From NCBI GenBank assembly GCA_020631215.1, contig JAHDHS010000013.1, positions 1-51,169 on the forward strand: a stretch of DNA of 51,169 nt. Reading direction: 5' to 3'. Below, piece by piece: positions 1 to 51,169 of the stretch (positions within the stretch are counted from its first letter, which is position 1; each line of letters opens with the position of its first letter). The translations under genes were made by a program, and so were the position numbers. Below the pieces are notes generated by a model. That model saw only the letters and a program-made list of their open reading frames with translations. It was not told the origin of the DNA and ran no database searches. Source of the DNA: Hellea sp. GTDB taxonomy: Bacteria; Pseudomonadota; Alphaproteobacteria; Caulobacterales; Maricaulaceae.

Positions 1-273
1 ACCGTCTCTTGACCCAACGACCGACATGTCATTTGTCCCAAGGCCAAAAGAACAATTTTGTTTGAGCGGACAGATGCCTGACCACTCAAAATTGTCGAAG
101 CCAAAGCGAGAAGCTTTGTCATCAACAACCCAAACAAAATACCCCCATTTCAAATGGTGCGGATTTAAATGAGCCATTAAATTTGATCTATCTATGAAAT
201 CATACAGTTATGAAGGCCAGAAAATTGGAAAAGTGAGGATGCAAATGTCCCAACAGCTTGTATAAGCCTAAAT
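1..273. other. Intergenic sequence, no gene seen
   Basis: No convincing reading frame or RNA on either strand. A small AAAGC/GCTTT hairpin and AT-rich sequence precede the amidohydrolase gene; a promoter is likely here but I cannot place it. Confidence 0.5.
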
Positions 274-1080
274 ATGATTATCGACGCATGGATACAGCAC
301 CCGACCCTTCGGCATTCACAGCATCCAATGTTTGACTCTCTGCGCCGTTGGACGAAGACCGACACAACTACCGAAGAACTCCCCGTCGCCGCCACCATTG
401 CCATGATGGATCAGGACGGGATTGACAAGGCGCTGACATCGGCTTGGCAGGCCCCGAATTATGATTTCATCACCAATGATGAAGTGGCCGGATTTGTGGC
501 GGAATATCCCGAGCGCCTGATCGGAGTGGGCTCGGTTGATATATCCAAACCCATGGAAGCTGTGCGTGAAATCCGCCGCTGTGTGGAAGAATTAGGATTC
601 AAAGCCATTCGCGTTCTGCCATGGCTGTGCGAAGTCCCGCCGACGGACCGGCGTTTCTATCCCGTCTATGTGGCGTGTTGCGAGATGGGCGTGCCCTTTT
701 GTACGCAGATTGGTCACACTGGGCCGTTAATGCCGTCCGAAGTCGGGCGGCCCATCTATCTGGATCAGGTGGCGATTGATTTCCCGGAGCTGGTGATTGT
801 CGGCGGGCATATCGGCTATCCCTGGACGGATGAGGCCATTGCGGTCGCGACCAAACATCAGAATGTCTATATCGACACCTCCGCCTATACAGCTGCGCGC
901 TATCCGGCCGCCCTGCTGGAGTTCATGAAAACCAATGGCCGGCGCAAAGTCTTGTTCGGCTCAAACTACCCCATGATCATGCCGGGCCACGCGCTCAAAG
1001 AACTGGACGCTTTGGGTCTGGGTGAGGAAACCAAGACGCTGTTCCTATCCGAAAACGCCAAGCGGGTTTACGGGATTTAA
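274..1080 (+). CDS. Amidohydrolase family 2 (ACMSD-like TIM barrel) protein with degenerate metal site
   Basis: A 268-residue protein with the layout of amidohydrolase family 2: an N-terminal strand, GVGSVD near 84, two conserved histidines (H148 in QIGHTGP, H179 in GGHIGYPW) and a C-terminal [16 protein letters not shown] end. Family members usually have an HxH pair in the first strand and an Asp in the FGxDYP motif as metal ligands. Here the first strand reads [10 protein letters not shown], so those positions hold W6 and Q8, and N231 replaces the Asp. It may be a non-metal or altered-chemistry member; the substrate cannot be told. The ATG at 274 begins directly at the conserved first strand; no strong Shine-Dalgarno is visible. 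It ends tail-to-tail with thyA with a 4-base overlap. Family confident, function unknown. Confidence 0.8.
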
Positions 1081-1871
1081 ACCGCCACCTTCCCGGCGAT
1101 GTGTGGATGGGCCTCATAGCCCAGGATTTTCACGTCTTCATATTTAAAGTCATAAACGCTTTTGACGTCGGGATTGAGCTTGAGGCGCGGGAGGGGTTTG
1201 GGCGCGCGGGTGAGTTGTTCTTTCACCTGTTCGAAATGATTGCTGTAAATATGCGCGTCGCCAAAGGTGTGGACGAAATCGCCGACCTCCAGATCGCAAC
1301 ATTGCGCCATCATATGGGTCAGAAGCGCATAGGAGGCGATGTTAAACGGAACGCCGAGGAAGATATCTGCACTGCGCTGATAAAGCTGGCAGGATAACTT
1401 GTCATCTGCGACGTGGAATTGGAACAGGCAGTGACAGGGCGGCAGGGCCATGTCGTCAACATCGGCGGGGTTCCAGGCGGACACGATATGGCGGCGGGAA
1501 TAGGGATTGGTTTTGATCGCCTCAATCACTTTGTCGACTTGGTCAATCACAGAACCATCTGGTCCTTCCCAGCGGCGCCATTGCTTACCGTAAACCGGGC
1601 CGAGATCGCCGTTCTCATCCGCCCATTCATCCCAGATACGCACGCCATTCTCTTTCAAATATTTGATATTCGTGTCGCCCGCGAGGAACCAGATCAGCTC
1701 ATGCACGATGGACTTCTTATGCAGCTTCTTGGTCGTGACCATGGGAAAGCCTTCTGACAGATCAAAGCGCATTTGATATCCAAATACTCCGCGCGTGCCC
1801 GTGCCGGTGCGGTCCATCCGGTCAACACCGTTTTCCATCACATGAGACAGTAGATCGAGATATTGCTGCAT
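1077..1871 (-). CDS. thyA: Thymidylate synthase
   Basis: Makes dTMP from dUMP using methylene-tetrahydrofolate in the cytoplasm. The 264 residues match the length of the E. coli enzyme. The active-site cysteine C146 lies in PPCHCLFQ, preceded by the phosphate-binding RRH at 126-128, and the [12 protein letters not shown] dUMP/folate segment is intact. Start is the ATG at 1871, giving the usual MQQYLDLL N-terminus. It appears monocistronic here: the gene upstream is divergent and the gene downstream converges with a 4-base overlap. No folA is next to it, although folA often follows thyA in other genomes. Identification is secure. Confidence 0.97.
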
Positions 1872-2021
1872 AGATACAGCATAGCTGATTCTGCGGCGCG
1901 GGAAAGACCGCGCATGAGGCTATGCACAATTTCGCGTGATGGCTGTCACATCGCTCTGTCTCGCGGCTCTCTAATTTACTCACAACTCGCGCATGTCGCG
2001 TCGGGGCAATTGGAGGAAATT

Positions 2022-3065
2022 ATGAAAAAGCAAATTCTTGCATTACTTAGCGCAACCGCGCTTTTAGCCGTGTCAACACAGGCAATGGCAACCCAAGTCA
2101 GCGGAGCCGTCAATGTCGACAACCGCTTTGCGGTGGTGGTATCACAAAACGGCACGAACACGGTCGTATATACCGCACCATCAAACTATACATGGGGACG
2201 GGAAGCCACGCGCTTTAAGTTTAATGTCGATGAGTCGAATTTAGAGCGCTGTCATATCAGTCTTGTAAACTGGGGCGACGGAGCCGTTGCCGAGGGTTTT
2301 GCCGGCGTTTTCAAAGGCGACAAGGGCGCTGTTTATACAGGCGGGTCCGGTTGGACAGCGAAAGAATCCACGATCAATAGCGGCGGCTTTAGCAATGTGC
2401 CGAGCGCAAGCGTGATAAACAGCATCGTTCCGGCCACATCCGGCGGCGTCACGGATCTCGGCTCTACGCAAAGTCACCCGACTTGGGGCAGTGTGAAACC
2501 TTTCTACACCCCCGCTGATTTCGGTATGGGCAGTATTCCAGGTAACTTCAACTGGATCCGTCCTGCCGGAACCAATAAAACAACTAAGAAGCATTTCGTT
2601 TACAGTACGCCCTGTAGCAATTTGGTCAAAGAAGCTCCGAAGGCTATTCATATGCCGGGTGAGCATTTCCAATGTTACAATCTTGAAAAAGGCGATCACA
2701 TTAAAACCGAACGCGTTGTCGTGAAGGATCAATTTGGTAAGTCGGATGTCGTGATTGGCAAACCTCGCATGTTATGTAATCCGTCTGCCAAGGTTCATAA
2801 TGGCAAAGAATATCGCATTCGCAATGAGAAGCGGCATTTGGTGTGCTATGACTATGTCAGACCGCCGCGCATCCGGCCGCAAAATCTGCGGATCAACAAT
2901 CAGTTTGCGCCGGATGAGGTCGTAGCAACAAGGTCACAAATGTTCTGTGTGCCCTCATCCAAAGAGCATATCGATAAAATCGGTAGAGTAACTCCGAGCA
3001 AATCGGATCCACGGCCGCGCCGATCGGATATAAGACCTAGTGAAAGGCCAATGCCCAGACGGTAA
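2022..3065 (+). CDS. Secreted protein of unknown function with a two-repeat cysteine-containing C-terminal region
   Basis: I place the start at the ATG at 2022: GGAGG at 2012-2016 is five bases upstream and the product begins with a clear Sec signal peptide (MKKQ, hydrophobic core, AMA cleavage site near residue 22). The frame stays open upstream to 1863 but that part looks non-coding. The mature protein of about 325 residues has a Gly/Ser/Asn-rich N-terminal half. Its C-terminal half holds two related units, each with a Cys-Tyr start (HFQCYNLE, HLVCYDY), an FxxxD/E..V segment (DQFGKSDVVIGKP, NQFAPDEVVATRS) and a closing Cys (MLCNPSAK, MFCVPSSK). This resembles a repeat seen in other predicted exported bacterial proteins. 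The tail is Arg/Pro-rich. No enzymatic motif is visible. Confidence 0.72.
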   Translation: MKKQILALLSATALLAVSTQAMATQVSGAVNVDNRFAVVVSQNGTNTVVYTAPSNYTWGREATRFKFNVDESNLERCHISLVNWGDGAVAEGFAGVFKGDKGAVYTGGSGWTAKESTINSGGFSNVPSASVINSIVPATSGGVTDLGSTQSHPTWGSVKPFYTPADFGMGSIPGNFNWIRPAGTNKTTKKHFVYSTPCSNLVKEAPKAIHMPGEHFQCYNLEKGDHIKTERVVVKDQFGKSDVVIGKPRMLCNPSAKVHNGKEYRIRNEKRHLVCYDYVRPPRIRPQNLRINNQFAPDEVVATRSQMFCVPSSKEHIDKIGRVTPSKSDPRPRRSDIRPSERPMPRR

Positions 3066-3071
3066 GTCTCG

Positions 3072-3097
3072 ATTGTCCCGGTTTTGGCCGGGACAAT
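3072..3097. terminator. Strong hairpin between convergent genes (possible bidirectional terminator)
   Basis: A perfect 10-bp stem, ATTGTCCCGG paired with CCGGGACAAT around a TTTTGG loop, lies between the stop codons of two convergent genes, six bases after one and directly after the other. There is no real T-tract on either side, so it may act as a 3'-end stabiliser or Rho-assisted stop rather than a classical intrinsic terminator. Confidence 0.55.
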
Positions 3098-4222
3098 TTA
3101 CAACTGATCCACAATATCGGCCATGGCGGTCAGTGCGTCATGGCCGAGCTGTGCGGCGCGGTCGGGCGACCAGCCCACTTCTGCATCCGGATCATTGGCA
3201 TTGTCTTTGAACGGCATTTCCAACGTCATGGATAGGCAGTTATAGCGATCTGCCGTAAAATTCGTACACATCGTCAGATTACCCTTACCCGGAGCTGAGA
3301 CCGGATAACCATGTTCTGTCTGAAAATCCGGAGACGCTTTCTTGTAAGCGGTGAGGAAATCCGCCTGATCTTTGGCTTGTTTATCCGTGAAATCAGGAAT
3401 GCCTTCTGCGCCCGCGATGAAATTATAAGGCAGCGCCTCATCGCCATGCACGTCCAGACAGAAAAGAGGCTTGTCCGCATCCATCGCGGCAATCGTGTGA
3501 TGAACTTCGGGGGACTTTTCGAGGTTTGACACACCCCATTCCCGGTTCAGATTGGAGCCTGCGTAATTTGTCCTTAAATGTCCGCGGCAAGACCCGTCCG
3601 GGTTCATATTCGGGATAATATGAAATGTTGCCTTTTCGCGCATCGTCTTGATGACCGGATCATCCATATCGGTCAGCCGCGCCAGAAACCCTTCCATCCA
3701 CCACTCAGCCATGGACTCGCCGGGATGTTGCCGGGCAATGACCCAGAAAGTTTTAAGGCCAGTTCCTATGGTCAGGCAGTCCATAGCCTGCCCTTCAATT
3801 GACGTGCCGATCACGCGCAATGAAACGCCTTCATGTTGCAGACAATCGGCAATCAAATCCGCGTGGCGCTCCATGGAGTAAGGCGCGAAATAAGAAATAT
3901 AAAGACTGTCCTGCTCGGGCGTAACCTCGATAATTAATTCGCCATTGTCATATGACGTGCCCGGAATACGAAACCACTCTTCACGATCATAGCTGGCGAC
4001 GGCTTTGTAGTCTTCCCAGCCGCCCGTAAAGGCCGCGCCAGCCGCATTGGTGATGCGCATTTTCAGGGCTTGCCCCTTAGCGCCTGTGACGCGAAAATAA
4101 AACCATTGATAAAAATCAGAGTCTTTGTCTTTGCGGATTTTCAGCTGAATATCTTGAAGGTTATCAAGGCTTTGCACCTCTATGTTACCGCTGTCAAAGG
4201 CTGCTGAAATCTGCAAAGTCAT
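3098..4222 (-). CDS. M14-family cytosolic-type carboxypeptidase
   Basis: A 374-residue zinc carboxypeptidase. The first ~125 residues form the beta-rich N-terminal domain typical of the cytosolic carboxypeptidase (CCP/AGBL-like) branch (QWFYFRVTG, SYFAPYSMERH). The catalytic domain follows, with zinc ligands H166 and E169 in HPGES and H259 in DVHGDE, substrate-binding NPDG (207-210) and LNREW (225-229), and probable catalytic Glu336 in MTLEMPFKD. There is no signal peptide, so it should be cytoplasmic. It is the last gene of an operon with an N-acetylglutamate synthase (9-base gap) and an ArgE-type deacetylase, which suggests a link to arginine or peptide turnover. The substrate is not known; eukaryotic relatives trim C-terminal glutamates. 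Family assignment is firm. Confidence 0.88.
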   Translation of the reverse strand: MTLQISAAFDSGNIEVQSLDNLQDIQLKIRKDKDSDFYQWFYFRVTGAKGQALKMRITNAAGAAFTGGWEDYKAVASYDREEWFRIPGTSYDNGELIIEVTPEQDSLYISYFAPYSMERHADLIADCLQHEGVSLRVIGTSIEGQAMDCLTIGTGLKTFWVIARQHPGESMAEWWMEGFLARLTDMDDPVIKTMREKATFHIIPNMNPDGSCRGHLRTNYAGSNLNREWGVSNLEKSPEVHHTIAAMDADKPLFCLDVHGDEALPYNFIAGAEGIPDFTDKQAKDQADFLTAYKKASPDFQTEHGYPVSAPGKGNLTMCTNFTADRYNCLSMTLEMPFKDNANDPDAEVGWSPDRAAQLGHDALTAMADIVDQL

Positions 4223-4231
4223 AGAGTCGTC

Positions 4232-5362
4232 CTAATTGAAATCGTCCGGCGCGGACGCTGCGGCTAATACCGCCGAGGGGATTTCAGGCGCATCTAATCC
4301 AATCCAGAAAACGCGCCACTCTTCCATACGCTGCATACCGTCACAATTCTTCATATACCAGTCATTAAACGGATTATTCAGACGCGAACGCCAGAAAAAT
4401 GCGGGGATATCTTTGCGCATCGCCTCCCATAGGTCCCGGGCGATGCCTTCACCGCGTGCCTCCTGCAAAACCCAGAATTTGGACAGATATGGTAAGCCCG
4501 CCAATTGTATAAACAACGCGCCCCCGCGATAGTCAGTTTCAACAAATCCTTTGTGAATATCCTGTTTGAAAAAATCGGGTTTAATCGTTTTCCCAAAGGC
4601 TTGATTGATGGACTCCATCAGGCGTTTTTTGCCCAAGCGTCGATAGGATGACACGCGTTTGATCTTTATCTGGCGACGAACCAGCGTGCCGGAACCTTTG
4701 GTGGTGAACAGCTCCGCCAGCAGGTTCAGCGGCGAGGCAATAATATATGAGCGGCGCTCTTTGGCCTCTTTATCCAGTTCCAGCACTGTATTGAGAAAGT
4801 TGATCTGCCCTGCGCTGAAAATCTGTTTTTCCATTAAGTCCGGCAAATCTTCCAACCTTAGATTTCGTTGCCTGACGCCATTATCCGACAGCCCGCCGGA
4901 CGGTTGCAGGAATATGATCTTATTGGGTTTCAAGTCCTTGGTCAGGCGCGCGAGGTTCATCTTGCCACGACGCTCTGTCATTTCCAAAATCGGCATTCGA
5001 AGCTGCCGTGTTGTTTTTTTGATTTCCGGGACTAACCCATAGCTGGCGGTGTTAAGCTTATTGGTTTTTACGCCGCTCTGCTCAAGCTCTCTCGCCAGTC
5101 GCTGGCATTGAAATTTTACTGACGTGCGGTCTTCATCAAGCGCTCCGATCAATAAAACCGGCATGAGTTGCAGGTTTGATAAGATGCGTAAATTTCCAGA
5201 TAGGGCTTCGAGCAAAGGATCCTTCAGGCAGCGCGGATCAATGACCAGCAAGGCAAAACGCTCCGGCTCCTGCCCGGCGAACAGGTCTGCATAAAATTTC
5301 GCTTCGTGATTAGCGCCAACAGCGGAGAGACTGCTTAAGACGGTTTGGCGGACATCACTCAT
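4232..5362 (-). CDS. N-acetylglutamate synthase, vertebrate/Xanthomonas type, with degenerate kinase-like domain
   Basis: Predicted to transfer acetyl from acetyl-CoA to glutamate, the first step of arginine synthesis. The C-terminal ~140 residues are the NAT (DUF619) domain: an acetyl-CoA loop QEARGEGIARDLW (300-312) and the distinctive FFWRSR...NP.NDWY..NCDG (322-342) and W..FWIGL endings. The segment ELFTTKGSGTLVRR (217-230) is the usual joint between the amino-acid-kinase-like and NAT domains of bifunctional NAGS/kinases such as that of Maricaulis. The N-terminal domain is short and lacks the glycine-rich kinase loops (LLIGALDEDR stands where a VHGGGP-like loop is expected), so kinase activity is unlikely. 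At 376 residues it is shorter than bifunctional relatives (about 440). Its ATG overlaps the ArgE stop (ATGA). Confidence 0.82.
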   Translation of the reverse strand: MSDVRQTVLSSLSAVGANHEAKFYADLFAGQEPERFALLVIDPRCLKDPLLEALSGNLRILSNLQLMPVLLIGALDEDRTSVKFQCQRLARELEQSGVKTNKLNTASYGLVPEIKKTTRQLRMPILEMTERRGKMNLARLTKDLKPNKIIFLQPSGGLSDNGVRQRNLRLEDLPDLMEKQIFSAGQINFLNTVLELDKEAKERRSYIIASPLNLLAELFTTKGSGTLVRRQIKIKRVSSYRRLGKKRLMESINQAFGKTIKPDFFKQDIHKGFVETDYRGGALFIQLAGLPYLSKFWVLQEARGEGIARDLWEAMRKDIPAFFWRSRLNNPFNDWYMKNCDGMQRMEEWRVFWIGLDAPEIPSAVLAAASAPDDFN

Positions 5363-6450
5363 GACAATCCTCCGGCCAAAGCCTTGGCGTAGTAGTCCGC
5401 CGCTGTTATCAATTGCCCACTCTCAACATATTCATTGGGCCTGTGGGCCTGATCCAGATTGCCCGGCCCGTAAACCACGGCATTCACCCCTGCCCCGGAC
5501 AGCATGGCGGCTTCTGTCCAATAGGGCAGATCAACGATTTCCGTTCCGGCAAAAAATCTTTCAAAAGGCTTTATGTCTTTGCTCGCGAAAGGCGGAAAGG
5601 CCACAATCGTGTCTAGCTTTGCTTCATAAGGTTTTCCCAGATCATAAAGATCGGTTTCGCGGGCTTTGACATTATCTCCTGGCGGCGGACGCATAGACAC
5701 CCAAAGGCTGGCCGAGGTCGGGATAACATTATAAGCGCCGTCACTTTTTATATCGCCGATATTCGTGCAAAGGCCTTTAAATGGCGCCGTGCCGAAATCC
5801 AAATTAGCCGCGCCATAGGCTCCGATATCGGCTGCGAGTTGCGCGGCCTTCAAAAGAGGTTTTTCGATATTATCCGCCAAAGAACTATGCCCCCCCGGCC
5901 CGGAGAAATCAGCCCGTATCGCCAACATGCCCCGGTGCGCCCGCCCAACGCGGCAGGATGTGGGCTCGCAAATTATGGCCGTTTTCACATCATCAACATG
6001 GCCACGGCGGATCAGCTCCGGCATGACTTCACTGCCATGTTCCTCATCGCCGGACAGTAAAAGCGCGACATTCTTGGGCGTAACTTTTTCCAGCGCTGCC
6101 AGAATACAAGCCGCAGCCCCTTTGATATCACTGGTGCCCAGCCCGATCCATTTATCACCGTCCTGACGAAGCTTAAGCGGATCATCGGTCCACCCCTCCC
6201 CGCTGGGCACCGTATCAATGTGGACATTTAGCAGCACATCCGGCCGGCCCCATATGGCCAAAACAAAAGCGCTGTCTGATTTACCGCGAGAACGGGGAAC
6301 CGTTTCCATGACCAAATGGTCCGGCGAATGCGCCGCGAGCGCGTCCTTTAAATAACTGACACAGGCGATTTCATCGCCCGTTCCATTGCGCGTATCAAAA
6401 GCGATTAATGGCTCCAGCCATTTGATGATGTCTTTTAACTCCAGCCTGAT
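5359..6450 (-). CDS. ArgE-type M20 deacetylase (acetylornithine or acetylcitrulline deacetylase), non-standard start codon
   Basis: A zinc deacetylase of the M20 family that removes acetyl from an arginine-pathway intermediate. Visible motifs are NVHIDTVPSG with the metal-ligand His/Asp, the GLGTSDIKGAA ligand Asp, LSGDEEHGS with the catalytic Glu pair, CEPTSCRVG, and the dimerisation-domain GPGGHSS. The C-terminal YWTEAAMLS...VVYGPGNLDQAH resembles the Xanthomonas acetylcitrulline deacetylase ArgE', so either substrate is possible. The conserved N-terminus (LIAFDTRNGTGDEI) lies upstream of the first TTG at 6315. Between the in-frame TAG at 6456-6454 and that region there is no ATG, GTG or TTG. 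AAGGAG at 6463-6458 is seven bases before ATC at 6450-6448, and a CTG at 6444 is also possible. From ATC the protein is 363 residues, the family's usual length. Confidence 0.85.
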   Translation of the reverse strand: MRLELKDIIKWLEPLIAFDTRNGTGDEIACVSYLKDALAAHSPDHLVMETVPRSRGKSDSAFVLAIWGRPDVLLNVHIDTVPSGEGWTDDPLKLRQDGDKWIGLGTSDIKGAAACILAALEKVTPKNVALLLSGDEEHGSEVMPELIRRGHVDDVKTAIICEPTSCRVGRAHRGMLAIRADFSGPGGHSSLADNIEKPLLKAAQLAADIGAYGAANLDFGTAPFKGLCTNIGDIKSDGAYNVIPTSASLWVSMRPPPGDNVKARETDLYDLGKPYEAKLDTIVAFPPFASKDIKPFERFFAGTEIVDLPYWTEAAMLSGAGVNAVVYGPGNLDQAHRPNEYVESGQLITAADYYAKALAGGLS

Positions 6451-6603
6451 AGCCTAACTCCTTGGCTCTTATTGCCCGTCGGTTTAGGCCTGAAGACACA
6501 TAAAAACAATCCCGACCGCAAAACTCTTATCGATTTTTCACTTGAAGTGACAGCCCTTACAACCCTATTAGCATGCGTCATAAAAAAACGGGGAGAACCA
6601 AAT

Positions 6604-6933
6604 ATGGCAGGTGAAAACGATAAGTGGGAAATCTACGCAGACAAGCGCGGTGAATTCCGCTGGCGGCGCAAGGCAACGAATGGCAATATTGTCGGCGCAT
6701 CATGCGAAGGATACACCAAAAAGGCCGACGCAAAGAAAAACGCGCAGCGTCATGGCATGGACGGAAATCCAGATGGACTTGGCGGCAAGGACAAATGGGA
6801 AATCTATAAGGATAAACGCGGTGAGTTTCGCTGGCGGCGCAAGGCCACCAATGGCGAAATAACAGGCGCGGCCTCTGAAAGTTATACTAAAAAGGCCGAT
6901 TGCAAAGCCAATGCCGAACGCAACGGCATGTAA
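6604..6933 (+). CDS. Tandem DUF1508 (YegP-like) small protein
   Basis: A 109-residue cytoplasmic protein made of two copies of the DUF1508 unit (about residues 5-50 and 62-107). Each has KWEIY.DKRGEFRWRRKATNG followed by SYTKKAD or GYTKKAD and a final N/Q-rich helix. Members of this family are small two-repeat proteins of unclear function. I chose the ATG at 6604 because GGGGAG at 6590-6595 is eight bases upstream and the first repeat starts immediately after; the frame is open to 6472 but that part is not protein-like. It is transcribed alone, with an intrinsic terminator 24 bases after the stop. Confidence 0.9.
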   Translation: MAGENDKWEIYADKRGEFRWRRKATNGNIVGASCEGYTKKADAKKNAQRHGMDGNPDGLGGKDKWEIYKDKRGEFRWRRKATNGEITGAASESYTKKADCKANAERNGM

Positions 6934-6956
6934 ATCATAAGAAGATAAGCGCTTTT

Positions 6957-6982
6957 AAGGCTGTCACATGGCAGCCTTTTTT
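6957..6982 (+). terminator. Intrinsic terminator after the DUF1508 gene
   Basis: AAGGCTG and CAGCCTT can pair (core stem GGCTG/CAGCC) around a TCACATGG loop, followed by a run of six T at 6977-6982. It closes the plus-strand gene and ends six bases before the stop of the convergent channel gene. Confidence 0.8.
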
Positions 6983-6987
6983 ATTGG

Positions 6988-7839
6988 TTATTTGTTGGTT
7001 GGCGAATTGGCCATTCTTTCCAGCCGCGCACTGATTGCTCGCACTTCGGCCAAAATATCCTCACGCTCCTCTTCGGCGTGTTCATCATATTCTTTCTGCA
7101 TGGATTGTATTATCACCGCGATCATAAGATTAAGGATCACAAGGCTGTTAATCCCGATATAGCTCACAAAGAAAATCCACGATCCGGGAATGATCGGCAT
7201 AACTTCGCGCGCAATATCGGGCCAACCTTCCAAGGTCAAAACCGTAAACAGAGTAAAGGCAGAGCTTTGCAAATCACCAAAATATTCCGGCGACACTGGC
7301 GCAAATAAACTCGTCCCAATGACGGCAAAGATAAAAATCAGAAGCATCATCACCATGATAACCGAACCAATACCCGGCAAAGCCCGCAAGAAGGATTCAA
7401 TAATGACCTTCATGGACGGCACATGCCGAACAATTCGAAGTGTCCGTAGAATCCGTAGAGATCTGACAACGGTCAGCGGATAAGACCCGCCTAGGAAACC
7501 GAGACTGACAATCAGAAAGTCAAATATATTCCAGCCTGATCGAAAAAAACGAAACCCCTGCGCGTAGATTTTCAGGACTATTTCAACCACAAAAACACAG
7601 ATAATCGCCATATCAAAAGCCAGCAGTCTTTGTACCAACGGACTATCCGGGCCATGATCTTGGTAGCTGTAAGTCAAACAGCCTAGCGTAATTGCATTTA
7701 AAATAATCAGAAGCGTTATGAACCGCTCAAAAGCCGGCGCATAGAGATATGTTTCCATAGATGCCCTATGGCGCGCCAAATTACTTTTGGAGGACGCACC
7801 GTTCTTACCGCCAAGGGCTAATTTGACAACTTTTTCCAC
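6988..7839 (-). CDS. Single-domain voltage-gated cation channel (BacNav/BacCav family)
   Basis: A 283-residue six-helix ion-transport protein expected to form homotetramers in the inner membrane. Approximate segments are S1 37-56, S2 74-94, S3 103-117, S4 121-140, S5 152-179, pore loop 190-210 and S6 220-247, then a Glu/Arg-rich coiled coil 248-277. S4 has five arginines at every third position (R126, R129, R132, R135, R138), the voltage sensor. The selectivity filter is TLEGWPD (202-208). NaChBac-type sodium channels have TLESWS; an E-G-W-x-D filter is instead like domain I of animal Cav channels and the Ca-selective CavMr. Start is probably GTG at 7839 (AAGG just upstream); ATG at 7758, just before S1, is an alternative. 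Confidence 0.92.
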   Translation of the reverse strand: MEKVVKLALGGKNGASSKSNLARHRASMETYLYAPAFERFITLLIILNAITLGCLTYSYQDHGPDSPLVQRLLAFDMAIICVFVVEIVLKIYAQGFRFFRSGWNIFDFLIVSLGFLGGSYPLTVVRSLRILRTLRIVRHVPSMKVIIESFLRALPGIGSVIMVMMLLIFIFAVIGTSLFAPVSPEYFGDLQSSAFTLFTVLTLEGWPDIAREVMPIIPGSWIFFVSYIGINSLVILNLMIAVIIQSMQKEYDEHAEEEREDILAEVRAISARLERMANSPTNK

Positions 7840-7919
7840 ACGACCTTGTAGCGTTAAATTCCCAATAATTTATTAGGCAGGCTAGAAGGGTTCATTAACC
7901 ATCATAGACCTCTTTTTTA

Positions 7920-7948
7920 TTGGAATCTTCACGCCCAGCCCCTATATG
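7920..7948 (+). promoter_or_regulatory. Candidate sigma70-type promoter of the tmRNA gene
   Basis: TTGGAA at 7920-7925 and TATATG at 7943-7948 are separated by exactly 17 bases, each matching four of six consensus positions. Transcription would begin near 7955, just before the GCTGG/CCAGC hairpin that opens the acceptor half of the tmRNA. Confidence 0.45.
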
Positions 7949-7954
7949 TGAAGG

Positions 7955-8281
7955 GCTGGCTTGCCAGCTATGATGATAAACGCGCTTGTAATAAGCGGAC
8001 TGGACCCGGGGGCGGTACCCGGCGGCTCCACCATAAGTACAGATGATGTCTGTATTTTTGATGGGGCCGAAATAGGATCGACAGACGTCTAAAGAGGTTA
8101 GCTTTCATCCGTATGGGCACCGTTAAATGCCCGATTTAAAGTAACTGCTAATGATAACAGTGCTGAAGAGTTTGCCCTCGCTGCGTAAGCAGTGCGAGTG
8201 AATTCGCTTTTAACTCCTAGCGCATCAGCGCGCTAGGCGGGCTCCGGAGGGTAGCTGGCAACAGAAACCCTCCACTTTTTT
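7955..8281 (+). ncRNA. ssrA: Transfer-messenger RNA, circularly permuted two-piece form
   Basis: tmRNA rescues stalled ribosomes and adds a degradation tag. The gene is permuted as in other alphaproteobacteria. The acceptor half comes first, with a T-arm-like CCCGGG...CCCGG and an end GGCTCCACCA at 8024-8033 that already contains CCA. After a ~29-base spacer that should be removed, the coding half starts with GGGGCCGAAATAGGATCGAC at 8063. GGGGCC (8063-8068) pairs with GGCTCC to make the acceptor stem. The resume codon is GCT at 8147; the reading frame gives ANDNSAEEFALAA and stops with TAA at 8186-8188. With the tRNA-borne alanine the tag is AANDNSAEEFALAA, close to the Caulobacter tag. The 5' end is approximate; the 3' part ends in a hairpin and T-run. 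Confidence 0.95.
8246..8281 (+). terminator. Terminator hairpin at the 3' end of ssrA
   Basis: GGAGGGT pairs with ACCCTCC around a 15-base loop, followed by AC and six T at 8276-8281. It marks the end of the tmRNA precursor and may also contribute to the last helix of the coding piece. Confidence 0.75.
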
Positions 8282-8397
8282 CTTTACAGGTTGTCTCCCG
8301 CCAACCCAACACGCATTTTCGCTCAAATTTTGTAGAAATACCCTTCTTGCTACAAAAGCTTGGTTGACCCTCTGCCCCACTCGTTTAGGGTAGGCCC

Positions 8398-8961
8398 ATG
8401 AGTAAAGATTTGATGCAATATGAGCAGATGACGCAGCTGGCCCTTCGCGGGGTGGTGCGTGACGCTATCCGGCGGGTGATCCGCGAAGACGGCCTGCCCG
8501 GGGCGCATCATTTCTACATCACATTTTTGACCCGCTATCCGGGGGTCGAAATCGACGATTCTTTGGCCCAGAAATATCCAGAGGAAATCACCATTGTGCT
8601 GGAGCATCAGTTTTGGGATTTGAATGCTCACGCAGATGAGTTTGAAGTGACGCTGAAATTTGGCGGCATTCCGAAATATCTTAAAGTCCCTTACCATGCG
8701 ATCACGCGGTTCCATGACCCGAGCGTCGGGTTTGCTCTGCAATTCGATCCCCCTGCTGAACTCGATGAGACGAACACAGTGACCACGATTGCAACACCCG
8801 CAGCCCAGCCTGCCAAACCCAAACCCAAACCGAAAACTACTGCGGCCAAGAAGAAAGCCAAATCAGACGACGCTAAAGATAAAACGCCCAAAGACGATGA
8901 TAGCGGCGACAAGCCCGAAGGCGAAAAAGTCGTCAGCCTAGACGCGTTTCGTAAGAAGTAA
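8398..8961 (+). CDS. sspB: SspB-alpha, ClpXP adaptor for ssrA-tagged proteins
   Basis: An adaptor that binds the tmRNA tag and delivers tagged proteins to the ClpXP protease. Residues 1-120 form the SspB fold of the alphaproteobacterial type (YEQMTQLALRGVVRDAIR, HHFYITFLTRYPGVEI, IVLEHQFWDL, FGGIPKYLKVPYHAITRFHDPSVGFALQF). A long Lys/Pro/Ala-rich flexible linker follows and the protein ends with VVSLDAFRKK, the short ClpX-docking tail typical of SspB. 187 residues. It sits 116 bases downstream of ssrA, so the tag-making RNA and the tag-reading adaptor are side by side. fumC follows after 24 bases, an order seen in other alphaproteobacteria. Confidence 0.93.
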   Translation: MSKDLMQYEQMTQLALRGVVRDAIRRVIREDGLPGAHHFYITFLTRYPGVEIDDSLAQKYPEEITIVLEHQFWDLNAHADEFEVTLKFGGIPKYLKVPYHAITRFHDPSVGFALQFDPPAELDETNTVTTIATPAAQPAKPKPKPKTTAAKKKAKSDDAKDKTPKDDDSGDKPEGEKVVSLDAFRKK

Positions 8962-8985
8962 TCTCCTAAACTAACAGAGAAACCC

Positions 8986-10377
8986 ATGACTAAAATGAGA
9001 ACAGAGACCGATAGTTTCGGGCCTTTGAAGGTTCCGGCTGACAAATATTATGGCGCGCAAACGGCGCGGAGTTTGATCAATTTCCCAATCGGAGTTGAGA
9101 CTATGCCGCCCTCCATGATCCGCGCGCTGGGTATTATCAAACGGTCTGCCGCTATCACCAATCAGGCGCTGGATAATTTGGATGATAATACTGCCAAGGC
9201 TATCATCAAGGCGGCGGGTGAGGTTGCGGAAGGTAAGCTGAATGATCACTTTCCGCTATCTGTCTGGCAGACCGGATCAGGCACACAGTCCAATATGAAC
9301 GTGAATGAAGTCGTCTCCAACCGCGCGATTGAAATCGTCGGCGGAGAGATTGGCTCTAAAACACCTATCCACCCCAATGATCACGTCAATCGCAGTCAAT
9401 CTTCGAATGACACTTTTCCAACCGCGATGCACATCGCTGCCGCTGAGGAAATTCATCATTCCCTACTGCCCGCCCTGCAATATTTGCGCAATGCGCTGAA
9501 TGATAAATCGCAAGAGTTTAAAAAGATCATCAAAATCGGCCGGACTCACACCCAAGACGCCACGCCTGTCACATTAGGGCAGGAGTTTTCTGGCTATGCG
9601 CGCCAGGTCGAGCTGGGAATTAAAAGAATTCAGGGCGGACTGAAGGAACTTTATTTCCTTGCCCAGGGCGGGACTGCCGTCGGAACCGGGCTGAATGCCA
9701 AGCCTAAATTTGCTAAAATATTTGCCTCTGAAGTCGCTAATTACACCAAGCTACCCTTCAAAACCGCGCCGAATAAATTCGAAGCTTTGGCAGCGCATGA
9801 TGCTTTCGTTTCCGCCCATGGCGCTATCAATACGGTCGCGGCGTCTTTGTTTAAGATTGCCAATGACATTCGTTTCTTGGGCTCCGGCCCTCGCTCGGGC
9901 CTCGGCGAGATTAGCCTGCCGGAAAACGAGCCCGGTTCCTCCATCATGCCAGGGAAAGTCAATCCCACTCAATGCGAAGCCCTAACCATGGTCTGCACGC
10001 AAATCATGGGCAATCATACGACAATGACAGTCGCCGGGTCACAGGGTCATTTCGAGCTTAATGTCTATAAACCCGTCATGGCCTATAATATGCTGCAATC
10101 CATCCAGCTGATGTCTGATAGCTGCATGGCCTTCGCCGATAAATGCGTCGTAGGCATTACGGCGAATGAAGACCGTATCGCGGATTTGATGAGCCGCTCA
10201 CTCATGCTGGTCACCGCTCTGGCGCCTACCATCGGCTATGACAACGCCACCAAAGTCGCCAAGACCGCGCATAAAAACGGCACAACCTTACGCGAAGAGG
10301 CTGTGCGATTGGGCTTTGTCTCAGAAGCCGAATTTGACAAAATCGTCCGCCCTGAGTTGATGATAAAACCGCGATAA
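8986..10377 (+). CDS. fumC: Fumarate hydratase class II
   Basis: Converts fumarate and L-malate in the citric acid cycle; an iron-independent cytoplasmic homotetramer. The 463 residues carry the family signature [15 protein letters not shown], the substrate segments [14 protein letters not shown] and [21 protein letters not shown], and [20 protein letters not shown], so all active-site parts are present. The N-terminal [23 protein letters not shown] is standard; the ATG at 8986 adds three residues before it, and an ATG at 8995 is an alternative. It is probably co-transcribed with sspB upstream and the DUF4169 gene, whose ATG directly follows the fumC TAA. Confidence 0.97.
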
Positions 10378-10566
10378 ATGCCAGATAATGTCATAAAATT
10401 CGGCAAAGCCAAAAAATCCCTCGCCCGAAAAGCGAAGGAGAAAAAGGCCGCTGAGAACCGGGCTCGGTTTGGACAGAAAAAAGCGGCTAAGGATCACAAA
10501 AAAGCCTTAACCGAACAACTGCAGGCCAAGTTGGACGCCCATAAAATAACATCGGAAGAAGAGTGA
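10378..10566 (+). CDS. DUF4169 small basic protein
   Basis: A 62-residue, very Lys/Ala-rich helical protein (NVIKFGKAKKSLARKAKEKKAAENRARFG) recognisable as the DUF4169 family, which often accompanies fumC and an RHH protein in alphaproteobacteria. Its ATG directly abuts the fumC stop (TAAATG), so translation is probably coupled. Function is unknown; the charge pattern would fit nucleic-acid or ribosome contact, but that is a guess. Confidence 0.85.
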   Translation: MPDNVIKFGKAKKSLARKAKEKKAAENRARFGQKKAAKDHKKALTEQLQAKLDAHKITSEEE

Positions 10567-10790
10567 TAAAACGCTCTCTGTCTCTTCATGGTCACCAGAC
10601 TTCCCTCGCGCTGGAAGCCGAGTTTTGGGAGGTCATTGATAAAGCCGTTGAGCAAAGCGGGAAAAGCTTCGCGAGGTTTATTTGTGATCTGGATGATGAG
10701 CGTGTGCTGGACGGCCCGACGCAGAACTTGGCGTCTTATCTACGTGTCTGGGCTTTGAAAACCGCACAGAAAGGACACCCTAAGTCATAG
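10563..10790 (+). CDS. Ribbon-helix-helix domain protein
   Basis: A 75-residue protein with the RHH_4-type fold: a short N-terminal strand IKRSLSLHGHQTSLALEAEFWEVI followed by two helices. This family belongs to the Arc/MetJ-like DNA-binding superfamily. It starts with GTG at 10563 inside the DUF4169 stop (GTGA overlap), so it is the last gene of the sspB-fumC-DUF4169-RHH unit. Target DNA is unknown. Its 3' end overlaps that of the convergent small exported-protein gene by 11 bases. Confidence 0.85.
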   Translation: MIKRSLSLHGHQTSLALEAEFWEVIDKAVEQSGKSFARFICDLDDERVLDGPTQNLASYLRVWALKTAQKGHPKS

Positions 10791-11016
10791 GCTCCGGTTT
10801 GTGGCAGTAAGTACCTCCTTTCGCCTGCTCCTCAGCCTTCCGGTAAAATTCCGCCATCGGGTCATCAGATGTCGGCTTTTCCGCTTTATTCTCTTTTTTG
10901 GCTTGCTCCTTTTTGGGGGCGTCTGATTTGGGCGCATCCGTGTTATCGCTATCTTGCGCGACTGCCCCGAAGGACACAAAAAGAGCGAAGACAAAAGCGG
11001 GAATATATTTGGACAT
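10780..11016 (-). CDS. Small exported lysine-rich protein of unknown function
   Basis: Starting at the ATG at 11016, the 78-residue product has a signal peptide (MSKYIPAFVFALFVSFGAVAQ), a low-complexity Asp/Lys/Glu/Pro region and a short C-terminal motif DDPMAEFYRKAEEQAKGGTYC. Upstream in-frame ATGs (11109, 11088) would prepend a Trp-rich stretch that overlaps the helicase promoter region, so I consider them less likely. Divergent from the helicase gene. No family recognised. Confidence 0.6.
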   Translation of the reverse strand: MSKYIPAFVFALFVSFGAVAQDSDNTDAPKSDAPKKEQAKKENKAEKPTSDDPMAEFYRKAEEQAKGGTYCHKPEPMT

Positions 11017-11108
11017 AACGTCCCATAACACATATTTGCGATGAAAATAAGGCCATTCCACACAGTAGAACCATAGCCAAACGGTCATGTCCTGCTTATG
11101 TTCTGGCA

Positions 11109-13451
11109 ATGTCCGCCGCTGATTCTTTCAAACCCGCGCCACCGCGCCCAACCCCGAGCCTGTCCGCTCAAGCTATGCCAACACGCCCTGTCGAAACAGG
11201 GCCTTATCTAGAGGGCTTAAATCCTGAGCAGCGCGAAGCGGTATTGGCAACTGACGGGCCGGTCTTGGTGCTGGCCGGAGCCGGCACGGGTAAGACACGG
11301 GTTCTGACCTGCCGTCTCGCGCATATTCTTGAAAACCGGCTCGCTTTTCCCAGCCAAATCCTCTCCGTGACATTTACCAATAAAGCCGCCCGGGAAATGC
11401 GGGAGCGCGTGGGCGATCTCATTGGCGGCGCCGTTGAAGGCCTGCCTTGGCTGGGAACTTTCCATTCCATCGCAGCGAAAATCCTGCGCATTCATGCTGA
11501 ACTGGTCGGCCTTAAGAGCAGTTTCACCATTCTCGACACGGATGATCAAATCCGGCTTCTCAAGCATATCATCAAGGCGTCTGACATTGATGAAAAACGC
11601 TGGACGGCCCGCTATCTGGCGGCACTTATTGATGGCTGGAAGAATAAGGGGCTAACGCCCGATAAGCTGAACAGCAAACAAGCCTATAAATTCGCCGATG
11701 GCAAAGGCGCGGAGCTTTACAAGACATATCAAGACCGTCTGAAAGTGCTTAACGCCGCCGATTTCGGCGATCTTTTGCTTCATAATCTGACGATCTTCCT
11801 CGAACACCCGGATGTGTTGAAGAAATATCACGCTAAATTTCGTTATTTGCTGGTGGACGAGTATCAGGACACGAATGTCTGCCAATATCTCTGGCTGCGA
11901 TTACTCGCACAAGGCTCGCAGAATATTTGTGTGGTCGGAGATGACGACCAATCCATCTATGGCTGGCGCGGGGCCGAAGTCGATAATATCCTGCGTTTCG
12001 AGAGCGATTTCCCCGGCGCGAAAGTCGTGCGTCTGGAACGTAATTACCGCTCAACGCAGCATATCCTCGGCGCGGCGTCAGGTTTGATCACGGCCAATCA
12101 GGACCGTCTCGGCAAGACGCTTTGGACGGAACAAGATGGCGGGCACAAGGTAACAGTGACGGGTGTTTGGGACGCGCCCGCCGAGGCCCGGATTATCGCC
12201 GGAGAAATCGAAAACTGGGTTTCTCATGGACGCCATTATGGTGAAGCCGCTATTCTTGTGCGGGCATCGCGGCAAATGCGGTCTTTTGAGGAACGTTTCA
12301 TACAATTAGGGCTGCCCTATAAAGTCATAGGCGGCCCGCGCTTTTTCGAGCGGCAGGAAATCCGAGACGCGCATGCCTATTTGCGCCTGCTAAGATCGAA
12401 TACGGATGATCTTGCCTTTGAACGTATCGTCAACGTTCCCAAACGCGGTATTGGGGCCACTACGATACAAAAGCTGCAAACTGCCGCCCGCGCCATGGGC
12501 GTGAGCCTGGAAGCCGCCACGCGGGAGCTGACAAAAACGGATGAAATCCGTGGTAAAGCCAGATCGGCTCTGCGGGCCTTCCTACTGGATGTCGATCGCT
12601 GGCGAAGCGAGGCACAGAACATCAAACACACAGAACTCGCTGAACGCATTCTGGACGAGTCCGGTTACACACAAATGTGGCGTGACAATAAGGACGCAAA
12701 ATCCGCCGGACGTCTGGAAAACCTGAAAGAACTGATCCAAGCGATGGGTGAGTTTGATACTTTGGAAGCCTATCTTGAACATGTCAGCCTCGTTTTGGAT
12801 GTTGAAACAGGCGGACAGCAAGGCGATGAAATTTCGCTCATGACATTACATTCCGCGAAGGGTCTGGAATTCCCTCTGGTCTTTTTGCCCGGCTGGGAAG
12901 AAGGCATGTTCCCATCACAAAAGTCCATGGATGAAAACGGCCTTGTCGGGCTGGAGGAAGAGCGCCGCCTCGCCTATGTCGGCATCACCCGCGCACGAGA
13001 AAAAGCCAAAATCTATTTCGCGGCCAATAGGCAGGTTTATGGCAGCTGGCAATCCTCCCTGCCCTCGCGCTTCATAGATGAGCTCCCACCAGAACATGTC
13101 GAGGCGGAGAGCGAAACGGGATATTATGACAGCAATAAAATCATAGACCGCGCTGCGCAGAATTTTACCAGCAGCTTTCAGGAAACCCAATCCGCATATA
13201 ACTCCCCGGGCTGGCAAAGATATCAGAAGAACAAGCGACAAAATTTCGGGCGCGGCCCCAAGGAAATTGAAGGCCATGCCATCAAACGACCCGCCAAAAA
13301 TAAAGGCACCAATTTTGCGATTGGTGAGCGCATTTTCCACCAAAAATTCGGCTATGGTAAAATCAAATCAGCAGATGGCACTAAACTGACCGTCGCTTTC
13401 GAAAAAGCCGGAGAGAAGAAGGTCTTGGACAGCTTTGTGGAAAAGGCTTAG
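11109..13451 (+). CDS. UvrD/PcrA-type superfamily 1A DNA helicase
   Basis: A 780-residue 3'-5' DNA helicase for repair and replication-conflict removal. Motifs in order: Q-motif LNPEQREAV (37-45), Walker A AGAGTGKT (56-63), TFTNKAAREM, GTFHS, Walker B DEYQDTN, motif III GDDDQSIYGWRGA, motif IV LERNYRS, motif V LMTLHSAKGLEF and motif VI EERRLAYVGITRAREK. The C-terminal IGERIFHQKFGYGKI module is the Tudor-like domain that contacts RNA polymerase in PcrA/UvrD. About 30 residues of Pro/Ala-rich N-terminal extension precede the helicase core. UvrD and PcrA cannot be separated from sequence alone, so I give no symbol. Confidence 0.93.
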   Translation: MSAADSFKPAPPRPTPSLSAQAMPTRPVETGPYLEGLNPEQREAVLATDGPVLVLAGAGTGKTRVLTCRLAHILENRLAFPSQILSVTFTNKAAREMRERVGDLIGGAVEGLPWLGTFHSIAAKILRIHAELVGLKSSFTILDTDDQIRLLKHIIKASDIDEKRWTARYLAALIDGWKNKGLTPDKLNSKQAYKFADGKGAELYKTYQDRLKVLNAADFGDLLLHNLTIFLEHPDVLKKYHAKFRYLLVDEYQDTNVCQYLWLRLLAQGSQNICVVGDDDQSIYGWRGAEVDNILRFESDFPGAKVVRLERNYRSTQHILGAASGLITANQDRLGKTLWTEQDGGHKVTVTGVWDAPAEARIIAGEIENWVSHGRHYGEAAILVRASRQMRSFEERFIQLGLPYKVIGGPRFFERQEIRDAHAYLRLLRSNTDDLAFERIVNVPKRGIGATTIQKLQTAARAMGVSLEAATRELTKTDEIRGKARSALRAFLLDVDRWRSEAQNIKHTELAERILDESGYTQMWRDNKDAKSAGRLENLKELIQAMGEFDTLEAYLEHVSLVLDVETGGQQGDEISLMTLHSAKGLEFPLVFLPGWEEGMFPSQKSMDENGLVGLEEERRLAYVGITRAREKAKIYFAANRQVYGSWQSSLPSRFIDELPPEHVEAESETGYYDSNKIIDRAAQNFTSSFQETQSAYNSPGWQRYQKNKRQNFGRGPKEIEGHAIKRPAKNKGTNFAIGERIFHQKFGYGKIKSADGTKLTVAFEKAGEKKVLDSFVEKA

Positions 13452-13460
13452 AGATTGACC

Positions 13461-14831
13461 ATGCAGTTTCTTAGAATTTTAACGTTGTTGCTAACGCTCA
13501 CACTGCTCACCGGATGTGCCAGCACGAAATTTCGCGTGCTTGAGATCAATTCTCTGGCTTCAAAAACCGCTGGCGAAGGCCGGTTTGAAGGGCTGGAGGC
13601 CTTGGCATTTCGAGATAGGAACACGCCGCAACAACGCGTCAATATTATCTTCATGCACGGTATTGGATGGGTCGAAAATCCAGAGGATGCGCCGCTGGCG
13701 AATAACTTCATCAAAGGTTTGGCCAATGCCTATAATTTGGAGACGGATGAAAAAGCTGTCAGTTCTCTATGCGGCCGGGATGAACAGGATGAAGACGTAA
13801 CGCTGTCAAACCATATTCATATCAAAGAGGTCCAGCCGAAATTATATGAAACTCTACCCGGCAGTAATTTGACGCTCGACAAGTTAGTTTGCATGGACCG
13901 GCAAGTCCTAAAGGTAAAAGATGACCTTGAATATGTCATTTACCGGATATTCTGGGATGAGATTTTTTGGGACAGCCTGCAAGTGGCTTTCGTCGGGCAG
14001 GATGACGCCATGGATGAGCAGAGCTTACCCGCCATGTTGCGCCGGAGCGTCAACCGCACATTGAAAGACAAGCTTGTCAATTTTGGATTTTCTGATGCTG
14101 TCATGTATCTGGGGCCGGCGGGTGATGATATCCGCAAAGCCGTTAAAGGCGCAATGTGCAGCGCCGCACTGGATGCCGCCGGATATTCATTTGCGCAACA
14201 AGGGCCGGAAATCGATTATGTGACAGTCTGTAAAACCGCCTCCGAAACCTCTATAAAGAACGATCCTTTTGCCTTTGTCGCAGAGTCTCTCGGCTCTAAA
14301 ATCACCTATGACATCATGCGGGAGTCTATGACTGACGGCCGGGAAACCATACATGATGACATGATCAAAGGCACTCAGCTGTTCATGCTCGCCAATCAAA
14401 TCCCCCTCCTCAGCCTGTCTGATCTGAATGATGGAGAGCCCTTTAAACCTTCAACTTATGGTGACGGCGAGCGTCCCACCATTGTAGCCTTCTCAGAGAT
14501 CAATGATTTTTTGACCTATGAATTAGTTCCTTTTTACGAGCAACTTTACGCCCGTTCGCAGCGATCAGAAGGCCGCCGTGTCGATGTGAAATCCGAAACA
14601 AACCGGCAATATATTGTCGACTTGCTCGGTTTTAATATCGTGGATATGCGCGTGGAATTTGCCAACCCGCTGATCCCCCTCGTCAATCAATTCGTTGATC
14701 CGCTGTTTGCGCATAATGGCCATGTCAAACAGCCCGAAGTCATGGAATATATCCTTTGCGGCGCGAATGGGAAGCAAGTCGCATTTGATGGCTGCCGCGT
14801 GACACCTGAAAACAGCAAGCTTTTTAAATGA
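13461..14831 (+). CDS. Lipoprotein with alpha/beta-hydrolase-like features
   Basis: Starting at ATG 13461 (nine bases after the helicase stop), the 456-residue protein has a lipoprotein signal ending in the lipobox LLTGC (Cys near residue 18). The mature part shows IIFMHGIGW, like the oxyanion-loop HG of alpha/beta hydrolases. AESLGSKITYDIM aligns with the nucleophile elbow of lipase-like proteins (usually HSLGG/SR), so the serine of ESLGS is the likely nucleophile, and a late HNGH could supply the His. The conventional GxSxG is altered to ESLGS. It would sit on the periplasmic face of a membrane. It is linked to prmA by a 4-base ATGA overlap. Substrate unknown. Confidence 0.62.
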   Translation: MQFLRILTLLLTLTLLTGCASTKFRVLEINSLASKTAGEGRFEGLEALAFRDRNTPQQRVNIIFMHGIGWVENPEDAPLANNFIKGLANAYNLETDEKAVSSLCGRDEQDEDVTLSNHIHIKEVQPKLYETLPGSNLTLDKLVCMDRQVLKVKDDLEYVIYRIFWDEIFWDSLQVAFVGQDDAMDEQSLPAMLRRSVNRTLKDKLVNFGFSDAVMYLGPAGDDIRKAVKGAMCSAALDAAGYSFAQQGPEIDYVTVCKTASETSIKNDPFAFVAESLGSKITYDIMRESMTDGRETIHDDMIKGTQLFMLANQIPLLSLSDLNDGEPFKPSTYGDGERPTIVAFSEINDFLTYELVPFYEQLYARSQRSEGRRVDVKSETNRQYIVDLLGFNIVDMRVEFANPLIPLVNQFVDPLFAHNGHVKQPEVMEYILCGANGKQVAFDGCRVTPENSKLFK

Positions 14832-15715
14832 CGCAGCCTTTCGCGCTTTTTATCCGGGCTGAAAAATCTCTCGCCTTTGATATTTCTGATCGTTTGGGTT
14901 TTGAAATGGAAACTGATGCTTTGGCTGTCTCTATTTTCGAAGACGGGCCAAATACCATGGCTGTGCAGGCCCTGTTTGAGACTGAAGCCCAAGCCCTGGC
15001 CTGTCTGGGATATTTAAAACTTCCCAACAATATCGAGCACTTTGTGACCCAACTTCCCGATGAGGACTGGGTCTCTCTCAGTCAATCCGGCTTACCCCCC
15101 GTTCGGGCAGGCCGGTTTTTTATCTACGGCGAACATGACGCGGATAAAATACCAAAGGATGCCGAACATCCTATCCGTATCGAAGCCGGGATGGCCTTCG
15201 GGACAGGACATCATGGCACGACAAAAGGCTGCCTGCTGATGCTGGATGATATGATCAGCCGCGGCGACGCCCCCCGGCGAATTTTGGATTTGGGATGCGG
15301 GGCGGGTATTTTGGCGATTGCCGCCGCCAAAGGTTTAAACAAGGCAGTCATAGCAACAGATATAGACCCTGACGCAAAATCCGTCACGGAAGTGAATGCC
15401 AAACAAAACGGTGTCAGCCAGTTGATTGACGCACATGTCGCGGACGGCTTTGACAGTCCTGTCCTGAAAGACCAATCATTCGATTTGATTTTTGCTAATA
15501 TCCTGGCCGGGCCACTCATGGGGCTGGCACCGGACATCGCCAATGCCCTTGCGCCCGGTGGGCAGGTTGTTCTGTCGGGAATTCTGGATGAACTGGCGGA
15601 TGATGTAAGCGCGGCTTTTGGAGCACAAGGCCTGTCCATATCGCCTCAACCTAGCCTGTCGGGATGGACGTCATTGTTAGGCATAAAAAAACCCGACCAG
15701 ACTGCCGGGTCCTAA
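14828..15715 (+). CDS. prmA: Ribosomal protein L11 methyltransferase
   Basis: An S-adenosylmethionine-dependent enzyme that methylates ribosomal protein L11. The 295 residues include an N-terminal L11-recognition domain (1-105), the linker GMAFGTGHHGTTKGCL, SAM motif I ILDLGCGAGILAIAAAK, an acidic ATDIDPDA loop, and the family motif FANILAGPLMGLAP. Its ATG overlaps the lipoprotein stop (ATGA). The last codons, encoding KKPDQTAGS, coincide with a hairpin that works as a terminator for the convergent small gene on the other strand. Confidence 0.93.
   Translation: MTQPFALFIRAEKSLAFDISDRLGFEMETDALAVSIFEDGPNTMAVQALFETEAQALACLGYLKLPNNIEHFVTQLPDEDWVSLSQSGLPPVRAGRFFIYGEHDADKIPKDAEHPIRIEAGMAFGTGHHGTTKGCLLMLDDMISRGDAPRRILDLGCGAGILAIAAAKGLNKAVIATDIDPDAKSVTEVNAKQNGVSQLIDAHVADGFDSPVLKDQSFDLIFANILAGPLMGLAPDIANALAPGGQVVLSGILDELADDVSAAFGAQGLSISPQPSLSGWTSLLGIKKPDQTAGS
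15685..15710 (-). terminator. Intrinsic terminator for the small minus-strand gene, inside the prmA 3' end
   Basis: Read on the minus strand, ACCCG and CGGGT pair around a ~10-base loop and are followed by a run of seven T (plus strand A at 15685-15691). The whole element lies in the last codons of prmA, so it serves both as coding sequence and as terminator for the convergent gene ending at 15735. Confidence 0.65.
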
Positions 15716-15734
15716 TATTAGAATTTTGGAAGCC

Positions 15735-15872
15735 TTAGATCGCGCGCGCGGCACGACGTTCACGGCGCGTATCGCGGCGGTGAATGAGGCTTGCTTTGAA
15801 CGCGACAGTCTTGGCACCCACTGTCTTCGCTGCGATCTCTACAAATTCTGAACCTTTTAGTTCGGTCGTCAT
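15735..15872 (-). CDS. Small basic protein of unknown function
   Basis: A 45-residue protein (MTTELKGSEFVEIAAKTVGA...) ending in an Arg-rich tail HRRDTRRERRAARAI. I chose the ATG at 15872 because GGAG lies six bases before it; ATG at 15884 is the alternative, and the longer open frame to 15974 looks non-coding. A terminator follows the stop. The isolated gene with a good ribosome-binding site and terminator supports real expression. No family recognised. Confidence 0.55.
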   Translation of the reverse strand: MTTELKGSEFVEIAAKTVGAKTVAFKASLIHRRDTRRERRAARAI

Positions 15873-16143
15873 TTTCGTCTCCATAGTTGCAATGGGTTTA
15901 TCCCGATTGCGAGCTTGAGATAGGAAAATAATCGCAATTTTTGAAGCCACAGTGCAGCCTTGGTAGCTATGCAAAAATGCAAAGCTATGACAACATCCTG
16001 TTAATTACATTTCACAGGACTGTCACATTTTGGGTCTATAAGCATGAATCCGGTTGGTGTTTAGACGAGTTTCCTCTTTGCCGCCTATTGCCCTTGGCCA
16101 GCGGTCGGCTATCATAGAGACGCAGTTAGAACGGGATATCGCC

Positions 16144-17970
16144 ATGGGCCAGCAAACACAATTCTTTCAAACCTATGAAGTCAAAGGCGGCCCGCATCTC
16201 GGGCATGAAAACCTGCCAAAGTTACAGGCCGAGTTGAAACGGCAAAATCTGACAGCTTTCCTCGTCCCCCATGAAGACGAATATCAAAACGAATATTTGC
16301 CGGACTGCAATGAGCGTTTGATGTGGGTAAGTGGTTTTACGGGATCTGCGGGGGCCGCCATTATTCTGCAAGACAGCGCCGTCATGTTTGTCGATGGCCG
16401 CTACACTTTGCAGGTCAAACAGCAAGTCGATGAAGCTTTGTTTTCCTTTGAAAAAATCGAGGGCGGCGGCATGGCGAAATGGCTCCGTGAAAACGCCAAG
16501 CAAGGACAAGTCTATGGGTATGACGCGCGGCTGCACAGCCCGGCGGCGCTAAAACGCCTGACGGATGCCGTCACTGTCAATGGCGCGTCTCTGAAATCCT
16601 TGACGCCCAACCCAATCGATATTGCCTGGGAAGATCGCCCCCCTGCTCCGCTGACGCCAATCCGTGTCCAGCCTACCAAACTGGCCGGTAAGTCTCATAG
16701 TGAAAAACGCGCGGAAATCGGCAAGGCGATTGCCAAACAAGGTGCGGATGCCGCGCTCATCACCTCTCCGGCCTCAATTGCCTGGCTGCTGAATATTCGT
16801 GGCGGTGATGTGAAATGCACGCCGCTGCCGCTTTCCACCGCCATTATCGATAAAACGGGACAGGTGAATTTTTACGTCGCCCCGGAGAAACTCACCGATG
16901 AGGTGCGCGCTCATCTGGGTAATGAAGTCTCTATCGAAAACGAGACCGCCATAGAAGACGAGCTGAAAGCCTTAAAGGGCCAGACCGTCATTGCAGACCC
17001 GAATGTTACCTCTGCCTGGTATTTCGAAACCTTGAAAGCCTCTGGGGCAAAGGTGAAATCCGCTCAAGACCCAGTCGCGCTCCCCAAAGCCTGTAAATCC
17101 AAGACTGAACTGGAGGGCAGCAAGGCGGCTCATATCCGGGACGGCGCAGCGCTCGTAAAGTTCCTGCACTGGCTCGATACAGACGCGCAATCGGGTACAT
17201 ATGACGAGATTGACGCGGCCCGAAAACTGGAAAGCTTCCGTCACGAAACGGGCGTTCTGATTGATCTAAGTTTTGAGAGCATTTCCGGTGCCATGTCCAA
17301 TGGCGCGATTTGTCATTACCGCGTGAATGAGGCGACCAATTTGAAACTCGAAAAGGGTAGCCTCTTTCTGATTGACAGCGGGGGCCAATATCAAGACGGC
17401 ACAACGGATGTGACCCGAACTGTGCCCATTGGCGCGGCGACGGATGAAATGAAAGAACGGTTCACCCTCGTTTTGAAAGGCCACATATGTCTGGCGACGG
17501 TACGATTCCCAGAAGGCATTCCCGGCAGTAATCTCGACGCGCTCGCCCGATACCCACTTTGGCAAGCCGGGCTAGACTATGACCACGGAACAGGCCACGG
17601 CGTCGGCGTTTTCCTCGGCGTGCATGAAGGTCCGCAGCGAATTTCCAAAGTCCCGAATACGATCGCCCTGCGCCCCGGCATGATCGTCTCTAACGAGCCC
17701 GGCTATTATAAAGAAGGCGAATATGGGATCCGTATTGAAAATCTGCAATTCGTCACGGTGCCAAGTGATGTGGGCGGTGAGCGTGACATGCTCGGCTTTG
17801 AAAACCTAACCTGGGCTCCAATTCATCGAGACCTCATCGTCAAAGACATGTTGACACAGGCGGAGCTGGAATACGTCAATGATTACCACGCCGAAGTCTG
17901 GGACAAAATCGGGTCTCTATTGGAAGGTGATGTGAAGGCTTGGCTGAAAGCCGCCTGCGCGCCGCTTTAA
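16144..17970 (+). CDS. Xaa-Pro aminopeptidase (aminopeptidase P, M24B)
   Basis: Releases N-terminal residues preceding proline. From ATG 16144 it is 608 residues with three domains as in the long eukaryote-like aminopeptidase P: two creatinase-like N-terminal domains (LTAFLVPHEDEYQNEY; ADAALITSPASIAWLLNIRG) and the pita-bread catalytic domain. Dinuclear metal ligands are D411 (LIDSGGQY), D422 (GTTDVTRT), the His of HGTGHGVG, Glu of SNEPGYY and Glu of IRIENLQ. There is no signal peptide, so it is cytoplasmic. The frame is open to 16054, but the region before 16144 is not conserved-looking. Monocistronic; the next gene converges. Confidence 0.92.
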   Translation: MGQQTQFFQTYEVKGGPHLGHENLPKLQAELKRQNLTAFLVPHEDEYQNEYLPDCNERLMWVSGFTGSAGAAIILQDSAVMFVDGRYTLQVKQQVDEALFSFEKIEGGGMAKWLRENAKQGQVYGYDARLHSPAALKRLTDAVTVNGASLKSLTPNPIDIAWEDRPPAPLTPIRVQPTKLAGKSHSEKRAEIGKAIAKQGADAALITSPASIAWLLNIRGGDVKCTPLPLSTAIIDKTGQVNFYVAPEKLTDEVRAHLGNEVSIENETAIEDELKALKGQTVIADPNVTSAWYFETLKASGAKVKSAQDPVALPKACKSKTELEGSKAAHIRDGAALVKFLHWLDTDAQSGTYDEIDAARKLESFRHETGVLIDLSFESISGAMSNGAICHYRVNEATNLKLEKGSLFLIDSGGQYQDGTTDVTRTVPIGAATDEMKERFTLVLKGHICLATVRFPEGIPGSNLDALARYPLWQAGLDYDHGTGHGVGVFLGVHEGPQRISKVPNTIALRPGMIVSNEPGYYKEGEYGIRIENLQFVTVPSDVGGERDMLGFENLTWAPIHRDLIVKDMLTQAELEYVNDYHAEVWDKIGSLLEGDVKAWLKAACAPL

Positions 17971-17979
17971 TCCGCTTGA

Positions 17980-22156
<4,177 letters not shown>

Positions 22157-22165
22157 GATGACCGC

Positions 22166-23032
22166 TTAGAACAGGCGCTCTATGAGCCGGTCCCAATAAC
22201 CCTGCTTGCGAGGTTTCTTGACTTCTGCATCCAAGTCCACGCCATATTCAGATAAGAGCTCATAGCTGTCCGCATACCACTCACTGTTCGGATAGTTATA
22301 GCCCAGGACTGAGCCAACTAATTTGGCCTCATTAATAATTCCCAATGACACATAGCTTTCGACCAAACGGTGTAAGGCTTCTTCGGTTTGGGACGTCGTC
22401 TCATAGTTTTTCACAACATTCTTAAATCGCAAGATCGCCGCGAGATGTTGGTTCTCTTTCAAATAATAACGGCCAACCGCCATCTCCTTACCCGCCAAGT
22501 GATCATGAGTCAGTTCAAGCTTTAACCGCGCATCACGGGCATAGTCACTATCAGGATAGCGGCGAACAACCTGCTGCAACGCAGCTTCGGCATTGACAGT
22601 CGTGGCCTGGTCCCGGCCCACATCATAGATCTGGTCGTAATAATTGATCGCGATCAGGTAATACGCATAGGGTGTGCTGTCACTGCCCGGGTGCAGACCG
22701 ATAAAGCGCTGCGCTGTTGCGATACTTTCGTCATAATCTGCCGAACGATAGGACGCATAGGCGCTCATCAACATGGAACGGCGGGCCCATTTCGAAAAGG
22801 GATGCTGGCGCTCAACCTCTTGGAACAGCAACTTAGCCCGCTCCAGATCATTGCGCTCCAGGCGATCGACGGCCTGATTGTAAATCAGCTCCGCCGGACG
22901 TTCGACATAGGCCAATTTTTCTTTGCTGTCCTTGCCGCCCAGGATCGAACAAGCACTTAAAATCGATATCGCGCCGACCATTAAAATGGTGCGCGTTGCA
23001 TGTGACGCAATCGAGTAAACTTTTGATGTCAT
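22166..23032 (-). CDS. bamD: Outer membrane assembly lipoprotein BamD
   Basis: Part of the BAM complex that inserts outer membrane beta-barrels. The 288-residue precursor has a lipoprotein signal with lipobox ILSAC (Cys near 28), then TPR-like repeats: YNQAVDRLERNDLERAKLLFQEVERQHPFS, the AYASYRSADYDESIATAQRFIGLHPGS unit, and the conserved YPDSDYARDAR segment. It lies between lpxC and recN, a common order in alphaproteobacteria. A 104-base gap to lpxC may hold its own promoter. Confidence 0.95.
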   Translation of the reverse strand: MTSKVYSIASHATRTILMVGAISILSACSILGGKDSKEKLAYVERPAELIYNQAVDRLERNDLERAKLLFQEVERQHPFSKWARRSMLMSAYASYRSADYDESIATAQRFIGLHPGSDSTPYAYYLIAINYYDQIYDVGRDQATTVNAEAALQQVVRRYPDSDYARDARLKLELTHDHLAGKEMAVGRYYLKENQHLAAILRFKNVVKNYETTSQTEEALHRLVESYVSLGIINEAKLVGSVLGYNYPNSEWYADSYELLSEYGVDLDAEVKKPRKQGYWDRLIERLF

Positions 23033-23136
23033 GCCTTAACCTGTCGGGCTGATGATTCTGTGGTCACGACCACGATTTCAGAGCCTTCTAGACCAGTAAA
23101 CTTGAAAGGCAAAGTGAGAAAAACGTTAAGGTGGGA

Positions 23137-24078
23137 CTAAGCCGGAATAGAGCGGGGGCTCAAAGGCCGCACTAATGGCTGTAAATCACTGACCCTGTCC
23201 ATGACGGAGACAAATTCCCAGGCATCACCCGTGCCATAAAGCGCCATTAAGAGGTCATGATTTAGACCATGCCCCGATTTTAAGGTTGTGACGCGCCCGA
23301 GGATCGGCCCACCCAGATAAAGATCGCCCAGCAGGTCCAAAGCCTTATGGCGGACAAACTCATCCTCAAATCGTAAACCGCCGGGATTAAGCACCTCTGC
23401 CCCGTCCACAACGATTGCATTGTCATAAGACCCACCCTTAGACAGCCCAGCCGCCTGTAATGCTGCGACTTCATGCAAACGGGCAAATGTTCGGGCAGAT
23501 GCCAGCCGGTCACGGAAAGCGCGGACATCCGGCACAATTTCGACGCGCTGCCGCCCGATGGCTTCATCGTCAAAATCGATAGACACATCCAATTCCAAAC
23601 GCTCGCAGGGTTCAATCCGCGCAAAGGCGTCACCTGAGTTCACCTCAACCGTCTTAAGCACCTTCACATAGCGGCGCGGCGCGGCTTGGCGCTCTATCCC
23701 GACCTGTTCCATCAGCTTTAAGAACGGCTCTGCCGATCCATCCAGCGCCGGGAGCTCTTCACCGTCCAGTTCCAAGCGTAAATTATCAATCCCGGCCGCC
23801 GATAACGCCGCCAATAGGTGCTCAATCGTTCGGACCTCTACGCCCGCCGCATTGGACAGTGTTGTACAATTACGCACTCCGGTCACAGCATCAGGACGAA
23901 CCGTGATTTGGTTATTTCTATCTGTTACATCTGTCCGGACGAAAACCAGCCCATGCCCAATGGGGGCCGGATGCATGACCAAACGGGTGTGATTGCCGCC
24001 GTGCAGCTCCACTCCGGCGCACATAGCCGGGGCGCGCAAGGTAGATTGACGCCTTACATTTTGCACAAAGGTCTCCAT
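23137..24078 (-). CDS. lpxC: UDP-3-O-acyl-N-acetylglucosamine deacetylase
   Basis: Catalyses the first committed step of lipid A synthesis. 313 residues with the zinc ligands in TIEHLLAALSAAGIDN (His) and FVRHKALDLLGDL (His and Asp), the ELPALDGSAEPF segment and the SGHGLNHDLLMAL C-terminus. ATG at 24078 is clear. It is separated from ftsZ by a terminator, so lpxC is probably the first gene of a new transcript. The product confirms a Gram-negative envelope with lipopolysaccharide. Confidence 0.96.
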   Translation of the reverse strand: METFVQNVRRQSTLRAPAMCAGVELHGGNHTRLVMHPAPIGHGLVFVRTDVTDRNNQITVRPDAVTGVRNCTTLSNAAGVEVRTIEHLLAALSAAGIDNLRLELDGEELPALDGSAEPFLKLMEQVGIERQAAPRRYVKVLKTVEVNSGDAFARIEPCERLELDVSIDFDDEAIGRQRVEIVPDVRAFRDRLASARTFARLHEVAALQAAGLSKGGSYDNAIVVDGAEVLNPGGLRFEDEFVRHKALDLLGDLYLGGPILGRVTTLKSGHGLNHDLLMALYGTGDAWEFVSVMDRVSDLQPLVRPLSPRSIPA

Positions 24079-24170
24079 ATCCAGTTTTAGCTATAGCGGG
24101 GCCCCGGGCAACACAATAAACGGTCAATGTCATTGTGTTACAGAGCAACCACCAGCGAGCGTACAACATG

Positions 24171-24193
24171 AAAAAGGCGACCTTACGGCCGCC
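24171..24193 (-). terminator. Intrinsic terminator after ftsZ (end of the dcw cluster)
   Basis: On the minus strand GGCGGCC and GGTCGCC form a 7-bp stem (one G-U pair) with a GTAA tetraloop, followed by five T. It lies about 50 bases after the ftsZ stop and separates the division cluster from lpxC. Confidence 0.82.
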
Positions 24194-24244
24194 TGACTTA
24201 TTGCTTACATTTCAGTTATTTATGAAACTGGATAATGAGCGCCT

Positions 24245-25699
24245 TTATGAGTTTTGGCGGCGCAGAAAGCTTGGGATTTCAAGCTCATCTTCCATATCGT
24301 CTCCAAAGAGATCACCGGACGGCACTTGAGCTTGTTTCACACGCTGTGCAGCCTGAGGCACAGCGGGCTTGGCTTTGCGGCGACCAAAAAACCCGAAAGG
24401 ATTTTTAACGGATGGTGCGGGAGCTGCTTCCGGTACTTGTGGGGCCGGAGCCATAGGGGCTTTGGCCGCAGGCTGAGCCGGTTGCGGCGCTGGCTGAGGC
24501 GCCGTTGGCTGAGCGGCTGGAGCCTGTTGCGGTGCAAATGAGCGCGGCGCTTCATAAGGCGGCGGCGCGTTGACAGCGATGGCTTCTTGCTCCGCCGCTT
24601 CGATTTCTTCGAAAGCCGCGCGAGCTTCGGCCTCGGCCGCCTGCTGAGCGCGCTCATGCACACCTAACTCGACCACCTTGGGCGCTTCTATCGGCTTGGC
24701 GATCCGCAATGGCCGCTCGGCTTCGGGACGAGCCTGCGCATCGACACCTGTGGCAACGACGGAAACCCGAACGATTCCATCTAAATCATGATCCAAAGCG
24801 GAACCGACAATGATGTTGGCATCTTCATCGACTTGGGCGCGAATCAAGCTGGCCGCCTCATCCACTTCATAAAGCGTCAAATCACGACCGCCTGTGATAT
24901 TGATTAGCACGCCTTTGGCACCTTTCAGCGAGACATCATCCAGCAGTGGGTTATTGATGGCAGACTCAGCGGCTTCGACCGCGCGACGCTCACCTGTGGC
25001 TTCGCCTGTGCCCATCATGGCCTTACCCATCTCATCCATAACCGTGCGGACATCATTGAAGTCCAGATTAATCAAGCCAGGCACGACCATCAGATCGGTC
25101 ACACCACGAACACCGCTATAAAGCACCTCATCCGCCATAGAGAACGCATCTGACATTGTCGTCTGTTCTGTGGCAACGCGGAAGAGGTTCTGGTTCGGAA
25201 TGGTGATCATTGTATCGACAGAAGAGTAAAGGCTTTCAATACCTTCCTCGGCCAACTTCATGCGGCGAGACCCTTCGAACATGAAAGGTTTTGTCACGAT
25301 ACCAACTGTCAAAATACCGCGTTCGCGGGCTGCGCGCGCGATGACGGGCGCTGCGCCTGTGCCGGTGCCGCCGCCCATACCGGCAGCCACAAACAACATG
25401 TGAGCTCCGTCAAGATGCTCCATGATTTCATCAATGCTGTTCTCGGCGGATTGCTCTCCGATTTCAGGACGCATGCCGGCGCCAAGACCTTGCGTAATGC
25501 CTGTCCCCATTTGAACGCGGCGATCCGCGCTGGAGAGCGCAAGTGCCTGAGCATCTGTATTGGCGACGATAAATTCGACCCCGTCAAGTCCGGCTGCGAT
25601 CATATTGTTAACCGCGTTACCTCCGGCCCCACCAACGCCGATGACGACGATTCGCGGCTTGAGTTCTACGGATTTAGGAATGGATAAATTGATCGGCAT
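24245..25699 (-). CDS. ftsZ: Cell division protein FtsZ
   Basis: The tubulin-like GTPase forming the division ring. 484 residues: [13 protein letters not shown] (near 22), tubulin signature [10 protein letters not shown] (near 109), T7 loop segment [11 protein letters not shown], a long Ala/Pro/Gln-rich linker (about 330-450) and the conserved C-terminal tail [11 protein letters not shown] that binds FtsA and other partners. The long linker is typical of alphaproteobacteria. It is the last gene of the cluster and has its own 133-base upstream region with a CtrA-type box and a GANTC site, so a separate cell-cycle-controlled promoter is likely. Confidence 0.98.
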
Positions 25700-25730
25700 G
25701 TCGGACCCCGGCTTATGGTCAATGAATTAT

Positions 25731-25735
25731 GAATC
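25731..25735. promoter_or_regulatory. GANTC (CcrM-type methylation) site upstream of ftsZ
   Basis: GAATC lies 32 bases before the ftsZ start. In Caulobacter, CcrM methylation of GANTC sites in the ftsZ promoter affects transcription. One site is expected every ~256 bases by chance, so this is only supporting evidence. Confidence 0.4.
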
Positions 25736-25753
25736 ATATGTCCACCAAAACCC

Positions 25754-25768
25754 TTAAAGGGGTGTTAA
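25754..25768. promoter_or_regulatory. CtrA-type box upstream of ftsZ
   Basis: TTAA-AGGGGTG-TTAA is an exact TTAA-N7-TTAA motif, 55 bases upstream of the ftsZ ATG. CtrA is the cell-cycle response regulator that represses ftsZ in Caulobacter. The motif and place agree; binding is inferred. Confidence 0.65.
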
Positions 25769-25832
25769 CTAAGGTGAAGATTTGCCATGAATTTGGGGGC
25801 CATACCCCCTCTTTCCACACACCCCCAATCGG

Positions 25833-26843
25833 CTAATCAATCCGGATGATTTTTTCGCTGAATGAAAGTTTTTCGCGCGCGCCATCATCATCGCCGCGCA
25901 GAATATACGTAGTCAGCTTATACTCACCTGTTTTCGGTTGTCTTTTCTTGCCTGCATAACCCGACCAGCTTGCTTTATCTCGATTTAGCGGCTTGGACAG
26001 GTTTTCGGTTTTAAATCCGCCCGGTCCTTCGACCTTGATATAGACGCGATCCCCTTTGTGTAAATTTGAATACCATACCCAACCAATCGTGGCGCTGTCA
26101 CGCTGGGAGAGTTTCTCTGGAAGCTGAACCACAAGATCGTCATGTTTAAAAACGGCCCCGGTCAGATGACTGCCCAGTAAAATCCGGTCGCGCCGCCCCT
26201 TCAAAACAGATTGATCGGCCCACCAAGACCCATCCGTTCCGCGATCACAGCCTTCGCTTTGCAGATTACCCGTGAAAGGGTCGATGATTTCACTGCCTTT
26301 CCGAAGCTGCACATGCAGATGAGGAAATTGAGTCAGGCCCGACACACCGATCGCCCCCAGCCTGTCACCGGCTTTGACGGTCTGCCCCGCGCGTACCTTC
26401 ACGCTGCCACGCTTTAGGTGACAATATTGCGTCTCAACATGATTGCCATGTGCAATGACAACACCATTTCCGCATTCTTTGCCTTTCACCACTTCACGGT
26501 CTACGTCATTCTTAACGAGCCTGTCCGACATATTGTTTCTGACGCCTTTCACGATCCCGCCCGCCGCAGCGAGAACAGCGACATTTTCATTTAAGTCCTC
26601 AAGAGATCGAAGGCGTATATCCGTGCCCTTATGACCGTCATAGCTGGATCCGCCGCAAAAAGGGTCTATCGCTTTCGGCCCCATATCCATGTCGACAAAC
26701 TGCTGTAAAAAGCAGTCCTGGTCGAGTTCGCATCCAACAGGAAACACCAGGTCGATTGAGCCCCTATCCTGCGCCAAAGCCGTTACGGCAAAGCTTATCG
26801 GCAAGGTGGCAATGGCGCATAGAAGACGGCTGAAAACTGTCAA
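25833..26843 (-). CDS. Exported M23 (LytM-type) peptidase between ftsA and ftsZ
   Basis: A 336-residue protein with a signal peptide (cleaved near TALAQ, residue 25) and a complete LytM zinc site: H71 and D75 in GHKGTD, H175 and H177 in PHLHVQ, with the extra YCHLK. It should be an active zinc endopeptidase on periplasmic peptidoglycan. Residues 215-336 form an added beta-rich domain (GWVWYSNLHKGDRVYIKVEGPGGF). Four cysteines near the N-terminus (C38, C44, C63, C124) could form disulfides. The only plausible start is TTG at 26843, with GAGGG four bases upstream. An M23 gene between ftsA and ftsZ is not part of the standard cluster, so a septal hydrolase role is suggested. Confidence 0.88.
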   Translation of the reverse strand: MTVFSRLLCAIATLPISFAVTALAQDRGSIDLVFPVGCELDQDCFLQQFVDMDMGPKAIDPFCGGSSYDGHKGTDIRLRSLEDLNENVAVLAAAGGIVKGVRNNMSDRLVKNDVDREVVKGKECGNGVVIAHGNHVETQYCHLKRGSVKVRAGQTVKAGDRLGAIGVSGLTQFPHLHVQLRKGSEIIDPFTGNLQSEGCDRGTDGSWWADQSVLKGRRDRILLGSHLTGAVFKHDDLVVQLPEKLSQRDSATIGWVWYSNLHKGDRVYIKVEGPGGFKTENLSKPLNRDKASWSGYAGKKRQPKTGEYKLTTYILRGDDDGAREKLSFSEKIIRID

Positions 26844-26942
26844 AAGACCCTCAATTACGAATAGATAACATTGGGAAAGACCATATCAACCGAATGTATC
26901 CAGACAATAGCCAAATACAGCTCGCTGAGTGGGTCTTGCCAT

Positions 26943-28214
26943 CTAAAAATTTTCTCGCAGCCACTGCATGGAGCGTCCTATCGCATTGCCGGAATAGCGC
27001 TGCTGACGATAGGCGCGGCCGGAAAGATCGGGCGGGCCGTTCACGGCCTCTGGTAGTGTTTCAAAGGCCTGTTTCAAGAGACCTGTCGCGACGGCAAAAT
27101 CCGGTTGCCCCAGCACATCCGACAGCCCAAATACGCCATGCGGCTGTCCGATTCTAACGCGTTTACTCATGACAAATTCGGCAAGCTCGCGCACACCATT
27201 CAAACGCGCCCCACCCCCGGTCAAAACGATTTGCCGACCTGAATAATTTTCCAGCCCAGCCGCGTGAATCCGGTCTCGCAACAATTCAAAGGTTTCTTCC
27301 ATTCTTGCGCGGATAATCGCCGTTACGCGCGAGCGCGGATGATGATGCAGCTCATCCTGCGCCGCGATAGGCGGACATGGCACAGAAATAAAATCGTCAT
27401 CCGCCCCATGCAGGCAAGAGCCGTAAATCGTTTTGATGCGTTCGGCAGCTTCAAAAGGTGTCGTGAGGCCGCGTGCTAAGTCTGTTGTAACATTGCGCCC
27501 GCCAACGCCCAGCGCATCTACATGTACCAGCGTATTATCGCGGAAAATCGCCGCGGAGGTGATCCCTGCCCCGAGATCAATTAAGGTCACGCCTAGGTCA
27601 CGTTCATCCTCTGTCAAAACCGCTAAGGCCGAGGCGTAAGGCGACGCCGTGACAGACCGGATATTTAGATGGCAACGCTCGATACAATGCGCCAGATTGC
27701 GCAGCGGCCCGATGCCCCCTAAGACGAAATGCATCTGCACACCCAGTTTTTGGCCATACATACCACGTGGATCTTTGATCCCGTCTTCATCATCGACCTG
27801 CCAAGTCATAGGAATGGCATGAATGATCGCATGATCCGGCTGGGCCTGTTCAGACAAAGAAGAATTCAGCACGCGCTTTAAATCCCGATCCGCGACGGCG
27901 CCGCTGGCAAATTCAGTTTGCACGGTCATATGTTGAGACCGCAAAGACCGAAGCGCCACATTCACGCAGACATCCTGCACGGTCACGCCCGCCGCTTTTT
28001 CGGCCTTTTCCACCGCTGTACGGATGCCCGTTTCAGCGGCTTCCAAATCAATTACCGCTCCGCCTTTCAGTCCAGCGCTGACCCCAAAGCCCGACCCAAC
28101 TAGGCGCACGCCCAAGCCAGGCTCTTCCCGACCAATCAAGCAAACGGTCTTGTTCGATCCGACATCCAAGACCGCAATGGTCTCTGGCTTTCGTGATGAC
28201 CCTCCTGAAAACAT
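26943..28214 (-). CDS. ftsA: Cell division protein FtsA
   Basis: Actin-like ATPase that tethers FtsZ to the membrane. 423 residues with phosphate 1 AVLDVGSNKTVCLIG, the SHS2-like subdomain 1C (VNVALRSLRSQHM), phosphate 2 TLIDLGAGITSAAIF, adenosine motif IVLTGGGARLNGV and the C-terminal amphipathic membrane helix (SMQWLRENF). ATG at 28214 follows ftsQ by nine bases. Confidence 0.96.
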   Translation of the reverse strand: MFSGGSSRKPETIAVLDVGSNKTVCLIGREEPGLGVRLVGSGFGVSAGLKGGAVIDLEAAETGIRTAVEKAEKAAGVTVQDVCVNVALRSLRSQHMTVQTEFASGAVADRDLKRVLNSSLSEQAQPDHAIIHAIPMTWQVDDEDGIKDPRGMYGQKLGVQMHFVLGGIGPLRNLAHCIERCHLNIRSVTASPYASALAVLTEDERDLGVTLIDLGAGITSAAIFRDNTLVHVDALGVGGRNVTTDLARGLTTPFEAAERIKTIYGSCLHGADDDFISVPCPPIAAQDELHHHPRSRVTAIIRARMEETFELLRDRIHAAGLENYSGRQIVLTGGGARLNGVRELAEFVMSKRVRIGQPHGVFGLSDVLGQPDFAVATGLLKQAFETLPEAVNGPPDLSGRAYRQQRYSGNAIGRSMQWLRENF

Positions 28215-28223
28215 AGATGTCAG

Positions 28224-29114
28224 CTAGGCCCCCTTTTGCGAGCCATTCGGCTCTTGTGGCCGTAAGGTTAGCCGATCAGGTAAACGCAAATCGATAATAC
28301 CGATTTGGCGGTCTAGGATCATATTACGATTATGCAGGGCGATGAGTTGCGCCAATGAATTTTGCGCCCCCTCTTTGGGCAGTTTTACCTGAATATCGCC
28401 CTTTAAATGAAGGTCCCAGCGACCATTGTTCAGATATACCATGCCTTCGGTTCGCGCCCAGATTTCCGGATAGGCCTGAACTACGGATTGAAAGGCGGCA
28501 GCCTGTTTGGGGGCCTGCTCTCCGGTGATCACCCGTAAGCCGGGCGGAAAAGACGGCGCATCCTCCAGGGCCGAAATCACCTCTCCTTCGGCGCTAACCA
28601 AGCTGATTTGGCCGTCTTTTTGCCAGAGCGCATAAGGCTCTGTTTCTACCAATTGCACAACGATCCGATTGGGCCAGAGCCGGCGAACAACGGCCCGGTC
28701 AACCCATGGTAGGCTTTCTGTCCTGGCTTGTGCTGTTTCCAAGTCCGCTCCGAAAAAATAATCGCCCGGGTAAATACCGATCACGGCGCGCACATCGGCT
28801 TCGTTCATTCGGCCTTCGCCCATGACATCGACTTGTTCGACCACAAAGCCCATGGCCATCAAGCGGTCACGTTTGAAATCTGATACGCCCTGCCTGACCT
28901 GTGGCAGATATCCGCCCAGCCATAGCGCAAATATGACCGCCATCAGCAAGAGCAAAACCGCTGAGGTTACAAAGCGCACCATGCCTTTTCGGGTATGACC
29001 TGCGGCGCGGACCTGTGCGGCCATCCAGTTCTTTGTGCCGCGAAGACCGGGCTTTAGCGGGCTGACACGTTGAAATGATCCAGTAGAATAAGAGCGTTTT
29101 TTCAGCGCGGCCAT
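28224..29114 (-). CDS. ftsQ: Cell division protein FtsQ
   Basis: Bitopic divisome protein linking early and late division proteins. 296 residues: a basic cytoplasmic N-terminus, one membrane helix (SAVLLLLMAVIFALWLGGYL, about 50-69), a POTRA domain (VEQVDVMGEGRMNEADVRAVIG) and a beta domain (VVRRLWPNRIVVQLVETEPYALWQ). It overlaps the end of ddl by 13 bases, in the usual ddl-ftsQ-ftsA order. Confidence 0.93.
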   Translation of the reverse strand: MAALKKRSYSTGSFQRVSPLKPGLRGTKNWMAAQVRAAGHTRKGMVRFVTSAVLLLLMAVIFALWLGGYLPQVRQGVSDFKRDRLMAMGFVVEQVDVMGEGRMNEADVRAVIGIYPGDYFFGADLETAQARTESLPWVDRAVVRRLWPNRIVVQLVETEPYALWQKDGQISLVSAEGEVISALEDAPSFPPGLRVITGEQAPKQAAAFQSVVQAYPEIWARTEGMVYLNNGRWDLHLKGDIQVKLPKEGAQNSLAQLIALHNRNMILDRQIGIIDLRLPDRLTLRPQEPNGSQKGA

Positions 29115-30028
29115 GAAGCATCCTCAACCATCCAGCGACAAAGCTGGTCAAAATCGATTCCGACATAAGCCGCCTGTTCCGGGACAAGCGATGTCGGAGT
29201 CATTCCGGGTTGAGTATTGAGCTCAAGCATTACGATTTTGTTTACCACATTCGATTCTGTGCAATTTTCTGCATTAAATCTGAAATCTGAGCGGGAAACG
29301 CCCTGACAGCCAAGCGCATCATGCGCCTGTAAGGCCCAAGTCAGGCATAAATCCCGGGCAAAATCTGGAATTTCGGCAGGAATCACATGTTTAGAGCCGC
29401 CATCACTGTATTTTGCCTCATAATCATACCAGTCTGTTTGCGGAATGATATCAGTGACAGCCAGAGCTTTTCCGTCCATCACGGCGACGGTCAGTTCCTT
29501 GCCCGGCGCAAATTTTTCCACCAGGACCAAATCGCCCATATTTTCATTCTCAGCCATTTCAGCGGCAGGCGGGTCGCCTTCATGGACAAGATAGACCCCA
29601 ACCGAGGAGCCTTGCGCATTCGGCTTGACCACATAAGGCGGGTCCATGGGGTGGTTTTGGGCGGCTTCTTCGCGCGGCACCAAAAGGCCTTCGGGGACCG
29701 TAATCCCAACATCACGTAAGACGGCCTTCGCCCGATGTTTGTCCATGGCCAGCGCAGACGCCATAACGCCCGAATGGCTGTAAGGCGCGCCAAATAGATC
29801 CAGCACGCCTTGCACACGGCCATCCTCCCCCCATTCGCCATGCAGCGCATTGATGATCACATCGGGATCAGCCTCATGCAGTTGTTCCCACAGATTGGGC
29901 GCGGCGTCGATTTCCATTACGTCGTATTTTTGTGACCGCAGGGATTTGGCAATCGCCTCTCCGGAGACCAGAGACACTTCGCGTTCCGGCGACATCCCGC
30001 CTTTCAGGATCGCTATGCGTTGTGTCAC
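29102..30028 (-). CDS. ddl: D-alanine--D-alanine ligase
   Basis: Makes the D-Ala-D-Ala dipeptide for the peptidoglycan stem. I place the start at GTG 30028, which overlaps the murB TGA (GTGA) and has AGGAG upstream; the protein then begins [20 protein letters not shown] and is 308 residues. The ATG at 30058 lies inside murB and adds a non-conserved extension. ATP-grasp features are present: HGEWGEDGRVQG, YVVKPNAQGSSVGV, LVEKFAPGKELTVAV and MLELNTQPGMTPTSL. Confidence 0.95.
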   Translation of the reverse strand: MTQRIAILKGGMSPEREVSLVSGEAIAKSLRSQKYDVMEIDAAPNLWEQLHEADPDVIINALHGEWGEDGRVQGVLDLFGAPYSHSGVMASALAMDKHRAKAVLRDVGITVPEGLLVPREEAAQNHPMDPPYVVKPNAQGSSVGVYLVHEGDPPAAEMAENENMGDLVLVEKFAPGKELTVAVMDGKALAVTDIIPQTDWYDYEAKYSDGGSKHVIPAEIPDFARDLCLTWALQAHDALGCQGVSRSDFRFNAENCTESNVVNKIVMLELNTQPGMTPTSLVPEQAAYVGIDFDQLCRWMVEDASWPR

Positions 30029-30936
30029 AACCGCTCTCCTATTCGCCGAATTTCCCATTCCAGCTCGACGCCCTCAGTTTTGTTAACCATAAATCGCACT
30101 TTTTCGCCCAATTTTTCGAGGTCTTCGGCGCTGGCATTGTCAAAATTAATCATGAAATTGCAGTGCTGCTCGCTCATCATCGCCCCACCGACTTTCAGCC
30201 CCCGCCCGCCAGCCGCATCAATGACTTGCCAAGCACCTCGGCCATTTGATTGTTTTTTATCAGGATTTTTAAAGGTCGAGCCGCCTGTTTTTTCGCGAAT
30301 AGGTTGGCTCTGCTCGCGCTTGGCTGTGATCTCGTCCATCCGCGCTTGGATCGCAGCCGGGTCATCAGCATGCCCTTCAAAAACGGCTGACACATAAATC
30401 AAATCCTCAGAAGCCGTACTATGCCGATAGGAATAACCCAATTCTTTCAGGGGCATAACAAGACGGCGTCCGCGCCTATCCAACGCGACGACCTCCTTCA
30501 GGACATCTTTTGTTTCTGAACCATAGCAGCCCGCATTCATGCGCAGCGCGCCGCCAATTGTGCCGGGAATACCGGCGTAGAATTCCAGTCCAGCAATCCC
30601 TGCCTTCGCTGCTTCTTTTGCGACCTTATTGTCTAAAGCTGCCGCCCCCGCCGTGACGCGCAGCCCATTCGTTTCTACCTTACCAAAAGCTGGCCCCAGC
30701 CGCACAACCACGCCTTTGACACCGCCATCTCGCACCAGAGTATTGCTCGCCACACCTAAAATCGTAATTGGAATATCAGGGGGCGCCGAGGACAGAAAAT
30801 GCGCCAAATCTGCCTCGTCCTTTGGCATGAAAAGCGCCTCCGCCATCCCGCCAACGCGCAGCCATGTGTAAGGCGCAAGCGGAACATTTTCCGAAAGCTT
30901 CCCGCGCACGGATGGGAGACGCGCTAAAAGGCTCAC
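30025..30936 (-). CDS. murB: UDP-N-acetylenolpyruvoylglucosamine reductase
   Basis: FAD-dependent reductase that completes UDP-MurNAc. I use GTG 30936, which overlaps the murC stop (GTGA) and has GGAG at a good distance; this gives 303 residues. FAD-binding [38 protein letters not shown], the [18 protein letters not shown] substrate loop and [11 protein letters not shown] are intact. The [10 protein letters not shown] Ser is the usual proton donor region. Confidence 0.95.
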
Positions 30937-32354
30937 GCCCGCTCCAAATTCTTCGCCAAATCCGCCGCCCAATAGGTGATGTCCCCGGCCCCGAGGCAGA
31001 CGATCAGATCGCCCTTTTCCAAATTGGGTTTTAGGTCAGCTGCAAGCGCGTCCTTACTGGTCGGGCTGACATTTCGGTGCCCATGGGCATTGATACTTTC
31101 AACCAGTGACAGCCCGCTTATACCCTCAATCGGCGTTTCGCCCGCCGCATAGACATCTGAAACATAAACATAGTCCGCGTCGTTAAAGCAGGTTGAGAAA
31201 TCCTCGAACAAATCCCGAAGGCGTGTGTAGCGATGGGGCTGCATCACAGCATGAACGCGCCCTTTGCAAACTTGCCGTGCCGCCTGCAAAACCGCACTGA
31301 TTTCAACGGGATGGTGGCCATAATCATCTATAATTGTTACGCCGTTCCATTCACCAACATGGGTAAAACGGCGCTTGACCCCGCCAAAACTCTCCAGCCC
31401 CTTGCGCACCTGCCATTCTGACAGGCCGAGCTCGCGTGCCACGGCAATCGCGGACAGGACATTTTGCGTGTTATGCTTGCCTGCCATTGGCAGGAAGAGG
31501 TTTTTCCAAGTGTCTTCCACACCATCAAAGCCGCGAAAGACAACATCAAAACGCGAGCCATCTGTGTCGAGCTTGATATTCTCTGCCCGGCAATCGGCCT
31601 GCGGGTTAAATCCGTAAGTTATAATACGGCGGTCACTGATCCGGCTGACGAGATTTTGCACTTCGGGGTGATCAATACAGAGCACGGCAAAACCATAAAA
31701 TGGCAGGTTTTCTATGAAATTATCAAAAGCGGCGCGCAGCGTGTCAAACTGGCCATAATGTTCCATATGCTCCGGATCGATATTGGTGACGACGGCGACC
31801 GTCGGAAAGAGTTTCAGGAAAGACCCGTCGCTCTCGTCCGCCTCAACCACCATCCATTTCGACAAGCCCAGCTTGGCGTTAGACCCATAGGCATTGATAA
31901 TGCCGCCATTAATCACGGTGGGGTCAAGATCGCCGCCTTCCAGTAGAGCCGCCATCATCGTCGTCGTTGTGGTCTTGCCATGTGTGCCGGCAATGGCAAT
32001 CGCCCATTTCAGACGCATGAGTTCTGCCAGCATCTCCGCGCGGCGCACAACCGGAATTGATTTGGCGCGGGCCTCAATCAATTCGGGATTATCGGGCTTG
32101 ATAGCCGATGACATGACAATGGCAGCGGCCCCATCAACCTGACCCTCTTTTTGACCAATAAAGATTTTCGCCCCGCGTTTTTTCAACCGCTCCGTATTCG
32201 GAGACTCACGCATGTCACTGCCCTGCACGGCATAGCCTAAATTCAGTAGCACCTCGGCAATACCGGACATGCCAATCCCGCCAATGCCTATAAAATGAAT
32301 CGGGCCAATATCAAACGGCACTTGGGTAGCCTGAAGTTGGTTAGTCTTGGTCAA
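30933..32354 (-). CDS. murC: UDP-N-acetylmuramate--L-alanine ligase
   Basis: Adds L-Ala to UDP-MurNAc. Motifs: [21 protein letters not shown] loop [24 protein letters not shown] and [10 protein letters not shown]. The frame stays open to 32483 within murG, but nothing conserved lies there. The nearest plausible start is TTG at 32354, 25 bases after the murG stop, with a weak AAGAGA five bases upstream. This gives 473 residues, normal for MurC. No ATG or GTG exists between this TTG and the conserved fold, so the start is fairly firm but weak, perhaps dependent on coupling to murG. Confidence 0.93.
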
Positions 32355-32379
32355 ATCTGTCTCTTGGTCTCGCGGCGTC

Positions 32380-33456
32380 TTAGGCGACTGATTCAGCGAC
32401 CAGATCAGCGAGGGTTTTGGCCGCGTCCGCACGCCCTTGGGTACGGGCAGCAATGGCGGCGTGTTCAAGCCAGTCCGAATCATTCAGTCTTGCCTCCAAG
32501 GTAGATTTCACGCGCTCTGGCGTAAACTCGGATTCTGGCAGAATATCGGCAGCATTTAGCCGCACCAGTGACATTGCATTGGCGGTTTGATGATCATCCA
32601 TAGCAATAGCCAGCGGCACAAACAGGGCGGGCTTGCCCATAACTGCTATTTCAGAGACCGATCCCGCCCCTGCCCGGCCTATGACATAATGGGCCGCCGC
32701 TAGGTGTTTTTCTATATCTGAAAAGAAGGTTTCGCAGAGCGCCGCAACACCAGCAGCCTTATAAATCTCGCGTGCTTGACCCTGATATTCAGGCCTGGTT
32801 TGCTGCACGACATTCAACCGCTTGCGCATATCCTCCGGCAATAGAGCAATCGCGGCAGGCATGGTTTCGGAGACAATTTTTGCGCCCAGACTACCGCCGA
32901 CAATCAGGATATTGATTTGACCCGTTGGGGCTGAATAGGTCTTAGGCACTGCGTTGATAATTTGCTCACGCAGTGGATTACCGACAGTTATTTTATTGGC
33001 CGCCGCAGGACATTTCGCCAAATCATCAAAGCCGCACGCCATTATGTCGGCCTTCGCCGCAAAGACGCGATTGACCCGGCCCAGCACGGCATTCTGTTCA
33101 TGTAAAATGGTGGGCAGGCCAAGGCCTTGCGCGGCCCGCATCGCTGGGAATGCCGGATACCCACCAAACCCAACCACCACATCGGGCTGCCATGTCTTGA
33201 TGAAGGCTTTTGCCTGATTGGTGCCTTTGGCAAGCTGCACAGCGCCGAGTAAAGCCCGGACAGGACGGCGGGGTGAAATACTGGCGGCTTTAACCTCCAC
33301 AATCGGGTCTGCCGGAATTTTGCCTGCGTGTTTTTTGCCCCGCGCATCGGTGATCATGGCGATGCCCCAGCCGCGCGCTTTAAGAGTTTCAGCTAAAGCC
33401 TGAGCGGGGAACATATGCCCGCCGGTCCCCCCGGCGGCTAAGAGGAGCTTCGGCAT
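32380..33456 (-). CDS. murG: UDP-GlcNAc:lipid I GlcNAc transferase
   Basis: Membrane-associated glycosyltransferase that converts lipid I to lipid II. 358 residues from ATG 33456, one base after the ftsW stop. Glycine loops [18 protein letters not shown] and [36 protein letters not shown] and the UDP-GlcNAc site [12 protein letters not shown]...[14 protein letters not shown] are all present. Upstream ATGs at 33468 and 33474 would overlap ftsW. Confidence 0.95.
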
Positions 33457-33457
33457 A

Positions 33458-34597
33458 TCAACGCCCATAGGCATAGGCGCCCGGACGGCGGCGTGTGAAC
33501 GCCAGGATCAGTCCTGCAGAAAAACAAAGCGCCAGCATGGACGAGCCGCCATAAGACAGAAACGGCAGGGTCATGCCCTTGGACGGGGCCATATTCAAAT
33601 TCACAAATAAGTTTATCACCATTTGCATCCCTATCATGGTTGCCAGACCCGCTGTGGCCAGCTGGCAAAAATAATCATTTAAACGCAGCGCATTGGAAAA
33701 CGCACGCGCGACGAAAGCCGCCAATAACATGATCACCATGGCAGAAATAAGGAAGCCAAACTCTTCGACGGTCACCGCAAAAATGAAATCCGTATGACCA
33801 TCCGGCAGGCTGTATTTGATGTTACCGCCCCCGGGGCCTCGTCCAAAAAAGCCGCCGCTGGCGATGGCTTCGAGCGCCTTATCGGTTTGGTAGCTGTCGG
33901 CCGTGTTGGGCGACATAAAGGCCTCAACGCGGGCACGCACATGTGGGAGCGCGCTATAGGCGGCCACAACGCCCAAAATTGTCACACACAACATAAACAG
34001 GACCCAGCCCAATGACAGTCCGGCAAAGAAGAACACAGCCGCAAAACAGAGTGTCAGCAGAAATGATTGCCCGAAATCGGGCTGGCTGATCATCATGGCA
34101 ATTAAGCCTAGATAGACGGCAAACACAATGGGCACAGCCTGAAGCTTTGGTTGACGTTTCTTCATGGCAAACATCCAGGCGGCAAAAACGATAAAAGCGG
34201 GCTTGGCAAATTCTGAGGGTTGCAAACCAAGCGGGCCGACGCGCACCCATCGCACAGCGCCTTTCACCTCATAGCCCACATAGGGCAAGGCCAACATAAC
34301 TGCGATAGACCCAAGTAAAGTCAGCACACCTATCCGCCGGGCGTAATCCACACTCATAAGCGAAATAAAGACTGCGCCGCCTAGGCCCAGACCGGCAAAA
34401 AACATTTGCTTATACAGGAAATAAAAGGGGTTTGCGTAATCCAGCCGCGCAACAGCTGCGGGCGATGAAGCCATGGCCAAAATCAAACCGGCCCCCATCA
34501 AAATAATCATCAAGGTCAGCGTCACTTGGTCAATACTGCGCCACCACTCCCCGATCAGAGTGCGCTGAGAACGTGATGTCAGAACCTGTGTGACCAT
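33458..34597 (-). CDS. ftsW: Septal peptidoglycan glycosyltransferase FtsW (SEDS)
   Basis: Polytopic SEDS-family glycan polymerase of the divisome, working with FtsI. 379 residues, about ten membrane helices, with the SEDS landmarks GAVRWVRVGPLGLQPSEFAK, MISQPDFGQSFLL, LPDGHTDFIFAVTVEEFGF and TLPFLSYGGSSML. It lies between murD and murG as in most clusters. Confidence 0.95.
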   Translation of the reverse strand: MVTQVLTSRSQRTLIGEWWRSIDQVTLTLMIILMGAGLILAMASSPAAVARLDYANPFYFLYKQMFFAGLGLGGAVFISLMSVDYARRIGVLTLLGSIAVMLALPYVGYEVKGAVRWVRVGPLGLQPSEFAKPAFIVFAAWMFAMKKRQPKLQAVPIVFAVYLGLIAMMISQPDFGQSFLLTLCFAAVFFFAGLSLGWVLFMLCVTILGVVAAYSALPHVRARVEAFMSPNTADSYQTDKALEAIASGGFFGRGPGGGNIKYSLPDGHTDFIFAVTVEEFGFLISAMVIMLLAAFVARAFSNALRLNDYFCQLATAGLATMIGMQMVINLFVNLNMAPSKGMTLPFLSYGGSSMLALCFSAGLILAFTRRRPGAYAYGR

Positions 34598-34605
34598 AGA
34601 TATTC

Positions 34606-36045
34606 CTAGGCGGCGTTATCTTTCTTACGGTTTACTTCCTCTTCGAACAGACGAATCAACCGCTGCGCTGACTCACGGAATGCCTGCCCTCTGCTTTCAA
34701 AATCCTTAAATTGATCAAAGCTCGCGCAGGCAGGCGATAATAGAATAATTGGATTGGGCTTGCGGCTTTGCAGGGCGTCGCGCGCAGCACATAAAACCGC
34801 CATCTCCAAATGACCGCTGACCTTGTAATCCACTTTGGCTTTTTTCAGGCTCTTGGAGAAATTGGGTGCGGCCTCTCCGATGAGATAGGCTTTGGTAACA
34901 TTGGGCATCAAGTCCATCAATGGATCAATACCCCCCGCCTTGGCCTGTCCGCCCGCAATCCAATAGATATTGTCATAGCTAGCCAATGCCTGACGCGAGG
35001 CATCCGCATTGGTTGCCTTACTGTCATTGACCAAACGGACTTTTCCGGCCGTACCAATCGTTTCCATCCGGTGCGCCAAGCCCGGAAAGCTAAGGATCGC
35101 ATCGCCAATCATTTTTGGGGGTATGCCTAGTGATTCCACCGCGGCAAAGGCGGCGGCTGCATTTTGCCAATTATGCAAACCTTCCAGCGTTTTGGCTTCC
35201 CGCAAATCACAGACTTTTTGGCTGCGCTTACCGAGATTGGCATAAAGCTGTCCATCCAAAACAGAGACGCCATGACCCAGAGACCGATGCGCCGAAATAG
35301 GGATGATCCTGCGTCCATTATTGGCCTTTAACTGGCTGCATAACAGCTTTCCGTAATCATCGTCTGTCCCGACAATGACAGCGTCGGCATTTGTCTGATT
35401 GGAGAATATTGTCTGCTTGATACGGCCATAGGCCTCCAGCGTTCCATGCCGGTCGAGGTGATCCGGCGACAGGTTCAAGAACACAGCTGCATTGGCCCTT
35501 AGCGATTGTGTGCGCTCTAATTGATAGGAAGACAGCTCAATCACATAATAAGTCCCGGCATGCATACGGTCCAAATCCAGAACGCCGCGTCCAATATTGC
35601 CGCCGATTTGTGCATCTTTCCCGCAGGCCTTCAGGATATGTCCAGCCAAAGCTGTTGTAGTGGATTTCCCATTAGTGCCCGTAATGGCGACAATTTTGGG
35701 CCTCATTTTTTCCGGCCGCGCCGCGACTTCCCGGGCGAATATTTCAATATCGCAAATGATAGATACACCGGCTGCCGCGGCGCGCTCTGCCGTCCAATGC
35801 GGTTTAGGGAGTTTGTCCGGCACGCCGGGCGACAACACTAATTCATCAAAACCCGACCAGTCAGCAGCCGTCAAATCGACCAGATTTACGCCCGCCGCTT
35901 CGGCCTCGTCTCTTGCTGCCTGCCGATCATCCCAGGCCGAAACCTTCGCCCCGCCAGCTTGAAGGGACAAGGCCGCCGTGACGCCCGTTCGCCCCAGCCC
36001 GAAGACGGCGATGTTTTGTCCTTTGAATGTCTCGGCAATAATCAT
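34606..36045 (-). CDS. murD: UDP-N-acetylmuramoyl-L-alanine--D-glutamate ligase
   Basis: Adds D-Glu to the peptide stem. 479 residues: N-terminal Rossmann segment IAVFGLGRTGVTAALSL, P-loop AITGTNGKSTTTALAGH, NLSPDHLDRHG, the VNDSKATN Lys/Asp region and LSPACASFDQFKDFESRG. ATG 36045 is four bases after mraY. Somewhat longer than the E. coli enzyme (438) through small inserts. Confidence 0.96.
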   Translation of the reverse strand: MIIAETFKGQNIAVFGLGRTGVTAALSLQAGGAKVSAWDDRQAARDEAEAAGVNLVDLTAADWSGFDELVLSPGVPDKLPKPHWTAERAAAAGVSIICDIEIFAREVAARPEKMRPKIVAITGTNGKSTTTALAGHILKACGKDAQIGGNIGRGVLDLDRMHAGTYYVIELSSYQLERTQSLRANAAVFLNLSPDHLDRHGTLEAYGRIKQTIFSNQTNADAVIVGTDDDYGKLLCSQLKANNGRRIIPISAHRSLGHGVSVLDGQLYANLGKRSQKVCDLREAKTLEGLHNWQNAAAAFAAVESLGIPPKMIGDAILSFPGLAHRMETIGTAGKVRLVNDSKATNADASRQALASYDNIYWIAGGQAKAGGIDPLMDLMPNVTKAYLIGEAAPNFSKSLKKAKVDYKVSGHLEMAVLCAARDALQSRKPNPIILLSPACASFDQFKDFESRGQAFRESAQRLIRLFEEEVNRKKDNAA

Positions 36046-36049
36046 GTGG

Positions 36050-37147
36050 CTACCGCAATTTCAGTGTGGAAAGTCCGATCAGCGCGAGAATGATCGCGAT
36101 GATCCAGAAACGAATAACAATGGTGGGCTCGGCCCAACCTTTTTTCTCATAATGGTGGTGTATCGGGGCCATGCGAAAGACGCGCTTACCCGTCAGCTTA
36201 AATGACGCCACTTGGACGATGACTGACACGGCCTCGAGGACGAATAAGCCGCCAATCACAGCCAGAACAATTTCATGTTTAATGGCAACAGCGGCCGTGC
36301 CCAAAGCGCCGCCCAAAGCCAGTGATCCTGTATCGCCCATAAACACCATAGCAGGCGGAGCATTATACCAGAGAAAGCCCAAACTTGCCCCGATGATAGC
36401 ACCGAGGAAGATACAAATCTCGGCAGAACCCGGCACATATGGTACGCCTAAATATTCGGAGAACACGGAGTTGCCAACCAGATAGGCAATGAAGGCCAGA
36501 CTCATACAGGCGATCATCACAGGCACGATGGCCAGCCCGTCCAGCCCGTCCGTCAGGTTCACCGCATTAGACGCCCCGACAATGACAAAACATCCAAAGG
36601 GTATAAAGAAGATGCCCAAATTAAGGGTAAAATCCTTCAAAAACGGAATAGCCAGCCCTGTCTTAAACCCGGCCGGGTCTTGAGGGAAAACGGTCGTAAG
36701 CAGATAAACGGCCACAGCGGCTATGATGACCTCCAACAGCAATCTGATCTTGCCGCTGAAACCCTTATGGCTCTGGCGGGAGACTTTTAAATAATCATCG
36801 TAAAAGCCAATCGCGCCATATCCAGCGGTGACCATCACAATCGTCCATAGGAATGGACTTCGAAGATCACCCCAAAGCAAAGTCGATAATAAAACGGACA
36901 ATAAGATCAGAAGCCCGCCCATGGTCGGCGTACCCGCCTTGGCGATAATATGACCTTCAGGGCCGTCTTCACGAATAGGTTGGCCTTTGCCCTGTTTGGC
37001 ACGTAGCATATTGATCATACGCGGCCCCAGGATAAAGGCGATGATCATAGAGGTCATCAGCGCGCCGCCCGTACGGAAGGTGATGTAGTTAAGCAAGTTA
37101 AAGGGCTGAAACTGATCAGCATATCCTGCGAGCCATTCGTAAAGCAT
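36050..37147 (-). CDS. mraY: Phospho-MurNAc-pentapeptide transferase
   Basis: Inner-membrane enzyme making lipid I from UDP-MurNAc-pentapeptide and undecaprenyl phosphate. 365 residues and about ten membrane helices. Family residues: [11 protein letters not shown], the Asp pair in [34 protein letters not shown] and [13 protein letters not shown]. Its ATG overlaps the murF stop by one base (TAATG). Confidence 0.97.
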
Positions 37148-38514
37148 TAGGCGGCGTCCTTTTTTGTTTTTGATTTTAACGCGGCGACAAGTTTACCCAG
37201 GCCGACACTGTTTGAAGCTTTGACGAGCACAACATCCCCGTCTTGAATTTCGTCTTTTAGAGCCGCCAAGGCTCCGTTCCAATCATCCGTCCAGGCAGCG
37301 CGCATTTCGCGCGGCAAGGCCCCGCGCAAAGCCCGCATGGACTCGCCCGTAACGATCACGCGGGACACGCCTGCTTCGATCAGTGGCTCTGATAATGCCG
37401 CATGCATCTCCAGCTCATCTTGACCAAGCTCGAACATATCACCCAGCACGGCCAGCTTTCGCCCGGGTTTTAGAGACAAAACATTGATTGCCGCCCGCAT
37501 CGAAGTTGGGTTGGCGTTATAGCTTTCGTCAATCAGGGTAATTGTTTTACCATCGACCGTCACTGTCTGCGTCGCGCCGCGCCCAGCTTCGGCCCTGACC
37601 TTGCGCAGCGCCATGGCTGCTTTGCGCAGATCCACACCGGCCGCATAGGCGACCGCGATACAGGCGGCCCCGTTACTGATCCAATGCTCTCCGGGCACGA
37701 GCAGCGTGACATCTATTTGCTGCTGGTTTACCCGCAGGCGGGTATTGCTGCCATGCTCATGAGTCTGGCTTGTGACGATGGTGACATCGCAATCATCGGA
37801 GCGTCCAAAGGTAATTATTTTCTTCCCTTCAGCTTTTTTCGCGATGCGCGCTGTGTAGGGATTATCAGCGTTTAAAATCAGAATGCCTTCCTCCGCCAAG
37901 CCATCCATAATTTCGGCTTTGGCATCGGCAATAGCTTCGACATTTTCAAAATGCGCCAGATGCGCCGGCGCAACCGTTGTGATCAGCGCAATATCAGGTC
38001 TGAGCAAGTTTGAAAGATCAGATAATTCCCCGGCATGGTTCATCCCCATTTCGAAAATACCGTAATTAGATGCTTCCGGCATGCGCGCCATAGTGAGCGG
38101 GACGCCCCATTGATTATTATATGATTTCAATGATTTATGCGTATCTCCGAAAGCAGAAAAGATGATTGACAATGCTTCTTTGACACTGGTTTTCCCAACG
38201 CTGCCGGTTACAGCGATACGTTTAGACGCGCTACGATTGACGCCTGCCTGACCCAATGCCTGTAGAGCTGTAAGTGTATCGTCAACCCGCACATGCGGCG
38301 CCTCTACATCCCGGTCTGACAGGGCTCCGCCTGCGCCATTTTCCATCGCTTTGGGTATAAATTCATGCCCGTCCCGAACATCTATCAACGGCACAAATAA
38401 ATCCCCGGGCTGTAGCGTGCGCGTATCAATGGATACGCCATTGACTATCCAATCACCTGAGGCTTTGCCGCCTGTCGCGGCTGCGATCTCTGCGCTTGTC
38501 CAGAGGCTAGACAT
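37147..38514 (-). CDS. murF: UDP-MurNAc-tripeptide--D-alanyl-D-alanine ligase
   Basis: Adds D-Ala-D-Ala to complete the pentapeptide. 455 residues with N-terminal [18 protein letters not shown]-loop [31 protein letters not shown] and [15 protein letters not shown] use ATG 38514 (eight-base overlap with murE); GTG 38520 is a possible start two codons earlier. Confidence 0.96.
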
Positions 38515-39955
38515 GACCACCTGCCTGCTTTTTTATTTTTCCGAGGGCCTTTTGCACCTCTTCGACATCCGAAAACGGAATAACTTTATCACCAACAATC
38601 TGGCCTTGCTCATGACCTTTTCCGGCCACGACCAAGCAGTCGCGCGGCCCAAGTCGGGAAATGCCTTCGGCGATGGCTTTGGCCCGATCGCCGATTTCGG
38701 TAGCGTCAGGACAGCCCTTCAAGACGGCCTGGCGGATAGTGGCCGCGTCTTCTGTGCGGGGATTGTCATCTGTGACGATGACCTCTTCAGCCAGCTTGGT
38801 CGCGACAACGCCCATTTTGGGGCGTTTATCCGGATCGCGATCCCCGCCGCAGCCAAAGACAATCACAATCTTCCCCATTGTATGGGGCCGCACGGATCGC
38901 AGCAATTTATCAAGACCATCTTCAGTATGGGCAAAGTCGACGAAAATGGGCGCGCCATCTTTGGTCTGCCCGGCCCGCTCCATACGTCCTGCCACACCTG
39001 TTAATTTCGTCAGGCCTTCCAGCGCCGTGTCAGTGTCAACGCCCGTCACCATGGCAAGCCCGAGCGCGGCGATAGCATTGAGCGCCTGAAATTCGCCGGC
39101 CAGCGGCAATTCAATCTTGTGACGCTGCCCCTTCACGACCAGAGTCATGATCTGGCTGGCAGCCCGCGGCATCAATTCGTCAATCCGGATATCACGGCCC
39201 GTCCAGCCGACCTGCAATACATCCTGTCCGCGGGCCTCACATACCCCGACCAGCTTCGCGCCAAATTCATCATTCGTATTAATCACGACAGGCGCATTGG
39301 CAGGTGTCAGTTCTGTGAAAAGCCGCGCTTTGGAGTCAAAGTAATCCTCAATATCGGGGTGATAATCAAAATGATCCTGCGTCAGATTTGAGAAACCGGC
39401 CGCCGTAATCTTTACCGCATCCAAGCGATATTGTTTCAAGCCGTGAGAGCTAGCTTCCATAGCCACGTGCGAGACGCCCTCACCAGCCAACTCGTCCAAA
39501 GTGGCATGCAGAGACAGCGCATCAGGCGTGGTGTGGGTCAAAGGACGGTATCCGCTGGGCGCTTGCACACCAAGCGTGCCAAAACATGCTGCCGCCTCGC
39601 CCGCATGCGCCCAGATTTGCCGTAAAAATTCAACCGTCGAGCTTTTGCCATTCGTGCCCGTCATGGCCACCAATGTTTCGGGCTGACCCGGATATAACCG
39701 TTTCGCCAGCTCCGCATAGGCCAGACGCGGCTCGGTAGAGGTGATAACCGGCACAGAGGCTTTAACCCCCTCAGTTGTCAAAACGGCAATCGCGCCGTTT
39801 TCAATGGCGCTGTCGATATATTTTCGGCCGTCCAAAACCGTCCCCGGCAGCGCGGCAAAGACATGGCCCGCTTTGACCTGACGACTGTCACAGGACAGGC
39901 CCGTCACAACGGTTTCATCGTCCAAATCAAAAAGTGTTTTCAGCGTATGGGTCAT
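38507..39955 (-). CDS. murE: UDP-MurNAc-L-Ala-D-Glu--meso-DAP ligase
   Basis: Adds the third stem residue. From ATG 39955 (ATGA overlap with the ftsI stop) it has 482 residues. LSCDSRQVKAGHVFAALPG, P-loop AMTGTNGKSSTVEF, NLTQDHFDYH and FGCGGDRDPDKRPKMG are seen. The TDDNPRTED motif holds the DNPR sequence that marks meso-diaminopimelate enzymes, so the wall is DAP-type. The open frame upstream to 40063 lies within ftsI and is not conserved. Confidence 0.96.
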   Translation of the reverse strand: MTHTLKTLFDLDDETVVTGLSCDSRQVKAGHVFAALPGTVLDGRKYIDSAIENGAIAVLTTEGVKASVPVITSTEPRLAYAELAKRLYPGQPETLVAMTGTNGKSSTVEFLRQIWAHAGEAAACFGTLGVQAPSGYRPLTHTTPDALSLHATLDELAGEGVSHVAMEASSHGLKQYRLDAVKITAAGFSNLTQDHFDYHPDIEDYFDSKARLFTELTPANAPVVINTNDEFGAKLVGVCEARGQDVLQVGWTGRDIRIDELMPRAASQIMTLVVKGQRHKIELPLAGEFQALNAIAALGLAMVTGVDTDTALEGLTKLTGVAGRMERAGQTKDGAPIFVDFAHTEDGLDKLLRSVRPHTMGKIVIVFGCGGDRDPDKRPKMGVVATKLAEEVIVTDDNPRTEDAATIRQAVLKGCPDATEIGDRAKAIAEGISRLGPRDCLVVAGKGHEQGQIVGDKVIPFSDVEEVQKALGKIKKQAGGHV

Positions 39956-41622
39956 CTTAGTCGCTCGCGCTGCAAGGTCGCCATTTCCTGTGTGTCCCGC
40001 GCGCCCGGCAACATGGGCCCGATACGGGCAATGACCTTTCCGGTCGTCGGCGCGGCATTCCACCCCGCCGTCGCGTAGCCATAAGTGCCCTCCACGGCTT
40101 GCGGCTCATCCAATGTCACAATCACCGCATAGCGCGGATCAGAATGAGGGAAAGCGGCAATGAACGACGTCACCAGACGTTTTTGATCATAACCGCCAAG
40201 GCTGGGCTTTTCCGCCGTGCCGGTTTTTCCCATCACGCCAAAGCCTGGCACATTGGCCTTTCGGCCCGTGCCATGGGTCACGACGCGCCGCATCATATCT
40301 TGCAGGGTTTGCGAGGTTTGCTCTGAAAAGACCCGCCGCGTCTGTACGGCATTTCGCGCATCGCGTTTAACGATGGTCGGCGTGACATAGAGACCGTCGT
40401 TTAGCAGCGCGCCAACCGCAGCCGTCAGAGCCAGCGGACTAACGGATAAACCATGACCATAAGACACTGTGACCGTCGCCATCTCACCCCAGCGGCGCTG
40501 CACTTGCGGGCGGGCGGACTCAGCCAGCTCAAACGGCACCCGATCCAGCAAGCCCAATCGCGCCAAATGCGCTTTCTGGCTGTCAGCCCCGATACGCTGC
40601 GCGAGCATGGCCGTCCCCCGGTTAGAGCTCTCCGCCAATATACCCGCCATATTCAGCGGCACATCAGACGGATGATCGTCACGGATAAATTTATTTCGAA
40701 CTTTATAGGGTTTATGCACAGGAAAGGTCTCGGTTAAATCGGCCACCCCATCCTCCAACGCCATGGCCATGGTCAGGGGCTTGAACACAGAGCCCAGATC
40801 GTAAGTGGACATTGAGGCGTGATTAAAGCGGGTTTCGGGCGATGTTGCGCCCGGCTTATTCGGATCAAAATTAGGCAAAGAGGCCATGGCAATTAGCTCA
40901 CCGCTTTTTATATCCAGCAGAACACCAGCCGCCGATTGCGCCGCAAATTTTTCTTTCGCCTTAGACAACTCATCCGCCAGAGCAAATTGCACCCGCATAT
41001 CTAAGGCCAAAGCCAAATCCGGCGCGTTCTCCGCTGCCAGACGCGCCTGCAATGCCCGCTCCGTTCCCGCTGCGCCTTCCATATCGACATTGGTAAAACC
41101 GATATAATGCGAGGCCAGTTGCCCGCGCGGATAAACCCGCTTTGGCTCCGACCGGAAACCCAGACCTGGCAAACCAAGCTCAAATACTGCCTGGCGCTCT
41201 TTAGGGGTGAGGCCGCGTTCAAGCCAAACAAAGGCCCGGTCACGGGATAATTTCTCTTCTACATCGGCAACATCTAAATTCGGCCGAATAGCCGCAAGTT
41301 TTGACGCAGCCTCCGAAGCACTCCAAACCCGGCGCGGTTCAGCATAGAGCGAATATGTCGTTAAAGTCGTTGCAAGCAACTCACCATTACGATCAACCAG
41401 ATCAGCGCGGGTGGTATTAATCTGTTGCGGAATCTGACGCTTATGATCCTGAGATGAAAACAACGCAATTTCCGCCAAGCGGATAAATATAATCAGCACC
41501 ATAAAAGCGAAAGCCACCAAGCCGATGCGGATTCGAATGCGCCCCTCGGAAACCGCCAAAAACTCATCATCGGCCACGGTCACATTTTGGGCTGACGCGA
41601 AATTTTCCGGCAGGCGGCTCAT
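39952..41622 (-). CDS. ftsI: Septal peptidoglycan transpeptidase FtsI (PBP3)
   Basis: Class B penicillin-binding protein crosslinking septal wall. 556 residues: one N-terminal membrane helix (about 32-54), pedestal domain with RADLVDRNGELLA and RVYPRGQLASHYIGF, then the transpeptidase domain with catalytic S278 in SVFK, S332-S333-N334 and K466-T467-G468. Its ATG overlaps the ftsL stop (ATGA). Confidence 0.97.
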   Translation of the reverse strand: MSRLPENFASAQNVTVADDEFLAVSEGRIRIRIGLVAFAFMVLIIFIRLAEIALFSSQDHKRQIPQQINTTRADLVDRNGELLATTLTTYSLYAEPRRVWSASEAASKLAAIRPNLDVADVEEKLSRDRAFVWLERGLTPKERQAVFELGLPGLGFRSEPKRVYPRGQLASHYIGFTNVDMEGAAGTERALQARLAAENAPDLALALDMRVQFALADELSKAKEKFAAQSAAGVLLDIKSGELIAMASLPNFDPNKPGATSPETRFNHASMSTYDLGSVFKPLTMAMALEDGVADLTETFPVHKPYKVRNKFIRDDHPSDVPLNMAGILAESSNRGTAMLAQRIGADSQKAHLARLGLLDRVPFELAESARPQVQRRWGEMATVTVSYGHGLSVSPLALTAAVGALLNDGLYVTPTIVKRDARNAVQTRRVFSEQTSQTLQDMMRRVVTHGTGRKANVPGFGVMGKTGTAEKPSLGGYDQKRLVTSFIAAFPHSDPRYAVIVTLDEPQAVEGTYGYATAGWNAAPTTGKVIARIGPMLPGARDTQEMATLQRERLR

Positions 41623-41984
41623 GGCTGAATCTCACTGACTTCTGCGGGGCCTTGATCAAACTCTTCGCGTAATTGAAACAGCGCATCGATGTCATTTAAT
41701 TTCCGCGTTGTTTCTGGTGTAATGGGCTGCAAGCCCAGCTCCGACTCCGCCAATTTGATCAGACGCTCCGGCCCGGCCAGATAAGCCAGCTCCGCCTCCA
41801 ACACTTTGATCGCAGCGACCTCGTGCTGGATGGATTTCTCCAAAGCCCGCACTTCATTCTTCGCCGATTGCGCGCGCGTTTTTACATAATAAAGCGAGAC
41901 CGTCATGGCCACGCCGATCGAAAGCAACAGCACCCAAGACAAACGTTTCGCGGCGCGGCGATGGGTATGATATTGAACGCTCAC
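41619..41984 (-). CDS. ftsL: Cell division protein FtsL
   Basis: A 121-residue bitopic protein: basic N-terminus, one membrane helix (about 16-33), then a coiled coil (SAKNEVRALEKSIQHEVAAI) and the GPERLIKLAESELGLQP segment characteristic of FtsL. GTG start at 41984 overlaps the rsmH stop (GTGA). Recognition rests on topology, this motif and place between rsmH and ftsI. Confidence 0.9.
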   Translation of the reverse strand: MSVQYHTHRRAAKRLSWVLLLSIGVAMTVSLYYVKTRAQSAKNEVRALEKSIQHEVAAIKVLEAELAYLAGPERLIKLAESELGLQPITPETTRKLNDIDALFQLREEFDQGPAEVSEIQP

Positions 41985-42961
41985 AGCCGCCGCCCCAGTT
42001 CAGAAAGCGTCGGTAAGTAACTGTTTTCAATCATATTATCAGGCATAGCCTGCGCATCGCTACGGATAGCCAATCGCAATTTAGCAGATCGCGATCTTGG
42101 ATTTTCTTCAACTTCGCCCTTACTTGGTTTAGTCACGGAACGCTTGGGCAAATCAAAGCTCGCCGCCGGACCGGACGCTACGACATCAGGGGCATATCGG
42201 GAGCCGCCCTTCACTTCCCCCGCCCGCTCTCGGAAGAAGTTTTTGACGATGCGATCTTCCAAGGAATGAAAAGTCACAACCACCAGACGCCCGCCGGGTT
42301 TAAGGATTTTTTCCGCCGCGCACAGCCCGCGATAGAGCTCTCCTAATTCATCATTGATGAAAATTCGCAGCGCCTGAAACACGCGCGTTGCTGGATGGGT
42401 TTTACCCCGCCGACCAATCGCAACCTCAATAATTTCAGCCAGCGATCCGGTGGTTAAGATCGCATTTTCCCGCCGCGCCGTTTCGATGCAATTGGCAATG
42501 TGACGCGCGCGTTTTTCTTCGCCATAAGCTTTGAATATCCGTGTCAGCTCTTCGGTTGACAAATGCGCGATAGCGTCCGCCGCGCTTGGGCCGCTTTGCG
42601 CCATCCGCATATCCAGCGGCCCGTCCCGCATGAAGGAAAAGCCCCGCTCCGCTTCATCCAGCTGCATAGAAGACACGCCGATATCCAACACGACCGCATC
42701 AAGCTGCGGCAGGTTTAATTGATCCATTCTTGAAAACGGCGTTTCGATTAGGCGAAACCGCCCTTGATATGCCTTCGCCAGCTCCGCTGCGCGCGTCGCC
42801 ACATTCGGATCGCGATCCAATCCGATGACCTGACAACCCGCCGCCTGCAATACCGCTTCGCTGTAACCGCCATTGCCAAATGTGCCGTCTAGGCAAATCT
42901 CGCCATCTTGCATATTCAAGGCCGTTAAAACCTCCAGGAGCATGACCGGGTAGTGCTTCAT
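41981..42961 (-). CDS. rsmH: 16S rRNA m4C1402 methyltransferase RsmH (MraW)
   Basis: Methylates N4 of C1402 in 16S rRNA. 326 residues: HYPVMLLEVL start, SAM motif LDGTFGNGGYSEAVL, VIGLDRDPNV, DAVVLDIGVSSMQLDEAERGF, GKTHPATRVFQALRIFINDEL, VTFHSLEDRIVK and the C-terminal NPRSRSAKLR. ATG 42961 overlaps the mraZ stop by four bases. Confidence 0.97.
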   Translation of the reverse strand: MKHYPVMLLEVLTALNMQDGEICLDGTFGNGGYSEAVLQAAGCQVIGLDRDPNVATRAAELAKAYQGRFRLIETPFSRMDQLNLPQLDAVVLDIGVSSMQLDEAERGFSFMRDGPLDMRMAQSGPSAADAIAHLSTEELTRIFKAYGEEKRARHIANCIETARRENAILTTGSLAEIIEVAIGRRGKTHPATRVFQALRIFINDELGELYRGLCAAEKILKPGGRLVVVTFHSLEDRIVKNFFRERAGEVKGGSRYAPDVVASGPAASFDLPKRSVTKPSKGEVEENPRSRSAKLRLAIRSDAQAMPDNMIENSYLPTLSELGRRL

Positions 42962-43416
42962 ACGCCGCCCCCATCACGTACCGGCTTTAGGCGGTGACGG
43001 TTTTCACGGGCCAGTCTGCGGACATTTTCTGACCGCTCCGCCAGAGCCGGTGGGTGCCAGATCTCAAACCGCCGACCCAGCCCGACAAAGGTGATCTTAC
43101 CGTTCAGCCCCGCATATTCATGCAAATCCTTGGGCAAGCTCACCCGCCCCCCGCTGTCAAAAGGCAGGCGGCGGCTCTCCGCAAAGATAGCCCGCTGCAA
43201 GGCGACACGGCCTTCATCATAATAGTCCAGTGTCTCCAGAGACCGCTGATATTCCTTCATTAGATCAATACCGCCGCCCTCCAGGTAAGGGCCGTCAAAA
43301 CTTGGCCAGACGATGATCCCGTCAAATTCACTGCCGGCGACAACAGTACGAAAATCAGCCGGCACAGAGACCCGCCCTTTCGCGTCCAGTGCATTTGTCG
43401 CGCTCGACAAAAACAT
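42958..43416 (-). CDS. mraZ: Transcriptional regulator MraZ
   Basis: AbrB-like DNA-binding repressor of its own cluster. I use ATG 43416 (AGGGGA five bases upstream), giving 152 residues. The frame runs open to 43572 through the promoter, which is not coding. Two MraZ swapped-hairpin units are seen: ALDAKGRVSVPADFR (about 8-22) and the second, FDSGGRVSLPKDLHEYAGL, both with the conserved D..GR.S.P pattern. First gene of the dcw cluster; its promoter carries the operator listed separately, so autoregulation is expected. Confidence 0.95.
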   Translation of the reverse strand: MFLSSATNALDAKGRVSVPADFRTVVAGSEFDGIIVWPSFDGPYLEGGGIDLMKEYQRSLETLDYYDEGRVALQRAIFAESRRLPFDSGGRVSLPKDLHEYAGLNGKITFVGLGRRFEIWHPPALAERSENVRRLARENRHRLKPVRDGGGV

Positions 43417-43451
43417 GCAAATCCCCTGCAATCCCCAAAATCGGTACAATT

Positions 43452-43476
43452 TGGGATAACATGGGATTTTATGGGA
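43452..43476. promoter_or_regulatory. MraZ operator: three phased TGGGA repeats
   Basis: TGGGA occurs at 43452, 43462 and 43472, each separated by exactly five bases. This is the arrangement described for E. coli MraZ binding (TGGGN direct repeats with 5-base spacers). The repeats read on the plus strand, opposite to mraZ, and lie 36-60 bases upstream of its ATG. Confidence 0.85.
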
Positions 43477-43539
43477 TACAATGCCTAATAACGCTAAAAT
43501 TAACCATAAAACCCGCTTTTTCGCTGGGATAACGTGCCC

Positions 43540-43548
43540 TGTGGATAA
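43540..43548. promoter_or_regulatory. Consensus DnaA box in the mraZ upstream region
   Basis: TGTGGATAA is the exact complement of the DnaA box TTATCCACA. It lies about 125 bases upstream of mraZ and 110 bases upstream of the divergent J-domain gene. A nine-base match by chance in a 240-base region is unlikely; binding is inferred. Confidence 0.6.
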
Positions 43549-43576
43549 ATCCAAAGAACAGTGAAAGAACAAAGCC

Positions 43577-43591
43577 TTAAGCTGTGGTTAA
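43577..43591. promoter_or_regulatory. CtrA-type box between mraZ and the J-domain gene
   Basis: TTAA-GCTGTGG-TTAA is an exact TTAA-N7-TTAA motif, 66 bases upstream of the J-domain gene and about 160 bases upstream of mraZ. It could control either or both. Confidence 0.6.
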
Positions 43592-43656
43592 TTTCATAAG
43601 GGCGCTAAAATAACCTTAAGAAAACGCCGCTATAGTCCGCCTATAGGAGACGCGCC

Positions 43657-44433
43657 GTGGCAACCTTGATAATTCCAGCTATGATCACACTGGCGGGCCT
43701 CGCCGCGATGTTCTGTGCCTATAAGTTGGATGAATATCGCATCATGATTGATGCGGGTTTCGCGCTGGTTTTTGTCATGCTCCTGTTACAGATTGCTCCC
43801 GAGTCTACGGGGCACACGGTCTGGGGCATTGATGTTATGCCCAGCGGATTGTCAGATCATCCCACCCATATGGCCATCAAAAAGGCTACCGCCTCTAATC
43901 TGCATGCTTTATTTTTGATCACGCCGCTTTATTTTACCTTTCGTGCCTGGATGATCATTTCTGACCCAACCATGCGCGAGGCCGCCGCTTATTTCTGGGG
44001 CATGATCACTGAAGGCCGGATGGAGGAATTACTCCAAAGTCTTAAAGCCCATAACATGGACCCCTATCCTGATTTTACCCGTCACGTCGAGACGCCGGAA
44101 AGCTTTGCCGAATGGTCGCGTAAACAAATGGATGATGCCTGGCAAAAGGCCCGGCAGGAGCAACGCCAAGGCTCCTCCTCCTACTCCTCACAACCCAATC
44201 CATATGCCTCCATAAGGTCTGAGCGCGACACACACCTGATGACTCTTGGCCTTAAACCCAACGCCTCTGCGCGAGACATCAAAAAAGCCTATCGTCGATT
44301 GGCGCGTAAACATCATCCAGACATGATGCTCGCATCTGGAGCCAGCGACGCCGATATCGCCCACGCCCAGCGCAATATGCAAGAGGTCAATGCTGCATAT
44401 GGCTGGCTGTCTAAAAATCAAAGCACGAGATAA
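43657..44433 (+). CDS. Membrane-anchored J-domain protein
   Basis: A 258-residue protein starting with GTG at 43657 (AGGAGA six bases upstream). The N-terminal 105 residues hold three hydrophobic helices (about 3-20, 30-47 and 85-103), so it is an inner-membrane protein. A charged linker follows, and residues 196-258 form a J domain with the HPD motif at H220-P221-D222 inside KAYRRLARKHHPDMM. It should recruit and stimulate DnaK at the membrane. It lacks the G/F and zinc-finger parts of DnaJ. It diverges from mraZ and shares its upstream region with the CtrA-type and DnaA boxes, so division-linked expression is possible. Client unknown. Confidence 0.85.
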   Translation: MATLIIPAMITLAGLAAMFCAYKLDEYRIMIDAGFALVFVMLLLQIAPESTGHTVWGIDVMPSGLSDHPTHMAIKKATASNLHALFLITPLYFTFRAWMIISDPTMREAAAYFWGMITEGRMEELLQSLKAHNMDPYPDFTRHVETPESFAEWSRKQMDDAWQKARQEQRQGSSSYSSQPNPYASIRSERDTHLMTLGLKPNASARDIKKAYRRLARKHHPDMMLASGASDADIAHAQRNMQEVNAAYGWLSKNQSTR

Positions 44434-44495
44434 GTTTTAGCTGTAAACTCAAAGCCTATTTGGCACGTCGTCTAGTAACGTCCTCAATATAATCC

Positions 44496-45014
44496 TCACT
44501 TAAATTCCAATTTCCCGTTATATTTTAATGCCTGAAAAAACTTAATCCTCGCCCTTTGAAGCCGGGTTACATTACGCATGTTCTCTTCACAGGGGCAGGC
44601 AAGTGATCGTTGGCTGGCTGGTGAGGGGACGGCGTTTGCCGGTGTAGCTTTGGGGGTAATGATCCCAAGGGCGGCTGGTTCAGCGCGAGCTGATTGGGCT
44701 AGTGCATTTTGCGTATTAGCAAGCTCAAAAAATGGGCTTTCTCCGCCCAATTTTTGAGGCTCTTCTATTTTAAACGCAAATTGCACGAACTGCCCAGTTC
44801 GGCCGCTGATAGAAGACGTCGCCGCAGGGCTTGGCCCCGCGTAAATTGTTAGTTTTTTTGGTGCTCCATCGCGGATACCAACCCTGCGTACCGCCCCATT
44901 TATGAGGTTTACGCTAAAAAGGCTGAGCGCAAGATCGCCAGTAGGAGAAAAAGCTCGCCTTACCCATCCGTGCCATCGCCGAATAAGCTCGGCGCGGCGG
45001 GCTTGACTGGGGCG
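44496..45014 (-). other. Unexplained 173-codon stop-free frame behind ruvB (orphan gene, fragment or chance)
   Basis: The 526-base gap from 44434 to 44959 has no recognised gene. On the minus strand one frame stays open from 45014, inside the 3' end of ruvB in another frame, through to TAA at 44498-44496. The translation looks protein-like (for example NLINGAVRRVGIRDGAPKK, GRTGQFVQFAFKIEEPQKL, SQRSLACPCEENMRNV). The only standard start is GTG at 44786, which would give 96 residues and discard the 5' part. It could be a decayed gene fragment, a real small gene, or chance. No family recognised, and no ribosome-binding site convinces. I see no RNA gene or insertion sequence in the gap. Confidence 0.3.
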
Positions 45015-46000
45015 TTAAGGCCCAGATGGGCATAGGCGCGGGCAGTGGCGACACGGCCTCTAGGGGTGCGCTGTAAGAAGCCTTGCTGAATAAGGTAAGG
45101 CTCTATGACGTCTTCAAGGGCGTCGCGGGCCTCAGAAAGCGCAGCAGCCAGCGTGTCGGCCCCGACCGGGCCACCGCCAAACATTTCACACAGCGCATGG
45201 AGGTAGCGCATATCTTGTTTATCCAACCCAATATCATCGACACCCAGTCGCTTAAGCGCGGCATCAGCCGCCAGCGTATCAACCGTCTTATGTCCGGCAT
45301 CTTCGGAAAGATCGCGTACGCGACGCAGAAGGCGGCCAGCAACGCGCGGCGTGCCGCGCGCCCTGCCCGCAATTTCGCGCGCACCCTCAGCCGTTATATC
45401 AAGCCCAAGCTTGGCCGCAGCGCGAGAGACGATGCTGGTCAGGTCCTCCGTGCTGTAGAATTCCAGCCTGACGGGAATGCCAAATCTGTCTCTCAAAGGC
45501 GTCGCCAGCAGCCCTGCCCGAGTCGTCGCGCCGATAAGGGTGAAAGGCGCCAAGTCAATCTTGATAGAGCGAGCGGCAGGCCCTTCGCCAATAATCAAAT
45601 CCAGTTCGAAATCCTCCATGGCTGGATAGAGAATTTCTTCCACAACCGGGTTAAGCCGGTGTATCTCATCAATAAAAAGGACGTCTCTCGGCTCCAAATT
45701 GGTCAACAAAGCCGCCAAATCGCCCGCTTTGGAAATGACCGGGCCGGAAGTAGAGCGGAAGTTGACGCCAAGTTCCCGCGCCACAATTTGAGACAAGGTC
45801 GTCTTGCCCAATCCGGGCGGGCCGGACAGCAAGAGATGATCCAGCGGTTCGCCGCGACGCCGTGCGGCGTCTACATAGACTTTCAGATTATCGAGGGCTC
45901 CCGCCTGCCCGACAAATTCAGCAAAGGACAAAGGGCGCAAAGCGCGGTCACGCCCGTCACCGACTTGGCTATCCCCGCTTATGATCCGCTCTTCGTCTAT
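44960..46000 (-). CDS. ruvB: Holliday junction branch migration ATPase RuvB, apparent ATA start
   Basis: AAA+ motor that drives branch migration with RuvA. Walker [10 protein letters not shown], Walker [12 protein letters not shown], sensor 1 LIGATTRAG, Arg finger RDRFG and the C-terminal winged-helix [18 protein letters not shown] are present. The usual N-terminus is visible as DEERIISGD...DRALRPLSF, but there is no ATG, GTG or TTG before it: an in-frame TAA is directly followed by ATA at 46000-45998. AAGGAG lies eight bases upstream, and ATA overlaps the ruvA TAG as ATAG. From ATA the protein is 346 residues, the standard length. The first TTG (45940) would delete 20 conserved residues. Confidence 0.94.
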
Positions 46001-46635
46001 TTACTCAGCTCCTTCAGCGCCACTTTGACCAGCTCATCCAAGGGCGGATCGTCGGCAAATGTGTTATAGGCCTGCGCCACAGCCCGCAAGGCATCGGACT
46101 GGCCAATGCCGAGATTCGCAAGTGCGGATACAGCGTCATTGCGCAGAGCCATATCGGAGAGCCCTTCATTGCGCTCAGCCTCATTGGGTGTGCCGCCGGA
46201 GGGCTTCGTGAAAACAGGCTGGAAACCGCGGCCCGCAGGGGCGGGTTTGCCCGAAAGCTCTGTAGCGATGCGCCCGGCCAGTTTCGGGCCTACGCCGCTC
46301 GCCCGCGCAAAGGCGGTTTTATCTTCGAGCGACGCCGCTGACAAAATCTCTCCGGGCGACATGATATCGAGGATAGCAAGCGCCGCTTTGGGCCCTACTC
46401 CCTGCACAGATTGCAGACCGACGAACCAGGCTCGCTCTTCTTCGGTATGAAAACCGAAAAGCGTAATCGCTGTTTCACGCACATGCGTTTCCACATGCAG
46501 GCGAATAGGTTGCCCTTCCGCCATATTGCCAAGCGTACGAGAGCCGCATTGCAAAAGATACCCAACGCCGCCGCAATCGACAATTGCTTCCCCTGTCCCG
46601 GCCATCAGGCAGACACCATTTATCATACCGATCAT
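45997..46635 (-). CDS. ruvA: Holliday junction binding protein RuvA
   Basis: Tetrameric junction-binding subunit of RuvAB. 212 residues from ATG 46635, which overlaps the ruvC stop (ATGA). OB-fold N-terminus [39 protein letters not shown], and HhH motifs [16 protein letters not shown] and [16 protein letters not shown], then a flexible linker and the C-terminal RuvB-binding domain ([11 protein letters not shown]). Confidence 0.95.
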
Positions 46636-47138
46636 GAGACCCGCCTGTATAGACTGCCGGCTGCTTTGACGCGGTGAGCGTGACAAATGGCAATGGCAAG
46701 CGCATCAGAGGCATCACCCGCTTTCACGCCGCACCCCGGCATGAGCACATTCATCATATGGGCCACTTGAGCCTTGTCCGCCGTACCCGTCCCAACGACG
46801 GATTTCTTGACTGATCTCGGAGAATATTCACCAATGCCTAGCCCAGTCGTGCTGGCGGCTAAAAGACAGGCGGCCCGAGCGTGACCCAATTTAATGGCGC
46901 TTGCAGCATTATTCTTCATAAATGCCTCTTCAATGGCAGCCTCGACTGGGTCATGCAGGCGAATAATATCGGTAATCGTTTCGAACAATTCACGCAGGCG
47001 CGCATGAAGCGCCGCTTTCGGATTGGGCCGGATGACACCATGGGCGACATGGCGCAATTTCGTCCCTTCCGACTCTACAACGCCCCACCCGCAAGCCACA
47101 AGTGACGGGTCGAGCCCAATGATCCTGATCGATTCCAT
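46632..47138 (-). CDS. ruvC: Holliday junction resolvase RuvC
   Basis: Nuclease that cuts Holliday junctions. 168 residues with acidic catalytic residues in RIIGLDPSL (D10), IEEAFM and DASDALAIAICH. First gene of ruvC-ruvA-ruvB. Its start at 47138 is divergent from nothing; the Nramp gene upstream runs in the same direction and ends 63 bases before it. Confidence 0.96.
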   Translation of the reverse strand: MESIRIIGLDPSLVACGWGVVESEGTKLRHVAHGVIRPNPKAALHARLRELFETITDIIRLHDPVEAAIEEAFMKNNAASAIKLGHARAACLLAASTTGLGIGEYSPRSVKKSVVGTGTADKAQVAHMMNVLMPGCGVKAGDASDALAIAICHAHRVKAAGSLYRRVS

Positions 47139-47201
47139 AAAAGAACACTAGGGGAACATTTGACGTCTGCCAAGAAATAAAGGGTTAACAATTCATGAAA
47201 C

Positions 47202-48419
47202 CTAAAGCAAACCCATAGCCTTAAACATAAGCCTGATACCAAGCACTGCTGTGACCAAAACCACTCCAACTCCAAGACTATTGCCTGTCCATCCATTAGC
47301 ATTTTTGCCTAACAGACTCCTCTGGTTCATTACATAAAGTAGAAACATCGCGATGATCGGCAGCAACAAACCATTGGCAAATTGCGCGGTTAGAATAATC
47401 GTAATGGGTTTAATGCCAGTCAAGGCTAACGATGCCCCTATCAGGATAACGCTTAGGCCGATCAACCGGAAAGCTCTAGTTCTATTGCCGCCAGATTTGC
47501 CCATAATTTCTGTCACAGCATAGGCGGTCGCCAGCGGGGCAGTGAGAGAACTGGAAAGACCAGCCGCAAAAAACCCTATGCCCAGTAAATATTTTGAGGC
47601 AGCACCAAAGGCCGGCTCCAACTGCGCAGCCATATCCGTGACACCGGAGATATTGATGTTTGCTGTAAATAGGCTGGCAGCGGCAGTGGCCGCGATCAGG
47701 ATCGTGATAAGCCCGCCCAGACCTATAGACAGAACCGTATCAGTCCGGGCGATGGCCAAGTCACCCTCTCCGTTCCATTTCGTTTTAGCCGATGATGCGT
47801 GAAGGAACAGGTTATAAGGCACAATTGTCGTTCCGATTAAAGCGATGACAGTCATCAAGCTGCCATCCGGTAAGCGCGGTGTGAATAACCCCGAAAGTAA
47901 TGCGCCCGCATCAGGGCGAACAATGATGAATGTGCTCACAAAGGCCAGCGCCATTAAAATCACCAGAGTGATTAAAACCCGCTCGATATATTTGTATGAA
48001 CCGAACCAGATAAGCGCCGCCGAGAGTGCAGCTATAATAAGCACAGCTAACTTGAAACCCAGCTCGCTCTCGCCAGTCACCGCGCTTATACCAAGTGATG
48101 CGCCGGATAAATTCCCAGCTTCATAGGCGGCATTTCCCAGATAAAGCGCAGTGACGATCAAAATGAATAAAGGCCATTTGAATACGGATTGAGTAAAAAT
48201 ATTGCCCAGTGTCTCACCCAAACCCTGACCTGTGATCACACCCAGTCGAGCTGACATTTCCTGCAATATGATTGTCGCGACCGTCGCAAAAAGCAAAGCC
48301 CATAGAAGCGTATAGCCATAATTAGCCCCTGCCAGCGTACAGGCCGTAACTGTCCCGGGCCCAATAAATGCCGCAGCGATGAGTGCCCCTGGCCCGGCCT
48401 GTTTCAACTTCGATATCAT
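47202..48419 (-). CDS. Non-canonical Nramp-family metal transporter
   Basis: An 11-helix inner-membrane transporter of the Nramp/SLC11 fold, 405 residues from ATG 48419 (AGGAG five bases upstream). Helix 1 of manganese/iron Nramps carries DPGN; here it reads FIGPGTVTAC (GPGT at 20-23). Helix 6 usually has MPH; here it is TTIVPYNLFLHASS. Thus the metal-binding Asp, Asn and Met are all replaced, as in Nramp-related proteins that carry other ions or are uncharacterised. I would not call it MntH. It diverges from an ArsR-family regulator gene with a palindromic operator between them, so it is probably controlled by that regulator. Confidence 0.85.
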   Translation of the reverse strand: MISKLKQAGPGALIAAAFIGPGTVTACTLAGANYGYTLLWALLFATVATIILQEMSARLGVITGQGLGETLGNIFTQSVFKWPLFILIVTALYLGNAAYEAGNLSGASLGISAVTGESELGFKLAVLIIAALSAALIWFGSYKYIERVLITLVILMALAFVSTFIIVRPDAGALLSGLFTPRLPDGSLMTVIALIGTTIVPYNLFLHASSAKTKWNGEGDLAIARTDTVLSIGLGGLITILIAATAAASLFTANINISGVTDMAAQLEPAFGAASKYLLGIGFFAAGLSSSLTAPLATAYAVTEIMGKSGGNRTRAFRLIGLSVILIGASLALTGIKPITIILTAQFANGLLLPIIAMFLLYVMNQRSLLGKNANGWTGNSLGVGVVLVTAVLGIRLMFKAMGLL

Positions 48420-48481
48420 AATCACTCCTGTAAGCCTTCTAAGCAAATTCGTCCGCCGAGACAAAACTCAAAACCCTTGCA

Positions 48482-48505
48482 ATATGTGCATATGTGTGCA
48501 CATAT
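48482..48505. promoter_or_regulatory. Inverted-repeat operator in the Nramp/ArsR divergent promoter
   Basis: ATATGTGC-N8-GCACATAT has perfect 8-bp arms, and the centre holds an overlapping TGTGCACA palindrome. The length and AT-rich ends fit ArsR/SmtB-type operators. It ends six bases before the arsR-type ATG and lies 63 bases before the Nramp ATG, so it could control both directions. Confidence 0.7.
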
Positions 48506-48511
48506 ACATTC

Positions 48512-48892
48512 ATGAAAAATGATAATGTCAAAAATTCACCTGAACACCAAGCCATGGCAGATGCCGCGATTGGTGTGCTGGACACGCGGTTTCTCAAGGC
48601 CCTGACAGATCCGACACGGGTAGACATCATCAAGCGTCTGATTTTGCTTGGCGCCTGTGACGTCACAACCATCGCCAAAGGGCTTTCCCAGGATCGGTCT
48701 GTCATTTCACGGCACCTGAATACACTGGAGCAAGCCGGGATTGCGGCCTCTCGAAAACAGGGCCGCCAAGTATTTTATGATCTGGACGGGCCATATATTG
48801 TTCAGAAAGTATCCCTGATATTAGAGGCGCTACGCCCCATGGCTGAGCTATGTACTCCATTTGAAACCCGTATAGACGGAGATGCCGCATGA
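48512..48892 (+). CDS. ArsR-family winged-helix regulator
   Basis: A 126-residue HTH regulator. The winged helix covers about residues 20-95: LDTRFLKALTDPTRVDIIKRL, recognition helix LSQDRSVISRHLNTLEQAGI and wing ASRKQGRQVFYDL. The ArsR metal motif ELCVCDL is not present (LLGACDVTTI has one Cys), so the signal may not be arsenic or a classic alpha-3 metal site. I chose ATG 48512; no Shine-Dalgarno precedes it, so the message might be leaderless. The operator is directly upstream, suggesting autorepression. Its stop overlaps the alkB ATG (ATGA), a firm link to alkane oxidation. Confidence 0.88.
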   Translation: MKNDNVKNSPEHQAMADAAIGVLDTRFLKALTDPTRVDIIKRLILLGACDVTTIAKGLSQDRSVISRHLNTLEQAGIAASRKQGRQVFYDLDGPYIVQKVSLILEALRPMAELCTPFETRIDGDAA

Positions 48893-50058
48893 GCACTTTT
48901 ACAGGCACAGCCGATAATGGCACAGAGATTATTTACACCGATCACAAGCGGCATATGTATTGGCTCATTTTAATATCTCCCATCGTCTCATTGAGCTCTA
49001 TTTGGCTTTATTTTGCATTGGATAAAAACCCGATTGTTACCCTGATACCGGCGCTGTTTTTCTATATTTTCACCCCGATCATGGATGCGATTATGGGCGA
49101 GGATCCACACAATCCGCCGGAAGAAGTCGTCAACGCGATGACCGCGGATAATTATTACCGCATCACCGTACATGCGATGGTCTATATTGCGATTGCTCTT
49201 TTCTTGGCTTTTGTGGTTTTCGTCGGCACGCAAGACCTGCCATGGTGGGCTATCCTGGCACTTATACTCGGCGTCGGAACGAATAGCGGCGGGGTCATGA
49301 CGATGACCCATGAGCTGGGCCATAAATCCAACAAGCTCGACCGCCTCTCGGCCAAGATCGGCAATATGATCATGGGTTACGGTCATTTCAATATCGAACA
49401 TAATAAAGGCCACCATACATGGGTGGCGACCCCCGAAGACCCTGCCAGCTCCCGCATGGGCGAAAGTTTTTACGCCTTTATGATCCGCGAGCTGTCCGGC
49501 ACCTTCAAACGCGGAACAACTTATGAAAGAGAGCGTCTGGAGAAACAGGGCAAAAGCTTCTGGTCTATTCAGAATGATGTTTTGCAAGTCTATGCCGTGA
49601 CTATTGCTATGGCGGCCATATTCACCGCGCTGTTTGGCCCGGCGATCTTGCTCTTTTTGATCCCGCATCACTTCCTGGCTTGGCTGGCGCTGACCCAAGC
49701 CAATTATGTCGAGCATTACGGCCTCTTGCGTGAAAAGAAGGCCAATGGGAAATATGAACGCTGCCAACCCAAACATAGCTGGAATACCAATCACACCTAT
49801 TCCAATCTGCTTTCCTTTCACCTGCAACGGCACTCCGATCACCACGCTTATCCGCAGCGTCCCTACCAAGTTCTGCGCGATTACAAGAACGTACCGACCT
49901 TGCCCACGGGATATGGCGGCTGTTTTGCCATGGCCTTTATTCCGCCGCTCTGGTTCAAGGTGATGGATAAGCGCGTCATCGATTGGGCTGGTGGTGACTT
50001 GTCCAAGATCAATATCGCCCCCAAAGCCAAAGCAAAACTTCAGGCCCGTTGGGGATAA
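48889..50058 (+). CDS. alkB: Alkane 1-monooxygenase (AlkB-type integral-membrane di-iron enzyme)
   Basis: Hydroxylates the terminal carbon of medium-chain alkanes using O2 and electrons from rubredoxin. 389 residues, about six membrane helices, and the histidine boxes HELGHKSN, EHNKGHH and LQRHSDHH, plus the AlkB-specific NYVEHYGLLR. It is translationally coupled to the ArsR-family gene. No rubredoxin or rubredoxin reductase gene is in the window, so electron partners must lie elsewhere. The opposite strand ends with a convergent gene one base beyond the stop. Confidence 0.95.
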   Translation: MSTFTGTADNGTEIIYTDHKRHMYWLILISPIVSLSSIWLYFALDKNPIVTLIPALFFYIFTPIMDAIMGEDPHNPPEEVVNAMTADNYYRITVHAMVYIAIALFLAFVVFVGTQDLPWWAILALILGVGTNSGGVMTMTHELGHKSNKLDRLSAKIGNMIMGYGHFNIEHNKGHHTWVATPEDPASSRMGESFYAFMIRELSGTFKRGTTYERERLEKQGKSFWSIQNDVLQVYAVTIAMAAIFTALFGPAILLFLIPHHFLAWLALTQANYVEHYGLLREKKANGKYERCQPKHSWNTNHTYSNLLSFHLQRHSDHHAYPQRPYQVLRDYKNVPTLPTGYGGCFAMAFIPPLWFKVMDKRVIDWAGGDLSKINIAPKAKAKLQARWG

Positions 50059-50059
50059 G

Positions 50060-50791
50060 CTACGCATCTGGCTCAAAGACATAACGTCCATCTTTCACCG
50101 TAACATTGGGCGGGCGGGCATGCGCTTCAAACCAGTCCCAGCCGGTTTTCAAGTTCATCCAAAAAGGAATATTTGGATTATTCTTATGGGCGCTCATGTT
50201 GTTTTCGGTCATCGGAAACGGGAAGACATGGACGCGCACAAAACTCTGCCCGCCCTCAAGCGCAGCATGAAGGAGCGTGTAAATCTCTTCTATCCCTTCA
50301 TCCGTCATAGCGTAACAACCGATTGAGACGCAGTCCCCATGGACCATAAGGTAACTGCCTGTCCGCCCATGAGCTCGATCATAGGCATTGGGGTAGCCGA
50401 GATTAAATGACAGATGATAGCTGGAATAAGGGTTCAGCCGACCAGGCGTCACGAAATAAAACCCTTCCGGTGACTGTCCGTCGCCTTCTTTTAACTTGGG
50501 CCCTAAAGCCCCGGAATAAGTACAAATCTCCCAGGACTTAAACAACTTTAACTGACCATTCGTCTCTATAAATGCCTCTAGCTTGCCTGTCTTATCATCC
50601 GGAGTTTTCGTTTTCGTAATACGAAGAAAAACAGGCTGCCCCAAAGACATGCCCTTGGCTGCCAAAGCGCGCTCCAATCGCGGCGTCCATTTCGTGATGG
50701 CTAGATCACTACGCGGGCTGACAGGCATTTGCGCTTGGGCTGAACACGCCCAAGAACACAAACTCAAACAGATCAACATAAAACGAAACAT
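50060..50791 (-). CDS. YafK-like L,D-transpeptidase-fold (YkuD) periplasmic protein
   Basis: A 243-residue protein with a signal peptide ending in SAQAQ (near 21). The YkuD catalytic motif is present as MVHGDCVSIGCYAMTD, with the His and the second Cys as the expected catalytic pair. The sequence around it resembles YafK/DpaA, which in E. coli cuts the link between Lpp and peptidoglycan, rather than crosslinking LdtD-type enzymes. The upstream LFKSWEICTYSGALGPKLKEGDGQSPEGFY segment is also typical. Role inferred as envelope-peptidoglycan link remodelling. Convergent with alkB. Confidence 0.85.
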   Translation of the reverse strand: MFRFMLICLSLCSWACSAQAQMPVSPRSDLAITKWTPRLERALAAKGMSLGQPVFLRITKTKTPDDKTGKLEAFIETNGQLKLFKSWEICTYSGALGPKLKEGDGQSPEGFYFVTPGRLNPYSSYHLSFNLGYPNAYDRAHGRTGSYLMVHGDCVSIGCYAMTDEGIEEIYTLLHAALEGGQSFVRVHVFPFPMTENNMSAHKNNPNIPFWMNLKTGWDWFEAHARPPNVTVKDGRYVFEPDA

Positions 50792-50960
50792 AAGCCTATC
50801 TAAAAACGCGCTATGGCCAGACTAAGGCAGAGAGGAAGCTAATCATGACGACACGGCTCGCGCCCTTTGACCTCTTTCTCCTTTTACAATCCAGCGGGTG
50901 GTCGGCCCGCCAGCCGTAGGCCGGCAAAATTGAAAATGGGGAGCGGGCCTTTCTTTCGCT

Positions 50961-51063
50961 GTGATCCCGGAGGAGGCGCTCAGCGCCGACATCCGGGACC
51001 TCTTAACCCACGAACAGTCAAGAGGTCCCGGATCGCGCCGCTAAGCGGCTTGTCCGGGATGAC
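50961..51063. repeat. Large palindromic intergenic repeat (REP/RPE-like)
   Basis: The centre is a perfect 14-bp inverted repeat, ATCCGGGACCTCTT at 50991-51004 and AAGAGGTCCCGGAT at 51020-51033, with a 15-base loop. On each side is another unit: TCCCGGA...TCCGGGA enclosing GGCGC-TCA-GCGCC on the left and GCCGC-TAA-GCGGC on the right. The whole is a two-fold symmetric, multi-stem structure, the type of dispersed palindrome common in alphaproteobacterial genomes. No second copy was noticed in this window. The rest of 50792-51169 holds no gene I can support. Confidence 0.75.
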
Positions 51064-51169
51064 AGAGAATAGACAGCCGAGTTTTTCCTCCCGCTGGCCA
51101 TCGTGGACTCAGCTTTTTGAGTTAAACAAAGCAGGACATGCCCGCGAAGCTTAAGCCTCCGATGGAAAC

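Follow-up and report, generated by a model that had tools for sequence, protein, structure and literature searches.

In S. aureus, infC, ccpN and citZ start from AUA codons that stand behind strong Shine-Dalgarno motifs, and AUA there yields about 10% of what AUG does, a figure that reaches up to 30% when ccpN is expressed in rich medium (PMC13009471). A second kind of described system is the termination-reinitiation gene pair, in which two genes overlap such that stop and start share bases and the Shine-Dalgarno motif lies inside the upstream gene (PMC6728339, PMC12548453 and PMC2268962), the overlaps named in PMC6728339 being AUGA and UGAUG.

We evaluated a gene junction that resembles both systems in a Hellea sp. 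draft genome, within a window that comprises the whole 51,169-nucleotide stretch of DNA analysed. Its minus strand carries ruvC, ruvA and ruvB consecutively, with the following features around the ruvA-ruvB junction.

46632..47138, minus strand: the neighbour upstream of ruvA, which we take to be ruvC from gene order
45997..46635, minus strand: ruvA, read from ATG 46635; its TIGR00084 match begins at residue 18 of a longer frame (TTG 46686)
46009..46014, minus strand: AAGGAG, Shine-Dalgarno-like, within the coding end of ruvA (K-E codons), 8 nt upstream of the ATA
46001..46003, minus strand: TAA in the ruvB frame, closing that frame immediately 5' of the ATA
45998..46000, minus strand: ATA, proposed ruvB start codon, in a column that is GTG or ATG in most same-genus genomes
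45997..45999, minus strand: TAG, the ruvA stop, overlapping the ATA as ATAG (46000-45997) at a conserved ruvA end
45938..45940, minus strand: TTG, first canonical in-frame codon of ruvB, a rival start at residue 21
44960..46000, minus strand: ruvB reading frame from the ATA onwards, 346 residues and the stop, with family matches

The ruvB product is RuvB, the Holliday junction motor, as it scores above the curated family cut-offs (NCBIfam PRK00080, RuvB, 492 bits against 282; TIGR00635, 435 bits against 299) and contains the RuvB_N, AAA_lid_4 and RuvB_C domains, while the ruvA product matches TIGR00084 (RuvA) at 156 bits against a cut-off of 85. A search of the genome for a second ruvB returned one full match and two weak ones (31-32% identity over about 100 residues). 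The earlier note had described 346 residues as exactly the family length, which is too loose a statement given that the open frames of relatives vary and that solved RuvB chains range from 312 to 355 residues.

At the junction, the 3' end of ruvA reads AAG GAG CTG AGT AAA TAG and the ruvB frame reads TAA ATA GAC GAA GAG CGG ATC ATA AGC, the ATA and the ruvA TAG having two bases in common. No ATG, GTG or TTG lies between the in-frame TAA and the conserved RuvB N-terminus, and this TAA rules out a start further upstream in frame; the coordinates thus bear out the earlier description of a TAA followed by an ATA within ATAG, preceded by AAGGAG. Like the S. aureus AUA genes, ruvB combines AUA with a strong Shine-Dalgarno motif, whereas those starts were experimentally shown, belong to another phylum and, in what is accessible of that study, come with no description of the stop-start overlap that is a feature of ruvB (PMC13009471). 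Like the termination-reinitiation pairs, ruvA and ruvB have both a stop-start overlap and a motif upstream of it inside the first gene; the overlap here is AUAG, and CUGA in four relatives, instead of the forms named in PMC6728339. The ruvC/ruvA junction is an ordinary ATGA overlap (46635-46632, minus strand), giving an operon with two successive stop-start overlaps. Among the literature matches listed, none concerned a ruvB/ruvA start-codon overlap by title, by which we do not claim its absence from print.

To place this start among its homologues, we read ruvB junctions at 125 family and order loci (window included, a few family matches at contig ends being left out) and at 80 more distant named loci, whose best identity to the ruvB product was 74% among the matches listed. 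Fifteen same-genus genomes had a readable ruvB N-terminus (two others, G008 and G011, gave no match at 1e-50), and all 15 start ruvB with ATG or GTG. The column of the ATA holds GTG in 11 and ATG in 2 of them; of the remaining two, L014 has its ATG one codon further downstream and L017 two codons further upstream. With 13 of 15 genomes agreeing on the column, the start place is evidently right and AUA would be derived: read from these alignments, the position is fixed by homologues, the codon drifts, and AUA represents the derived state of this genome, an origin within this lineage being the best explanation. An ordinary start in the same column of relatives had been listed in the earlier note as speaking against an AUA start; such starts are indeed present, yet they rather confirm the position, and only the codon is derived here.

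Canonical codons are absent from the ruvB N-terminal columns at 5 of the 125 family and order loci (window included) and at 1 of the 80 distant ones. Four loci of genus g21 (L116, L122, L123 and L202, from genomes G074, G068, G072 and G077) seem to start ruvB at a CTG that overlaps the ruvA stop as CTGA, L123 also carrying a TTG five codons inside, beyond the CTG. The ruvB of a Tepidamorphaceae bacterium MAG (L040, JANQPO010000017.1) has no canonical codon in the stretch from its preceding stop, which lies 38 codons ahead of the anchor, to the anchor itself, with a CTG in the start region. ATA is the sole start candidate at 1 of all 205 ruvB loci, the window's own, and hence neither a conservation of the kind found at infC (see below) nor a conserved regulatory use of ATA is visible among these loci. 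The suggestion in the earlier note that the codon could reduce or regulate RuvB relative to RuvA accordingly finds no support so far.

The GTG or ATG in this column of 13 of the 15 same-genus genomes, together with the draft state of the assembly (81 contigs), speaks for an explanation by sequencing or assembly error, in which the cell has an ordinary start and the ATA exists only in the assembly. We consider this very unlikely, as the bases in question belong to two genes at once. A one-base change from ATA to ATG (G at 45998) would turn the ruvA TAG into TGG and, by reading, carry RuvA 8 residues past its K-E-L motif. That lies outside the range of the 107 alignable RuvA ends (of 118 family loci given), all of which fall 2-5 residues after this motif or its equivalent, and exactly 2 residues after it in 98, as in the window. 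Because one and the same base makes the AUA and, where it is conserved, the ruvA stop, a single wrong base is an unlikely cause; GTG or TTG in place of ATA would take two substitutions, again with loss of the ruvA stop. Three bases missing from the sequence would be compatible with the junction (cf. L114, where TAG and GTG overlap by one base) but represent an uncommon kind of error, while a three-base deletion may have been the evolutionary route by which the ordinary ruvB start was lost.

The main rival to the AUA start is a RuvB shortened by 20 residues and initiated at TTG 45940 after loss of the ancestral start. As the first canonical codon in the frame, this TTG would retain the whole RuvB_N match (residues 21-179), and some solved RuvB chains from other bacteria align only from query residues 18 to 21 onwards (residue 3 of Thermus 1hqc to query residue 18, residue 2 of 7pbl to query residue 21). 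This TTG is, however, preceded by no Shine-Dalgarno motif and encodes the Leu of a conserved A-L-R-P, which is a plain Leu codon in many relatives. We therefore regard a TTG start as unlikely, and it would leave a kept N-terminus unexplained. That N-terminus was assessed over 19 codons in a set of 37 coding sequences, using the non-synonymous rate relative to the rest of each gene, and the window's ruvB had a ratio of 2.18 (median 2.24), ranking 15 of 37. Against L111 and L114, the same codons gave synonymous values of 0.51 and 0.59 and non-synonymous values of 0.10 and 0.10. By this measure the N-terminal codons are no more relaxed than those of relatives that have ordinary starts, and under similar constraint. 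In most of the nearest pairs, however, this stretch varies more than the remainder of ruvB (e.g., 0.37 vs 0.084 against L004), which makes the test not a strong one, and with nearest relatives about 90% identical to the ruvB product at the protein level, a very recent start loss would be invisible and still look conserved. Predicted RNA folding around the AUA was slightly weaker than in shuffled sequences (z 0.68), and the TTG region folded at -23.1 kcal/mol, the same as its own shuffles (z -0.10).

A programmed frameshift out of ruvA, producing a RuvA-RuvB fusion, would likewise dispense with a ruvB start codon, and two observations speak for it: the two frames overlap with no ordinary start in that of ruvB, and the genome does contain one programmed-frameshift gene, prfB. 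However, ruvA and ruvB do not keep one frame relative to each other across the 125 loci (55 with a one-base-back overlap, 29 and 32 in the other two frames, 9 with no ruvA end found), and a slippery heptamer of the usual kind is by reading absent at AGTAAATAG, leaving this explanation scarcely credible. As for a special tRNA that would read AUA, the genome's 24 tRNA loci, analysed with ARAGORN, included two Met(CAU) tRNAs and none with a UAU anticodon; no isoleucine tRNA was found among them either, which indicates an incomplete assembly and makes this a weak test.

We screened for other starts of the AUH type (AUA, AUC, AUU) in 1.66 of 2.55 Mb, i.e., 65% of the genome with the window included, using 1,099 simple gene models. 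The strict screen required a Shine-Dalgarno motif of at least 5 bases, then ATA, ATT, ATC or CTG, then coding sequence with no canonical codon for 8 codons, and is blind to AUH starts that have a canonical codon soon after. It returned 3 genes: ruvB, an open reading frame at 5359-6450 of the window, and a third, weak case, in which a motif also precedes the gene's own ATG. Allowing any codon behind a motif of at least 6 bases gave 28 non-canonical positions, of which 3 were AUH and most are background before ordinary starts. A looser screen revealed no excess of AUH codons behind Shine-Dalgarno motifs (ATC 3, ATA 2, ATT 0, whereas each of six other codons occurred 4 times), and with no AUH preference nothing suggests that AUH starts are numerous in this genome. 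Two textbook cases among the 28 positions, infC (ATC) and prfB, served as positive controls. The prfB gene (release factor 2, L298 12209-13264) has CTTTGAC after AGGAGG and was picked up by the screen as a gene lacking a start; CTTTGAC is the usual frameshift site.

The infC gene, which encodes IF3 and is known for autoregulation through it, has ATC in its start column in this genome (L291 11172, contig C49) and in all 14 readable same-genus genomes, this one included. Nine genomes from other families of the order have ATA (6), ATT (2) or ATC (1), bringing the AUH count to 23 of 23 readable genomes, with 1 of 24 loci (L363) unreadable at that end. AUA at infC thus looks ordinary across the alignments from this order, and the earlier statement that AUA starts are extremely rare in bacteria is too strong here, with ATA at infC in 6 of 9 readable other-family genomes. 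Like infC, ruvB has an AUH codon behind a strong Shine-Dalgarno motif, whereas AUH is conserved at infC and the ruvB ATA occurs in one genome and within a stop-start overlap.

The remaining window gene from the strict screen lies away from the ruv operon.

5359..6450, minus strand: acetylornithine-deacetylase-like M20 gene, with a proposed ATC start at 6450-6448 and AAGGAG at 6463-6458

Its product belongs to the M20 peptidases; the models closest to it are those of acetylornithine deacetylase, whose cut-offs it does not reach (199.6 bits with PRK08737, against a cut-off of 345), and a TAG stands just upstream of the ATC, with no canonical codon for 45 codons. Comparing 39 homologous loci, with canonical codons sought from 40 codons upstream to 6 past the anchor, we found AUH in the start place of 20: 10 with no canonical codon in reach (L308 and L324 among them, which look identical there) and 10 with a TTG or GTG in reach as well. 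The other 19 have ATG or GTG in the start place or near it. Within the genus AUH stands at 13 of 18 loci, and it recurs in genus g19 and at one locus of g21; being common to several species, it gives better support for AUH starts than ruvB does, and the alignments make this gene the more interesting candidate lead. None of the literature matches listed for this gene contained the term acetylornithine deacetylase. Genome G001 has two deacetylase-like copies (L307 and L323), both with AUH in the start place. The start regions of L324 (G120, labelled g26) and L308 (G012, g1) are identical as far as shown, with equal match scores (562.9 bits), suggesting that either G120 or G012 may contain a mis-binned contig.

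Returning to ruvB, we consider it likely that the gene is translated from the AUA at 46000-45998, standing where relatives have GUG or AUG, by means of the Shine-Dalgarno motif and coupling to ruvA termination. The layout, the start column in homologues, the conservation of the ruvA end, a coding signal still present at the N-terminus, and AUH at infC and another gene all point this way, whereas the occurrence of ATA at ruvB in one genome and the looser screen's failure to reveal a general AUH excess point against it. Mechanistically, either a ribosome that has terminated at the UAG of ruvA or a 30S subunit recruited through AAGGAG would reach the AUA, on which initiator fMet-tRNA would be placed such that fMet becomes the first residue of a predicted N-terminus of Met-Asp-Glu-Glu-Arg-Ile-Ile-Ser. 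The strong Shine-Dalgarno motif and the stop-start overlap would offset the poor codon, and a lower RuvB yield would be the probable price, an expectation drawn from the S. aureus AUA starts. An ATA start, as the earlier note proposed for ruvB, accordingly remains the most likely reading; judged from sequence comparison, it is probably real and working.

For gene calling, tools that take ATG, GTG and TTG starts alone shorten such genes, as the default list of open reading frames did for ruvB. At the level of the lineage, one could imagine that a few AUH-start genes are kept besides infC (the deacetylase-like gene in many species, ruvB here) and that their output depends on the stringency of IF3 against these codons, in which case IF3 level would tune an amino-acid pathway and the supply of RuvB relative to RuvA in this species; we hold this as a doubtful idea. 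The deacetylase-like gene, with AUH at most of its genus loci, would extend conserved AUH starts to a gene other than infC. Lastly, the loss of the ordinary ruvB start inside a stop-start overlap, together with CUG in some relatives, represents a natural test of coupling and a strong Shine-Dalgarno motif relaxing the choice of start codon.
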